From Jiangella sp. DSM 45060 (GTDB taxonomy: Bacteria > Actinomycetota > Actinomycetes > Jiangellales > Jiangellaceae): 64,000 bases of DNA. Of this stretch, positions 1-64,000 are shown in pieces. Location of the stretch: contig NZ_LT629771.1 of assembly GCF_900105175.1 (NCBI RefSeq), positions 2,108,001-2,172,000 on the forward strand, in the 5' to 3' direction. Numbering within the stretch: position 1 is the first letter of the stretch; every line of letters starts with the position of its first letter. The notes beneath the pieces are model-generated. The model ran no database searches, had not been told where the DNA came from, and worked only from the letters and a program-made list of their open reading frames with translations. The translations under genes were made by a program, and so were the position numbers.

Positions 1-1
1 C

Positions 2-2548
2 GAGGACGGCGAGGCGGTGCTGCGGACCGACGTCGACGGGGAGCAGCGGCGGCGCACCGTGTCCGACTTCGCCGGCGACCTGCCGCTGTCGGTGTCGGTG
101 GAGTATCGGCTCGACGGCGAGGTCGTCGACGCCGGGGACGTGGTGGGGGAGTCGGGCGAGCTGGAGGTGCGCTACCGGGTCGTCAACGAGACCGGCGAGA
201 AGCGCGAGATCGAGTACGACGACGGCACCGGCACCATGGTGACCACCGAGGAGGAGGTCTACGTCCCGATGGTGGGGACGATGACCACGACGCTCCCGTC
301 GTCGTTCACCAGCGTCCGCTCCGGCGAGGCGAACATGGGCGGCGACGGCCGCGGCGGCACGCGGCTGACGTACGCGCTGACGCTGTTCCCGCCGATCGGC
401 TCGGCCGAGCAGGAGTTCGGCTACACCGCCGTCATCGAGGACGGCATCGTCCCGGAGGCCACGCTGTCGGCGCTGCCGGTGTCGCCGCTGGACAGCCCGA
501 CCTACGCGACCGGCGTGTCCGGGTACGAGGGCGGCATCGAGTCCGGCGTCGCGCTCACCGAGGGCGCGCAGACCATCGACGAGAACCTGCTGCGGCTGCG
601 TGACGGCGCCGCCGACCTGCTCGGCGGGCTGATCCAGCTGCGCAACGGCGCGCAGGAGCTGAGCACCGGGCTGTCCGACCAGGCCGCGCCGGGCGCGCGT
701 GAACTGGCGGACGGGCTCGGCGACCAGCTGGCGCCGGGAGCGCGCGAGCTGCGGGCCGGCGCCCAGGAGTTCTACCAGGGCGTCAACGGCGAGCTCGCGC
801 CCGGCGCGCAGCGGCTGGCCGAGGGCGCCGGCGTGCTGGCCGACGGGCTGTCGGAGCAGCTGGTGCCGGGCGCGGGTCAGCTGGCCGACGGCGGCGAGGA
901 GCTGGCGGCGGGCCTGCAGGGACGGCTCGCGCCCGGTGCGGCGCAGCTGGAGGACGGCGCCGCCGCGGCCGCCGACGGCGCCGGCCAGCTGGCCGAGGGC
1001 CTGGAGACCGCCGGCGACCGCGCGCCCGAGCTGATCGGCGGGCTGGAGCAGGTCGGGTCCGGCCTGGACCGCGTCGACGCCGGGCTCACCCGCCTGTACG
1101 ACGGCATCGGCGGGCTGCCCGAGCAGGCACGGCCGCTGGTCGACGGCATCGACCGGCTGCGGGCCGGCATCGGCGACGTCGACGAGGACGGCACCCTGCT
1201 CGGCGGGCTGGAGGAGATCAGGGTCGGGCTGCAGGAGCGCGCGGTGCCGGCGCTGCGGCAGTTGGCCGACGGCGTCTACAACGAGTCCACCTCGGAACCC
1301 GGCGCGTACCAGCGCATCGGCTGCGCGGTGCTGGTGCTCAACGACATCCTCACCGAGCGGACCAGCGGGTTCAACGCGGCCTGCTACGGCGAGAACGCGG
1401 CGGTGCTGGGCGCGCTGCGGCCGGTCGTCGGCTACGACGTCGACGAGCTGACGCAGACCGTGCTGACGACCCTGCGCGACCAGCTGGCCGACGGCCAGAC
1501 GGGGCTGGCCAACCCGGACGACCCGCTGGACCAGGAGACGCTGTACGGCGGCCTCAACACCCTGGAAGAGGCGCTGACCAGCGGCGACGGTGTGCTGCGC
1601 GGCCTGGTGCGGCTGCAGTGCGGGCTGTCCAACCGGTCCGCGGACGTCTGCCCCCGCGACGAGCCCGGGCTGCTGCAGGGCCTGAACCTGCTCGACGAGG
1701 GCGTGGGCCAGCTGGTCAGCGGCGTGGTCGGGTCGGTGCAGGGCGGCGTCGGCGAGCCGGACGACACCCCGGCCGACGAGACGCTGCGCGGCGGCGTGAA
1801 CGGCCTGAGCGACGGCGTCGACCAGATCATCGCCGGCGGCAACGCGCTCATCTCCGGGCTCATGCAGCTCACCGACGGCGCGCACGACCTGCACGACGGC
1901 AACCTGCGGATCTTCGACGGCGCCGGCGAGCTGGCGGCGGGCGCCGAGGCGGCGGCCGACGGCGCGGGCCGGCTGGCCGACGGCGCGGGTCAGCTGGAGG
2001 ACGGCGCGACAGCGGCGGCGGACGGCGCCGGTCAGGTCGCGGACGGCGCGGGCGAGCTGGCCGACGGCGCGGACGCGGCGGCCGACGGCGCCGGGCAGAT
2101 CGCCGACGGCGCCGGTCGGCTGGCCGACGGGGCCGACGAGGCCGCCGTCGGGGCCGGGGTCCTGGCCGGTGGCCTGGAGACCGCCGCCGACGGGTCGGTG
2201 CAGATCTACGACGGCCTGCTGCAGGCCGCCCAGGGCGCGCCGCAACTCGTCGACGGCGCCCAGCGGCTGTCCACCGAGGGCGCGTCGCAGCTGGCCGACG
2301 CCGGGCAGGAGACCGCCGCCGACTTCGGCACCCGGTACGCCCTGCTCGAGGCCGGCGCCGACCGCGCGACGAACGAGGCGCTGGTCAACGGCGCGCCGGC
2401 CGGCGCGACACTGAAGACGGCGTTCACGTACGAGATCCCGGAGGTGAGCGGCGAGGGCGGCCGCAACGTCACCCGCGGCGTGCTGGCCCTGGGCGTGTTC
2501 GCGGCCGCTGCCGCCGCGGCGACGCTGCTGCGCCGGCGCCGCGCCTGA
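2..2548 (+). CDS. Heptad-repeat (xxxLxxG) membrane-anchored protein, 5'-truncated
   Basis: The reading frame is open from base 2, so the true start lies outside the window; a GTG at 17 is only the first internal start-like codon. The visible part is over 840 residues. About 175 residues of ordinary sequence are followed by long arrays of seven-residue units (Gly-Ala-x-x-Leu-Ala-Asp and variants), densest at bases 1910-2170. These resemble the x-x-x-Leu-x-x-Gly heptads of YhgE/Pip-type envelope proteins, which form long alpha-helical stalks. A non-repetitive insert with several Cys lies at about 1260-1700. One C-terminal hydrophobic helix followed by Arg-rich residues (2480-2548) anchors it in the membrane with the stalk outside. 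The multi-TM C-terminus of true YhgE is absent. Exact function is unknown; a YhgE/Pip-like envelope or export accessory role is inferred. Confidence 0.75.
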   Translation, partial: EDGEAVLRTDVDGEQRRRTVSDFAGDLPLSVSVEYRLDGEVVDAGDVVGESGELEVRYRVVNETGEKREIEYDDGTGTMVTTEEEVYVPMVGTMTTTLPSSFTSVRSGEANMGGDGRGGTRLTYALTLFPPIGSAEQEFGYTAVIEDGIVPEATLSALPVSPLDSPTYATGVSGYEGGIESGVALTEGAQTIDENLLRLRDGAADLLGGLIQLRNGAQELSTGLSDQAAPGARELADGLGDQLAPGARELRAGAQEFYQGVNGELAPGAQRLAEGAGVLADGLSEQLVPGAGQLADGGEELAAGLQGRLAPGAAQLEDGAAAAADGAGQLAEGLETAGDRAPELIGGLEQVGSGLDRVDAGLTRLYDGIGGLPEQARPLVDGIDRLRAGIGDVDEDGTLLGGLEEIRVGLQERAVPALRQLADGVYNESTSEPGAYQRIGCAVLVLNDILTERTSGFNAACYGENAAVLGALRPVVGYDVDELTQTVLTTLRDQLADGQTGLANPDDPLDQETLYGGLNTLEEALTSGDGVLRGLVRLQCGLSNRSADVCPRDEPGLLQGLNLLDEGVGQLVSGVVGSVQGGVGEPDDTPADETLRGGVNGLSDGVDQIIAGGNALISGLMQLTDGAHDLHDGNLRIFDGAGELAAGAEAAADGAGRLADGAGQLEDGATAAADGAGQVADGAGELADGADAAADGAGQIADGAGRLADGADEAAVGAGVLAGGLETAADGSVQIYDGLLQAAQGAPQLVDGAQRLSTEGASQLADAGQETAADFGTRYALLEAGADRATNEALVNGAPAGATLKTAFTYEIPEVSGEGGRNVTRGVLALGVFAAAAAAATLLRRRRA

Positions 2549-2595
2549 GGCCACGTGCCGGCACGCCCGGACGCTGGCGTGCTGCCGAGACGGGA

Positions 2596-2627
2596 GCGGG
2601 AGCGGCCCCGCCAGGAGCCGCTCCCGC
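2596..2627. terminator. Hairpin between convergent genes
   Basis: An 11-bp perfect inverted repeat (GCGGGAGCGGC, loop of 10, GCCGCTCCCGC) lies in the 94-bp gap between the convergent heptad-repeat and M14 genes. There is no T-tract, as is usual in high-GC actinobacteria. It probably terminates both genes. Confidence 0.55.
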
Positions 2628-2642
2628 CGCACCGCCGCCGGC

Positions 2643-5204
2643 TCAGCCGCCGAGGTAGAGCGCGTTGAACACCAGCTTGTAGGTGCCGTGGGTCTGCGCC
2701 CGGTGCTGGGGCCGGAAGCCGACCATCACGACCTGCCCCTCGCCGACCGCGGCCCGCACCACCGCCGACTGCCCGGCCACGATCTCGCCGCCCAGCGCGA
2801 ACCCGCTCTGCAGCAGCTCGTCCTGCGCGGCGTAGGTCGCGATCGTGTCCACGCCCGCGTCGTCGGAGCTGAACGCGTGGCTGTCGATGAAGAACGCCGA
2901 GGTGGCCTCCGGCATCCCCCACGCCACCGGGTCGGTGGTGTCGACGTCCAGGCCGACGACCGAACCGGGGATGTTCAGCTGCTCCGACGGCACGTCGGCG
3001 GTGACGTCGGTGACCGGCAGGCCGAACGCCTGGATCGGCAGCTGCGACGCCGAGTCGAACGTGAGCAGCGTGCCGCCGGCCTCGACGAACTGGCGGAGGT
3101 TCTCGATGCCGGCCGCCGTCATGCCGCCGGTGTACTCCTCCGGGAGCGAGCCGGCCCGCTGGCCGTTCTGCATGCTGCTCAACGTGGCGTCGGGCAGGAC
3201 GATGACGTCGTAGTCCTCGGCCAGGCCACCCGCGCGGACGGCGTCGTCGTGCAGCCGCGTGTAGCCGAGCTCGAAGTCGTCGAACAGGTACCGCGTCCAG
3301 CCCTCGTCCATGTTGCCGCCCCAGGCGTGGTAAAGGCCCACCCGCGGCTGCGTGACGGCCTCGGCGCCGGCCGGGGCGGCCGCGACCGCTGCCGTCGTCA
3401 CCCCCAACTCCCGCACCTCGGCGCGCAGCCGGGCGAGGGTGCCGTGTCCGGGCTCGACGAGGAAGGTGCCGGCCGGCCAGGTCCCCAGTGAGGTCTCCGT
3501 GGCCGCAGGCGCCCGCAGGACGACGTCACCGGCTTCCAGCAGGCGGTTCACCAGCGTGAAGACGTCGTTGTCGCGCGGGTCGAGCGCCCACGCGTACCCC
3601 GGGTTCGCCGGCACCTGGACGCGCGGCGGCTCGGCGACGTCCACGGGCTCGGTGCGCAGCCGCGCGTCGAGCGGCCCGTCGATCTTGTCGACCTGGACGC
3701 CCATCTGGAACGACAGCGTGTAGCCGGTGATGTCGTACGGCGGGTCCAGTGGACCGTCCGGCCCGCCGACCCGGCGCTCCGGGTAGACCTGCGGCGTCAG
3801 CATGTCCGTCAGGTGCGCCCGGAACGCCTGGGCGCCGCGGACGATCCAGCTGCCGCGCGGATACGAGCGGTCCCCGACGGTGAACGGGCGCATGGCCGCT
3901 TCGACCTCGATGCCGCCCGCACGCAGGACGTTCACCAGCTTGGCCGCGGTGGCCGCGTCGAGCTGGTCGGCCGGGATGACGTACGTCTCGTTCTCGCCGG
4001 CCTCGATGGCGTCGCGGCCCATGGCGTAGATGTTGTAGAGGAACTCGTCGGGCTTCTCGGCCACCACGTCGAGCATGCCCAGCGTGGCCGTCTGGATGTA
4101 GTCGCAGCTGTCGGAGAGGTGCCACTCGCCGCCCTCGTAGGGGCTCGGATAGAAGATCGACGGGATCCGCGTCGACTCGCCGTTGGCGAAGGTCTCGGGG
4201 AAGTCCGCCGGGTCGTAGACGCGCGGGTTCGGCGAGGCGTGCGCCGTCTCCGTCAGGATGCCGACCATGTTGTGGTAGTACGGCGCCGAGCGCAGGCCGC
4301 CGTTCCACCACATGTCGAACGTGACGTTCGAGACCGCGCCGGGCTTGTTCTCGTCGTCGAGCCGGCGCGACATGGCGCTGCCGATGAGGTTCACGCCGCG
4401 GGTGACCCGCGGGTCGATGTTCGGGTTGACCGGGTCCTCGAACGGCGGGATGAAGATGCGCGCCGGGTTGGGCGCCGTCTGGTGTGCATTGTGCATGACC
4501 TGCGGGTACCACTCGTGGAACAGTTGCTGGCCGATGTTGCGCGACTCGGCCAGGTTGAACATGTACCAGTCGCGGTTGTTGTCATGGCCGGCGTAATGCT
4601 GGTACAGCTCGGGCAGCCGCATCTCCCATGCCTCGCCGCGGTTGGCCGTGTACCAGTCGGCGAGGTAGGTCTGGCCGTCCGGGTTGATGCTCGGGACGAC
4701 GATGGTGACGACGTTGTCGCGGATGCGCTGGACGTCGGCGGCGTCGCTGTTGACGAGGTCGTAGGCGAACCGCGGCGCGAGCTGGTGCGGCGCGACCTCG
4801 GTGGTGTGGATGCCGAAGTCGACCCAGGCGATGGCCTTCCCCGACGTCGAGAGCTCGCGGGCCTCCTCCTCGTCGACGTCCTCGGCGCGGGCCAGGCGTT
4901 CGGCGATCTCGCGGTACTCCTCGACGTTCTCGAGGTTCTCCTCCGACGAGATGATCGCCATGACCTGCTCGCGGCCCTCCGTCGTGGTGCCGACGTCGAT
5001 CAGCCGCATGCGGTCGGACGCGGCGTCGAGGGTGCGGAAATAGTCGGTGACGCTTTCGTAGGTGGCGAGCCGGTAGTCGGCGCAGGGCGCCCAGCCGATC
5101 ACCGACTCCGGTGTGGGCAGCGGTGGCTGGGCGGTCGCGCCGGACGGCCAGAGCAGGCCTCCGGTCAGGATCACGACGAGAGGTATGACGAGCTTTCTTC
5201 GCAT
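2643..5204 (-). CDS. Secreted M14-family zinc carboxypeptidase-like protein
   Basis: 853 residues. The ATG at 5204 is chosen because GGAGG lies 7 bases upstream and the protein then begins with a signal peptide (Met-Arg-Arg-Lys, hydrophobic core, Ala-x-Ala near residue 25). The open frame continues well upstream, but that extension is low-complexity Arg/Pro/Gly shadow sequence. The M14 fold is indicated by the zinc motif His-Thr-Thr-Glu near residue 131, Asn-Pro-Asp-Gly in the substrate region, a Gly-His-Asp-Asn-Asn-Arg-Asp segment near 206 that should carry the third zinc ligand, and Thr-Glu-Thr-Ala-His near 320 with the likely catalytic Glu. The C-terminal third contains a glutamine-amidotransferase-like alpha/beta domain. 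Predicted extracellular metallopeptidase; the substrate is not deducible. It is transcribed divergently from the next gene. Confidence 0.85.
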   Translation of the reverse strand: MRRKLVIPLVVILTGGLLWPSGATAQPPLPTPESVIGWAPCADYRLATYESVTDYFRTLDAASDRMRLIDVGTTTEGREQVMAIISSEENLENVEEYREIAERLARAEDVDEEEARELSTSGKAIAWVDFGIHTTEVAPHQLAPRFAYDLVNSDAADVQRIRDNVVTIVVPSINPDGQTYLADWYTANRGEAWEMRLPELYQHYAGHDNNRDWYMFNLAESRNIGQQLFHEWYPQVMHNAHQTAPNPARIFIPPFEDPVNPNIDPRVTRGVNLIGSAMSRRLDDENKPGAVSNVTFDMWWNGGLRSAPYYHNMVGILTETAHASPNPRVYDPADFPETFANGESTRIPSIFYPSPYEGGEWHLSDSCDYIQTATLGMLDVVAEKPDEFLYNIYAMGRDAIEAGENETYVIPADQLDAATAAKLVNVLRAGGIEVEAAMRPFTVGDRSYPRGSWIVRGAQAFRAHLTDMLTPQVYPERRVGGPDGPLDPPYDITGYTLSFQMGVQVDKIDGPLDARLRTEPVDVAEPPRVQVPANPGYAWALDPRDNDVFTLVNRLLEAGDVVLRAPAATETSLGTWPAGTFLVEPGHGTLARLRAEVRELGVTTAAVAAAPAGAEAVTQPRVGLYHAWGGNMDEGWTRYLFDDFELGYTRLHDDAVRAGGLAEDYDVIVLPDATLSSMQNGQRAGSLPEEYTGGMTAAGIENLRQFVEAGGTLLTFDSASQLPIQAFGLPVTDVTADVPSEQLNIPGSVVGLDVDTTDPVAWGMPEATSAFFIDSHAFSSDDAGVDTIATYAAQDELLQSGFALGGEIVAGQSAVVRAAVGEGQVVMVGFRPQHRAQTHGTYKLVFNALYLGG

Positions 5205-5384
5205 GGGTGACCTCCGGGACGCATGGGGCGGACACGCCTGATACTGGGAGTAATTCAGTACCGCAAGGAGGGAGTCAACGGCTTTGAGCGCCGTTTGAGG
5301 TTCCGGTGTGGGTCGATTCGTCCCCGGCGGCGCGCCCGCGCGGCTATGCTCGCGGCAAGGTCGATCATGCGGGGAGGAGCTGGT

Positions 5385-7436
5385 GTGACCGCCCCGCAGA
5401 CCCTTCCCGGCGCCGACGCGCCGCCGGACAGCGGCGCGAGGCACCGCCGCGCCCACCGCGGCGACTGGATCCTGCTGACGTGGTGCGCCCTGCTCACCGC
5501 GGCCATGCTGGGGCCGCTGGCCGCGCCCGGTCACGTGCTGTCGTACGACATGGTGGCCGTGCCCGACCAAGCGCTGCTGCCGTCGTCCGTCGGGCTGAGC
5601 AGCGCGATGCCGCGGGCGGTGCCGCTGGACGCCGCCGTCGCGATCCTCGACTCCGTCCTCACCGGGCAGGTGCTGCAGAAGCTGGCGCTGGCCGGCATCG
5701 TGCTCGGCGCGGCGCTGGGGGCCGGGCTGGCGCTGCCGACGGTCCGGACGGGGACACGGCTGGTCGCGGCGTCGGCCTACGCGTGGAACGCCTACGTGTT
5801 CGAGCGGCTGGTCATCGGGCACTGGCCGACGCTGATCGCGTACGCCGCGCTGCCGTGGCTGCTGATCCTGGGCCGCCGGGTGCGCCGCGGCCGCACGTCC
5901 GCCCTCGCACCGGCCGTCCTCCTCGTCGGGGTGTCCGCGCTGACGCCGACCGGCGGGCTGCTCGCGGGGGCGCTGTTCGGCCTGCTCGTGCTCGTTCCGG
6001 GCGGCCGGCACCCGCGGCGGGTCCGGGTCGTGAGCACCGTCGCCGTGCTCGCGCTGCAGGCGCCGTGGATCGTCCCGTCCGTCCTGCGCCCCGACCCCGC
6101 GGTGTCCGACCCGGCCGGCGTCGCGGCGTTCGCGGCCGCGTCCGACTCGCCGCTGGGGCTGCTCGGCAGCCTGCTGACGCTCGGCGGCATCTGGAACGAG
6201 GGCGCGGTGCCCGACAGCCGGGCGCTGCCGTCGGCGCTGGCGCTGACGGTGGTGCTGCTGGCGCTCGCGGTGTTCGGCGCGACGGAGCTGCGCCGCCACC
6301 TGGGCCGCGCGGAGCTGGCGACGCTGGGCGCGCTGGCCGCCGCCGGGTTCGCCGTCGCGGTCAGCAGCGCGCTGCCCGGCGGCGACGCCGTCCTGGAGTG
6401 GCTGGTGGCAGAGGTGCCCGGCGGCGGGCTGATCCGCGACGGCCAGAAGTTCCTCGCCTGGTACGCGCTGCTGGTCGCGCTCGCCGCGGCCGCCGGCGCC
6501 GCCCGGGTGGCCGGCATCGTCGCGAGGCGCGCGAGTGTGTCGGTGCCCGCCCGTAAGGTGGGTGGCCCACCCGGCCGGGCGGGGTCTGGCGTCGCCGTCG
6601 CGCCGAACGCGGCAGCGGACGCCGCCCAGATCGCTGCGGGCGCCGGCCGGCCGACTCCCGCCGTCGCCGTCGCGCCGAACGCGGCAGCAGACGCCGCCCG
6701 CGTTGCCGCGGGTGCTGGCCGGCCCGCCCCCGCCGCCGCGAGGCGCGCGAGTGTGTCGGTGCCCGCCCGTAAGGTGGGTGGCCCACCCGGCCGGGCGGGG
6801 TCTGGCGTCGCCGTCGCCGTCGCGCTCACCGCGGCGCTGTTGCCCGTCGCCGCGCTGCCCGACCTCGTCTGGGGCGCGGCCGGCCGGCTCGAGCCGTCGC
6901 ACTACCCGGCCGCCTGGGCCGATGTCCGGGCGGCCGTCGACGCCGGCCACGGCGACGTCGTGGTGCTGCCGTACCAGCCGTTCCGCCGGTTCCCGTGGGC
7001 CGGTGACCGCACGGTGCTCGACCCCGCGCCGCGCTACCTCGACGCCGAGGTCGTGGTGCCCGACGCGCTGCCCGTCGGCGACACCGTGGTGCCGGGGGAG
7101 GACCGCCGGGCCGCCGCGGTGGCGGACGCCCTCGAGAACGACGACGCGGCGACCAGGCTGGCCGCCCTCGGCGTCGGCTGGGTGGTCGTCGAGCGGGACA
7201 CCCCGGGGACGGTTCCGGACGGACTCCTCGAATCGCTCGAATCGGTCGATATCAACGGGACGTTCGACCTCTATCGCGTTCCCGGCGACATCGGCACATG
7301 GACCCGCATTCCGCCCGCTCCGCCAGTCATCGTCGCCGATATCGTCTTTTCGGTCATTCTCGCCGTCGCATCGGCTGATGTTGCCCGAAACGCCTTCTCC
7401 CGCCGACGGCGGTCGTTACGCTCCCAAGAGTCGTGA
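5385..7436 (+). CDS. Multi-spanning membrane protein of the envelope-glycan locus
   Basis: 683 residues. The GTG at 5385 is preferred because GGAGGA sits just upstream; the longer frame from 5223 has no comparable site. Residues 25-370 contain many hydrophobic helices, as in GT-C type polyprenyl-sugar glycosyltransferases. After the membrane part comes a soluble C-terminal region of about 200 residues, ending in a last hydrophobic stretch. Its position beside a DUF2613 peptide, a GT4 glycosyltransferase, a methyltransferase and an AftD-like enzyme resembles mycobacterial membrane protein Rv0226c and its neighbourhood; that equivalence is by context, not alignment. Odd: residues 379-477 are an Ala/Gly/Pro-rich repeat cassette with two identical 81-bp direct repeats in frame. 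Confidence 0.72.
   Translation: MTAPQTLPGADAPPDSGARHRRAHRGDWILLTWCALLTAAMLGPLAAPGHVLSYDMVAVPDQALLPSSVGLSSAMPRAVPLDAAVAILDSVLTGQVLQKLALAGIVLGAALGAGLALPTVRTGTRLVAASAYAWNAYVFERLVIGHWPTLIAYAALPWLLILGRRVRRGRTSALAPAVLLVGVSALTPTGGLLAGALFGLLVLVPGGRHPRRVRVVSTVAVLALQAPWIVPSVLRPDPAVSDPAGVAAFAAASDSPLGLLGSLLTLGGIWNEGAVPDSRALPSALALTVVLLALAVFGATELRRHLGRAELATLGALAAAGFAVAVSSALPGGDAVLEWLVAEVPGGGLIRDGQKFLAWYALLVALAAAAGAARVAGIVARRASVSVPARKVGGPPGRAGSGVAVAPNAAADAAQIAAGAGRPTPAVAVAPNAAADAARVAAGAGRPAPAAARRASVSVPARKVGGPPGRAGSGVAVAVALTAALLPVAALPDLVWGAAGRLEPSHYPAAWADVRAAVDAGHGDVVVLPYQPFRRFPWAGDRTVLDPAPRYLDAEVVVPDALPVGDTVVPGEDRRAAAVADALENDDAATRLAALGVGWVVVERDTPGTVPDGLLESLESVDINGTFDLYRVPGDIGTWTRIPPAPPVIVADIVFSVILAVASADVARNAFSRRRRSLRSQES
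6521..6817 (+). repeat. In-gene repeat cassette: two identical 81-bp direct repeats flanking a duplicated unit
   Basis: Bases 6521-6601 and 6737-6817 are identical and 216 bp apart, so the reading frame is kept. Between them a unit encoding about 24 residues (VAVAPNAAADAA...GAGRP) occurs twice with a few changes. Each 81-bp repeat contains GTGTCGGTG-N8-TAAGGT (6537-6559 and 6753-6775) followed by a G/C palindrome (GGTGGG...CCCACC). A related sequence occurs at 24422-24444 on the other strand, so the unit is a dispersed repeat. Confidence 0.85.
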
Positions 7437-7467
7437 TTTCCGCACCGCTCGAGGAGTACCAGAGTTC

Positions 7468-7611
7468 ATGGGCAATTTCGGAGGCGTTGTCGCCGCCATT
7501 GTGGGAGTGGTGCTCGCCGGGCTGACCGTCGTCACCGCCGTGAACGTGAGCCAACCGAGCGACGCGGACGACGTCAGTCACGAAGAACTGATCAACTACG
7601 ACGACAACTGA
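7468..7611 (+). CDS. DUF2613-like small membrane peptide
   Basis: 47 residues: one N-terminal hydrophobic helix (about residues 6-27) and an acidic tail ending Tyr-Asp-Asp-Asn. GAGGAG lies 11 bases before the ATG. The form (tiny, one TM, next to an AftD-like gene) fits the DUF2613 family, whose mycobacterial member Rv0236A sits beside aftD. The family's function is not established. It lies 31 bp after the membrane protein and 18 bp before the GT4 gene, so it is probably co-transcribed. The family call rests on size, topology and context. Confidence 0.65.
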   Translation: MGNFGGVVAAIVGVVLAGLTVVTAVNVSQPSDADDVSHEELINYDDN

Positions 7612-7629
7612 CGTCACCCCCATAACACC

Positions 7630-8874
7630 GTGCATTCTCCAGAGACGCTGGTCGAGTCGCGCCCATTGCGCGTCGTGCTGCTCAACTGGCGCGACACCAC
7701 CCACCCGGAGGGTGGCGGCTCTGAACGCTACGTGGAGAACGTCGCCGCGGGCCTGGCCGCCGCCGGGCACGACGTGACGTTCTTCTGTGCGGCCCATCCG
7801 GGCGCGCCGAAGGTGGAGCGGCGCGACGGCTACCGGATCGTCCGGCGCGGCGGGAAGTTCACCGTTTACGCGCACGCGGTCCGGATGCTGGCCAGCGGGG
7901 CACTCGGACGGCCCGACGTGATCGTCGATGTGCAGAACGGCATCCCGTTCTGGAGCCGCCTGGCCGTCCGGTGCCCCGTGGTCGTCCTCGTCCACCACGT
8001 CCACCGCGAGCAGTGGGGGGTCGTCTACGGCCGCGCCACCGCCCGCCTGGGCTGGTGGCTGGAGTCCCGGCTCGCGCCCCGCGTCTACCGCGACTCCCGT
8101 TACGTCACCGTCTCGGAGATCACCCGGACGGAACTCGCCGCGCTCGGGGTCGGTCCCGGGCGAGTGGACGTCGTCCACAACGGCACCGCGCCGGCACCGG
8201 CCACCACGACGCAGCGCTCTGACCAGCCGCGTATCTGCGTCCTCGGCCGCCTGGTGCCGCACAAGCGGGTCGAACACGCCCTCCAGGTCGCGGCCCGGCT
8301 CCGCGCGAGCCGGCCGGGCCTGCGGGTCAGCGTCATCGGCGACGGCTGGTGGTCGGACCGCCTGACGGCCGAGGCGAAGCGGCTGGGCGTCGACGACATC
8401 ACCGACTTCCTCGGCTTCGTCGACGAGCGGGCCAAGCACGCCGAGCTGGCCCGCAGCTGGCTCATGCTGGCGCCGTCGGTGAAGGAGGGCTGGGGGCTGA
8501 CCGTCGTCGAGGCGGCTCAGCACCAGGTGCCCACCATCGGCTACCGCAACGCGGGCGGCCTGGCCGAGTCGATCGTCGACGGCGCCACCGGCCTGCTCGC
8601 CGACGACCTCGACGGCCTCACCGCGGCCACCGACGAGCTGCTCGGCGACGGCGTCCGCCGCACCGCGCTGGGCCGTGCGGCCGCCGCCCGCGCCGCCACG
8701 TTCACGTGGGACCAGACGGTCCGCTCGTGGGACGCGCTGCTGCGCCGCACCGTCGCCGAGGAGGCCGCCGAGCGGTCCGCTCGCCGGGTCGCCGCGGTCA
8801 CGTCCGGCGTCGCGCTGGACCCGCACCGGGTGCCGGTCATGGCCGAGGCGGGTCCGTTCTTCCGCCAGTCGTGA
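7630..8874 (+). CDS. GT4-family glycosyltransferase
   Basis: 414 residues from a GTG at 7630; no strong Shine-Dalgarno is visible and no better in-frame start is near. The N-terminal half has the GT-B acceptor-domain pattern (the Gly-rich segment GGGSERYVENVAAGLAAAGH near residue 24). The C-terminal half has the nucleotide-sugar domain: RICVLGRLVPHKR near 200 and the KEGWGLTVVEAAQHQVPTIGYR segment near 285-310, which carries the retaining-GT4 E-x7-E-type signature. Expected to transfer a sugar from an NDP-sugar in the cytoplasm, here probably to a lipid-linked envelope-glycan intermediate. The gene sits between the DUF2613 peptide and a methyltransferase, as with Rv0225/Rv0224c in mycobacteria. 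Donor and acceptor are unknown. Confidence 0.85.
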   Translation: MHSPETLVESRPLRVVLLNWRDTTHPEGGGSERYVENVAAGLAAAGHDVTFFCAAHPGAPKVERRDGYRIVRRGGKFTVYAHAVRMLASGALGRPDVIVDVQNGIPFWSRLAVRCPVVVLVHHVHREQWGVVYGRATARLGWWLESRLAPRVYRDSRYVTVSEITRTELAALGVGPGRVDVVHNGTAPAPATTTQRSDQPRICVLGRLVPHKRVEHALQVAARLRASRPGLRVSVIGDGWWSDRLTAEAKRLGVDDITDFLGFVDERAKHAELARSWLMLAPSVKEGWGLTVVEAAQHQVPTIGYRNAGGLAESIVDGATGLLADDLDGLTAATDELLGDGVRRTALGRAAAARAATFTWDQTVRSWDALLRRTVAEEAAERSARRVAAVTSGVALDPHRVPVMAEAGPFFRQS

Positions 8875-8917
8875 CGATTCGGCCCGAGCGCCACTGTATG
8901 TGTCGTAATGTGCGGAC

Positions 8918-9658
8918 GTGCTCCTCACCGAATCCCGCGACAGGGCGACCCTGAGCCGTTCGGTCCGGCTATTTCGGGCATTTCTCTCCGAGCAGCGTGA
9001 CCCCGACCATTTCTATGGTGTGCTGGCCGCTGACTCCGTTACGCAATTGTCCGTTTATGCCGATTTGCGGGGAGCGCTGGTGCTCGATGTCGGCGGCGGC
9101 CCGGGCTATTTCCGGGCCGCGTTCGGCCGGGTCGGCGCCCGGTACGTCTCCGTCGACAGCGACCTCGGCGAGTTGTCCGCCCGCGGCCGTCCCGAGCCGG
9201 GCACCGTCATGGGCAGCGGCATGGCGTTGCCGATCCGCGACGCCGCCGCCGACGTCTGCTACTCGTCGAACGTCCTCGAGCACGTCCCCGACCCGTGGAC
9301 GATGGCCGAGGAGATGCTGCGCGTGACCCGGCCGGGCGGCATCGTCTACCTCTCGTTCACCGTCTGGCTGTCGCCGTGGGGCGGACACGAGACCGCGCCG
9401 TGGCACTACCTCGGCGGCGAGTCGGCCGCCCGCCGGTACCGGCGCCGGCACGGGCACGAGCCGAAGAACCGCTTCGGCGCCAGCCTGTTCCCGGTCTCCG
9501 TCGCCGACGCGCTGCTGTGGGCCCGGCACACGCCGCACGGCGAGCTGCTCGACGCGTTCCCGCGCTACCACCCGTGGTGGGCGCGCGGCGTCGTCCGGGT
9601 GCCCGGCCTGCGCGAGCTGGCGACGTGGAACCTCGCGGTGGTGCTGCGCCGCCGATGA
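8918..9658 (+). CDS. Class I SAM-dependent methyltransferase
   Basis: 246 residues. Motif I VLDVGGGPGYF (around residue 50), an acidic motif II (YVSVDSDL) and a later YSSNVLEHVPDPW motif define a Rossmann methyltransferase of the Methyltransf_11 type. A -10-like TAATGT (8906-8911) ends 6 bases before the GTG and no Shine-Dalgarno is visible, so a leaderless transcript is possible. The stop overlaps the next start as ATGA (9655-9658), indicating translational coupling with the AftD-like gene. By context it may modify an envelope-glycan precursor, as proposed for the Rv0224c region; the substrate is unknown. Confidence 0.85.
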   Translation: MLLTESRDRATLSRSVRLFRAFLSEQRDPDHFYGVLAADSVTQLSVYADLRGALVLDVGGGPGYFRAAFGRVGARYVSVDSDLGELSARGRPEPGTVMGSGMALPIRDAAADVCYSSNVLEHVPDPWTMAEEMLRVTRPGGIVYLSFTVWLSPWGGHETAPWHYLGGESAARRYRRRHGHEPKNRFGASLFPVSVADALLWARHTPHGELLDAFPRYHPWWARGVVRVPGLRELATWNLAVVLRRR

Positions 9659-12600
9659 CCGCACACAGAAGCGCGCCGCGCCGCCGCCTGCCGGCGTGGC
9701 GGGTCCAGCTCGTCGTCTGCTGCCTCGGGCTGGTCGCCCTGGCGTTCCGGCAGGCGCCCGGGCAGATCGTCCCGGACACCAAGCTCGACCTCACCGCCGA
9801 CCCGGGCGGGTTCCTGCAGCGCGCGCTGCACCTGTGGGAGCCGGCCGCCGCGTTCGGGCAGCTGCAGAACCAGGCCTACGGCTACCTGTGGCCGATGGGC
9901 CCGCTGCACCTGGCCGGCGACGTCGCCGGGCTGCCCGCGTGGGCCGTGCAGCGGCTCTGGTGGTCGCTGATCCTGGTCGCGGCGTTCCTCGGCGTCGTGA
10001 AGCTGGCCGGCGAGCTGGGCGTCGGCCGGTCCTGGACCCGGCTGCTCGGCGGGCTGGTGTACGCGCTGGCGCCGCGGATCCTGGTGTCGCTCGGCGCGGT
10101 GTCGGTCGAGGCGTGGCCGACGGCGCTGGCGCCGTGGGCGCTGCTCCCGCTGGTGCGGGCCTGGCGCGGCGGGCCGGTCGTGCGCAACGCGGCGCTGTCC
10201 GCCATCGCCGTCCTCTGCATGGGTGGCGTCAACGCGGCCGCGACCGCCGCCGCCGTCGTGCCCGCCGGGCTGTGGCTGCTGCTGGCGCCGCACTGGCCCG
10301 GCCGGTGGCGGTTCGCGGCGTGGTGGGTGGGCTGCTGCGCGGCCGTGACGGTGTGGTGGTGGGTGCCGCTGCTGCTGCTCGGGTCGCACAGCCCGCCGTT
10401 CCTCGACTGGATCGAGACCGCCGGCAACACCACCCAGCACACCTCGCTGATCGAGGTGCTGCGCGGCAACGACCATTGGCTGTCCTACCTCTCCGTCGCC
10501 GGCGGGCCGCAGTGGCCGGCCGGCTGGCTGCTGGCCAGCGAGCCGGTGCTGATCCTGCACACGGTGCTGATCGCGGCGATCGGGCTGGGCGGGCTGGCGC
10601 GGCGGGACATGCCCGGGCGGCGGGTGTTGCTGACCGGCGCGGTGGCCGGGCTGGCGCTGGTGTCGGCGGGCTACCTGGGCGCGGCGGCCGGCCCGCTGGC
10701 GGGGACGGTGCGCGAGCTGCTCGACGGCCCGCTCGCGCCGTTCCGCAACGTGCACAAGTTCGACGTCGTGCTGCGGCTGCCGCTCGCGCTCGGGCTGGCG
10801 CACGCGCTGGCGATGCTGCGGGTGCCGGCCATCTCGGTGCGCCGGTTCCGCGTGCTCGTCGTCGGGCTCGCGGTGGTGGTGATCGCCGGGGTGGCGACGC
10901 CCGCGCTGGCCGGACGGCTGCCGCAGGCGGGCTCGTACGACGCGATCCCGGACTACTGGCACGAGGCGTCGGACTGGCTGGACGAGAACGCCGGCACCGG
11001 GCGGGCGCTGCTCGTGCCGGGCACGTCGTTCGCCGAGTACACGTGGGGAGCGCCGCGCGACGAGCCGCTGCAGGCGCTGGGCGACACCCCGTGGGCGGTG
11101 CGCGACTCCGTCCCGCTGTCGTCGGCGGGCAACATCAGGCTGCTGGACGCGGTCGAGGCGCGGCTCGCGGCCGGCGAGGGCGGCGCCGGTGTCGTCGACG
11201 CGTTGCGCCGCGCGGGCGTCAGCCACCTCGTCGTCCGCAACGACCTCGACCGGTCGCGCACCGACGCGCCGCGCGCCGCGCTCGTCCACCAGGCCATCGC
11301 GGACCTCCCCGGCGCCGAGCGGGTCGCGACGTTCGGCCCGAGGACCGGTGCCTCCGACGATCCCGGCGCCTCCTCGGACTCCCGGCTGGACGTGCGGTAC
11401 CCGGCGGTGGAGGTCTACGCGATCGCCGACCCAGAGAGCGAGGAGCACCGCGTCGCTGCCTACCCGCTGGACGGCACGCTGCGGATGTCCGGCGGGCCGG
11501 AGTCGCTGCTGACGGCGGGCGACGCCGGGCTGCTGGACGGCCGGGCGGCGTTCGTGGCCGGCGACGGCGCCGGCATCGCCGACCCGCACCCGGTGCCCGT
11601 CGTCACCGACGGCCTGCGCCGGCGGGCCGTCTGGTTCGGCGCCAGCCGCGACAACGTCACCGAGGTGCTGCGGGCGGGGGAGGACGGCGGACTGGGCCGG
11701 GTGGTGCGCGACTTCCTGCCCGTCGAGGATCCCGCGCGCGAGACCGTCGCCGTCGTCTCCGGCGTCGCGGACGTCACGGCGTCGTCGTCCGGCGCCGATC
11801 CGCGGGCCACCATGGCGCGCGGCGCCGAGAACTCGCCGTGGGCCGCCGTCGACGGCGACCTCGGCACCAGCTGGGTGTCGGGGGAGTACGGCAGCGCTGC
11901 CGGGCAGTGGCTGGAGCTCACCTTCGACGAGCCGCGCCGCGTCCCGTCCGTCGAGCTGACGCCGCTCACCGGCGGCCCGGTCAGCGCGCCGATGCGGCGC
12001 GTCGCCGTCCAGACCGACACCGGGATCCTGGAGAGCGACCTGAGCCCCGCCGACGGCGCGCAGGTGCTGGCCGTCCCGTCCGGCGAGACCACCACGCTGC
12101 GGGTGAGCGTCGTCGCCGTCGGCGAGGGCACCGTCAGCGGCGTCGGGATCCGCGAGCTGGCCGTCCCGGACCTGAAGGTGCTCCGGACGCTGGCGGCGCC
12201 GGCCGTCACGGCGGCCGACCTCGGCGGCCCGGCGTCCGGCGAGCCGGCGCCGGCCACGCTCGTCTTCGCCGTCGCCGACGGCCGCCGCGGCGAGTGCGTC
12301 GCCACCACGTCCGGCGACGCCCGCGTCGCCCGGTGCGCCGGACAGCTGGCCCGGCCCGGCGAGGAGAACCGCGACCTGCGCCGCAGTACCGAGCTGGCCG
12401 CCGCCGCGGAGTACGAGGCGGAGCTGACGGCGCGGCCGCGGCCCGGCCGGTCGCTGGAGGAGCTGCTCGCGCCCGACACCGACGGCATCGTCGCGACCGC
12501 CAGTTCGCGGGCCGTCACCGACCCGCTCGGCCGTCCCCAGGCCGCCGTCGACCGCGACCCCGGCACCGGCTGGGTCGCGGCGCCCGACGACGAGGAGCCG

Positions 12601-14112
12601 TCGCTGACGCTCACCTGGGGGCCGCGGCGCACCGTCGAGGGGCTGCGGCTGGAGGTCGAGCCGTGGCTCGCGGCGTCGCGGCCCAGCCTGGTCGAGGTGC
12701 GGGCCGGCGAGACGCGGTTCCAGACGGGCGTCGACGGCGACGGCGTCGTCACGTTCCCCGAGCCGGTGCGCACCGACGAGCTGACCGTCACGATCGTCGA
12801 GGTCGCCGAGGTCGAGGACCGCGACCCGGCGTTCGGTCTGCGCTCCGTGCTGCCGCCCGGCGTGTCCGAGGTCGAGGTGCTCGGCGCCGACGACCTGCGG
12901 CTGCCGGTCGACGAGTCGCGCCCGGTCGTCATCGCGTGCGGCGACGGGCCGGCCCTGGACGTCGGCGGGTCGACGGTGACCACGCGGGTCGAGACCACCG
13001 TGGGTGACCTCCTGCGCGGGCGGCGGCTGGACGTGCTCCCGTGCGGCGACGGGTCCGGGCCGGTGGCCCTGGACGCCGGCGCCGTGGACGTCGTCGTCCG
13101 CGCGACGGGTGCGCTGCGGCCGGAGTCGGCGACGCTGCGGCCGGTCGACGCGCCCCCGGAGCCGCCGCCGTCGCTCGCCGTCACGGTCCAGACCTGGGAC
13201 GCGGCGGAGCGCGAGGTCGTCGTGCCGGCCCGCGACGAGCCCGCCGTCCTCGCCGTCACCGAGAACCTCAATACCGGCTGGCAGGCCAGTCTCAACGGCG
13301 AGTCGCTGGAGCCGGTGCGGCTGGACGGCTGGGCGCAGGGGTTCGTGCTGCCGGTCGGCGCGGCCGGGGTGGTCGAGCTGACGTACGCGCCGGACCGGCC
13401 GTACCGGTGGGCGCTGCTGGCCGGGCTCGGCGCCGTGCTGGTGGTCGGTGTCCTGGCCTGGCGGGGCACCCGGGTGCCGGCGGCGCCGTCGTCCGTGCCG
13501 CCGCAGCGGGTGCCGAGCGAGGCCGCCGGGTCCGGTTCCGGGGGAGGACGGCGGAAGCGGCGGACGGTGCCGCTGTCGGCAGGCGCGCCGGTGCCGTTGC
13601 GAGCACCGGTGGCGGCGCGACCTCTGGCCCGGCACCGCCGGCAGCGGGCCGCGCCGATCATCCTGCTCGGCGCCGCCGTCCTGGTCCTGCTCGGCGGGGC
13701 CGCCGGGCTGGCCGCGGCCGCCGTCGGCACCGTCGTGCTGCTCGCCGGACCGGGCCGCCCCCGGCTGACCCGGCTCGCGCCCGCGCTGGCCGCCGGCGCC
13801 GTCCTGCTCGCCGGCATCGTCGTCGCGCTGCGACCGTGGCCCGGCCCGTCGCCCGGCGCCCACTCGGGGCTCGCGCAGGGGCTGGTGCTGATCGCGATCG
13901 CCCTCGCCGTCATCGGCTCGGTCGCCTGGCAGCGGCCCGGCACCGTTCCCGAGGACGACGAATTCGTCCGGATCGACGCCATGCTCGACCCCGAGGCTGG
14001 GTACGGGACGGTCGTACCCGAGCACAGGAGGGATTCGACATGGACGAGCGCATCGACGGAACGAAGGTCGCGGTCCTCGTCGCGAACGAGGGGGTCGAGC
14101 AGGTCGAGCTGA
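9655..14112 (+). CDS. AftD-like alpha-(1->3)-arabinofuranosyltransferase family protein (DUF3367)
   Basis: About 1,485 residues from ATG 9655, overlapping the methyltransferase stop. Residues 20-440 form a polytopic GT-C domain with an early Asp-containing loop (PDTKLDLTADPGGFL). Two discoidin-like (F5/8 type C) carbohydrate-binding modules follow at about 705-838 and 945-1070, and four C-terminal TM helices at about 1248, 1332, 1375 and 1408. This layout is typical of AftD/DUF3367 enzymes, which add arabinofuranose from decaprenyl-phosphate-arabinose to arabinogalactan or lipoarabinomannan outside the membrane. The last ~24 codons run 73 bp into the next gene and read as a Ser/Arg-rich tail. 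The family is clear; the acceptor polymer in this organism is inferred. Confidence 0.85.
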   Translation: MTAHRSAPRRRLPAWRVQLVVCCLGLVALAFRQAPGQIVPDTKLDLTADPGGFLQRALHLWEPAAAFGQLQNQAYGYLWPMGPLHLAGDVAGLPAWAVQRLWWSLILVAAFLGVVKLAGELGVGRSWTRLLGGLVYALAPRILVSLGAVSVEAWPTALAPWALLPLVRAWRGGPVVRNAALSAIAVLCMGGVNAAATAAAVVPAGLWLLLAPHWPGRWRFAAWWVGCCAAVTVWWWVPLLLLGSHSPPFLDWIETAGNTTQHTSLIEVLRGNDHWLSYLSVAGGPQWPAGWLLASEPVLILHTVLIAAIGLGGLARRDMPGRRVLLTGAVAGLALVSAGYLGAAAGPLAGTVRELLDGPLAPFRNVHKFDVVLRLPLALGLAHALAMLRVPAISVRRFRVLVVGLAVVVIAGVATPALAGRLPQAGSYDAIPDYWHEASDWLDENAGTGRALLVPGTSFAEYTWGAPRDEPLQALGDTPWAVRDSVPLSSAGNIRLLDAVEARLAAGEGGAGVVDALRRAGVSHLVVRNDLDRSRTDAPRAALVHQAIADLPGAERVATFGPRTGASDDPGASSDSRLDVRYPAVEVYAIADPESEEHRVAAYPLDGTLRMSGGPESLLTAGDAGLLDGRAAFVAGDGAGIADPHPVPVVTDGLRRRAVWFGASRDNVTEVLRAGEDGGLGRVVRDFLPVEDPARETVAVVSGVADVTASSSGADPRATMARGAENSPWAAVDGDLGTSWVSGEYGSAAGQWLELTFDEPRRVPSVELTPLTGGPVSAPMRRVAVQTDTGILESDLSPADGAQVLAVPSGETTTLRVSVVAVGEGTVSGVGIRELAVPDLKVLRTLAAPAVTAADLGGPASGEPAPATLVFAVADGRRGECVATTSGDARVARCAGQLARPGEENRDLRRSTELAAAAEYEAELTARPRPGRSLEELLAPDTDGIVATASSRAVTDPLGRPQAAVDRDPGTGWVAAPDDEEPSLTLTWGPRRTVEGLRLEVEPWLAASRPSLVEVRAGETRFQTGVDGDGVVTFPEPVRTDELTVTIVEVAEVEDRDPAFGLRSVLPPGVSEVEVLGADDLRLPVDESRPVVIACGDGPALDVGGSTVTTRVETTVGDLLRGRRLDVLPCGDGSGPVALDAGAVDVVVRATGALRPESATLRPVDAPPEPPPSLAVTVQTWDAAEREVVVPARDEPAVLAVTENLNTGWQASLNGESLEPVRLDGWAQGFVLPVGAAGVVELTYAPDRPYRWALLAGLGAVLVVGVLAWRGTRVPAAPSSVPPQRVPSEAAGSGSGGGRRKRRTVPLSAGAPVPLRAPVAARPLARHRRQRAAPIILLGAAVLVLLGGAAGLAAAAVGTVVLLAGPGRPRLTRLAPALAAGAVLLAGIVVALRPWPGPSPGAHSGLAQGLVLIAIALAVIGSVAWQRPGTVPEDDEFVRIDAMLDPEAGYGTVVPEHRRDSTWTSASTERRSRSSSRTRGSSRSS

Positions 14113-14615
14113 CCGAGCCCTGGCAGGCGATCCAGGACGCCGGCGGCCGGCCGTCGCTGATCGCGCCGCAGCCGGGAGAGGCGCTGGCCTTCAACCACCT
14201 GGACAAGGGCGACTCCTTCCAGGTCGACCGCGCCATCGGCGAGGCCGACCCGGACGACTACGACGCGCTGCTGCTGCCGGGCGGCGTCGCCAACCCCGAC
14301 CAGCTGCGCACGTCGCCCGAGGCGGTGGCGTTCGTCAGGGCGTTCTTCGCCGCCGGCAAGCCGGTCGCCGCGATCTGCCACGCCCCGTGGACGCTGGTCG
14401 AGGCCGACGTCGTCCGCGGCCGCACGCTGACGTCCTGGCCCAGCCTGCGGACCGACCTCCGCAACGCCGGCGCCACCTGGGTCGACGAGGAGGTCGTCAC
14501 CGACAACGGCCTGGTCACCAGCCGCAAGCCCGACGACCTGCCCGCGTTCTGCGCGAAGATGCTCGAGGAGTTCGCGGAGGGCCGCCACCCCGCCCAGTCC
14601 ACGTCCGTCTCGTGA
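14040..14615 (+). CDS. PfpI/DJ-1 family type 1 glutamine amidotransferase-like protein
   Basis: 191 residues from ATG 14040, with AGGAGGG 7 bases upstream. The nucleophile elbow Ala-Ile-Cys-His-Ala-Pro (about residue 115) and LLLPGG (about 77) match the DJ-1/PfpI superfamily, whose members act as proteases, deglycases or chaperones in stress protection. Its first 73 bases overlap the end of the AftD-like frame, and its stop overlaps the next GTG as GTGA. Substrate unknown; it is probably a housekeeping stress protein riding on the operon. Confidence 0.88.
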   Translation: MDERIDGTKVAVLVANEGVEQVELTEPWQAIQDAGGRPSLIAPQPGEALAFNHLDKGDSFQVDRAIGEADPDDYDALLLPGGVANPDQLRTSPEAVAFVRAFFAAGKPVAAICHAPWTLVEADVVRGRTLTSWPSLRTDLRNAGATWVDEEVVTDNGLVTSRKPDDLPAFCAKMLEEFAEGRHPAQSTSVS

Positions 14616-15598
14616 CGCCGCAGTACTGGGTCCAGCTGGCCACCGAGCAGTTCGGCCCGGCGTCCCTGGTCGACCAGGCGACGGCGGCCGAACGGGCCGG
14701 CTTCGACGCCGTCACCCTCAGCGACCACTTCCAGCCCTGGTGGGAGCCGGGGGAGTCGCCGCAGGCGTGGGTGGTGCTCGGCGCCATCGCGCAGGCGACC
14801 TCGCGGGTCCCGCTGGGCACCGGCGTGACCGCCCCGGTCTTCCGGTACAACCCGGCCGTCGTGGCGCAGGCGTTCGCGACGCTCGAGGCGCTCGCGCCCG
14901 GGCGGGCTTTCCTCGGCATCGGGTCGGGGGAGAGCCTCAACGAGACGCCGTGCGGCATGAACTGGCCGCCGCCGGACGAGCAGCTGGACCGCATGGGGGA
15001 AGCACTCGAGATCATCACCGGGCTTCTGGACGGCGACCGCATGGACGTCGACGGCCAGTGGTTCCGGACCGTGGACGCCCTGCTGCACACGCTGCCGGAC
15101 CGGCGGGTGCCCGTCTACGTCTCCGCGTTCGGGCCGCAGGCGGCCGGGCTGGCCGCCCGCTACGGCGACGGCCTCTGGACGCTGGCGAAGCCCGACCAGG
15201 CGCCGGCGATCATCGAGGCGTACCGCGCGGCCTGCGACGACCTCGGCCAGGCGCCCGGCGAGATCATCCTGCAGACCGGGTTCTCCTGGGCGCCGGACGA
15301 TTCCACCGCGCTCGAGTCCGCGCGCGTGTGGAAGGGTGCCCAGCCGCCCGAACACTTCTCCGGCGACTGGCACGACCCCGCCGCCATGTACCGCCACGGC
15401 GAGGACACCATCTCGGACCAGGAGTTCGCGGCCGGTTTCATCCTCGCGTCCGACCCCGAGGTCCACGTCGAGCGGATCCGGGAGGTCGCGAAACTCGGCG
15501 CCACGGTCGTCTGCCTGCAGAACACCTCCGGTGCCGATCCGGTCGCCGCGCTCGACGTCTACGGAGAGCGGGTGCTGCCCGCGCTGCGAGCGGCGTGA
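14612..15598 (+). CDS. F420-dependent LLM-class oxidoreductase (TIGR03557-like)
   Basis: 328 residues. The GTG at 14612 overlaps the previous TGA and gives the family's usual N-terminus (TPQYWVQLATEQFGP). It has the luciferase-like TIM barrel pattern (SDHFQPWWEPGESPQAW, PLGTGVTAPVFRYNP, GIGSGESLNE) of the coenzyme-F420 glucose-6-phosphate-dehydrogenase-like group. Such enzymes transfer hydride to or from F420; many members do not use glucose-6-phosphate, so no substrate is assigned. Translationally coupled to the PfpI gene. Confidence 0.85.
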   Translation: MTPQYWVQLATEQFGPASLVDQATAAERAGFDAVTLSDHFQPWWEPGESPQAWVVLGAIAQATSRVPLGTGVTAPVFRYNPAVVAQAFATLEALAPGRAFLGIGSGESLNETPCGMNWPPPDEQLDRMGEALEIITGLLDGDRMDVDGQWFRTVDALLHTLPDRRVPVYVSAFGPQAAGLAARYGDGLWTLAKPDQAPAIIEAYRAACDDLGQAPGEIILQTGFSWAPDDSTALESARVWKGAQPPEHFSGDWHDPAAMYRHGEDTISDQEFAAGFILASDPEVHVERIREVAKLGATVVCLQNTSGADPVAALDVYGERVLPALRAA

Positions 15599-15753
15599 TG
15601 GCCGTCTGATCGGGGGTGATGTTTGCCGAGTGGCATGCACAGGCGCGGATCGGAGGGTAGTTTCACGCAAGAGCCCCCGTGCCGCCCCGGGGCCGCGCCC
15701 GGCGGTGGTCCAGCGCGGGCACAGGCGGAGACCCCGATCCGGAAGGCTTGTCC

Positions 15754-18435
15754 ATGCGGCGCAGTATCGGCCTGGTCCTGGTGGGACTGGGTGTGTTGAT
15801 GTTGGTGCTCGCGCCACTGTCCCGCTGGTACGCCTACCCGCGGCTGGCGGTCGTCTCCAACGACGTCGCCGAGCGGGTGTCGGCCGGCAACGCCGTCACC
15901 GTGCTCGACCTCGGCGCCGTCGTGCGTCAGGACGCCGAGATCGAGCGGGTCACCGACGTCCGCTCCGTCCGCCGGATCATCCCCGACCAGGGCGACAGCA
16001 CCGGCGACACCGCCGTGTGGGACACCAGCGTCACCACGTTCGACGAGGCCGGCGCCGGCGCCACGCCCGAGGAGAACGTGCTCTCGTACTTCGAGGAGCG
16101 GGTCGCGTTCGACCGCCACACCGCCGACTCCGTCGACGGCCACGACCAGTACTACACGCCCACCGGCGAGTCCGCCGACCGCGTCGACGTCGACCACGAG
16201 GGCTACTACTTCAAGCTGCCGTTCGGCACCGAGCAGCGGTCGTACCCGTTCTGGGACTCCACCATCCAGGACACCCGGCCCATGGAGTTCCAGAACGAGA
16301 CCACCCTCGAAGGCCTCACCGTCTACGTCTTCGAGCAGGTCGTCGAGCCGACGCCGGTGTCGGCGCTGGAGATTCCCGGCGCCCTCTTCGGCCAGGCCGG
16401 CTCGATCGTCGCCGACCGCATCTACAGCAACACCCGCACCATCTGGGTCGAGCCGCGCACCGGCGCCATCATCAAGGGCCAGGAGGAGCAGGACTCCTAC
16501 CTCGACTTCGAGGGCACCCGCGGCCCGACGATCGTCCAGGGCACCCTCGCCTACACCGACGCCCAGGTCAGCGCCAACGTCGACGAGTACGCGCCCAGCG
16601 CCGACCGCCTCGGCCTCGTCCGCGACACCCTGCCCGTCGCCGCTGCCGCCGCCGGCCTCGTCTTCGTCGTGGCCGGCCTGCTGCTCGCCCGCCGCGGCTC
16701 CTACCACGGCAAGCGGCGCTCGCCCGGCGCCGAGGAGGACGGTCCCGCCGGTTCGGCCGGCGGCCCGACCGGGTTCGCCTCCGGGGCGGAAGTGGCCGGG
16801 GTCGTGGCGCGGCCGGCGGAGGAGCGGACGCCGCTGCAGCAGCGCCCGCGCGACCCGGAGCCGGCGCGGTCCCTCTTCGAGCGGCCGCGGTACGAGGCGC
16901 CCCAGCTCTCCCCGTACGGCGGTCCCCGCCGCGAGCCGGCCTCCTCGCCCCACCCCTACGACGACGGCCAGGCCCGCTTCGAGCAGCCGCCGTGGTCCCA
17001 GGACGCCGCGGAGCAGCAGTTCGCCGACCAGTCGTTCGCCGACCCGGCGGCCGAGCCCCTGCCGCCCGAGGAGCCGCCGGCCGCCTACGCCGAGGAGCCG
17101 CGTCTGCACTTCGAGACCGCTCCCGGCGCCGGGGTCGCGGCCGCCGCCGACCACTCGGCGCCCTTCCTCCACGACGAACCGCGGGCGTACCCGGACCACG
17201 CGAGCCACACGAACCACGCCGGCCACGACGCCTCGCGGTACGCCGACTCGGGGGATCCCGCCGTCTCGCGGTACGCCGCTCCGGCCGACCACAGCGGCCG
17301 ACCGGCGTACGCGGATCCGGCAGACGCCGGCGCCCCGCAGTACGCCGACTCGGCGGATCCCGCCGTCTCGCGGTACGCCGCCCCGGCCGACCACACCGGC
17401 CGACCGGCGTACGCGGATCCGGCAGACGCTGGCGCCCCGCAGTACGCCGACTCGGCGGATCCCGCCGTCTCGCGGTACGCCGCCCCGGCCGACCACACCG
17501 GCCGACCGGCGTACGTGGATCCGGCAGACGCCGGCGCCCCGCAGTACGCCACCCCGGCGGACGATGCCGGCCAGTTCGTCCAGGCCGATCACCTGTCGGC
17601 CGAGCCGCTGTCGCCGCAGTCGTCCGATCAGGACGCGCGCCAGGCCGCGGAGCAGCGATCTCCGCTGCCGCGCCGGCGTCCGCAGTCCGGTGCCGTCCGG
17701 CCGCCGGTGGGCCGGGCGCAGGCGCAGGGACAGTCGGCACAGTCGTTGCTCGGCCAGTCGCCGACCAGCCCGCTCACCCCCGCCCAGCCCCACGACGATC
17801 ACGCCGAATCCGCCGCCCGCAACATCAGCGCCGCCGGCCCTGCCACGTCAGCCGACCCCGCCCTGTATGCCGGTCACGCCGAGTCCGCCACCCACGCCAC
17901 CGCGGCCGGCCCTGCCACGTCCGCCGAGCCCGCCACCTCCGCCGGCTACGCCACCTCCGCCGGCCACGCCGCATCGGCTGGCGCCGCCACTTCCGCCGGC
18001 CAGGGCGACGCCGGCACGTCGGGCGGGTCGGCCGAGCTGGAGCAGGCGCGCGCCGACCTCGCCCGCCTCGAACAGGCCCGCGCCGAGCTGGCCCGGTTCG
18101 CTCAGGAGCACCCCGACCTCGCCACCGAGCCGACCGCCCCCACCCCCGACCCGGCCGGCGCCGCAGCCCACACGGCGACCCAGGCCCACCCCGCGGCCGG
18201 CCCCACAGGCGACGCCACAGCAGGCGACGCGGCCGACCACGCAACCGCCCCCGCGACCCGGCCCGCGACCGACCACCCGGCCGCCGACCCGGACCTCGTC
18301 CAGCCGGCGGCCGCCACCCCCGAGCCGAAGCCCGCCGCCCCGGCGCAAGGCCGCCGCCGCGCCCGCGACGACGACGCACTGTTCGACGAGTTCGACGAGG
18401 ACGGTCAGTCCGCGGGCAGCCTGCACCGCTACTGA
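15754..18435 (+). CDS. DUF3068 membrane protein with long repetitive C-terminal extension
   Basis: 893 residues. The ATG at 15754 follows GGAAGG and begins directly with an N-terminal TM helix (residues 3-25). About 270 extracytoplasmic residues of DUF3068 type (NAVTVLDLGAVV, HDQYYTPTGES) follow, then a second TM near residue 300. Mycobacterial Rv0227c is a DUF3068 protein beside the Rv0224c-Rv0226c genes, so this gene fits the envelope locus upstream. The remaining ~570 cytoplasmic residues are low complexity: Pro/Ala/Asp-rich, three 34-residue tandem repeats (about 496-597), Ala/Ser/Thr-rich sequence, then a short coiled-coil (ELEQARADLARLEQ) and a basic end. This tail is far longer than the domain needs. 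Function unknown. Confidence 0.8.
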   Translation: MRRSIGLVLVGLGVLMLVLAPLSRWYAYPRLAVVSNDVAERVSAGNAVTVLDLGAVVRQDAEIERVTDVRSVRRIIPDQGDSTGDTAVWDTSVTTFDEAGAGATPEENVLSYFEERVAFDRHTADSVDGHDQYYTPTGESADRVDVDHEGYYFKLPFGTEQRSYPFWDSTIQDTRPMEFQNETTLEGLTVYVFEQVVEPTPVSALEIPGALFGQAGSIVADRIYSNTRTIWVEPRTGAIIKGQEEQDSYLDFEGTRGPTIVQGTLAYTDAQVSANVDEYAPSADRLGLVRDTLPVAAAAAGLVFVVAGLLLARRGSYHGKRRSPGAEEDGPAGSAGGPTGFASGAEVAGVVARPAEERTPLQQRPRDPEPARSLFERPRYEAPQLSPYGGPRREPASSPHPYDDGQARFEQPPWSQDAAEQQFADQSFADPAAEPLPPEEPPAAYAEEPRLHFETAPGAGVAAAADHSAPFLHDEPRAYPDHASHTNHAGHDASRYADSGDPAVSRYAAPADHSGRPAYADPADAGAPQYADSADPAVSRYAAPADHTGRPAYADPADAGAPQYADSADPAVSRYAAPADHTGRPAYVDPADAGAPQYATPADDAGQFVQADHLSAEPLSPQSSDQDARQAAEQRSPLPRRRPQSGAVRPPVGRAQAQGQSAQSLLGQSPTSPLTPAQPHDDHAESAARNISAAGPATSADPALYAGHAESATHATAAGPATSAEPATSAGYATSAGHAASAGAATSAGQGDAGTSGGSAELEQARADLARLEQARAELARFAQEHPDLATEPTAPTPDPAGAAAHTATQAHPAAGPTGDATAGDAADHATAPATRPATDHPAADPDLVQPAAATPEPKPAAPAQGRRRARDDDALFDEFDEDGQSAGSLHRY
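17239..17544 (+). repeat. Three tandem 102-bp coding repeats
   Basis: Units 17239-17340, 17341-17442 and 17443-17544 differ at only a few bases and encode a 34-residue unit (YADSADPAVSRYAAPADH...GAPQ). Low divergence at the DNA level suggests recent expansion. A partial unit precedes the array. Confidence 0.95.
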
Positions 18436-18443
18436 CCGCGCCG

Positions 18444-18464
18444 GGACCGCCCGAAACGCGGTCC
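18444..18464 (+). terminator. Weak hairpin after the DUF3068 gene
   Basis: GGACCGC and GCGGTCC form a 7-bp stem around a 7-base loop, 8 bases after the stop codon. It may terminate the DUF3068 transcript; there is no U-tract. Confidence 0.35.
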
Positions 18465-18598
18465 TGCCTGCACCGATACCACCGCCGCCGATCCGGCCGG
18501 AGGGGAGTATTCTGGTGCGAACCGAGGAACGGGGGCATGCCGCCCGGTCACCCCATAGCTGAATCCGTCGCCGTGATCAACTCGCGACCTTCCGCCGA

Positions 18599-18628
18599 TT
18601 GACCCTGGTCGTCGCGGACAGGTAACCT
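18599..18628 (+). promoter_or_regulatory. Probable rpsA promoter
   Basis: TTGACC (18599-18604), an 18-base spacer and TAACCT (18623-18628) match a housekeeping sigma promoter. The rpsA start is about 160 bases further on, so the mRNA would carry a long leader. The rest of the 358-bp gap holds no gene. Confidence 0.55.
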
Positions 18629-18793
18629 ATGTGTGCGCTGTGGGCCTGCGCGAACCTCGGACGGAGCAGGCTCGCGCTCGTTATTGTCGGTTGGCGGCAC
18701 AGGGGTTTTCAGGACCTGGTCGGTGATGGCACAGCGATCCAAGGGTCCTGGCGCGCAGGCTACAACCGAACCTTGTCCGGAGTCCCCTTCCAC

Positions 18794-20275
18794 ATGACGA
18801 GCAGCATCGAGGCCGAGACGCCTACCTCGACGGCCCCCAGGACGACCACGCAGGTCGCGGTCAACGACATCGGGTCTGAGGAAGCCTTCCTCGCCGCGAT
18901 CGACGAGACCATCAAGTACTTCAATGACGGCGATATCGTGTCCGGTACCGTCGTCAAGGTCGACCGGGACGAAGTCCTGCTCGACATCGGCTACAAGACC
19001 GAGGGCGTCATTCCCTCGCGTGAGCTGTCCATCAAGCACGACGTCGATCCCTCCGAGGTGGTCGCTGTCGGCGACGACGTCGAGGCCCTCGTCCTGCAGA
19101 AGGAGGACAAGGAAGGCCGCCTGATCCTGTCCAAGAAGCGCGCGCAGTACGAGCGCGCCTGGGGCAAGATCGAGGAGATCAAGGAGGCCGACGGCGTCGT
19201 TTCGGGCACCGTCATCGAGGTCGTCAAGGGCGGCCTCATCCTCGACATCGGTCTCCGTGGCTTCCTGCCCGCGTCGCTGGTCGAGATGCGCCGGGTCCGC
19301 GACCTCCAGCCGTACGTCGGCAAGGAGATCGAGGCCAAGATCATCGAGCTGGACAAGAACCGCAACAACGTGGTCCTGTCCCGCCGTGCCTGGCTCGAGC
19401 AGACCCAGTCCGAGGTCCGGTCGACCTTCCTGCAGACGCTGCAGAAGGGCCAGATCCGCTCCGGCGTGGTCTCCTCGATCGTCAACTTCGGCGCGTTCGT
19501 CGATCTCGGCGGCGTCGACGGCCTGGTGCACGTCTCGGAGCTCTCCTGGAAGCACATCGATCACCCGTCCGAGGTGGTCGAGGTCGGCCAGGAGGTCACC
19601 GTCGAGGTGCTCGACGTCGACATGGACCGCGAGCGCGTGTCGCTCTCGCTGAAGGCCACCCTCGAGGACCCGTGGCAGCAGTTCGCCCGGATCCACCAGA
19701 TCGGCCAGATCGTGCCCGGCAAGGTCACGAAGCTCGTCCCGTTCGGCGCGTTCGTGCGGGTCGAGGACGGCATCGAGGGCCTCGTGCACATCTCCGAGCT
19801 GGCCGAGCGCCACGTCGAGGTGCCCGAGCAGGTCGTGACGGTCGGTAAGGACGTCATGGTCAAGGTCATCGACATCGACCTCGAGCGTCGCCGCATCTCG
19901 CTGTCGCTGAAGCAGGCCAACGAGGGCGACACCGCCGCGCACGTCAGCGAGCACTTCGACCCGACGCTGTACGGCATGGCCGCCGACTACGACGCCGAGG
20001 GGAACTACAAGTACCCCGAGGGCTTCGACCCCGAGACCAACGACTGGCTCGAGGGCTACGAGAAGCAGCGCGAGGAGTGGGAGCGGCAGTACGCCGAGGC
20101 GCACGCTCGCTGGGAGGCGCACAAGTCCCAGATCGAGAGCGCGCAGGAGGCCGACGCCGAGGCGAAGGCCGACAACCCGTCCACGTACTCGTCGGGCGAG
20201 GCAGAGGAGGGCGCCGGCACGCTGGCGTCCGACGAAGCGCTGCAGGCGCTGCGCGAGAAGCTCACCGGCAACTGA
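18794..20275 (+). CDS. rpsA: 30S ribosomal protein S1
   Basis: 493 residues with four S1 RNA-binding (OB-fold) domains, starting near residues 47, 133, 218 and 305, each with the KxxxFGAFV/VxLxxxG pattern, followed by an acidic C-terminal tail. Four domains is the usual actinobacterial form; the E. coli protein has six. It binds mRNA on the small subunit during initiation. The ATG at 18794 gives the family's short acidic N-terminus (TSSIEAETP); the open frame to 18629 is leader. A perfect 14-bp hairpin follows the gene. Confidence 0.97.
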   Translation: MTSSIEAETPTSTAPRTTTQVAVNDIGSEEAFLAAIDETIKYFNDGDIVSGTVVKVDRDEVLLDIGYKTEGVIPSRELSIKHDVDPSEVVAVGDDVEALVLQKEDKEGRLILSKKRAQYERAWGKIEEIKEADGVVSGTVIEVVKGGLILDIGLRGFLPASLVEMRRVRDLQPYVGKEIEAKIIELDKNRNNVVLSRRAWLEQTQSEVRSTFLQTLQKGQIRSGVVSSIVNFGAFVDLGGVDGLVHVSELSWKHIDHPSEVVEVGQEVTVEVLDVDMDRERVSLSLKATLEDPWQQFARIHQIGQIVPGKVTKLVPFGAFVRVEDGIEGLVHISELAERHVEVPEQVVTVGKDVMVKVIDIDLERRRISLSLKQANEGDTAAHVSEHFDPTLYGMAADYDAEGNYKYPEGFDPETNDWLEGYEKQREEWERQYAEAHARWEAHKSQIESAQEADAEAKADNPSTYSSGEAEEGAGTLASDEALQALREKLTGN

Positions 20276-20290
20276 GCCGAACGCACCGCA

Positions 20291-20323
20291 CGAGCCCCGC
20301 ACCCACCTCGGGTGCGGGGCTCG
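20291..20323 (+). terminator. Rho-independent-type terminator of rpsA
   Basis: A perfect 14-bp stem (CGAGCCCCGCACCC / GGGTGCGGGGCTCG) with a 5-base loop begins 15 bases after the rpsA stop. There is no long U-tract, which is normal for this group. Confidence 0.85.
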
Positions 20324-20376
20324 TCGCATGTGTGCCGTCGCGCCGCGGTGCCCGTGACGGCGCGGGAGGTTACGGT

Positions 20377-21156
20377 GTGCTCGTGACGAGCAGAGACCGC
20401 CGGCGGGCCCGGCCGGCCGCGGCCGCGACGCTGTTCCTGCCGCTGCTCCTGATCCTGGCCGGCTGCTCGAACGGCAACGAGCCCGAGGTGCCGATCGTGC
20501 CGACGTCGGGGGAGCCGACCGACGTCGACGCCACCGACGCGGCGAGCGACCCGTCCGCGTCGCCCGGTTCGACGACCGGCGTGCCCGAGCTGTGCGGCGA
20601 CCTCGCCAGCGCCGGCGAGATCGCGCAGATCCTGCAGGTCCCGGTGCAGGGCGAGACGGTCCGCGTCTACAACGACGAGTACCTGCCCGACTCCGGCCGC
20701 ACCGGCCGCCTGACCTGCAGTTACGGCGTCCCCGAGGTGCCGGAGGGCACGACGCCGCCGCCCACGCCGCCGCCGGTGCCGCTCGAGATCGCCGTGAGCG
20801 GCTACACCGAGGCCGACATCGCGGCGGGTCGCATCGAGTCCACGGTCGACAGCGCGCAGGCCGCGGGCACCGTCGTCACCGCACAGACGGTGGCCGGCCG
20901 CGACGGCTTCCTGCTGTCCGACGCCGAGGACGTGTCGTTCGTGATGGCCGACGACATCCGGACGTACGTCATGACGTTGCGGCACGGAATGGTTCCGGCG
21001 GCCGCGGAGCCGGTCGTGCTGGTGAACCTGGCCGCGCACCTGCTCGGCGCCTCGGCGACGGGGACACCGACTCCGGTGCCGACGGGGTCCGCGACGGCGC
21101 CGTCCACACCGGGCGAGACGCCGGCGCCGTCCACGCCGGGCGAGCCCCCGGCGTAG
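20377..21156 (+). CDS. Putative lipoprotein of unknown function
   Basis: 259 residues from GTG 20377, with GGAGG 7 bases upstream. The N-terminus is Arg-rich and hydrophobic and ends in the lipobox Leu-Ile-Leu-Ala-Gly-Cys (Cys about residue 30), so it should be a lipid-anchored exported protein. A Thr/Asp/Ser-rich linker leads to a domain of about 170 residues with two Cys (ELCGDLAS..., LTCSYGV...) that may form a disulfide. The C-terminus is Pro/Thr/Ser-rich and tandemly repeated (TPGETPAPSTPGE). The domain resembles DUF3558-type small secreted actinobacterial proteins, but I do not recognise it firmly. Confidence 0.75.
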   Translation: MLVTSRDRRRARPAAAATLFLPLLLILAGCSNGNEPEVPIVPTSGEPTDVDATDAASDPSASPGSTTGVPELCGDLASAGEIAQILQVPVQGETVRVYNDEYLPDSGRTGRLTCSYGVPEVPEGTTPPPTPPPVPLEIAVSGYTEADIAAGRIESTVDSAQAAGTVVTAQTVAGRDGFLLSDAEDVSFVMADDIRTYVMTLRHGMVPAAAEPVVLVNLAAHLLGASATGTPTPVPTGSATAPSTPGETPAPSTPGEPPA

Positions 21157-21225
21157 TCGACGCCAGGCGCGGCGTCGGTGCTGGGCGCTGGCTCCGGGGC
21201 CGGGCGCCGCTCAGCCGCCGTCGCG

Positions 21226-21897
21226 CTAGGAGTTCGTCGCCGCGGTCGCCGCGGCGGCAGCGGCGACGCTGGCCGCCGACGCGATGACGGCGGCGTTGGT
21301 CGTCATGACGGCCTGCGTCGCCGGGTCGCTGACCCACTCGCCCTTCTGGATCTCGCTCGCCCGCTTCGCGACGGTGCGCCAGGGCAGGTCGTCGAGCACG
21401 ATGTACAGGACGTTGATCGCGTTCAGCAGCGAGATGATCGCCGCCGCGCGGGCGTCGGGCTGCTCGCCGTCGACGAGGACGCGTCTCAGCTGGCCGCGCA
21501 GCTCGGTCTCGTGGCGGGCGTCCTCGGCCGGCCACGTCGTGGTCCGGAACAGCCTCAGCACCTTGCGCGTCTCGCGGCGGACCAGGCCGCGCTCGGCCAG
21601 CCGCTCGACGACCCGCTCCGTGAGGCCTTGGCCGAGCACGAACAGCAGCGCGTGCACGCCGCGGCGCTTCTCGGCGACCTTCGCCAGCGCGTCGTCGAGC
21701 AGCGGATCGCCCATCGGCGGCCCGTCGACGACCGTCACGCCCTTGCGTCCGACCTCGATGCGATCCGCCAGCACCAGGTCGACGAGCAGCGCGCCGCCGA
21801 GCGAGTAGTGCAGGGTGCCCGCACCCGCCGGGCTGCCGCTCTCGTCGTCGAGCAGGAGCAGCATGACGTCCTCGACGATGAGCAGATCCATCTCCAC
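21226..21897 (-). CDS. GPP34 (GOLPH3/VPS74-like) family protein
   Basis: 223 residues. The start is GTG 21897, or ATG 21891 two codons on (MDLLIVEDVMLLLLDDESG). The pattern of an acidic-hydrophobic start, the LHYSLGGALLVDLVLADRI helix and LLFVLGQGLTERVVERLAERGLVRRE matches the GPP34 family, the bacterial relatives of the eukaryotic Golgi phosphoprotein GOLPH3, which binds phosphatidylinositol-4-phosphate. The Ala-rich C-terminal ~30 residues look helical and hydrophobic. The bacterial role is not defined. It is divergent from a TetR regulator across a 47-bp gap containing an inverted repeat, so the regulator probably controls it. Confidence 0.8.
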   Translation of the reverse strand: MEMDLLIVEDVMLLLLDDESGSPAGAGTLHYSLGGALLVDLVLADRIEVGRKGVTVVDGPPMGDPLLDDALAKVAEKRRGVHALLFVLGQGLTERVVERLAERGLVRRETRKVLRLFRTTTWPAEDARHETELRGQLRRVLVDGEQPDARAAAIISLLNAINVLYIVLDDLPWRTVAKRASEIQKGEWVSDPATQAVMTTNAAVIASAASVAAAAAATAATNS

Positions 21898-21906
21898 ACC
21901 CCGTTA

Positions 21907-21950
21907 GTACACTGTGCCAACCCGGTGATTCGCACCGTAGCACGGTGTAC
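21907..21950. promoter_or_regulatory. Inverted repeat in GPP34/tetR divergent region (candidate operator)
   Basis: GTACACTGTGC (21907-21917) and GCACGGTGTAC (21940-21950) match as an inverted repeat at 10 of 11 positions, with a 22-base spacer. The right arm overlaps the tetR GTG. A smaller CACCG/CGGTG repeat is nested next to it. Its position fits repression of both genes by the TetR protein. Confidence 0.5.
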
Positions 21951-22556
21951 CAGAGGCGGGAGGTGGGACGCCTGAACGAGCGACGTGAACAGATCGTCCG
22001 CGCCGCACGCGAGGTCATCGCCGAGAAGGGGACGGCCGGTTTCAGTGTGCGGGCGGTGGCCGCGCGGGCCGGCATCGGCGCCAGCACGCTGCGCTACTAC
22101 TTCCCGTCGCAGCGCGACCTCTACGAGGCCGTCTTCGGGGCCGCGTTCGACGCCACGCTGCTCGACCTGCGCATCCACGACGCCTCCGTCCCGCCCGGCG
22201 AACGGCTGGCCGAGTGCCTCGTGCAGTTGCTGCCCCCGGCGCCGCCGCCCGATCAGGCGGTCGAGCGCTGGCTGGACGTCATCACGGCGACGTTCGGGCC
22301 GGACGGCGCGCCGGAGGCGAGGCTGGCGTGGTCGGCGGTGTCGCGGCGGGCGCGGTCGCGGGTGACGGCCTGGCTGGCGGCGCTCGAGGCCGAGGGTGCG
22401 CTGGCGGGTGGCGTGGCGTCGGTGGACCGGCATGCGCGGCTGCTGCTCACCGTGGTGGACGGTCTCGCGCTGGGGCGGCTGGTGCCGATCGAGCGGCTGG
22501 ACGAAGCGCAGGAACGCTCCGTGCTCGCCGACGCGGTCGCCGCCGTCCTCCGCTGA
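21945..22556 (+). CDS. TetR/AcrR-family transcriptional regulator
   Basis: 203 residues. The N-terminal HTH spans about residues 12-58: REQIVRAAREVIAEKGTAGFSVRAVAARAGIGASTLRYYFPSQRDLYEAV is the standard TetR helix-turn-helix. The C-terminal ligand domain has no recognisable effector specificity. The start is GTG 21945; a GTG at 21963 is an alternative, and neither has a clear Shine-Dalgarno. Divergent from the GPP34 gene with a shared inverted repeat, so autoregulation and control of GPP34 are likely. Confidence 0.88.
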   Translation: MYQRREVGRLNERREQIVRAAREVIAEKGTAGFSVRAVAARAGIGASTLRYYFPSQRDLYEAVFGAAFDATLLDLRIHDASVPPGERLAECLVQLLPPAPPPDQAVERWLDVITATFGPDGAPEARLAWSAVSRRARSRVTAWLAALEAEGALAGGVASVDRHARLLLTVVDGLALGRLVPIERLDEAQERSVLADAVAAVLR

Positions 22557-22737
22557 CCGTCCGGCGTCTCGCCGCAGCTCCCGCATCGTCTGCGTGCCGT
22601 GCTCGTCGGACGGCCGCACGTTTCGGGCCGGCCGCGCTCTTCTGCAGGCCGCCGCCTCGTCGTTGCCGCGCCGTGCCGTCCGTCCCTTCTCCTCACCTCG
22701 TCCCCGGGCGGCGTGTCCGGCCCGTTAGGGTCGTGGG

Positions 22738-23916
22738 GTGCTGAGAGTCGGGCTGACGGGCGGGATCGGGGCCGGGAAGTCGGTGGTGGCGCGCCGCCTG
22801 GCCGAGCGGGGAGCGACGGTCGTCGACGCGGACGTCATCGCGCGCGAGGTGGTCGAGCCGGGCACGCCGGGGCTGGCCGCCGTCGTCGAGGAGTTCGGGC
22901 CCGGTGTCCTGACGCCCGACGGCGCGCTGGACCGGCCGGCGCTCGGGAAGATCGTCTTCGCCGACGAGGATCGCCGGGCCGCGCTGAACGCGATCGTCCA
23001 CCCGCTGGTCGGCCGCCGCCGCTCGGAACTGGTCGCCGGGGCGGGGCCGGACGCCGTCGTCGTCGAGGACATCCCGCTGCTGGTCGAGAACGGCATGGTC
23101 ACCGGGTTTCCGCTGGTCATCGTTGTGCACGCGATGGAGGAAGAGCGGCTGCGGCGGCTGGTCGACGACCGAGGCATGACCCCGGCCGACGCGCTGGCGC
23201 GGATCCGGTCGCAGGCCACCGACGAGCAGCGGCGCGCCGCGGCGGACGTCTGGATGGACAACTCCGGCGCGCTTGTGGATATCGAGGCCGCCGTCGACGC
23301 CCTGTGGACGCAGCGCCTGGCGCCGTTCGAGGAGCACCTGCGGACCGGCACCCGCGCGCCCCGTCCGGCGCACGCCGTCGTCGTCGAGCCGGACCCGACG
23401 TGGGCGGTGCAGGGGGAGCGGCTGTTGGGGCGCATCCGGCGGGTCGTGGGGGATCGGCTGATCCGGTCGGACCATCATGGCTCGACGTCGGTGCCCGGGC
23501 TGCCGGCGAAGGATGTGATCGACGTGCAGCTGGTGGTCGCGGATCTGGCGGCGGCGGAGGAGGTCGCCGGTGAGCTGGCCGAGGTCGGTCTCGTCCGGCT
23601 GCCGGACCGCTGGTGGGACGTCGACCGCGACGGCGTCGAGCGCGACAAGGTGCTTGCCGCCAACGCCGATCCCGGCCGCGCCGTCAACTGCCACATCCGC
23701 CCCGTGGCGTCGCCCGCGTGGCGCGACGGCCTGCTGCTGCGTGACTGGCTGCGGGCGCATCCAGTCGCGGTAGCCGAGTACGCGGCGCTCAAGCGCGACC
23801 TCGCCGCCCAGCCGCACGGCTCCATCGACGAGTACGCGGAACGCAAGACGCCGTGGATCAACGCCGCCCTCGCCCGTGCCGACGCCTGGGCGAAGGAGAT
23901 CGGCTGGGACGTGTGA
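22738..23916 (+). CDS. coaE: Dephospho-CoA kinase fused to a GrpB/UPF0157 domain
   Basis: 392 residues from GTG 22738. Residues 1-200 are CoaE: P-loop GLTGGIGAGKS at 6-16, VVDADVIAREVVEPG, and an ATP lid with RxxxQ. It phosphorylates the ribose 3'-OH of dephospho-CoA, the last step of CoA synthesis, in the cytosol. Residues ~205-392 are a GrpB-family nucleotidyltransferase-like domain (VVVEPDPTWAVQGERLLGRI, DHHGSTSVPGLPAKDVIDVQL). The fusion is common in actinobacteria; the GrpB role is not known. Single copy by function, so the gene is presumably essential. Confidence 0.94.
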   Translation: MLRVGLTGGIGAGKSVVARRLAERGATVVDADVIAREVVEPGTPGLAAVVEEFGPGVLTPDGALDRPALGKIVFADEDRRAALNAIVHPLVGRRRSELVAGAGPDAVVVEDIPLLVENGMVTGFPLVIVVHAMEEERLRRLVDDRGMTPADALARIRSQATDEQRRAAADVWMDNSGALVDIEAAVDALWTQRLAPFEEHLRTGTRAPRPAHAVVVEPDPTWAVQGERLLGRIRRVVGDRLIRSDHHGSTSVPGLPAKDVIDVQLVVADLAAAEEVAGELAEVGLVRLPDRWWDVDRDGVERDKVLAANADPGRAVNCHIRPVASPAWRDGLLLRDWLRAHPVAVAEYAALKRDLAAQPHGSIDEYAERKTPWINAALARADAWAKEIGWDV

Positions 23917-24006
23917 CGCCGCCCCTAGCTCGCCGGTCCGTCGGTTCGCTGGGCTCTCGTTGGCTTGATCTGCCGCGTGGGCCTGCCCCTGCTGCTCTCG
24001 ATTGTC

Positions 24007-24088
24007 GGGGGCGCGGGTGGCCGCCTCAAGCGGACCGTTTGGCGCTTCGCGCGACGCGTGACCGCTTGACCCGGCCGCCCGCGCCCCC
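24007..24088. repeat. 27-bp inverted repeat with 28-bp spacer
   Basis: Arms 24007-24033 and 24062-24088 match as inverted repeats at 24 of 27 positions (GGGGGCGCGGG... / ...CCCGCGCCCCC). The spacer has further self-complementarity (GGCGCTTCGCGCGACGCG). It could be a strong terminator for coaE or a short non-autonomous repeat. Confidence 0.7.
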
Positions 24089-24421
24089 GTTCAAGCAGCG
24101 TCAGGGGGCCGGCCGGAAATTGGGCCCGGCTTCCATGCCCGCTCTTGTCGGGGTCCGCTGGCCGCTCGCCCTTGCTGGGTGGGTTCCGGATACCGGCTCC
24201 GCTGCTCGCCCGGTCCGCTGGCCGCTTGCCGGTTCGCTTCAGGCACGGCCACCGGCCGCCGTGCGCAGCGTCCGCTCGCCCCTCTGGTTCGCTTGGTGCG
24301 GTCGCCGGTGCCGCCGCGGCTCGTCGTTCGCTGGCGGCTGTGAGGCCCGCTCGCACGTGCCTGCGCCGCGCCGAGCCCGAGCCGTGGTGGGTATGACCCT
24401 CCCCGTTCGGGTGGGTGGCCC

Positions 24422-24444
24422 ACCCTACGGGCGGGCACCGACAA
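24422..24444 (-). promoter_or_regulatory. Perfect RecA-NDp/PafBC-type promoter motif in a dispersed repeat
   Basis: On the minus strand, TTGTCGGTG (24444-24436), an 8-base spacer CCCGCCCG and TAGGGT (24427-24422) match TTGTCRGTG-N8-TANNNT fully. The same spacer and a downstream GGTGGG...CCCACC palindrome occur in the in-gene repeats at 6537-6559 and 6753-6775. No gene lies downstream on this strand before coaE, which is antisense. Confidence 0.6.
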
Positions 24445-24448
24445 CGTC

Positions 24449-24492
24449 GCGCGGCGAACGCGGGCGGCCTGGCGCGGCGAACGCGGGCGGCC
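24449..24492 (+). repeat. Two tandem 21-bp direct repeats
   Basis: GCGCGGCGAACGCGGGCGGCC occurs at 24449-24469 and again at 24472-24492 (period 23), just beside the promoter-like repeat. Confidence 0.85.
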
Positions 24493-24532
24493 CGGCCGCC
24501 CGCCCCGCCCTGCGCCCGCCCGCTCGCCGCGG

Positions 24533-25984
24533 CTACGCGCCCGGCGGGGCGACCCCGGGCTGCGGCCATACGCCCGAAGGGCCGTCCATCATCGAGCCCG
24601 CGCCGTCCGTCGCGCCGCCGAAGAGGCTGCGGGTGAGGGCCTCCGAGTCGCTCAGCATCTCGTCCAGCGCGACGGAGAGGTCGTCGTCGCCGGGTGGGTG
24701 GCCGGCGGAGGCGGCGGTGAGGACGGCGCGGCGCATGAGCTCCTTCGCGAACGACGCCGTCGTGCCGTCGGACCGTTCGGCGGCCGCGTCGAGCGCCGAC
24801 GGCGTGAAGGGGAGGTCGCGGGCGTAGAGCCGGTTCAGACGGCGCCGGGCCGCGGCGTCGGGCAGCGGGATCTCGGCGGCGAGGTCGACCCGGCCGGGCC
24901 GCTGGGCGAGGGCGGGCTCCAGCAGGTCGGCGCGGTTGGTGGTGAGGACGAACGCGACGTCGGCGTCGGAGGCGAGGCCGTCGAGCGCGTCGAGAGCCTC
25001 GAACAGCAGCGGCTGCGGCCCGCCGGAGAGGGTGCGGTCCTCGGCGATGAGATCGCAGTCCTCCAGCACGACGATGGCCGGCTCGAGCGCGCGGGCGGTC
25101 TCGGCGGCCACCTGGACCAGCCGCAGCGACCGCCCGGACAGCACGATCACCGTCGTGCCGGGGCTGACGGCCATGAGGTAGCCGACGGTGTGCGTCTTGC
25201 CGGTGCCGGGCGGCCCGAACAGCAGAATCCCGCGCTTGAGGTGCTGGCCGGCGGCCCGCAGCGCGTCGCGGTGACGGGCGACGCCGGTGAGGTGCCGCTC
25301 GATGCGGGCGAGCACGCCGTCGGGCAGGACGACGTCGGCGGCGGTGAGCGTGGGGCGGCGCAGAAAGGTGACGTCGCCGTTGCTGGCGCCGAACTCGGCC
25401 GGCGCGAACGTGACGACCTGCCCGCGCAGCACGCTGAGCTCGGCCATGAGCAGGTGGAGTTCGTCGAGGAAGGCGGGGACGACGGCGTCGGACGCGGCCA
25501 GCACCTCCAGCTCGGGCTGCTCGCGGCCGAACTGCGGCTGGGCGTCGCGCTGCAGGACGGCGAGGGGGACGCCGTCGTAGGTGAACAGGTGCAGGCCGAA
25601 CGCGACGACCTGACGGCTGGTGTCGGGCCCGGTGGGGACGCGCGCGTAGTCGACCGGGCCGACGGGGAAGACGCCGTGGATGCCGGCGTTCTCGATGATC
25701 TCGGCCAGCGAGGAGTGCCGCCGGGCCATGCCGCCGCCGACGCCGACGAGCCGGCGCCCGCCGTGGCGGCCGGCAAGGGCCTCGAGTGCGACGTCGGCGT
25801 CGGCGTACCGCAGCGACGAGAGCTGCTCGGTGACGACGGGCACGGAGCGCGGCGCGACGCCCAGGTGGTCCTGGAGGACCGGCAGCAGCGGCCGGACCTC
25901 GTCGGACTCGTCGCGCACCTGGTGCACGACCTCGGTGAGAAACGTGCGGAACGTGGTCACGAACCTGCGGGTTTCGTCGTCCAT
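24533..25984 (-). CDS. AAA-family ATPase
   Basis: 483 residues from ATG 25984. Residues 1-230 are a unique N-terminal region of unknown fold. Residues ~250-400 are an AAA domain: Walker A GPPGTGKT near 256, a Walker-B-like AIVVLEDCDLIAED near 305, sensor-1 FVLTTNRADLLEPAL and the arginine-finger context QRPGRVDLA. The Walker B reads Leu-Glu-Asp-Cys-Asp rather than a clean hhhhDE, as in BCS1-like and other AAA subgroups. The C-terminal ~60 residues are acidic then Gly/Pro-rich. It is transcribed divergently from uvrB across only 59 bp that contain the uvrB damage promoter. Substrate unknown. Confidence 0.85.
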   Translation of the reverse strand: MDDETRRFVTTFRTFLTEVVHQVRDESDEVRPLLPVLQDHLGVAPRSVPVVTEQLSSLRYADADVALEALAGRHGGRRLVGVGGGMARRHSSLAEIIENAGIHGVFPVGPVDYARVPTGPDTSRQVVAFGLHLFTYDGVPLAVLQRDAQPQFGREQPELEVLAASDAVVPAFLDELHLLMAELSVLRGQVVTFAPAEFGASNGDVTFLRRPTLTAADVVLPDGVLARIERHLTGVARHRDALRAAGQHLKRGILLFGPPGTGKTHTVGYLMAVSPGTTVIVLSGRSLRLVQVAAETARALEPAIVVLEDCDLIAEDRTLSGGPQPLLFEALDALDGLASDADVAFVLTTNRADLLEPALAQRPGRVDLAAEIPLPDAAARRRLNRLYARDLPFTPSALDAAAERSDGTTASFAKELMRRAVLTAASAGHPPGDDDLSVALDEMLSDSEALTRSLFGGATDGAGSMMDGPSGVWPQPGVAPPGA

Positions 25985-26013
25985 CGCTGTGAGCGTAGCC
26001 GTACCCCCGGACC

Positions 26014-26036
26014 TTGTCGGTGGCAGCGCATACCGT
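26014..26036 (+). promoter_or_regulatory. uvrB promoter, perfect RecA-NDp/PafBC type
   Basis: TTGTCGGTG (26014-26022), spacer GCAGCGCA (8) and TACCGT (26031-26036) match TTGTCRGTG-N8-TANNNT exactly, the LexA-independent damage-response promoter known from mycobacterial recA. The -10 ends 7 bases before the uvrB ATG, so the transcript should be leaderless. Confidence 0.8.
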
Positions 26037-26043
26037 TGTTCTC

Positions 26044-28155
<2,112 letters not shown>

Positions 28156-28390
28156 CCCCGGCCAGGACCGGGTGCGGCTCACGTGGCGGCCGGGAGACGG
28201 GACGGGGTCCAGTGGTGACGCGCCGCCACACTGCGGGAACGTGAGCGGCTGGACACGGTGGGGCATCGCCGCGGCTCGTGGGCGGCGTTGCCGTCGTGCT
28301 GGCAACGGCGACGCCACCCGATCGGTGCGCCGGCCGCCGGTCGATAGGGTGTCCGGCGAGACCGCACCATCCGTGGGGAGGCCGGCAACC

Positions 28391-28411
28391 ATGAGTGGCG
28401 CCAGGCGCTGA
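28391..28411 (+). CDS. Six-codon leader ORF coupled to the regulator start
   Basis: ATG at 28391 with GGGGAGG 9-10 bases upstream encodes Met-Ser-Gly-Ala-Arg-Arg and stops at 28411, overlapping the regulator's ATG as TGATG. The regulator itself has no Shine-Dalgarno of its own, so the leader probably delivers ribosomes to it. It could instead be chance. Confidence 0.4.
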   Translation: MSGARR

Positions 28412-29367
28412 TGCTCACCGTTCTGGGCGCGTCCGACGACGAGGACCGGGTCTACGGGCAGCTCGTGTCGATGGTCTCCGCGACGGCAGCCGAGCTCGCG
28501 GGGGCCACCGGGCTCGACACCGGGGCGGTCGACACCGCGCTCGAAGGGCTGGAGGTGCGCGGACTGGCCGGCCGGACCGCCGATGTGCCGGTGCGGTTCG
28601 TCGCCGCGTCGCCAGGCGTCGTCGAGGCGATGATCGCCGAGCGGCTGAGCGAGCTCCGCTCGGCGCAGCAGACGCTGGACCGGCTGGCCGCCCAGCACCG
28701 CAGCAACGCGCTGACCAGGGAGGCATCGGGGGTCTTCGAGATCGTCCGGGGTGCGGGGGCGCTGCGCCAGACCGCGATGAACCTGTTCGCCGCCGCCCGG
28801 TTCCAGGTGCTCAACCTCGTCAAGCCGCCGATCATCGCCGTCCGCAGCGAAGAGGGCGTGCAGCCCGGCCCGTCGGTGCGCGGCCGGACGGTGTTCGAGA
28901 CCGAGGCGCTGGAGACCCAGGGTGCGTTGCAGGCGGTCCGCGCAGGGCTGCGCGACGGCGACCAGGTTCGCGTGCACACCAGGCTGCCGGTGAAGATGCT
29001 GGTCATCGACCGGTCGGTGGCCATGCTGCCGATGGCGCGCGACGACACCACGCCGGTCGGCGTGCTGATCCGCCGCGGCGCCGTGCTCGACGCGCTGCTC
29101 GAGCTGTTCGACTTCGTCTGGGCGACCGCCGTCCCGCTGCACGTCGACAGCGAGAACTCCCCGCCGCCACGCGAGCCGTTTCTCGACCCCGACGACCGCC
29201 GGCTGCTGTCGCTGCTGCTGTCCGGGCTGACCGACGAGGCCATCGCCGCCCACCGCGGCACCAGCACCCGCACCGTCCAGCGCAAGGTCCAGGCGCTCAT
29301 GAACCGGGCCCAGGTGCGCACCCGCATGCAGTTGGCCTGGGAGGCCTCGCGCCGCGGCTGGGTCTGA
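28411..29367 (+). CDS. HTH regulator (TrmB-like N-terminus, LuxR-like C-terminal HTH), copy 1
   Basis: 318 residues from ATG 28411. The N-terminal ~60 residues form a winged-helix-like region of TrmB style (LGASDDEDRVYGQLVSMVSATAAELA). The middle is a phospholipase-D-like or ligand-sensing domain. The C-terminus carries a LuxR/GerE-type HTH (LLLSGLTDEAIAAHRGTSTRTVQRKVQALMNRAQVRTRMQL). It is paralogous to the regulator at 37237-38196: MLxxLGxSDxE at the start and ARxLPxxMLxID in the middle are shared. It lies 125 bp upstream of a subtilase in the same direction, and the second copy adjoins a second subtilase, so each probably controls its protease. Effector unknown. Confidence 0.82.
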   Translation: MLTVLGASDDEDRVYGQLVSMVSATAAELAGATGLDTGAVDTALEGLEVRGLAGRTADVPVRFVAASPGVVEAMIAERLSELRSAQQTLDRLAAQHRSNALTREASGVFEIVRGAGALRQTAMNLFAAARFQVLNLVKPPIIAVRSEEGVQPGPSVRGRTVFETEALETQGALQAVRAGLRDGDQVRVHTRLPVKMLVIDRSVAMLPMARDDTTPVGVLIRRGAVLDALLELFDFVWATAVPLHVDSENSPPPREPFLDPDDRRLLSLLLSGLTDEAIAAHRGTSTRTVQRKVQALMNRAQVRTRMQLAWEASRRGWV

Positions 29368-29430
29368 CCCACCCGCAGGCGACCGCGTGTCGTCTCTGTG
29401 ACATTGGCACACAGTCGCCGTCGCCAGCCG

Positions 29431-29460
29431 TTGAGTTCGGATTCACCCGATTCGTACGGT
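29431..29460 (+). promoter_or_regulatory. Candidate promoter of the first subtilase gene
   Basis: TTGAGT (29431-29436), an 18-base spacer and TACGGT (29455-29460). Upstream at 29395-29415 lies an imperfect inverted repeat (CTGTG...CACAG) that could bind the adjacent regulator. AGGAGG precedes the GTG start. Confidence 0.4.
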
Positions 29461-29492
29461 GACGCCCTGGCTCCCGCCCCCAGGAGGACGTT

Positions 29493-33245
<3,753 letters not shown>

Positions 33246-33257
33246 CCACCCGCCCGT

Positions 33258-33305
33258 GATCATCGGCGATCGACCACGTCCTGGTGTGGTCGATCGCCGA
33301 TGATC
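33258..33305. terminator. Perfect 20-bp palindrome between convergent subtilase genes
   Basis: Arms 33258-33277 and 33286-33305 are perfectly complementary (GATCATCGGCGATCGACCAC and its reverse complement) with an 8-base loop. It starts 12 bases after one stop and ends 12 bases before the other, so it serves as a two-way terminator. Confidence 0.9.
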
Positions 33306-33317
33306 CTCGTGTGCGGC

Positions 33318-36300
33318 TCAGTCGAGCGCGTACGCCCGCAGCACGTCCTGCTCGATCCGGTTGCCGTCCCGGTCCCAGGCCTCCACCCGCAGCGACAGGT
33401 GCGACGCGGCGGCGGGGATGCGGTTGACCACGGCCCGGAACGTCGCGTCGCCGCGGGGCAGCACGCGGGCCGGCTGCCAGGAGGCGCCGTCGTCGAAGGA
33501 GAGGGAGACGGTGGCGCCGGAGACGGGCGCGGTCGCCGAGCCGGGCTGGTGACCCACCGCGACGTCGACGAAGTGGGCGCCGGGCTTGGCCGCGACGTTC
33601 AGGAGCGACACGTCGACGTCGTACGAGAGGGTCAGCAGCGGCAGCGCCGTCGGCGAATCGACCGGCGCCGATCCCACCGTCCACGCCGTCGACGTCGAGG
33701 TCGACGCGAGCCACCACGGCGCCGACCGTGCCACGTCCAGTTCGACCCGCAGCGACGACGGCGCCGACGGCACCGTGAACGTCCCGTCCGCGCGGCCGCC
33801 TGACGCCACCAACGCACCGTCCGCGAACAGCCGGAACGACGGGGTGTCGACGCCCGGCACCGCCGTGCCCCAGTGCCCGGAGCCGTCCGTCCACTCCTGC
33901 AGCCGCAGCGTCACGTCGTCACCCGACCGGTACGCCGCCGAGTCCACCGCCCCGAAGTCGACCGGCAGCACCCCCGGCGCCAGCACCTGCCGGAACCACG
34001 CGTCCGACAGCGTCGTCCCCGCGGTGTACGTCCGGGGCGCCGACAGCATCGGGAAACCGAACGGATCGGCGTCGGTCGATGCGCCGTAGCCGTACTGCGC
34101 CCAGGACGTGTCGCCGCCGGACACGTACTCGATCCGCTGCTGCGGCGCGACCGTCCGGCGCAGGAAGCCGAACGAGAACGAGTCCCACGGCCGCCACTTG
34201 TGCCGCAGCTCGCCGATGCCCTGACCGGGGACGTGGCTGTGGTAGTCGACGTCGACGCGCGCCGTGTTCGAGGCGTCGACGGTGTACGACAGCGCCGGCG
34301 GCACCACGTCTTCCTCGACGAGCACGAGGTCGTAGAGGTACGGGCTCACCTTGATCGCGTCGACGGCGGCCGTCACCGGGCCCTGGTCCAGCAGCGCGAG
34401 CAGCGCCTGCCCCTCCTCGCGGGTCATCGCCATGGTCGGGACGGTGTTCGGGTCGCCGCCGATGGTCAGCGAGCCGGACACGTTGTTGAAGATCATCACC
34501 AGCTTCGCCCCGGCCGCCGCCGCGTTGTGCATCTTCTCCAGGAACGTGATCTCGCCGCGCTGGATCAGCGCGATCTTTCCCTCCACGTCCACGCCGTCGA
34601 AGTCCGACGCCCGCCCGAGCCCCGCGTACACCATCGGCAGCTCGAACGACCCGTCCAGCAGCGCCGAGTTGAACACGTACGTCGCCTCGACCGGCCGCTC
34701 GACCGGCGTCAGCGTCCGCACCTGGATCAACGGCGCGACCAGCGAGTACTGCGTGTAGTACTCGAAATCGCCGACGGTGACGGGGTCGGTCGGCGACGCG
34801 AACGCGGGCTGCGCGCCGACGGAGAACGAATGGGCGTACGACTTGCCGTCGGGGTCCGACCGCCACCACGCCAGCATGGTGTTCGTCGCCTCGACGGGAT
34901 CGGCGGTGTCGACCTCGATGGGGACGGTCCCGCGTGCGTCCAGCGTCACGGACGTGTCGCCCTCGACGGTGAACTCGGGCGCGAACACCGCCGCCGTCTC
35001 CGTCGTGAAGACGTGCGGCTCGTCGTAGGTGAACACGTAGCCCATCGCGGCGTACCGGCCCGGCGGCACCCGCAGCGTCGCCACGCCGTCGGCGAACCCG
35101 ACGCTGGTCGCGGCGAACACCGACGTGTCGTCGACGTTCACGACGTCGACCAGGCTGATGCCGGCGGCCGGGCGGCCGTCGCGGGCGATGCCGTGCACCG
35201 TGAGGTCGTAGCGCTCGGACTCCTTGTAGAAGCCCGCCGCGGTCCGCACGCTGACGCCGTCCGGCCCGGTCGCGACCAGCCAGCCGCCGTACAGGCCGTA
35301 GTCGCCGGCGGCGGGGTCGACGGTGACGGCGACGTCCGCGGTCCCGCCGGCCGGCACCGTCACCGACGACGCGCCCAGCGTCACCATGCCCGGCGCGGGC
35401 GCCGTCCCGTCCTCGTCTGCCAGCGACAGATCGAGCGCCAGCGTGACGGGGGAGGCGCCGGCGTTCCGATACGTGACGGTACGCATCACCCGTGCGGCGT
35501 CGTCCTGCGGGTACGGGAAGTAGCCGGCGTCGAGCGGCCCGGTAGTCGCGAACACCTGCTGCGACGTGGCGCGGGCGAGGTCGACGCGGCCGGTGCCCTG
35601 CTCGTAGACGGTGAGCGCCGCGTTCGGCGCGGTGGTGGACGCGAGCGCCGCCTTGAGATCCGGCCCGGCCCAGTCCGGCCGCTGCTGCGCCAGCAGCGCC
35701 GCCGCGCCCGCGACGTGCGGCGTCGCCATCGAGGTGCCGTCGAGAGCGAGGTAGTCGTCGCCGACCGGGGTGCCGATGACGGCGCCCGCGGCCCGCGCCG
35801 CGACGATGCCGACGCCCGGCGCCGTCACGTCCGGCTTGAGCGCGAAGTCGCCGGCCCGCGGCCCGCGCGACGAGAACCCGGCCAGCGCGTCCTGTTTGTC
35901 GACGGCGCCGACGGTGAGGGCGCTGGTCGCCGCGCCGGGCGTCGTCACGGTGCCGTCGCCGGGGCCGTCGTTGCCGGCCGCGATGACGAACAGCGCGTCC
36001 GACTCCGCGCTGAGCCGGTCGACCGCCTGGCTGGCCGGGTCGGTGCCATCGGTGTAGCCGCCGCGCACGCCCAGGCTGAGGTTGACGACGTCCGCTCCGT
36101 TCGCGACCGCCCACTCCATCCCGGCGATGACCTCGGACATCGGCCCGGAGCCGGCGTCGTCGAGCACCTTGACGTTGAGCAGGTCGGCCTCGTACGCGAT
36201 GCCGCGGCGCTGCCCGTCCGACGCGGCGCCCGTCCCGGCGACGATCGACGCGACGTGCGTGCCGTGGCCGAACCGGTCGGTCGTGCTGTCCGAGACGCTG

Positions 36301-37082
36301 AAGTTCGCCTCGGCGACGACCTTGCCGGTGAGGTCCGGGTGGGTGGAGTCGATGCCGGTGTCGAGGACGGCGACCGTGACGCCGTCGCCGGTGAACCCGG
36401 CGGCCCACGCGTCCGGCGCCCCGATCTGCGGCGCGCTGTCCTCGTCGACGGCGGTCATGGTCTGGTCCAGCCAGATCTTCTCGACGCCGGCCAGCGGGTC
36501 GGCGGCCCGGGCGGCGGGCGGCGCGTCCAGCGGAGCGGCGCCGGTCAGCGCGTCGGCCAGCGCCGCGGCGGCGGACTTGTCGACGTCCGCGGCGACCGCG
36601 CCGATCGACTCCAGCGTGTCCGTGGCCGTCACGGCGGGCAGCGCCGGCGCCGCAGCCCGGCCGCGCGCGGCGGCGGACTCCACGATGACCGGCAGCACGT
36701 CGCTGCTCGCGTCGTCGTAGCCCTGCTCGATCAACGTCGTCACGTCGAACAGCGAGCGGTCCAGCAGCTCCGGGACCAGCGGCGCGACGTCGGCCGGCAC
36801 GACGTACAGGTGACCGTCCAGCTCCTGCTCGTGGAAGCCGGGGATGGCGCCGTTCGCCCTGGCCGCGGGCTCGACGGTGGCCGCCTGGCGGCCGTCCGGC
36901 GCGGTGGTGACGTGGATGCGGTCACCGGTGATCAGCGTGACGGTGACCCCGCCGTCCGTCCCGGCGAGGGGCGGGGACGACCCCGCCGGGACGGACGGCT
37001 CGGCGGTCGCGGCAGGGATCCCCTGCACGACCAGTCCGGTGAGGACGACGGCGGCCGCGGCCGCTCTCCAGTGTCTGCGCAA
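33318..37082 (-). CDS. Secreted S8 (subtilisin) family serine peptidase, copy 2
   Basis: 1,254 residues from a TTG at 37082, with GGAGG 9 bases upstream. Signal peptide residues 1-27 (RRHWRAAAAAVVLTGLVV, Ala-x-Ala). Propeptide, then the catalytic domain with Asp in AVLDTGID (~240), His in FGHGTHVAS (~275), AAGNDG, and Ser in GTSMATPHVAG (~448). The C-terminus has Ig-like modules and a PA domain (FDGVDVEGKIALIQRGEITF...) near 810-880. It is about the same length and order as copy 1, so the two are paralogues. Divergent from its own HTH regulator across 154 bp. Secreted protease; substrate unknown. Confidence 0.92.
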   Translation of the reverse strand: MRRHWRAAAAAVVLTGLVVQGIPAATAEPSVPAGSSPPLAGTDGGVTVTLITGDRIHVTTAPDGRQAATVEPAARANGAIPGFHEQELDGHLYVVPADVAPLVPELLDRSLFDVTTLIEQGYDDASSDVLPVIVESAAARGRAAAPALPAVTATDTLESIGAVAADVDKSAAAALADALTGAAPLDAPPAARAADPLAGVEKIWLDQTMTAVDEDSAPQIGAPDAWAAGFTGDGVTVAVLDTGIDSTHPDLTGKVVAEANFSVSDSTTDRFGHGTHVASIVAGTGAASDGQRRGIAYEADLLNVKVLDDAGSGPMSEVIAGMEWAVANGADVVNLSLGVRGGYTDGTDPASQAVDRLSAESDALFVIAAGNDGPGDGTVTTPGAATSALTVGAVDKQDALAGFSSRGPRAGDFALKPDVTAPGVGIVAARAAGAVIGTPVGDDYLALDGTSMATPHVAGAAALLAQQRPDWAGPDLKAALASTTAPNAALTVYEQGTGRVDLARATSQQVFATTGPLDAGYFPYPQDDAARVMRTVTYRNAGASPVTLALDLSLADEDGTAPAPGMVTLGASSVTVPAGGTADVAVTVDPAAGDYGLYGGWLVATGPDGVSVRTAAGFYKESERYDLTVHGIARDGRPAAGISLVDVVNVDDTSVFAATSVGFADGVATLRVPPGRYAAMGYVFTYDEPHVFTTETAAVFAPEFTVEGDTSVTLDARGTVPIEVDTADPVEATNTMLAWWRSDPDGKSYAHSFSVGAQPAFASPTDPVTVGDFEYYTQYSLVAPLIQVRTLTPVERPVEATYVFNSALLDGSFELPMVYAGLGRASDFDGVDVEGKIALIQRGEITFLEKMHNAAAAGAKLVMIFNNVSGSLTIGGDPNTVPTMAMTREEGQALLALLDQGPVTAAVDAIKVSPYLYDLVLVEEDVVPPALSYTVDASNTARVDVDYHSHVPGQGIGELRHKWRPWDSFSFGFLRRTVAPQQRIEYVSGGDTSWAQYGYGASTDADPFGFPMLSAPRTYTAGTTLSDAWFRQVLAPGVLPVDFGAVDSAAYRSGDDVTLRLQEWTDGSGHWGTAVPGVDTPSFRLFADGALVASGGRADGTFTVPSAPSSLRVELDVARSAPWWLASTSTSTAWTVGSAPVDSPTALPLLTLSYDVDVSLLNVAAKPGAHFVDVAVGHQPGSATAPVSGATVSLSFDDGASWQPARVLPRGDATFRAVVNRIPAAASHLSLRVEAWDRDGNRIEQDVLRAYALD

Positions 37083-37178
37083 AGCTCTGCCCTCCGGGGT
37101 GCGGGTGGCCGTGCCGTCTGCGGGATGCGGTGTCCGGATCGTCCCGAAGTCTCAGGCGGCGTGACAAGGGTTATGCTT

Positions 37179-37211
37179 TGGCGAAAATCCGTCAGTGGCG
37201 CGTTTTGGCCA
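37179..37211. promoter_or_regulatory. Imperfect inverted repeat in the subtilase/regulator divergent region
   Basis: TGGCGAAAA (37179-37187) and TTTTGGCCA (37203-37211) match as an inverted repeat at 8 of 9 positions with a 15-base spacer, in an unusually AT-rich patch. A -10-like TATGCT lies just before it (37172-37177). Possible operator for the adjacent HTH protein. Confidence 0.3.
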
Positions 37212-37236
37212 GCGGTCTCGACCCCCGGAGCCGCGC

Positions 37237-38196
37237 ATGCTGGAACAGCTCGGCCTCAGCGACGAGGAGCAGACCGCCTACCTCGCCCTGCTCGACCACG
37301 CCCGGCCCGCGACGGCGGCGGACCTGGCGCCCGCCGCGGGGTCCGCCGAGGCCGTCGACAAGCTGCTCGATGCGCTCGAGCGGCGCGGCCTGGCCGACCG
37401 GCTGCCGGGGGAGCCGCCCGCGTACCGCCTGGTCGACCCCGCGCTCGCGTTCGCCGAGACGCTGGCCGCCCGCGAGCGCGACCTGCAGCGCAGCCGCGTC
37501 CTCGTCGACGACCTGGCCGTGCGGCACCGCCGCCGCCACGACGCGGTCGAGCCCGGCGACCTCGTCGAGATCGTCACCGGCTCCGAGGCCACCGCCCGCC
37601 GCCTCGTCGACGTCTACAGCAGCGCCCGCACGCAGGTCCGGGCCATGGAGCGGCCGCCGTACGGCGTCGTCAACAGCGAGCCGAACCCGATCGAGGTCGA
37701 GCTGCTGAAGGCCGGCGTCCGGCACCGCGTCCTGTACGAGCAGAGCGCCGTCGACCTGCCCGGCCGGCTGTCCGACCTGATCGGCGGCATCGCCGCCGGC
37801 GAGGAGGCCCGCGTCACGCCGACGCTGCCGGCCCGGATGCTGCTGATCGACGACCGGTACGCCATGGTCCCGGCGACGGCCGGCGCGTTGATCACCGACC
37901 AGCTGCTGGTCGTCCGCCCCGGCGGGCTGCTGGACGTGCTGGCCGAGGTGTTCGAGGAGACGTGGCTGCGGGCGATGCCGCTGCGGCTGCACCCCGGCGA
38001 CCACGACGGCCAGGCCGACGACGACCGCGTCATCCTGAACCTGCTGGCCGCGGGGCTGACGGAGCAGTCGATCGCCCGGCACGTCGGCGCCAGCCAGCGC
38101 ACCGTCCAGCGGCGGATCAAGGAGATCAGCGGCCGTCTGGGCGCCCGTACGCGGTTCCAGGCAGGGCTGCAGGCCGCCCGCAACGGTGTGTTGTGA
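37237..38196 (+). CDS. HTH regulator (TrmB-like N-terminus, LuxR-like C-terminal HTH), copy 2
   Basis: 319 residues. The ATG at 37237 is preferred over an upstream GTG (37195): it has GGAG 8 bases before it and aligns with the start of copy 1 (MLEQLGLSDEEQTAYLALL against MLTVLGASDDEDRVYGQLV). The C-terminal HTH reads LLAAGLTEQSIARHVGASQRTVQRRIKEISGRLGARTRFQ. The middle domain is shared with copy 1. Divergent from subtilase copy 2 and likely its regulator. Its stop overlaps the next start (TGATG). Confidence 0.82.
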   Translation: MLEQLGLSDEEQTAYLALLDHARPATAADLAPAAGSAEAVDKLLDALERRGLADRLPGEPPAYRLVDPALAFAETLAARERDLQRSRVLVDDLAVRHRRRHDAVEPGDLVEIVTGSEATARRLVDVYSSARTQVRAMERPPYGVVNSEPNPIEVELLKAGVRHRVLYEQSAVDLPGRLSDLIGGIAAGEEARVTPTLPARMLLIDDRYAMVPATAGALITDQLLVVRPGGLLDVLAEVFEETWLRAMPLRLHPGDHDGQADDDRVILNLLAAGLTEQSIARHVGASQRTVQRRIKEISGRLGARTRFQAGLQAARNGVL

Positions 38197-38549
38197 TGGT
38201 GCTCATGTGGGACGAGTTGCTGGAGTACTGCCTGGCCAAGCCTGGTGCCTGGCGGGACGAGCCGTGGGAGGGCGACGTCGTCGCCAAGGTCGGCGACAAG
38301 ATCTTCGCGTTCCTCGGCTCCGAAGACGACCCCAGCGTCGGCGTCAAGTGCGGCCGCGACCGCGACGAGGCCGACGAGTGGCTGGCGCGGTACCCGGACG
38401 ACGCCTCGATCATGGCCTACATCGGCCGGTCCGGCTGGAACACGCTGCGCGTCGGCGGGACGATTCCCGACGAGGAGATCAGGCAGGCCGTCGACGACTC
38501 GTACGCGATGGTCGTCGCGAAACTCCCGAAGCGGCTGCGGCCGGCGTGA
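38196..38549 (+). CDS. MmcQ/YjbR family protein
   Basis: 117 residues from ATG 38196, overlapping the regulator's stop; a second ATG at 38205 is possible. The pattern WDELLEYCLAKPGAWRDEPWEGDVVAKVGDKIFAFLG... with a C-terminal IRQAVDDSYAMVVAKLPKRLR matches the CyaY-like MmcQ/YjbR fold, often called a DNA-binding protein on thin evidence. Co-transcribed with the HTH regulator by overlap, but a functional link is not evident. Confidence 0.8.
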   Translation: MVLMWDELLEYCLAKPGAWRDEPWEGDVVAKVGDKIFAFLGSEDDPSVGVKCGRDRDEADEWLARYPDDASIMAYIGRSGWNTLRVGGTIPDEEIRQAVDDSYAMVVAKLPKRLRPA

Positions 38550-38618
38550 GTCCGGGAACGGCGGCCGGGGACGGCGAATTGCGTTCCCGGCAGGGCGTGT
38601 GAAATATACTGGGATCAG

Positions 38619-38770
38619 CGTGGAGGGGAGTACTCCCAACGCGGTGGCATCGTCATCACGGATGCTCCCCACACCGGGGAGCCTCCCGGTGCCTCCGGCC
38701 CGGTGACCCTGGGCGGACGAGACCTCCGGTTGCGCACAGCGCCCGCTGTGCGGTCAGCTCACCGGAGAGG
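38619..38770 (+). ncRNA. yybP-ykoY manganese riboswitch upstream of terC
   Basis: The conserved halves are present: GGAGG-GGAGTA at 38622-38632 and ACGAGA-CCTCC at 38718-38727, with P1 formed by 38622-38626 and 38723-38727 and a long GC-rich helical arm between. The P1 3' strand also lies in CTCCGGT (38724-38730), perfectly complementary to ACCGGAG (38761-38767), which contains the terC ribosome-binding site. An 8-bp hairpin (38733-38752) sits between. The layout implies that Mn2+ binding frees the RBS. Confidence 0.85.
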
Positions 38771-38781
38771 ACTCTGTCTTC

Positions 38782-39885
38782 GTGTTGGACCTGCCCGTGT
38801 GGTTCGAAGTCGGAACGCTCGTCGTTCTCGTCCTGCTGCTCATCGCCGACCTCCTCATCGTCACCCGCCGCCCGCACGCGCCGTCCATGCGCGAGGCCAG
38901 CCTGTGGGTGGCGTTCTACGTGGGCCTGGCGGTGGTGTTCGGCATCGTCCTGGGGTTCGTCGGCCATGGCCAGGCCTCCGGTGAGTTCTTCGCCGGCTGG
39001 CTCACCGAATACAGCCTGAGCGTCGACAACCTGTTCATCTTCGTGATCATCCTGGCCCAGTTCAAGGTGCCCAGGAAGTACCAGCAGTCGGTGCTGATGT
39101 TCGGCATCCTGACGGCCATCGTCCTGCGTGGCGTGTTCATCCTGCTCGGCGCCGCGCTGATCAACGAGTTCGCCTGGGTGTTCTACATCTTCGGCGCGTT
39201 CCTCGTGTACACCGCCGTCAAGCTGGCCAACCAGCAGGTCCACCACGAGGAGCACGACGAGGAGTACGAGAACGCGTTCGTCCGCCGCGCCCAGAAGGTG
39301 CTGCCGATGACGACGGAGTACCACGGCATCAAGCTGCGCATCCGCGAGAACGGCAAGCGGCTCTACACCCCGATGCTCATCGTGTTCCTGTCCATCGCCT
39401 CCGCCGACCTGCTGTTCGCCGTCGACTCCATCCCGGCCATCTTCGGGCTGACGCAAGAGGCGTTCATCGTCTTCACCGCGAACATCTTCGCGCTGATGGG
39501 TCTGCGCCAGCTGTACTTCCTCATCGGCGGGTTGCTGGAGCGGCTGGTCTACCTGTCCGCGGGGCTGGCCGTCATCCTCGCGTTCATCGGCGTGAAGCTG
39601 GTCCTGCACGCCCTGCACGAGAACAACCTGCCGTTCGTCAACGGCGGCGAGCCGTTCCACAACGTGCCCGAGGTGCCCATCTGGCTCTCCCTGACGGTCA
39701 TCGTCGCGACGTTGCTGGTCACCACGGTGCTCAGCCTGATGAAGTCCCGCCGCGACGACCGCAAGGCCGAGGTGGGCGGCTCGGCCGGCTCGGCGCAGGT
39801 CGAGGGCTCGGCCGACGCCGACAGCACCGCCGCCGGCTCCGTCGAGGCCGACGAGGCGAGCGCGGCCGAACACGACCGCCGCTGA
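38782..39885 (+). CDS. TerC-family integral membrane protein (probable metal exporter)
   Basis: 367 residues from GTG 38782, with GGAGAGG 12 bases upstream. About nine TM helices. Family motifs with membrane Asp residues: TEYSLSVDNLFIFVII (about 65-80) and SIASADLLFAVDSIPAIFGLT (about 200-220). Several TerC relatives, such as Alx and MeeF/MeeY, move manganese, often to metallate exported enzymes. A yybP-ykoY element directly upstream supports a Mn2+ role here. The C-terminal 40 residues are an acidic, Ser/Ala-rich cytoplasmic tail. The older name refers to tellurite resistance. Confidence 0.9.
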   Translation: MLDLPVWFEVGTLVVLVLLLIADLLIVTRRPHAPSMREASLWVAFYVGLAVVFGIVLGFVGHGQASGEFFAGWLTEYSLSVDNLFIFVIILAQFKVPRKYQQSVLMFGILTAIVLRGVFILLGAALINEFAWVFYIFGAFLVYTAVKLANQQVHHEEHDEEYENAFVRRAQKVLPMTTEYHGIKLRIRENGKRLYTPMLIVFLSIASADLLFAVDSIPAIFGLTQEAFIVFTANIFALMGLRQLYFLIGGLLERLVYLSAGLAVILAFIGVKLVLHALHENNLPFVNGGEPFHNVPEVPIWLSLTVIVATLLVTTVLSLMKSRRDDRKAEVGGSAGSAQVEGSADADSTAAGSVEADEASAAEHDRR

Positions 39886-40001
39886 CCAGCGGTTCAGCAG
39901 TCCCCAACGGGCGTCCGGCTACCACGGCCGGGCGCTCGTTCCACGTCTGGCGTCGTGCGCTCTTCGCCGGATGTGTCCGACCCGCGCGGCACGATGCGAG
40001 C

Positions 40002-40466
40002 ATGCCGCCGGCTCCGCGGATCGTGCTCGGCGTCTGGGAGGACGCGATGGGCGGACGCCTGCCGGAACGCTGGATCGACGCATTCCTGACCAACGACACC
40101 GTCGCAGCTCTCGGTGCGTTCTCGGCCGAGGACCTGCGGGTCGCGGCGAGGCTGTCGCGTGCCGCGAATCCGCGGAAGCAGCTGAAGCTGGACGAATGGC
40201 TGGCGTGCGTCATGGCCCAGGGCCGAACGCCCCGAAGCGCGGCGCCCCACCGGCCGAAACGCCGCGCGCCCTCGATCGAGCAGACTCCGGGCAGCCACGT
40301 CGTGCCTCCTGACATGGAGGGGGCACGGCGCGTCTGGGAGGCGGAACGCCGGCGATACAAGGCGGAGCGGGCGCGCGATGATCAGCCGGCCGCCACGGAT
40401 CACCAGCTTCGAGCGTCGGACCCACCTCGGTTCAACGGGCCACGTCAGCCTGGAGATCCCCGCTGA
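40002..40466 (+). CDS. Hypothetical protein
   Basis: 154 residues from ATG 40002. Third-codon positions are strongly G/C, which supports real coding over the frame on the opposite strand. Residues 20-65 look helical and soluble (ERWIDAFLTNDTVAALGAFSAEDLRVAARL). The C-terminal half is basic and Pro-rich. I do not recognise a family. It ends 20 bp from the convergent MBL gene. Confidence 0.55.
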   Translation: MPPAPRIVLGVWEDAMGGRLPERWIDAFLTNDTVAALGAFSAEDLRVAARLSRAANPRKQLKLDEWLACVMAQGRTPRSAAPHRPKRRAPSIEQTPGSHVVPPDMEGARRVWEAERRRYKAERARDDQPAATDHQLRASDPPRFNGPRQPGDPR

Positions 40467-40485
40467 CGAGTCGTCGTCCGGCCAC

Positions 40486-41145
40486 TCACCAGCCGCGGGC
40501 ACGCCAGGCGGCCAGGTGCGGCCGTTCCGCCCCGAGCGTCGTGTCGTCGCCGTGGCCGGGGTAGACCCAGGTCTCGTCGGGCAGGCGGTCGAACAGCTTC
40601 GCCTCGACGTCGTCGAGCAGGGAGGTGAAGTCGGCCGCCGAGCGGGTCTTGCCGACGCCGCCGGGGAAGAGGGAGTCGCCGGTCCAGATGTGGGGCGGGC
40701 CGGTGGGGTCGTCGTACAGGACGGCGAGGCCGCCGGGGGTGTGGCCGGCCAGGTGGATCAGCTCCACCGCGACGTCGCCGAAGCGCAGCACGTCGCCGTC
40801 GGCGGCCACGAGCGCCGTCGGCACCGGGATGGCCGGCGCGTCCGCCGCGTGCGCCACCGTCACCGCGCCCGGCACGGCCGCCGCCACCTCGGCCAGCGCG
40901 CCCCAGTGGTCGGGGTGGCGGTGGGTGGTGACGACGTAGCGCAGCGGCCCGTCGCCGCACAGCTCGAGGACCCGCGCGGGTGAGGCGGCCGCGTCGATGA
41001 GCAGCTCGTCGCCGGCGAAGCGGTCGCGCAGCACGTAGACGTTCGACGCCAGCGGGCCGACGGCCGCCTTGGTGACGACCAGCCGGGCCAGCTCGTGCAC
41101 CGCCGGCACGCCGCCGGGGGAGACCCGGCCGGTGTAGGAGCTCAC
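40486..41145 (-). CDS. MBL-fold metallo-hydrolase
   Basis: 219 residues from GTG 41145, which overlaps the stop of the upstream gene (GTGA). The metal site His-Arg-His-Pro-Asp-His lies near residue 75, with GHTPGG near 134 and TGDSLFPGGVGKT near 155; the latter resembles glyoxalase-II-like hydrolases. A C-terminal PGHGDDTT provides the last metal ligand. Probably a two-metal thioester or lactone hydrolase. Paired with an MDMPI-type (mycothiol) enzyme upstream, it may act on mycothiol conjugates; that is inference from context. Confidence 0.85.
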   Translation of the reverse strand: MSSYTGRVSPGGVPAVHELARLVVTKAAVGPLASNVYVLRDRFAGDELLIDAAASPARVLELCGDGPLRYVVTTHRHPDHWGALAEVAAAVPGAVTVAHAADAPAIPVPTALVAADGDVLRFGDVAVELIHLAGHTPGGLAVLYDDPTGPPHIWTGDSLFPGGVGKTRSAADFTSLLDDVEAKLFDRLPDETWVYPGHGDDTTLGAERPHLAAWRARGW

Positions 41146-41873
41146 AGCCAGGACGGCAGCGCCGGCAGCGCACCGGCCGGCTGCACCCGCAGCGCGGAGC
41201 CGGACGAGCGGCCGATCAGCCAGCTCAGCACCTCGGACGGCGACCCGCCGACGGTGACGGGTGCCTCGGCGCCCAGGTGCTCGACGCCGGCGCCGTCGAT
41301 CTCGAGGGTGACGGCGGGGACGTCCTCGCGGCGGCCGAACGCGCGCACCGTCTCGTCGAGGGCGCGGCGGACGAACGCGGCCGGCCAGTCGGCCGGGCCG
41401 TAGCCGGTGCGCAGGTCGGCGTGGTGCACCTCGAGCTCGCGCAGCCGCAGCCAGAGCACCCGCCGCCCGGGCAGCGGCTCACCCGTGGCGGCCGGGCCGC
41501 GGCGCACCTGGCGCTCCCAGCCGTCGTCGGGCATCTCCATGACGGCGCGGACGAAGCGGTCGGCGGAGACGCGCAGGTCGTCGACGATCTCGGCGGCGGG
41601 CCGGGTGGCGCCGGCCTCGATGTCGGCGTTGCGGGCCTCGACGCTGGGATACATCGGGTTCTCGCGGCCGGTGCGGGCCCAGCCGAGCAGGTTGGACAGC
41701 GCGTCGGCGTTGCGGGCCACATGCGTGAGGACGTGGGCGCGGGTCCAGCCGGGACATAGACTGGGAGCGGCCAGGCCGGCGTCGTCGAGCGTGGCGGCCG
41801 TCGCGATGAGGCGTTCGGTCGCGGCGGTCACCGGCCCGGCGGCGGGGGAGTCACCGCCGGAATCGTGGGACAT
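41142..41873 (-). CDS. Maleylpyruvate isomerase-family, mycothiol-dependent-type enzyme
   Basis: 243 residues from ATG 41873; a GTG at 41897 would add eight. The N-terminal DinB-like four-helix domain has the MDMPI pattern (CPGWTRAHVLTHVARNADALSNLLGWA, with metal-binding His), and a smaller C-terminal domain follows. Relatives use mycothiol, the actinobacterial thiol, for isomerase or transferase reactions; most paralogues have no known substrate. Its stop overlaps the MBL hydrolase start, so the two are translationally coupled. Divergent from uvrA. Confidence 0.8.
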   Translation of the reverse strand: MSHDSGGDSPAAGPVTAATERLIATAATLDDAGLAAPSLCPGWTRAHVLTHVARNADALSNLLGWARTGRENPMYPSVEARNADIEAGATRPAAEIVDDLRVSADRFVRAVMEMPDDGWERQVRRGPAATGEPLPGRRVLWLRLRELEVHHADLRTGYGPADWPAAFVRRALDETVRAFGRREDVPAVTLEIDGAGVEHLGAEAPVTVGGSPSEVLSWLIGRSSGSALRVQPAGALPALPSWL

Positions 41874-41970
41874 CGGTTCGGCGTTCACGGTGGGCACGGT
41901 TTCGAACCTAGCCCTGATCGGCCGCCGGGGCGACTGGGTTGGGCGTCCCGGACCGTTAGTCCGGCCGACC

Positions 41971-41993
41971 TTGTCGGACCCGCCCCCTACGAT
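41971..41993 (+). promoter_or_regulatory. uvrA promoter, RecA-NDp/PafBC-like
   Basis: TTGTCGGAC (41971-41979), an 8-base spacer and TACGAT (41988-41993): 7 of 9 in the upstream box, correct spacing and TANNNT -10. It lies about 106 bases before the uvrA ATG, so unlike uvrB and uvrC the transcript would have a leader. Confidence 0.6.
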
Positions 41994-42066
41994 GCAGTGA
42001 ACGGTCCGTCTGTCCGGCAGACCCGCCAACAACACGACGATGCAGTGAACCGTACGTCTGTCCAGC
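41990..42066 (+). repeat. 48-bp imperfect tandem duplication in the uvrA leader
   Basis: CGATGCAGTGAACGGTCCGT (from 41990) recurs as CGATGCAGTGAACCGTACGT (from 42038); similarity extends through GTCTGTCC. It starts at the -10 box, so it forms the 5' leader. A related ATGCAGTGACCGT occurs upstream of whiA (50823-50835). Confidence 0.75.
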
Positions 42067-42099
42067 GCACCACCCCGACACCGGAGCCCACGCGACCTC

Positions 42100-44964
<2,865 letters not shown>

Positions 44965-45033
44965 TCGATCTCAATCCGTCCGGGCTGCCCGCTCGTACAT
45001 AGGGTGAGCGGGTACCCCACGGAGAGGCGATCG

Positions 45034-45591
45034 ATGGCACAGCGGCACGCGGCAACGACCACGGACGGCGACACCGACGGCGACCACGCGGGCTGCGGCC
45101 ATTGCGTCGGCCGCCGCACGGCGCTGATGGGCCTGGGCGCCGTCGGCGTCGCGGGCCTGCTGGCGGCCTGCGGCGGCGGTGACGACGAGCCGAGCACGGG
45201 CGGCGCGCCGTCGGCGCAGCCCAGCGCCGAGGCGACCGACGGCGGCAGCAGCGCCGAGGCCACGCCGCCGGCCGAGCCGTCGACGCCCGCGGAGGAGCCC
45301 GGCGGCGAGGCGCTCACCAGCACCGACAAGGTCCCGGTGGGCGGCGGCGTCGTGCTGCACGTCCCCGGCGTCGTGGTGGCGCAGCCCGAGGCCGGCACGT
45401 TCGTCGCCTACAGCAGCACCTGCACGCACCAGGGCTGCGCCGTCACCACGGTGGCCGACGGCCTGATCACCTGCGACTGCCACGGCAGCCAGTTCAACGT
45501 CGCCGACGGCTCGGTGGCCAACGGCCCGGCCGAGCAGCCGCTGCCGGCGGTGGCGATCCTCGTCGAGGGCGACCAGATCCTCGCCGGCTGA
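45034..45591 (+). CDS. Tat-exported Rieske [2Fe-2S] lipoprotein
   Basis: 185 residues. ATG 45034 follows GGAGAGG. The N-terminus has a twin-arginine signal (GRRTALMGLG) ending in a lipobox Leu-Leu-Ala-Ala-Cys, so it should be folded before export and lipid-anchored. A Pro/Glu/Ser-rich linker of about 45 residues leads to a Rieske domain with CTHQGC and CDCHGS, the Cys/His ligands and disulfide Cys of the 2Fe-2S cluster. Similar small Rieske proteins are common in actinobacteria; the redox partner is unknown. The position after uvrA is probably incidental. Confidence 0.92.
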   Translation: MAQRHAATTTDGDTDGDHAGCGHCVGRRTALMGLGAVGVAGLLAACGGGDDEPSTGGAPSAQPSAEATDGGSSAEATPPAEPSTPAEEPGGEALTSTDKVPVGGGVVLHVPGVVVAQPEAGTFVAYSSTCTHQGCAVTTVADGLITCDCHGSQFNVADGSVANGPAEQPLPAVAILVEGDQILAG

Positions 45592-45600
45592 GACGAAGTC

Positions 45601-45699
45601 GCCAGCGGGGTGGAGGATGCTTCGCCGGCTCCGCTACGCGGCGGTGAAGCATGCCGCGGGCGCTCTTGACGCCTGCTCCGCATCCTCCGCCCCGTCAGC
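45601..45699. repeat. ~100-bp imperfect palindrome downstream of the Rieske gene
   Basis: Outer arms 45601-45620 and 45680-45699 match at 16 of 20 (core GGAGGATGC/GCATCCTCC). An inner repeat ATGCTTCGCCG/CGGTGAAGCAT matches 10 of 11. The nested structure suggests a short dispersed repeat rather than a simple terminator. Confidence 0.6.
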
Positions 45700-45720
45700 G
45701 ACGCTCCGGCGGCTGGCGGG

Positions 45721-45768
45721 GCCGCACCCGGCCGGTGCGAACGGGGTGAACCGGCGGCCGGGTGCGGC
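45721..45768. terminator. Perfect 14-bp hairpin between convergent genes
   Basis: GCCGCACCCGGCCG (45721-45734) pairs with CGGCCGGGTGCGGC (45755-45768) over a 20-base loop, between the Rieske gene and the convergent membrane-protein gene. It probably serves both. Confidence 0.75.
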
Positions 45769-45789
45769 GTCAGGGGAGCAACGCGGGGC

Positions 45790-46629
45790 TCAGGCGCCCG
45801 GACGCGGCTCCGTGGGTGGCGGCTCCTCGTCGCCGAACAGCGACTGCCCCGGCGGGTCGGCGGGCGCGCCCGCGGGCGAACCGTCACCCGCCGAGCCGTA
45901 CGAGGCCGACGCCGACGCCGCGGCACCGCGACCCATCGGCGGGTCGAAGTTCGACGGCGACAGCTTCGCCCACCACTCGCGGGCGGTGTTGATGCCACCG
46001 ACGCCGAACGCGATCGTGACCGCGCCCAGGATCGCCAGCGGCAGGTACTGCAGCAGCGTGTTCTCGATCTTCGACGTCACCGACGACGCGAAGTTCAGCG
46101 TGTCGAACGCGGCCAGGATCCCGATCACCAGCACGCCGATGCGCACCGCGGTGCTGACCCAGCCCATGTTCCGGCTCTCCGCGAACGGCCGGACGACATT
46201 CGCCGCCCAATTGGCGATCGCGGCCGCCACGAACAGCACCAGAAGCGCGATGGCCACCAGCGGCAGATAGGCGATGAGCCGGTTCAGCATCGTCGTCAGC
46301 TGATCGATCCGCAGTACTTCCGCGGCGATCTGCACGAAGATGATGAAGATCAGGAAGTAGGCCACTTGGCCGATCAGCGCCACACCGCTGGTTCCGGCCT
46401 GGCGCAGGGTGTTCTCGATGCCGGCGGCCTCGGTCAGGCGACCGGCGCCGATCTTGTTCAGTCCGGCCGTGAGCAGCCGTCGGATCAGCTTCGCGACCCA
46501 GTGCCCGACCAGCAGCAGTAGTAGCGCGACCACCAGGCGCGGCACGAAGTCGCCGATGTCGGAGCCGAGTCGGCTGAACGAGTCGCCGAGTTGGTCGACG
46601 AAATTCTCTGTACGCACAGATGTGGGCAT
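45790..46629 (-). CDS. TM-helix-repeat membrane protein (mechanosensitive-channel-like, CmpX type)
   Basis: 279 residues from ATG 46629. Four or five TM helices: about 27-47, 80-105, 118-140, 160-175 and 195-212. The repeated conserved TM-helix pattern (PRLVVALLLLLVGHWVAKLIRRLLTAGLNKIG and LPLVAIALLVLFVAAAIANWAANVVRPF) is that of PF05552, found in small mechanosensitive-channel relatives. The soluble MscS beta domain is missing, so channel activity is uncertain. The C-terminal ~60 residues are Gly/Ser/Pro-rich and cytoplasmic. Divergent from uvrC. Confidence 0.8.
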   Translation of the reverse strand: MPTSVRTENFVDQLGDSFSRLGSDIGDFVPRLVVALLLLLVGHWVAKLIRRLLTAGLNKIGAGRLTEAAGIENTLRQAGTSGVALIGQVAYFLIFIIFVQIAAEVLRIDQLTTMLNRLIAYLPLVAIALLVLFVAAAIANWAANVVRPFAESRNMGWVSTAVRIGVLVIGILAAFDTLNFASSVTSKIENTLLQYLPLAILGAVTIAFGVGGINTAREWWAKLSPSNFDPPMGRGAAASASASYGSAGDGSPAGAPADPPGQSLFGDEEPPPTEPRPGA

Positions 46630-46811
46630 TCCATGCCTCCCGCCTTGTCTCGAAGGTGCCCCCGAAGATAGTTCCGGCCGGGGAACCGATCATTGCGATT
46701 CCGATTTGTTCCGCTATTCGGCCGAGGGAGGTGTGAGAATTGTCGGCACATCGCCGCACATTGCCGGTCGGGCGTTCGGTCACGCTCACCGCGAACACCG
46801 GCATGCGGGGT

Positions 46812-46834
46812 CTGTCGGTGCGAGGTCATAGGCT
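46812..46834 (+). promoter_or_regulatory. uvrC promoter, RecA-NDp/PafBC type
   Basis: CTGTCGGTG (46812-46820; 8 of 9), an 8-base spacer and TAGGCT (46829-46834) match TTGTCRGTG-N8-TANNNT. The -10 ends 7 bases before the GTG at 46842, implying a leaderless uvrC mRNA. Confidence 0.7.
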
Positions 46835-46841
46835 GTCTGTC

Positions 46842-48827
46842 GTGGCCGATCCGACGACGTACCGACCGGCCCCGGGGTCGATCCCGGTCGAGCCCGGGGT
46901 CTACCGCTTCAGCGACGCTCACGGCCGCGTCATCTACGTCGGCAAGGCCAAGAGCCTGCGCGCGCGGCTGTCGTCGTACTTCCAGGACCTCTCCGCGCTG
47001 CACCCGCGCACGTTCGCCATGGTCACCACCGCGGCCAAGGTCGAGTGGACGGTGGTGCGCACCGAGGTCGAGGCGCTGCAGCTGGAGTACTCCTGGATCA
47101 AGGAGTTCGACCCGCGGTTCAACGTCCGCTACCGCGACGACAAGTCCTACCCGTACCTCGCCGTCACGCTGAACGAGGAGTTCCCGCGGGCCATGGTCAT
47201 GCGCGGGGCGAAGAAGCGCGGCGTCCGCTACTTCGGCCCGTACGCGCACGCCTGGGCCATCCGCGAGTCGCTCGACCAGCTGCTGCGGGTGTTCCCGGTG
47301 CGCAGCTGCTCCAAGGGCGTGTTCAACCGGTCGAAGCAGATCGGCCGGCCGTGCCTGCTCGGCTACATCGGCAAGTGCTCGGCGCCGTGCGTCGGCCGGG
47401 TCGACGCCGACGAGCACCGTCAGATCGCCGACGACCTCGTCTCGTTCCTCGACGGCCGCACGTCGGGCTACGTCCGGCGGCTGGAGAAGGAGATGAAGGC
47501 CGCCGCGGCCGAGCTCGACTACGAGCGGGCCGCCCGGCTGCGCGACGACATCGCCGCGCTCGAGCGGGCCATGGAGGCCAACGCCGTCGTGCTCGGCGAC
47601 GGCACCGACGCCGACGTCGTCGCGCTCGCCGACGACACCCTCGAGGTCGCCGTCCAGGTGTTCTACGTGCGCGGCGGCCGGGTCCGCGGGCAGCGCGGCT
47701 GGGTCGCCGACAAATCCGACGACGCCCCCGCCGGCGAGCTGGTCGAGCGGTTCCTGCTGCAGCTCTACGGCGAGCTGGGCGGCGAGTCGGTGCCGCGCGA
47801 GGTGCTGGTGCCGGCGCTGCCCGACGACCCCGGCGAGGCGGCCGCGCTGACGGAGCTGCTGGCCGAGTTGCGCGGCGGCCGGGTCGACATCCGGGTGCCG
47901 CAGCGCGGCGACAAGCGGGCGCTGCTGCAGACCGTCGCCGCCAACGCCAAGCAGTCGCTGAACCTGCACAAGACGAAGCGGGCCAGCGACCTCACCACCC
48001 GCAGCCGGGCGCTCGAGGAGATCCAGGAGGCGCTCGAGCTCGACGAGCCGCCGCTGCGCATCGAGTGCTACGACATCTCCAACCTGGCCGGCACCGAGGT
48101 GGTCGGGTCCATGGTGGTGTTCGAGGACGGCCTGCCGCGCAAGAGCGAGTACCGCAAGTTCACCGTCCGCGGCGAGCAGGGCGGCACCGACGACGTCGCC
48201 TCCATCCGCGAGGTGCTGATCCGCCGGTTCCGCCGGCTGCGCGAGTCGCCCCAGGCCGACCAGGGCGAACCCGCACCCGACGGCGCCGCGCCCGAGCTGC
48301 GTCCCGGCATCGACCCCGACACCGGGCGGCCGCGCAAGTTTTCCTACGCGCCCGGCCTGGTCGTCGTCGACGGCGGCCAGCCGCAGGTCAACGCGGCCCG
48401 GCAGGCCATGGACGAAGCAGGCGTCAGCGACATCCCCGTCGTCGGGCTGGCCAAGCGCCTGGAAGAAGTGTGGCCGCCCGACTCCGACCACCCGATCATC
48501 CTGCCGCGCACCAGCGAGGGCCTGTACCTCCTGCAGCGGGTCCGCGACGAAGCGCACCGGTTCGCCATCACGTTCCACCGGCAGCGCCGCTCCACGTCCA
48601 TGGTCGACAGCCTGCTCGACGGCGTGCCCGGCCTGGGGCCCACGCGCCGCAAGGCGCTCATGACCACGTTCGGGTCGCTGAAACGGCTGCGAACTGCGAC
48701 CATGGAGCAGATCGCGGAGGTCCCCGGCTTCGGTCCTGCCACGGCGCAGGCGGTGGTCGACGCGCTGGCACAGCGCCCGGCCACCCCGGCCGTCAACACC
48801 GCGACCGGCGAGATCCTCGATCCGTGA
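46842..48827 (+). CDS. uvrC: Excinuclease ABC subunit C
   Basis: 661 residues. The GTG at 46842 is chosen over the open frame reaching 46740 because the extension covers the promoter and the native N-terminus begins [14 protein letters not shown]. Domains: GIY-YIG nuclease ([25 protein letters not shown], 20-95), which makes the 3' incision; Cys cluster near 160-187; UVR domain near 220-250; RNase-H-like nuclease ([24 protein letters not shown], ~407) for the 5' incision; C-terminal HhH2. Followed by rapZ, yvcK and whiA in the conserved actinobacterial order. Damage-inducible by its promoter. Confidence 0.97.
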
Positions 48828-48907
48828 CCACCCGTGGCCACGGTCGCTCGCCGGACGCGCCCCCGACAACTGAACATCCACGCCGCACCGCACAAGGGGA
48901 TCGCACC

Positions 48908-49795
48908 ATGAACGACCAAGGCCGTCCCGAGGCCTCGGAGAAGCTCGACCTCCTCCTCGTCACCGGCATGTCCGGGGCCGGGAAGACCGCCGCCACGGCT
49001 GCGCTCGACGACATCGGCTGGTTCGTCGTCGACAACCTGCCGCCGTCGCTTCTCATGGACCTCGTCACCACCGTCACCCAGCGCACCGACCTGCGCCGCG
49101 TCGCCGTCGTCGCCGACGTCCGCGGCGGGGTGTTCTTCGGCGAGCTGCGCGGCGCCCTCGACCGCCTCACCGAGCAGGGCTACCGCCCGACGGTGCTGTT
49201 CCTCGAGGCCGGCGACGAAGCGCTGGTCCGCCGGTTCGAGTCGGCGCGCCGTCCGCACCCGCTGCAGGGCGGCGGACGCGTCCTCGAGGCCATCGAGCGC
49301 GAGCGTGAGGAGCTGGCGTCGCTGCGGGTCGCCGCCGACGTCGTCATCGACACCTCGCTGCTCAACCCGCACGAGCTGGCCGGCCGGGTGCGGTCGGCGT
49401 TCTCGGCGCCCGAGATCACCGGACTGCGGGCCATCGTCATCTCGTTCGGATTCAAGTACGGTCTGCCGGTGGACGCCGATCTCGTCGCCGACATGCGGTT
49501 CCTGCCGAACCCGCACTGGGTGCCGCACCTGCGGCCGCAGAACGGCACCGACGCCGAGGTCAGCGACTACGTGCTGGCACAGCCGACCGCCGAGGACTTC
49601 CTCGACCACTACAGCGAGCTGGTCGCCATGGTGGCGCCCGGCTACCTGCACGAGGGCAAGCGGTTCGTCACCATCGGCATCGGCTGTACCGGCGGCAAGC
49701 ACCGCAGCGTCGCGATGAGCGAGGCGCTCGCGCAGCGGCTGCGCAAACAGGGCATCGAGACCCTCGTGGTCCATCGCGATCTCGGACGGGAATGA
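48908..49795 (+). CDS. rapZ: RNase adapter protein RapZ
   Basis: 295 residues from ATG 48908 (AGGGG 7 bases upstream). Walker A GMSGAGKTAA near residue 19, and the RapZ C-terminal pattern (RFLPNPHWVPHLRPQNGTD; IGIGCTGGKHRSVAMSE near 255). In E. coli RapZ binds UDP-GlcNAc-pathway signals and guides RNase E to the GlmZ sRNA. In actinobacteria the nucleotide-binding function is conserved, but the partner is not settled. The last bases overlap yvcK (ATGA), so the two are translationally coupled. Confidence 0.96.
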   Translation: MNDQGRPEASEKLDLLLVTGMSGAGKTAATAALDDIGWFVVDNLPPSLLMDLVTTVTQRTDLRRVAVVADVRGGVFFGELRGALDRLTEQGYRPTVLFLEAGDEALVRRFESARRPHPLQGGGRVLEAIEREREELASLRVAADVVIDTSLLNPHELAGRVRSAFSAPEITGLRAIVISFGFKYGLPVDADLVADMRFLPNPHWVPHLRPQNGTDAEVSDYVLAQPTAEDFLDHYSELVAMVAPGYLHEGKRFVTIGIGCTGGKHRSVAMSEALAQRLRKQGIETLVVHRDLGRE

Positions 49796-50808
49796 CCGGA
49801 ACACTCTCCAGCACGACGGGCGACGTCGCCCGCGGCCGGCTCGCCGGCCCGAAGGTGACCGCCCTGGGCGGCGGCCACGGACTGGCGGCGTCGCTCGCGG
49901 CGTTGCGCCGTATGGCGGGCCGTCTGACGGCCATCGTCACCGTCGCCGACGACGGCGGCTCCAGCGGCCGGCTGCGTGAGGAGCTGGGCGTACTGCCGCC
50001 GGGCGACCTCCGCATGGCGCTGGCCGCCCTCTGCGGCGACGACGACTGGGGCCGCACATGGGCGCGGGTGCTGCAGCACCGGTTCCTCAGCGGGGGAGAA
50101 CTGCACAACCACGCGGCCGGCAACCTGCTCATCGTCGCCCTGTGGGAGCTGCTCGGCGGCCACGTCGAGGGCCTCGACTGGGTCGGCCGGCTGCTCGGCG
50201 CGCAGGGCCGGGTGCTGCCGATGGCGCTCGTCCCGCTGACCATCGAGGCGCTGGTCGGCCGCCCGGCGGCGCAGCCCGGCGCCCCGCGCGAGGTCTTCAC
50301 CGTCAGCGGCCAGCACGAGGTGGCCACCACCGACGGCGACATCGTCGCCGTCTGCCTCGTCCCGGACGACCCGCCGGCCTGCCCCGAGGCGCTCGAGGCC
50401 ATCGCCGACGCCGACTGGGTGGTGCTCGGCCCCGGCTCCTGGTTCAGCAGCGTCGTGCCGCACCTGCTCGTCCCGGAGATCCGCGACGCTCTCGTGACGA
50501 CGTCCGCGCGCCGGGCCGTCACGCTGAACCTGTCCGAGGAAGGTGGCGAGACCACCGGCTTCACCCCGGAGATGCACCTCGAGGTGCTCGGTGCGTACGC
50601 GCCGGACCTGCGCCTCGACCTCGTCATCGCCGAACGGCGCTCCTGCACCGACGAGAAGCTGCTGCGCCGCATCGCCGGCGAGATGGGCGCCGAACTCGTC
50701 GTCGCCGACGTCGCGAAGGCTGACGGCACCGCCCAGCACGACCCTGTCCGGCTGGGCCGCACCTACGCCCAGACGCTCGGCAACAGCGGCATCGGCCCTT
50801 GGCACTGA
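49792..50808 (+). CDS. yvcK: Gluconeogenesis factor YvcK family protein
   Basis: 338 residues, a CofD-like Rossmann fold: ALGGGHGLAASLAALRR (~24), TVADDGGSSGRLREELGVLPPGDLRMALAAL (~50-80), LSGGELHNHAAGNLLI (~100), and GPGSWFSSVVPHLLVPEI (~215). YvcK/CuvA/GlmR proteins bind UDP-sugars and control carbon flow to cell-wall precursors in Bacillus and mycobacteria. The order rapZ-yvcK-whiA is conserved in Gram-positives. The ATG overlaps the rapZ stop. Confidence 0.95.
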   Translation: MTGTLSSTTGDVARGRLAGPKVTALGGGHGLAASLAALRRMAGRLTAIVTVADDGGSSGRLREELGVLPPGDLRMALAALCGDDDWGRTWARVLQHRFLSGGELHNHAAGNLLIVALWELLGGHVEGLDWVGRLLGAQGRVLPMALVPLTIEALVGRPAAQPGAPREVFTVSGQHEVATTDGDIVAVCLVPDDPPACPEALEAIADADWVVLGPGSWFSSVVPHLLVPEIRDALVTTSARRAVTLNLSEEGGETTGFTPEMHLEVLGAYAPDLRLDLVIAERRSCTDEKLLRRIAGEMGAELVVADVAKADGTAQHDPVRLGRTYAQTLGNSGIGPWH

Positions 50809-50871
50809 GGGCCTTGTCCGGCATGCAGTGACCGTGACCGGACAGACCCTCCGGTGTGGCAGGATCACCGC

Positions 50872-51852
50872 ATGGCGATGACAGCATCCGTGAAGGACGA
50901 GCTGGCTCGCCTCGAGGTGACAAGGACGTGCTGCCGTAAGGCTGAGGTGTCGTCGCTGCTGCGCTTTGCCGGCGGCCTGCACATCGTCAGTGGGAAGATC
51001 GTCATCGAGGCCGAGTTGGATACGGGGGTCGCGGCCCGCAGGCTGCGACGTGACATAGCGGAGGTGTTCGGCCACGACAGCGACCTCGCGATGGTCGCGG
51101 CCGGTGGGCTGCGCAAGGGCAGCCGCTACGTCGTGCGCGTGGTGCGCGACGGCGAGCGGCTGGCGCGGCAGACGGGGTTGATCGACGCCAGTGGGCGGCC
51201 GGTCCGCGGGCTGCCGCCGCAGGTGGTGAACGGGGCCGACCACGACGCCGAGGCGGCGTGGCGGGGCGCGTTCCTCGCCCACGGGTCGTTGACCGAGCCC
51301 GGCCGCAGCTCCGCGCTGGAGGTGACCTGCCCGGGGCCCGAGGCGGCGCTGGCGCTGGTCGGCGCGGCCCGGCGGCTGGACATCTCGGCCAAGGCGCGCG
51401 ACGTGCGGGGGACCGACCGCGTGGTGGTCCGCGACGGCGACGCCATCGGGGCGCTGCTGACCCGGCTGGGCGCGCACGACAGCGTGCTGGCCTGGGAAGA
51501 ACGGCGCATGCGGCGCGAGGTGCGGGCCACGGCGAACCGGCTGGCCAACTTCGACGACGCCAACCTGCGCCGGTCGGCGCGGGCGGCCGTCGCGGCGGGG
51601 GCGCGGGTCGAGCGGGCGCTGGAGATCCTCGGCGAGGATGTCCCCGACCACCTGCGCCAGGCCGGGCTGCTGCGGCTGGAGAACAAACAGGCCAGCCTCG
51701 AGGAGCTGGGCCAGCTGTCCGACCCGCCCATGACGAAGGACGCGGTGGCCGGGCGCATCCGCCGGCTGCTCGCGATGGCCGACCGCAAGGCCGCCGACGA
51801 CGGCGTGCCCGACACCGAGGCCAGCCTCACGCCGGACATGCTCGCTCCGTGA
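50872..51852 (+). CDS. whiA: Sporulation/cell-division transcriptional regulator WhiA
   Basis: 326 residues. ATG 50872 gives the family N-terminus ([34 protein letters not shown]). It has the N-terminal LAGLIDADG-like homing-endonuclease-derived domain without nuclease residues, and the C-terminal HTH ([17 protein letters not shown]..., [17 protein letters not shown]). In Streptomyces WhiA acts with WhiB to switch on division genes in sporulating hyphae; it is kept in non-sporulating relatives too. A -10-like CAGGAT ends 6 bases before the ATG, so a leaderless start is possible. Confidence 0.97.
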
Positions 51853-52538
51853 GCGATGCCGGGCCGCCGTCCGGGCCGCAGGCGTGGGCGATGCAGATCG
51901 TCGTTCACCTGCCCCGGCCCGGCTCACCGGAGGGCGACCCGCCCACCCGGCGGGCGCTGCTGGAGGCAGTGGCGTCGGCGGCCGGCCGGCTGGTCGCCGC
52001 CGGGTACGCCGACGACGCCGACCCGGACTGGGCGGCGGCGATCCGTCAGTACGAGGACGGCTGGATCCGCAAGGTGGTGCGCCGCGCCCGCGGCGTGCAC
52101 TGGCAGCGGGTCCAGCCGCTGCCCGGCGTCGGCGTGACGCACGACGGCGCGAGCGTGCGGGCGCTGCTGCCCGGCCCCGTCGGCGAGCTGCCCGACGAGG
52201 TGCGGCGGCTGCAGGTCGGCGGCACCGAGGTGGAGGACGCCGCGGCCCCGGGCGAGCGCGACGCCGACCCCGCCGCGCTCGCCGTCGCCCTGAACCCGGC
52301 CGTGACGATGACGGCGGGCAAGGCGGCCGCTCAGGCCGGGCACGCCGCCCAGCTCGCCTGGCACGCGATGCCGGGGGACCGGCGGCTCGAGTGGACGGCG
52401 GCCGGCTGCCCGGTCCGCGTCGTGGCTGTGCCGCCCGCCGGGTGGCAGGCGGCACTGGTCCGGTCCGGGGTGGTGGTGCGCGACGGCGGCCTGACCGAGG
52501 TCACCCCCGGCACCACGACCGCCGCCGCGTGGTGGTGA
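51849..52538 (+). CDS. PTH2-like aminoacyl/peptidyl-tRNA hydrolase
   Basis: 229 residues from GTG 51849, overlapping the whiA stop (GTGA). The C-terminal half has [21 protein letters not shown] (~155-175), the conserved core of the PTH2 fold, which releases peptides from tRNA. The N-terminal half is variable in this actinobacterial group. It overlaps whiA, so it is co-transcribed. Activity on peptidyl-tRNA is expected from the family but not certain for this subgroup. Confidence 0.75.
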
Positions 52539-52541
52539 GCG

Positions 52542-54077
52542 TCAGGGCTGCGGCACGGTGACACCGTCGACGCCGTCGGGCGAAGCGGACGACCCGCTGA
52601 GCCGGCCCACGGCGCCCGATGCGGCGCTCTTGATCAGCTCGTCCAGGTCGAGGCCGGTCGCGTTCTTCAGCATCTCCAGCGTCTGGACGACGTTGTCGGT
52701 GACCTGCCGCGGCAGCGAGTTGACGCCGTCGGACGACACCACCGTCAGCTTGTCGATCGCGCCGATCGGAGCCGACACCTCGCGGGCCAGCGCCGGCAGC
52801 ACCTCGACCAGCATCTGGAGCACGGCCGCTTCGTTGTAGTGCGCGAACGCCTCGGCCCGCTTGTCCATGGCCTCCGCCTCGGCGTGGCCACGGGCGAGGA
52901 TCGCCGACGCCTCGGCCTCACCCTCGGCGCGGACGGCCTCGGCCTCGGCGACCCGGCGGGCCTTCTCGGCCTCACCGCGCTTGGCGCCCTCGATCGCCTC
53001 GGCCTCGGCCAGCGCGGCCCGGCGCGCCTTCTCCGACTCACCGACCAGCCGGGCCTCCTCGGCCCGGCCCTCGGCGGCGGCGATGGCCGCGGCCTTGCGC
53101 GCCTCGGCCTCGGCGATGTCGGAGTTCCGCTTGCCCTCGGCCTCCTGCTCGACGCGGTACCGCTCGGCGTCGGCGGGCTTGCGCACCTGGGTGTCGAGCT
53201 GCCGCTCGGTCAGCGCGGCCTGCCGGACGGCGACCTTCTCCTGCTCGGCGAGGATCGCCTGGTCCTGGTCGGCCTGGGCGAGCGGGCCGGACGCGGCCGC
53301 ACGTGCCGCGGCGGCGTCGGTCTCGGCCTTGATCTCGGCCTGCCGCAGCGCCAGCCCGCGCTGGGCGACGGCGATCTCCTCCTCGGCGAGGATGCGGGCC
53401 TGCTCGGCGGCCTGCCGGGCGTTGGCCTCGGCGATGGCCGCCTCCTGCCCGATCCGGGCGGCCTCGGGCCGGCCGAGGTCGGACAGGTAGCTGCCGTCGT
53501 CGGTGATGTCCTGGATCTGGAAGGTGTCGAGGACGAGACCCTGGCCGGTCAGCGAGTTCTCCGACTCGTCGGCCACCCGCTGGGCGAAGGCGGCGCGGTC
53601 GCGGATGATCTGCTCGACGGAGAGGCCGCCGACGATGGAGCGCAGCGCACCGGCCAGCACCTCCTGGGTGAACGTCTCGACCTCCTCCTGCTGGGTGAGG
53701 AAGCGCTGCGCGGCTGCGCGGATCTGGTCCTCGTTGCCGCCGACCTTGACGATCGCGACGCCCTCGACGTTGAGCTTGACGCCCTGGCCGGACACGGCGC
53801 CGCGGATCTGCACGGACAGCCGCCGGCTGGAGAGGTCGAGGATGTGCAGCTTCTGCACGAACGGGATGACGAACGTCCCGCCGCCCATCACGACGCGCTG
53901 GCCGGACAGGTCGGTCGAGATGATGCCGGTCTCCGGGTTACGGACGGCCTTGCCGCGCCGTCCGGTGACGATGTACGCCTCGTTCGGGCCGGCTACCTTG
54001 TAGCGGCTGGTGATGAGCAGGACGATCAGGACCAGGAGGACGATGAGGCCGATGACGGTGATGGTCGTCTGATTCAA
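52542..54077 (-). CDS. Flotillin-like SPFH/Band-7 membrane protein
   Basis: 511 residues from a TTG at 54077 with GGGGAGA about 8 bases upstream. One N-terminal TM helix (7-27), SPFH domain (30-200, with QDITDDGSYLSDLGRPEAARI), then a long Ala/Glu-rich coiled coil (205-400) typical of flotillins, and a Gly/Ser-rich end. Flotillins scaffold ordered membrane domains. It follows an NfeD-like gene by 25 bp in the same direction; NfeD-flotillin pairs are a well-known bacterial unit. Confidence 0.93.
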   Translation of the reverse strand: MNQTTITVIGLIVLLVLIVLLITSRYKVAGPNEAYIVTGRRGKAVRNPETGIISTDLSGQRVVMGGGTFVIPFVQKLHILDLSSRRLSVQIRGAVSGQGVKLNVEGVAIVKVGGNEDQIRAAAQRFLTQQEEVETFTQEVLAGALRSIVGGLSVEQIIRDRAAFAQRVADESENSLTGQGLVLDTFQIQDITDDGSYLSDLGRPEAARIGQEAAIAEANARQAAEQARILAEEEIAVAQRGLALRQAEIKAETDAAAARAAASGPLAQADQDQAILAEQEKVAVRQAALTERQLDTQVRKPADAERYRVEQEAEGKRNSDIAEAEARKAAAIAAAEGRAEEARLVGESEKARRAALAEAEAIEGAKRGEAEKARRVAEAEAVRAEGEAEASAILARGHAEAEAMDKRAEAFAHYNEAAVLQMLVEVLPALAREVSAPIGAIDKLTVVSSDGVNSLPRQVTDNVVQTLEMLKNATGLDLDELIKSAASGAVGRLSGSSASPDGVDGVTVPQP

Positions 54078-54102
54078 CTGTGGATCTCCCCGTTGGAGCC
54101 CG

Positions 54103-54588
54103 CTACAGGCGGGCGACGGACACGGCGGTGGGCGAGAGCACGCCGACGACGGTGACCGCGGCCCCGGTCTCGATCGTCTCGACGGCGCGGGCGTTCAGGC
54201 GGGTGAGATGGCCGCCGACGCTGACGTTGACCACCCCGAAGCCCGCCTCGGGAATGGTCGAGACCACGACGCCGTCGTAGCCGACGATGTCGGACGTGCG
54301 CGGCGTCTGGTCGGTGGCGCCGTTCTTGAGCGTTCGGGTGAGCCAGGCGGTGAGCCCGGCGACGAGTGCGCCGGCGACCACGCCGAGCCCGAGCGTCGCC
54401 GGGGTGCCGAGGTCGGCGGACTGCGCCAGCGACGCGCAGAACCCGAACGCGGACACGAACGCGGCCGCGGCGGCGCTGGAGAACCAGTCGCCGCCGACGT
54501 GGAGGACTCCGTCCAGGAACTCGCCGGCCAGTAGCGACACCAGCAGGAAGGCGAGCCCGGCGAAGCCCAGGACGAGATAGATCGTCAC
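54103..54588 (-). CDS. NfeD-like membrane protein
   Basis: 161 residues from GTG 54588. Three or four TM helices (2-22, 35-55, 62-85) followed by a C-terminal OB-fold-like domain (VGYDGVVVSTIPEAGFGVVNVSVGGHLTRLNARAVETIETGAAVTVVGV) as in short NfeD proteins without the protease domain. It precedes the flotillin gene in one operon and probably interacts with the flotillin. Confidence 0.85.
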   Translation of the reverse strand: MTIYLVLGFAGLAFLLVSLLAGEFLDGVLHVGGDWFSSAAAAAFVSAFGFCASLAQSADLGTPATLGLGVVAGALVAGLTAWLTRTLKNGATDQTPRTSDIVGYDGVVVSTIPEAGFGVVNVSVGGHLTRLNARAVETIETGAAVTVVGVLSPTAVSVARL

Positions 54589-54710
54589 CCGTTGATCCCC
54601 CTACCGGCCGCGTGGACGGCCCGATGGTAGCGGGTGCCGCTCGCGGGCACGACGACGGTACTAGCATGCGGATGACGGGCCACTCAACGTTTCCGGCAGC
54701 GATGCCCTAA

Positions 54711-55790
<1,080 letters not shown>

Positions 55791-55795
55791 GCGTG

Positions 55796-56986
55796 ATGAG
55801 GGGAATCGACGAGCTGGGGGACCTGCGCGGTCAGCGGGTCCTCCTCCGCTCCGACCTCAACGTGCCGCTCGACGGGTCGGTCATCACCGACGACGGCCGG
55901 GTGCGCGCGTCGGTGCCGACCATCCAGCAGCTGCGTGAGGCCGGCGCCCGGGTCGTCGTCATGGCCCACCTGGGCCGGCCGAAGGGCGCGCCCGACGCGA
56001 AGTACTCGCTCGCGCCGGTGGCGAAGCGGCTGGGTGAGCTGCTCGGCGCTGAGGTCGCGTTCGCCACCGACACCGTCGGCGAGAGCGCGCGCAAGACCGT
56101 CGCCGCGCTGGCCGACGGCGAGGTCGCGCTGCTCGAGAACCTGCGCTTCGACGCCCGCGAGACCAGCAAGGACGACGCCGAGCGCGGCGCCTTCGCGGCC
56201 GAGCTGGCCGAGCTGGGCGACGTCTTCGTGTCCGACGGCTTCGGCGTCGTGCACCGCAAGCAGGCCAGCGTCTACGACCTCGCCCAGGCGCTGCCGCACG
56301 CGGCCGGCCTGCTGGTCCAGGCCGAGGTGCGCGCGTTCGCGAAGGTCCTCGTCGATCCCGAGCGCCCGTACGTCGTCGTGCTCGGCGGCTCGAAGGTCTC
56401 CGACAAGCTGGGCGTCATCGACAACCTGCTCGAGAAGGTCGACCGCCTGCTCATCGGCGGCGGCATGGCGTTCACGTTCCTCAAGGCCCAGGGCTACGAG
56501 GTGGGCGGCTCGCTGCTCGAGGACGACCAGCTCGACACCGTCCGCGAGTACCTGGCGCGGGCGCAGGAGCGCGGCGTCGAGCTGGTGCTGCCGGTCGACG
56601 TCGTCGTCGCGGCCGACATCAGCGCCGACGCCGCCACGTCCGTGGTGCCCGCGTCGGCCATCCCGGCCGACCAGAAGGGCCTCGACATCGGCCCGGCCAC
56701 CATCGAGCTGTTCCGCGGCAAGCTGGCCGACGCGAAGACGGTGGTCTGGAACGGCCCCATGGGCGTGTTCGAGCTGGCGCCGTTCGCCGAGGGCACCCGC
56801 CAGGTCGCGGTCGCGGTCTCCGAGGTCGGCGGCACCAGCGTCGTCGGCGGCGGCGACTCCGCGGCCGCCGTCCGTCAGCTCGGCCTCGACGAGGGCGCGT
56901 TCACGCACATCTCGACCGGCGGCGGCGCCTCGCTCGAGCTGCTCGAGGGCAAGGAACTGCCCGGCCTCACCGTCTTGGAGTCCTGA
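55796..56986 (+). CDS. pgk: Phosphoglycerate kinase
   Basis: 396 residues from ATG 55796 (GTG 55793 also possible). [12 protein letters not shown] at the N-terminus, HLGRPKG near 58, [29 protein letters not shown] (~200) and the C-terminal [13 protein letters not shown] (~355) define the two-domain kinase. It makes ATP from 1,3-bisphosphoglycerate. The stop overlaps tpiA (TGATG), so translation is coupled. Confidence 0.98.
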
Positions 56987-57771
56987 TGGCGACGAAGACC
57001 CGCCGGCCGCTCATGGCCGGCAACTGGAAGATGAACCTCAACCACCTCGAGGCCATCGCGCTGGTGCAGAAGCTCGCCTTCTCGCTCAACGACGACGACC
57101 TCGAGAAGGTCGAGGTGGCGGTGCTGCCGCCGTTCACCGACCTGCGCTCGGTGCAGACGCTGATCGACGCCGATCGCTACAACATCGCCTTCGGCGCGCA
57201 GGACCTCTCCCAGCACGCCTCCGGCGCCTACACCGGCGACATCTCCGGCGCCATGCTGGCGAAGCTGGGCTGCACGTACGTCACCGTCGGCCACTCCGAG
57301 CGGCGCGAGTACCACGGCGAGACCGACCAGCTGGTGGCGGCGAAGATCAAGGCGGCCTATCAGCACGAGCTGACGCCGATCCTGTGCGTCGGCGAGCCGC
57401 TCGAGGTCCGTCAGGAGGGCCGGCACGTCGAGCACACGCTGGCGCAGCTCGACGGTGCGCTCGAGGGCCTGGGCGCGGAGCAGGCGGCGAGCATCGTCGT
57501 CGCGTACGAGCCGGTCTGGGCCATCGGCACCGGCGAGGTCGCCACGCCCGACGACGCGCAGGAGCTGGCCGCGGCCATCCGCGAGCGGCTGGCGAAGCTG
57601 TACAGCGCCGAGCTGGCGGCGGGCGTGCGCATCCTCTACGGCGGCTCGGTGAAGGCGGCGAACGTCAAGCCGATCATGGAGCAGCCCGACGTCGACGGCG
57701 CGCTGGTCGGCGGCGCGAGCATCAACGCCGACGAGTTCGCGCTGATCGCCCGGTACCACCGCAACCCCTGA
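56986..57771 (+). CDS. tpiA: Triosephosphate isomerase
   Basis: 261 residues. NWKMN near 13 (catalytic Lys), VGHSERR near 102 (catalytic His), [11 protein letters not shown] near 172 (catalytic Glu and loop 6) and [10 protein letters not shown] near 218. It interconverts DHAP and glyceraldehyde-3-phosphate. The ATG overlaps the pgk stop. A hairpin follows. Confidence 0.98.
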
Positions 57772-57783
57772 GCAGGACCATCG

Positions 57784-57827
57784 TGTCCCCGTCGTCCGGC
57801 CCGTCGCATCGGCCGGGGGCGGGGACA
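57784..57827 (+). terminator. Hairpin after tpiA
   Basis: TGTCCCCG (57784-57791) pairs with CGGGGACA (57820-57827), with an inner CCGGCC/GGCCGG pair. It sits 12 bases after the tpiA stop and before secG. Confidence 0.65.
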
Positions 57828-57943
57828 TGATCATTCACAGCGACCAGGTACCATTCGGCACGACAGGCCCGAACGCGTAGTCTTGGACCGTGCGCCCGGC
57901 GCTCGCCGGCCCCGCCGATCCGGAAGGACGAAGGCACACCACC

Positions 57944-58174
57944 GTGGAACTGGCATTCTCGATCCTGCTGGTCGCGACCAGCGCGTTGCTGATCCTGCTG
58001 GTGCTCATGCACAAGGGCAAGGGCGGCGGGCTGTCCGACATGTTCGGTGGCGGGGTGTCCTCCTCATTGGGTGGGTCCTCGGTGGCCGAGCGCAACCTCG
58101 ACCGCCTCACGGTCGCGCTCGGCCTGGTCTGGGCCGCTGCCATCATCGCGCTCGGCCTGCTGAACGCCAGCTAG
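57944..58174 (+). CDS. secG: Preprotein translocase subunit SecG
   Basis: 76 residues from GTG 57944. Two TM helices (about 3-21 and 53-73) joined by the conserved cytoplasmic loop HKGKGGGLSDMFGGGVSSSLGGSSVAERNLDRLT. It is a small subunit of the SecYEG export channel. The longer open frame to 57890 lacks family similarity. Conserved position after tpiA in actinobacteria. Confidence 0.95.
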   Translation: MELAFSILLVATSALLILLVLMHKGKGGGLSDMFGGGVSSSLGGSSVAERNLDRLTVALGLVWAAAIIALGLLNAS

Positions 58175-58195
58175 CAACGTCAGGGAGGACGCACC

Positions 58196-58537
58196 GTGGT
58201 CGGAGGCAACGCGATCCGTGGCAGCCGGGTGGGCGCCGGACCCATGGGCGAGGCAGAACGCGGCGATTCCGCACCACGCCGCAAGGTGACGTACTACTGC
58301 GAGCACGGACACGAGAGCTCGCCCAGCTTCGCCGCCGAGGCCGCCATCCCTGAGTCCTGGGACTGCATCCGCTGCGGGCTGCCGGCCAGTCAGGACCGCG
58401 AGCACCCGCCGGCCGCGCCGCGCACCGAGCCGTACAAGACGCACCTCGCGTACGTGAAGGAGCGGCGCAGCGACGAAGACGGCGCCGCCATCCTCGAAGA
58501 GGCCCTGCAGGCGCTGCGCAAGCGCCGTTCCCTCTGA
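58196..58537 (+). CDS. rbpA: RNA polymerase-binding protein RbpA
   Basis: 113 residues from GTG 58196 with GGGAGGA 6 bases upstream. The zinc-binding-like core YYCEHGHESSPSFAAEAAIPESWDCIRCGLPA (35-65) and the C-terminal sigma-interaction region (TEPYKTHLAYVKERRS) are those of the actinobacterial RbpA, which stabilises sigma-A holoenzyme and open complexes. Its stop codon is followed directly by the 160-bp inverted-repeat element. Confidence 0.96.
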   Translation: MVGGNAIRGSRVGAGPMGEAERGDSAPRRKVTYYCEHGHESSPSFAAEAAIPESWDCIRCGLPASQDREHPPAAPRTEPYKTHLAYVKERRSDEDGAAILEEALQALRKRRSL

Positions 58538-58697
58538 GGGCGTGTCTCCCGGGTCCGTGGCCTACTGCGCGACGCCCAGGCGGCGCCTCGCTGCGTTCTC
58601 GTCAGTCGCCATAGGCACCGCTATGTCTCCTTCCTCGGCCTTGCGAGGCATCCACCTGGACGCCGCTCGCTACGGCCGAGACCCGGGAGCCACACCC
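58538..58697. repeat. 160-bp MITE-like element with 18-bp terminal inverted repeats
   Basis: Ends GGGCGTGTCTCCCGGGTC (58538-58555) and GACCCGGGAGCCACACCC (58680-58697) match as inverted repeats at 16 of 18. The interior is also partly palindromic (GCCCAGGCGG.../...CCACCTGGAC; AAGGAGACATAGCGG on the minus strand). It carries no coding capacity of its own. It begins at the base after the rbpA stop and its right end lies inside the 3' end of the WYL gene. Confidence 0.7.
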
Positions 58698-59638
58698 TGG
58701 TTCTGCTCCAGGAACGCCCGGGCTGCGCGACGCATGTCGTCGCGCAGCTCACGTGGTTCCAGCACCACCACGTCGCCGGCCAGTCCGAGTAGGTACACGC
58801 GCGTCTCGAGCGCCGACTCGAACGTCATGGCCACCTCCTGCCAGCCGTCGCCGTCCGGTTCCGACACGGTGTCGACGACGGCGTTGCGGGCCCAGCGCAG
58901 CCGGGTGGCGGCGTACCCGCGCACGCGCAACCGGACCGGGTAGCGGCGCAGCCCGGCGAAGTAGCGCTCGCCGCTGTCGTGCCAGTGCGCGGCGAGGTCG
59001 AAGCCGGGCGGACGCCGGAACCGCTCGCTCGTGTGCTCCGCGTGCGCGATGCGCCCGACCCGGTAGGTGCGGTAGTCGTCGTCCTTGCGGGCGACGAGGT
59101 ACCAGGACCGCTTCTTCGCCACCAGCCCCAGCGGCTCGACGCTGACGGCGGCGGGCGCGCTGCCGTAGCGCACCAGCACCCGGGTGTCGTTCCACACCGC
59201 CCGCCGCAGCACCGCCAGCCACGGCGACGGCTCGCGCGCCTCCATCCAGTCGGCGTGGTCGACCAGGACCCGTTCGCGGGCGAGGTCGGCCTGCTCGCGG
59301 GCGTGCGCCGGCACCGTGGCGAGCAGCTTCGCCTCGGCCGTCCCCGCGGCGGCGTCGAGCCCGAGGTCGGCCAGCACGTGCGCCGTCGACGCGACGAACA
59401 GCGCGGCGGTCTCGGCGGGGGAGAGGCCGGTCAGCCGGGTGCGGTAGTCGGCCGCCAGCGACCAGCCGCCGGCCCGGCCGCGGTCGGCGTAGACGGGGAA
59501 CCCGGCCGCGCTGAGCGCGTCGAGGTCGCGCTGCACCGTGCGCGTCGACACCTCCAGCCGCCGGGCCAGCTCGCCCGCCGTCAGCCGGCCGTGCGTCTGC
59601 AGCAGCAGGACGACCTGGACGAGGCGTTCGGCGCGCAT
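58670..59638 (-). CDS. YafY-type WYL-domain transcriptional regulator
   Basis: 322 residues from ATG 59638. N-terminal HTH_11 winged helix (RLVQVVLLLQTHGRLTAGELARRLEVSTRTVQRDLDALSAAG), central WYL domain (about 145-210, with SWYLVARKDDDYRTYRVGRI) and the WCX-type C-terminal extension. WYL domains sense ligands, often nucleic acids or nucleotides. PafB/PafC are two-WYL-protein damage regulators, but this single YafY-like protein is not evidently one of them. The last eight residues and the TAG stop are supplied by the MITE-like element. Divergent from a DinB-domain gene across 40 bp containing a clean palindrome. Confidence 0.88.
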   Translation of the reverse strand: MRAERLVQVVLLLQTHGRLTAGELARRLEVSTRTVQRDLDALSAAGFPVYADRGRAGGWSLAADYRTRLTGLSPAETAALFVASTAHVLADLGLDAAAGTAEAKLLATVPAHAREQADLARERVLVDHADWMEAREPSPWLAVLRRAVWNDTRVLVRYGSAPAAVSVEPLGLVAKKRSWYLVARKDDDYRTYRVGRIAHAEHTSERFRRPPGFDLAAHWHDSGERYFAGLRRYPVRLRVRGYAATRLRWARNAVVDTVSEPDGDGWQEVAMTFESALETRVYLLGLAGDVVVLEPRELRDDMRRAARAFLEQNQGVAPGSRP

Positions 59639-59642
59639 CTCT

Positions 59643-59669
59643 CTAATATGACAGACGGTGTCCTATTAG
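59643..59669. promoter_or_regulatory. 27-bp palindromic operator between the WYL regulator and DinB gene
   Basis: CTAATATGACA (59643-59653), GACGG spacer, TGTCCTATTAG (59659-59669): arms complementary at 10 of 11. It fills most of the 40-bp divergent gap and is markedly AT-richer than its surroundings. Probably the WYL regulator's own operator, controlling both genes. Confidence 0.65.
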
Positions 59670-59678
59670 GGTCCTACG

Positions 59679-60572
59679 GTGGTCGATATGTGGAGTGCCG
59701 ATCTGCTCGACCAGCTCGAGTTCTACTGGAACGTCCATTTCCGGCCGCGGCTGGCCGGCCTGACCGACGACGAGTACCTGTGGGAGCCGGCGGAGGGCGC
59801 GTGGAGCCTGCGGCCCGGCCCGGGCGGCGCACTGGACCTCGAGTCCGTCCAGCCCGAGCCGCCGCTGCCGCCCGTCACGACCATCGCCTGGCGCGCCATG
59901 CACGTCGGACGCGACGTGCTCGGCAAGCGGGCGCGGGCGTTCTTCGACCCTGACGCGGCCGACGCCGACATGTACTCCGCGCTGCACTGGCCGGACGGGT
60001 TGCCGGCGGCGGCGGACGGGGCGCTGGCGCTGCTGGACGAGGCGTACGAGCTGTGGCGGTCCGGGGTCGCGGCCCTGGACGACGAGACGATGCTGCGGCC
60101 GCTGGGGCCGCGCGGCGGGCCGTACGCGGACGACTCGATGGCCAAGCTCGTGCTGCACGTGAACCGGGAGGTCATGGCGCACGGCGCGGAGATCTGCCTG
60201 CTGCGCGACCTGTACCGGGCGCGGACGGACCAGCGGGACCCCGTCGTCGCCGCGGCGTTGCGTGGCGACGCGGGCGCCGTAGCGGCGGCGCTGGGGGACG
60301 GCGCCGCCGGCGTGCGGCCGTCGCTGGCCGCCGAGGCCGCCGGACTACACCACTGGGACGTCGTGCGGGCGCTGGCCGCGGCCGGCGCGCCGGTGGACGG
60401 TGCGCTGCACTACGCGGCCGGCGCGGGCGCGCTGGACGTGGTGAAGCTGCTGGTGGAACGCGGTGCGGACGTGGCGGCGAAGGACGATCGGTTCCAGCTG
60501 GACCCGGCCGGCTGGGCCGACTTCTTCCAGCACCCCGACGTCGCGGCCTACCTCCGCTCCGTCACCGGCTAG
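59679..60572 (+). CDS. DinB-like domain plus ankyrin-repeat protein
   Basis: 297 residues from GTG 59679 (AGGG 7 bases upstream; ATG 59688 also possible). The N-terminal ~185 residues are a DinB/YfiT-type four-helix domain (ADLLDQLEFYWNVHFRPRLAGLTDDEYLWEPAEGAWSLRP; a later VNREVMAHGAEICLLRDLY helix carries likely metal His). Residues ~190-295 are ankyrin-like repeats (DPVVAAALRGDAGAVAAALGDGAA..., DVVKLLVERGADVAAKD). YafY-type regulators often sit divergent from DinB-type genes. Substrate unknown. The stop overlaps that of the convergent small gene. Confidence 0.8.
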   Translation: MVDMWSADLLDQLEFYWNVHFRPRLAGLTDDEYLWEPAEGAWSLRPGPGGALDLESVQPEPPLPPVTTIAWRAMHVGRDVLGKRARAFFDPDAADADMYSALHWPDGLPAAADGALALLDEAYELWRSGVAALDDETMLRPLGPRGGPYADDSMAKLVLHVNREVMAHGAEICLLRDLYRARTDQRDPVVAAALRGDAGAVAAALGDGAAGVRPSLAAEAAGLHHWDVVRALAAAGAPVDGALHYAAGAGALDVVKLLVERGADVAAKDDRFQLDPAGWADFFQHPDVAAYLRSVTG

Positions 60573-60745
60573 CGGCTACGGGCCGCGGCGACGGCGGGCT
60601 TCGGCGGCTTGGCGTCGAACGAGTAGCGGCGCTTGCTCTCCCGCTCCAGCAGCCCGGCGTCGGCGAGCCGCTTGAGCACGACCGGGCACACCTTGCACCG
60701 CGGCCGGTCGCGGCAGCACTTCTTCTTCGCCTTCATCGACGCCAC
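60569..60745 (-). CDS. Small Cys/Lys-rich conserved protein
   Basis: 58 residues from GTG 60745, or 55 from ATG 60736. The core KAKKKCCRDRPRCKVCPVVLKRL has a C-C-x5-C-x2-C arrangement suited to zinc binding, in a strongly basic context. Small proteins of this pattern are widespread but uncharacterised in actinobacteria. TATCCT on the minus strand lies 6 bases before the GTG, so a leaderless start is plausible. Convergent with the DinB gene, with stops overlapping by 3 bases. Confidence 0.7.
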   Translation of the reverse strand: MASMKAKKKCCRDRPRCKVCPVVLKRLADAGLLERESKRRYSFDAKPPKPAVAAARSR

Positions 60746-60810
60746 GCGGGAAGGATAGGCAACCCTTTCTCGTCCTGTCACATCTGTCCCGATGTAGGGC
60801 GATCTCAGGG

Positions 60811-61156
60811 GACGGTGAGCCGGCGCCGCGGCCCGCACGGCGAGGCAGGACGGCCGAGGCCGGGCGGGAGCTCGGACACCGAGACTTGGGCCGGCACGCT
60901 CGGTGCCAGCCGCGCCGCCGGCGCTCGGACCGGCGTCGCCTCGTCCGCGCCCGCCGTCGCCAGGCCGAATCTGCCCGGGTGCGCGAACGATCGGCCCTGG
61001 CCCGGCGACCTTGTTCACCCGTGGTGACGTGAGCGCCAACAGTTGGCGCTCACGTCACCACGCCGCATCGCACTACCGGCCTGATGGACGGCGAGCCGAC
61101 GCCGCGGCCCTCACGGCGAGGCGGGGCGCCCCAGGCCGGGCGGGAGCTCGGCCGCC
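60811..61156. repeat. Degenerate direct repeat of the pgl 3' end
   Basis: 60811-60880 and 61087-61156 are identical at 61 of 70 positions by eye, 276 bp apart, same orientation. The second copy includes the pgl stop codon (TGA, 61111-61113); the first has TGC there. Weaker similarity continues to about 60955. The 365-bp gap 60746-61110 therefore holds an apparent decayed duplicate of the pgl C-terminus and the palindrome below, but no gene. Confidence 0.7.
61021..61061. terminator. Perfect 20-bp palindrome downstream of pgl
   Basis: Arms 61021-61040 and 61042-61061 (GTGGTGACGTGAGCGCCAAC and its reverse complement) with one base between. It lies 50 bp beyond the pgl stop on the pgl transcript; probable terminator of the zwf-opcA-pgl operon. 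Confidence 0.7.
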
Positions 61157-61884
61157 GCGGCGCGGTCCAGCAGCCACCGCGTCGCCCGCTGGCCCTGGGC
61201 GCCGGCCGCCGGGATCTGGACCGGCCCGGATCCGCCCAGCGCCAGCCGCACCGCCGGCGCCTTGTCCGCGCCCGCCACCACGAGCCACACCTCGTCCGCC
61301 GATCGGATGACCGGCAGGCTGAGGCTGACCCGCTCAGGCGGCGGCTTCGGCGCGCCGCGGACGCCGACCACTGGACGATCGTCGTGCAGGGCCGGGTGCT
61401 CCGGGAACAGCGACGCCACGTGGCCGTCGGGCCCGACGCCGAGCAGCAGGACGTCGAACGCCGGGGCGCCCACGTGCAGCCGCTTCTCCGTCTGGGCCGC
61501 CAGCACGTCGGCGTAGGCGGCCGCCGCGTCCTCCGGCGTCAGGTCGCCGGACGCCGCAGGCATCGCGAACACCCGCGCCGAGTCGACCGGCACGTGGTCG
61601 AGCAGGGCGGCCCGCGCCTGGGTCTCGTTGCGGTCCGGGTCGCCGGACGGCAGGAACCGCTCGTCGCCCCACCAGATGGACAGCGCCGACCAGTCGACGG
61701 CCGAGCAGGCGGGCGACGCGGCGACCGCGCGCAGCGTCGCGATGCCCGCCGTGCCGCCGGTGAGGACGACGGACGCGTCGCCGTGCGCGGCCTGGGCGTC
61801 GACCAGGCGGGTGATGAGCCGGGCCGCCACCGCCTGGACGAGCACGTCGGCGTCGCGGTGGATCACGATCGTGGGTGTGGTCAT
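61111..61884 (-). CDS. pgl: 6-phosphogluconolactonase
   Basis: 257 residues from ATG 61884, overlapping the opcA stop (ATGA). Motifs: VVLTGGTAGIATLRAV (~42), WWGDERFLPSGDPDRNETQARAALLDHV (~72-100), LLLGVGPDGHVASLFPEH (~147) and ADEVWLVVAGADKAPAV. It hydrolyses 6-phosphogluconolactone in the oxidative pentose phosphate path. Last gene of the zwf-opcA-pgl operon. Confidence 0.97.
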   Translation of the reverse strand: MTTPTIVIHRDADVLVQAVAARLITRLVDAQAAHGDASVVLTGGTAGIATLRAVAASPACSAVDWSALSIWWGDERFLPSGDPDRNETQARAALLDHVPVDSARVFAMPAASGDLTPEDAAAAYADVLAAQTEKRLHVGAPAFDVLLLGVGPDGHVASLFPEHPALHDDRPVVGVRGAPKPPPERVSLSLPVIRSADEVWLVVAGADKAPAVRLALGGSGPVQIPAAGAQGQRATRWLLDRAAAAELPPGLGRPASP

Positions 61885-62837
61885 CGCTTGGCCTTCGCTT
61901 TCGTCCGGGTGATCTTGCCGGTCTCGTGCAGTTCCTCCAGACCTTCCTGGATGACCTCGGCGTAGACGTCGTCGGGGTCGAGGCGCCGCAGTTCCTCGGC
62001 CAGCGAGTCGCCGGCGCTGCGGCGGGGGAGCGCGACGCGGCGGTCGGCGCGGCCGGGGACGGTCAGCGTCGCCACCTCGTCGTCGGGACGCTCGATGGCG
62101 ATCGCGCCGGACGGACGGTCGAGCCGCACGCTGAACAGGCCCTCGACGCCGGTCGCCTTGGTCCGCGTGACGGGGACGCGCAGCGTGTGCGCCAGCCACC
62201 CGGCCAGCAGGTCGGCGCTCGGGTTGTCCGGACCGCCGACGACCCGCGCCGCCGTGATCTCCTCGTGCGGCGGCTGGTCCAGCGCCGCCGCGAGCAGCGC
62301 CCGCCACAGTGTCAGCCGCGTCCACGAGAGGTCGGTGTCGCCCGGCTGGTACGTCTCGGCCCGCTCCTGCAGCGCCGCGCTCGGCCGCTTGCAGGCCGCG
62401 GCGTCGGTGATGCGCCGCTGCGCCAGCCGCCCGACGGGGTCGTCGGCCGGCACCGGGGGAGACTCGGCCGGCCACCACGCGACCACCGGGTTGTCGGGCA
62501 GCAGCAGCGGGACGATGACGGACTCGGCGTGCCCGGTGAGCGGCCCGAACAGCCGCAGCACGACCACCTCGCTGGCGCCGGCGTCGCCGCCGACGCGGAT
62601 CTGCGCGTCGAGCCGGGCCGACCCGCGCGACGTGCCCTTGATGACGGCGATGATGCGGCACGGGTGCTCGTGGCTGGCCTGGTTCGCCGACTCGATGGCA
62701 TCCTCGGCGCCGGCCTCCTCGGTGACGAGGACCAGCGTGAGGACGCGACCCAGCGCGACCGCGCCGTGCTTCTCGCGCAGCTCGACCAGGCGCTTGCCGA
62801 CGTCGCCGGCGGTGGTCGACGGGATGTCGATGATCAT
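61881..62837 (-). CDS. opcA: Glucose-6-phosphate dehydrogenase assembly protein OpcA
   Basis: 318 residues from ATG 62837, overlapping the zwf stop (ATGA). Family features: IIDIPSTTAGDVGKRLVELREKHGAVALGRVLTLV at the start, HPCRIIAVIKGTSRGSARLDAQIRVGGDAGASEVVVLRL, and VPLLLPDNPVVAWWPAESP near 120. OpcA activates or assembles Zwf in cyanobacteria and actinobacteria. Its C-terminus is Lys-rich (KITRTKAKAKR). Confidence 0.95.
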   Translation of the reverse strand: MIIDIPSTTAGDVGKRLVELREKHGAVALGRVLTLVLVTEEAGAEDAIESANQASHEHPCRIIAVIKGTSRGSARLDAQIRVGGDAGASEVVVLRLFGPLTGHAESVIVPLLLPDNPVVAWWPAESPPVPADDPVGRLAQRRITDAAACKRPSAALQERAETYQPGDTDLSWTRLTLWRALLAAALDQPPHEEITAARVVGGPDNPSADLLAGWLAHTLRVPVTRTKATGVEGLFSVRLDRPSGAIAIERPDDEVATLTVPGRADRRVALPRRSAGDSLAEELRRLDPDDVYAEVIQEGLEELHETGKITRTKAKAKR

Positions 62838-64000
62838 GGACGCCTCCAGGTGCGGCCGTCGCGGGCCAGCATCTCCTCGGCCGACGCGGGGCCCCAGCCG
62901 CCGGGCGAGTACTGCTCGGGCTGCCCCGGGCTCGCCGCCCAGAACTCCTCGATCGGGTCGAGGATCTGCCAGGACAGCTCGACCTCCTCGTGCCGCGGGA
63001 ACAGCGGCGGGTCGCCCAGCAGGACGTCGAGGATCAGCCGCTCGTACGCCTCGGGGCTCTCCTCGGTGAACGAGCCGCCGTAGCCGAAGTCCATGGTGAC
63101 GTCTCGCACCTCCATGGCCGTGCCGGGCACCTTCGACCCGAACCGGATGGTCACGCCTTCGTCCGGCTGCACCCGGATGACCAGCGCGTTCTCCCCGAGC
63201 TCCTCGGTGGCCGTGGACTCGAACGGCAGGTGCGGCGCCCGCTTGAACACGATCGCCACCTCGGTGACACGGCGCCCGAGCCGCTTGCCGGTGCGCAGGT
63301 AGAACGGCACGCCGGCCCAGCGGCGGGTGTCGATGTCGAGGCGGACGGCGGCGAAGGTCTCGGTCGTGGACTCGGGCGGGATGCCGTCCTCCTCGAGGAA
63401 CCCCCTCACCTTCTGCCCGCCGGCCCAGCCCGCCGCGTACTGCCCGCGCGCGGTGTGCTCGCGGAGGTCCGGAGGCAGCCGGACGGCGGAGAGCGCCTTC
63501 TCCTTCTCCGCCCGCAGGTCCGACGCGTTGAACGAGACCGGCTCCTCCATGGCCACCAGCGCCAGCAGCTGCAGCAGGTGGTTCTGGATGACGTCGCGGG
63601 CCGCGCCGATGCCGTCGTAGTAGCCGGCCCGGCTCTCGATGCCGATGTCCTCGGCCATCGTGATCTGCACGTGGTCGACGAAGTGGGCGTTCCAGATCGG
63701 CTCGAACAGCTGGTTCGCGAATCGCAGCGCCAGGATGTTCTGGACCGTCTCCTTGCCCAGGTAGTGGTCGATGCGGAAGATCGAGTCGGGCGGGAAGATG
63801 CTCTCGACCGTCGCGTTGAGCTGCCGGGCGCTGGCGAGGTCGTGGCCGAACGGCTTCTCGATGATCACCCGGCGCCACTGCTCCGGGCCGTCCGGGTGGG
63901 CCAGCCCGGAGCGGTCCAGCTGCTTGCAGACGATGTCGAAGAACGACGGCGGGATCGACAGGTAGAACGCGTGGTTGCCGCCCGTGCCCTGCTGTTCGTC
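62834..64000 (-). CDS. zwf: Glucose-6-phosphate 1-dehydrogenase, C-terminal 388 residues (truncated by window end)
   Basis: The frame is open to base 64000; the N-terminal ~120 residues including the NADP fold lie outside. Visible motifs: VIIEKPFGHDLASA, then RIDHYLGKETVQNILALRFAN, the substrate-binding His-Tyr-Leu-Gly-Lys signature, and PFYLRTGKRL further on. It oxidises glucose-6-phosphate with NADP+, the entry to the oxidative pentose phosphate path. The stop overlaps the opcA start, so translation is coupled down to pgl. Confidence 0.97.
   Translation of the reverse strand, partial: DEQQGTGGNHAFYLSIPPSFFDIVCKQLDRSGLAHPDGPEQWRRVIIEKPFGHDLASARQLNATVESIFPPDSIFRIDHYLGKETVQNILALRFANQLFEPIWNAHFVDHVQITMAEDIGIESRAGYYDGIGAARDVIQNHLLQLLALVAMEEPVSFNASDLRAEKEKALSAVRLPPDLREHTARGQYAAGWAGGQKVRGFLEEDGIPPESTTETFAAVRLDIDTRRWAGVPFYLRTGKRLGRRVTEVAIVFKRAPHLPFESTATEELGENALVIRVQPDEGVTIRFGSKVPGTAMEVRDVTMDFGYGGSFTEESPEAYERLILDVLLGDPPLFPRHEEVELSWQILDPIEEFWAASPGQPEQYSPGGWGPASAEEMLARDGRTWRRP

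Follow-up and report, generated by a model that had tools for sequence, protein, structure and literature searches.

We are fairly confident that the 160-bp repeat between rbpA and a convergent regulator gene is a non-autonomous MITE, most likely mobilised in trans by an IS427-type transposase of the IS5 family at a CTAG lying at gene ends, and that the regulator takes its C-terminal tail from it, probably after a loss of the junction stop. Its copies in the host and related genomes, the empty sites in congeners and the insertion sequences with similar ends are described below, together with the wider family to which its central part belongs.

The element and its copies

The window, that is, the whole stretch of DNA analysed, comprises 64,000 nucleotides (G000:C1:2108001-2172000) within the 7.49-Mb single-contig host genome. 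The element occupies positions 58538-58697, with no strand assigned, and forms an imperfect palindrome between rbpA (58196-58537, plus strand; Pfam PF13397), which encodes an RNA polymerase-binding protein, and the convergent gene for an HTH-WYL-WCX transcriptional regulator of 322 residues (58670-59638, minus strand; PF08279, PF13280 and PF25583). Pfam matches at the locus were to RbpA, SecG and this regulator, and no transposase gene is present in the 160 bp of the element. The left terminal inverted repeat (TIR), GGGCGTGTCTCCCGGGTC, lies at 58538-58555 on the plus strand, and the right one, GGGTGTGGCTCCCGGGTC in its minus-strand reading, at 58680-58697; the subfamily TIR is GGGTGTGTCTCCC(GGGTC). 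The two 18-bp repeats match at 16 positions, and longer arms of 47 nt match at 33. The original prediction of a 160-bp MITE-like element was correct in its coordinates and in the figure for the terminal repeats, which re-measurement reproduced; it also rightly placed the first base (58538) directly after the TGA stop of rbpA (58535-58537). The central part (58566-58673, plus strand) is a core hairpin common to elements with other TIRs in other actinobacterial genera, as judged by our covariance model R1, whose match in the host is G000:C1:2166566-2166673, and by comparison of arms and cores.

The search for further copies that had been suggested with the original prediction yielded many, in the host as well as in congeners. 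At least 17 full-length copies are present in the host genome with 89-100% identity over the whole length, a lower bound given that the best 40 of 111 candidates were scored, and this repetition is far beyond chance. Full-length copies also occur in at least six of the 11 congeners (G004, G005, G008, G009, G010 and G011), where the best 14 candidates per genome were scored. Shorter forms of about 34-91 bp are found in the host, most of them with both ends and a missing centre. Such short forms (L018, L019, L020, L021, L024, L064 and L068), in which for the most part both TIRs are retained and the centre is gone, may have arisen from the palindrome by deletion. The core of the window element can also be aligned with the core of a second MITE subfamily of the host (L023). 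In the draft genome G011, seven copies on contigs C96, C100, C114, C117, C129 and C142 (for example, L037) share equal best scores, which suggests a recent burst; the same draft, however, yielded no PF13340 transposase.

The window contains other repeats as well. Long inverted repeats of 411, 298 and 68 nt with 72-87% identity connect positions 30095-30889 and 35644-36444, and probably reflect two related genes in opposite orientation. At 1895-2171, GACGGCGCC-rich repeats recur with a spacing of 21 nt and are probably coding.

Target choice, gene ends and the regulator tail

To identify empty sites, the joined flanks of 21 host copies were searched in 12 genomes of the genus and then aligned. 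An empty congener site was obtained for 19 of these copies, with none fetched for L016 and L021. A TA target fits 11 of the 19 empty sites by eye, mostly within CTAG: the fit is clean in seven cases (L003, L008, L011, L013, L014, L017 and L019), and in four others one flank is altered (L002, L004, L009 and L015). At the remaining eight sites, including that in the window, there is no clean TA duplication, and either substitutions and indels mask it or another target was used. These alignments suggest that the preferred target is CTAG with its TA duplicated, and CTAG or TA flanks are seen at many sister copies.

The window site is free of the element in all seven congeners in which it was fetched (of 11), and reads CTCTA(G/A) in five of them. 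In four of the seven (G001, G005, G007 and G008) a single CTAG contains the stop codons of both rbpA and the WYL gene; the two stops overlap in TTAG in G004, and are 1 nt and 14 nt apart in G011 and G003, respectively. In the host, the flanks of the element are CTCTGA and TGG, an imperfect version of CTA...TAG.

We collected the CTAG sites outside the element in the window and in the flanks of 42 copies, namely 17 from the host and 25 from G004, G008, G009, G010 and G011 (L034 was excluded, and at least L011 and L205 represent one inherited insertion). There were 37 such sites, eight of them in the window, and they comprised 15 called stops, 16 intergenic and six coding positions. CTAG is scarce in this high-GC DNA and is found chiefly at stops or between genes; therefore, an element that seeks CTAG will often land at gene ends. 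By the gene calls used here, which come from a crude GC3-based caller, a gene stop lies at the edge of or inside 25 of the 42 copies, and on both sides in nine. Altogether 34 gene ends were located at or in an element. In 24 of them the stop is a TAG composed of the target TA and the G of the element, so that insertion mostly keeps the stop; three are TGA codons at the left edge, five carry the tail GV(S/A)PGSRP, and two lie elsewhere inside.

The window copy belongs to the tail-bearing class. The WYL reading frame ends in ...EQNQ-GVAPGSRP-TAG, where the last Gln codon, CAG in the host, straddles the element junction; the next 27 bases of the element stay in frame and end in TAG (tail and stop, 58670-58696 on the minus strand; TAG at 58670-58672). 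As was originally proposed, the final residues and the stop of the regulator are therefore supplied by the other end of the element. The seven congeneric orthologues fetched have neither element nor tail, and their C-termini read QN in three cases and QNA, QNG, QNEG and, in G003, HHSG in the others. Judged against these orthologues, the GVAPGSRP tail appears to be new in the host lineage. The proposal that an insertion probably rewrote the C-terminus of the regulator gains support from this absence and from the other copies of the element.

An insertion as such would be expected to leave the stop intact, since TAG is rebuilt when the first G of the element follows the duplicated TA. The WYL codon at this place in the window copy is CAG, so that it probably took, in addition, either a loss of the junction stop or an insertion that was imperfect; a stop loss would, as we infer, have followed the insertion. 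Such a tail arises where the junction stop was lost or where the target was no stop. It is found, with TAG 27 nt inside, in five of the 42 copies, always at the right end of the element. Among the tail copies, at L203 the tail belongs to a stretch of 514 residues that contains a carboxypeptidase-regulatory-like domain, and at L012 and L209 to short ORFs of uncertain status that are perhaps spurious.

The tail is presumably translated as part of the regulator. That it is not produced, the true protein being shorter or the gene decaying, we regard as extremely unlikely. In favour of this possibility, the tail lies outside the WCX domain, which stops at residue 309 of 322, ahead of the element-derived residues (Pfam); against it, no earlier stop interrupts the frame, which leads through EQN-Q into the element, and the C-terminal part of the regulator that was compared retains 70-85% identity to its seven congeneric counterparts.

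Several other genes end within related copies. A gene for a sigma-70 region 2 protein at L009 (1635-1835, minus strand) is apparently truncated by the MITE to 66 residues and, as one of the five tail copies, ends in GVSPGSRP. At L004 (1585-3162, minus strand), the ORF of a family 2 glycosyltransferase runs 76 nt into the MITE, which provides its last residues and its stop. An ORF resembling, by eye, a response regulator owes its last residues (...RDPGDTP) and its stop to a lone right-end remnant at about position 3741 of L061 (G000:C1:718740).

MITEs at gene ends that extend C-termini are already known (PMC5896051, PMC2229807). According to the available text on Coxiella burnetii, QMITE1 and QMITE2 are located at gene 3' ends, where they overlap or extend C-termini, and in one strain the final 33 residues of enhC presumably come from a MITE, whereas another strain has a stop ahead of the same insert; the reason for the 3'-end preference is there called unknown (PMC5896051). 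The window element is similar in its position at gene 3' ends and in the extended C-terminus, a likeness of description. In contrast to the QMITEs as described there, a reason for the preference can be offered here, namely the targeting of CTAG together with the rebuilding of TAG. The available text on ERIC, Correia and RPE describes small palindromic mobile repeats, some of them fused in frame to genes (PMC2229807). The window element shares these traits, and its centre is found across many genera with differing ends. No mention of actino, stop codon or CTAG was found in a review of prokaryotic MITEs (PMC10969869), and our literature search, whose coverage left out most subscription papers, returned none that we recognised as describing this family.

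Candidate transposases and alternative explanations

Two sets of insertion sequences are candidate partners. The congener G001 has five copies of a 992-bp IS with TIR GGGTGTGTCTCCCATATC and TA at both ends; this TIR is identical to the consensus end of the window subfamily at 15 of 18 positions, and the one copy tested (L154) contains DUF4096 and DDE domains. The host itself has five IS5-family elements of 1,019 bp, each with a DUF4096 ORF, a DDE ORF and CTAG flanks, whose TIR, GGGAGTGTCTGACGGATC, is identical to the end of the second MITE subfamily (L023) at 17 of 18 positions. Both host L148 and congener L154 match PF13340 together with PF01609/PF13586 and have TA at both ends. Assignment of these candidates to the IS427 group is based on the ORF pair and the TA ends, with no tree. 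As far as the available text describes it, some members of this group of the IS5 family have two overlapping ORFs, and most of the Paracoccus members listed are 832-865 bp long, with 2-bp duplications and short imperfect repeats (PMC3281130). The candidates resemble them in having two ORFs, here DUF4096 and DDE, and in the TA ends, at a length of 992-1,019 bp, whereas the window MITE lacks a transposase and has only its outer end in common with the candidate-partner IS.

The partner that we infer is accordingly a type of transposase and no specific element. No IS with the exact TIR of the window element was found in the host, where TIR-paired IS5 copies differ in the inner TIR. A host scan with the 13-base TIR at up to two mismatches gave 132 places, and pairs among the matches listed had MITE or sub-MITE spacing, in addition to orphan ends. 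Fourteen regions of the host were fetched and 13 of them scanned for the TIR; the three orphan-TIR regions read for ORFs contained no recognised transposase. In six congeners, a scan with an exact 14-mer ending in CCCA (CCCGGG ends fall outside it) revealed no autonomous copy and only pairs at MITE or sub-MITE spacing and orphans. The MITE-rich genomes G004, G008 and G011 (the latter two being drafts) yielded no PF13340 gene, and paired GGGNGTGTCT-type ends were seen at none of the PF13340 loci that were fetched from G005, G009 and G010. The genome with the best-matching IS, G001, had no full-length copy of the window subfamily among the best 14 candidates scored. A derivation of the element core from an IS interior was rejected, with no blastn match at E<=1e-3 in 48 IS loci.

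The IS630/Tc1-mariner family also duplicates TA within CTAG. Movement of the element by such a transposase would fit the TA duplication and the CTAG preference equally well, yet the host genome, the only one searched for it, has no match to DDE_3 (PF13358), while both the host and G001 possess IS5-family elements that share the outer TIR and are flanked by TA. We therefore disfavour an IS630 partner and consider it improbable. An IS630 partner at TA targets has been proposed for RUP of Streptococcus pneumoniae, which the available text presents as a 107-bp non-autonomous element that inserts at TA and has ends matching an IS from that species (PMC2229807). RUP is like the window element in being non-autonomous, in its TA insertion and in its IS-matching ends, and unlike it in its proposed partner, IS630-Spn1.

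It is similarly improbable, in our estimate, that the repeat is retained as a structural element at gene ends, a terminator or an mRNA-stability hairpin, with its mobile origin secondary. The gene stops called at or inside 25 of the 42 copies would agree with such a role, but a gene-end location is already expected from the CTAG preference. The element also folds stably (z-scores of -4.3 as RNA and -2.9 as DNA), and the core stems show paired changes and a covariation score above shuffled and slid controls; no intrinsic terminator, however, was called at the element by a simple scan. Furthermore, the empty congener sites for 19 of 21 host copies, the TA duplication at many of them and the IS with matching ends all argue for mobility. 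Identity with a known RNA was dismissed, as no Rfam covariance model matched at E<=1 in window positions 57700-59700. Among six related loci, two Rfam matches were obtained at E<=0.1, both outside the element. Near a related element at L038 (359-428, minus strand), there is a cobalamin riboswitch match above the gathering score.

Under the IS427-type reading that we prefer, the outer GGGTGTGTCTCCC repeat would be what the transposase recognises, and the favoured target would be CTAG, with its TA duplicated. Given that CTAG is located mainly at stops and between genes, the element would accumulate at gene 3' ends. In congeners the convergent genes rbpA and WYL have stops that are adjacent or overlap, and an insertion there would be nearly silent, since the target TA and the terminal G of the element would restore TAG on both strands. 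In the host lineage, the junction codon CAG would then allow in-frame reading of 27 nt to the internal TAG and thereby add GVAPGSRP.

A shared core with differing arms

The core model R1 has 108 positions and was built from 20 elements. At E<=0.001 it has matches in 40 of 148 genomes of the class, spread over 20 of 81 genera; the E-values are rough, and nine of the 40 matched genomes had contributed sequences to the model. Core matches per genome reached at least 26, which is the number of candidates scored. The core hairpin of the window was observed in many actinobacterial genera with differing ends (loci L038-L048, L176-L191, L222-L241 and L260-L263). By blastn, the core was found in 14 of 72,556 plasmid records, all from Streptomyces, and in no phage record. 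A strict pattern scan of named genomes matched one contig, from Phytoactinopolyspora alkaliphila.

The consensus fold of the core has 14 pairs, of which five have both sides changed with pairing kept. Its covariation score of 0.218 compares with 0.097 for shuffled alignments (reached by none of 500) and at most 0.044 for slid ones, all such scores being inflated by the relatedness of the sequences; 23 of 500 shuffles reach five double-changed pairs, and 62 of 500 reach the observed further pair types. Similarity is also retained in two flanking strands, around TGCGTTNTCGTC and CTCCTCCTCCGCCTTGC, which do not pair fully. A coding role of the core was rejected: several frames are open in most cores (in the best case, 41 of 46), but indels in the centre shift the frame between subgroups.

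The arms behave differently. Across 35 elements (of 36 named, one being left out for its short arms), the mean identity of a left arm is 75% to the right arm of the same element and 55% to the left arms of other elements, with 49% after shuffling, and the cores of the same elements are 76% identical. Eight copies within a single genome, G054, gave corresponding values of 77% for own arms, 56% for other arms and 78% for cores. Pairing of arms was assessed in 45 elements (46 named, one dropped), among them several sister copies from the same genome. The two arms of an element pair with each other in 40 of the 45; after shuffling they do so in 0-1 of 45, and after swapping between elements in 95 of 400, so that some end types are shared. 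CTAG is present in an outer arm of 30 of the 45 elements, compared with 15% by shuffling, and in both arms of 15. Element length, measurable from paired ends in 42 of 46, has a median of 164 and a range of 143-197.

MITEs are usually described as keeping their ends, with an interior that is free to vary. The pattern here appears reversed, with the centre kept and the ends differing, a contrast that is partly ascertained in that the elements were found by core similarity, which favours similar cores, the arms were searched within the host genus only, and no trees were used. The simplest reading of these comparisons would be that the ends follow fast-changing transposases and that something keeps the core; some of the similarity between cores could be due to horizontal spread. 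PF13340 was found in seven of 16 core-bearing genomes of other genera searched (six above the cut-off), and was not found in six core-rich genomes (G028, G031, G054, G071, G087 and G124), where other transposases are therefore involved or PF13340 was missed.

It is possible, and we put it forward tentatively as rather less than an even chance, that these elements form a class-wide actinobacterial family in which a structured core of about 108 nt is under selection and would be the true replicating unit, its arms being repeatedly replaced to suit the available transposase, even within one genome. Such a family would be built the opposite way to ordinary MITEs. The core, with its two conserved, incompletely paired strands between paired stems, would then perhaps serve as a site for a host protein or a transposase co-factor, or else act as a signal, in the form of structured RNA or single-strand DNA, by which many transposases could be used. 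That the centre of a MITE family is found in one genus after another, with ends that vary, raises the question of what role this centre has. For the MITE in the window, the choice of target and the terminal G that rebuilds TAG would provide a concrete reason why such elements are found at gene ends, as insertion there is nearly harmless. A single stop loss afterwards would hand the protein a ready-made tail, the same eight residues at five of 42 copies.
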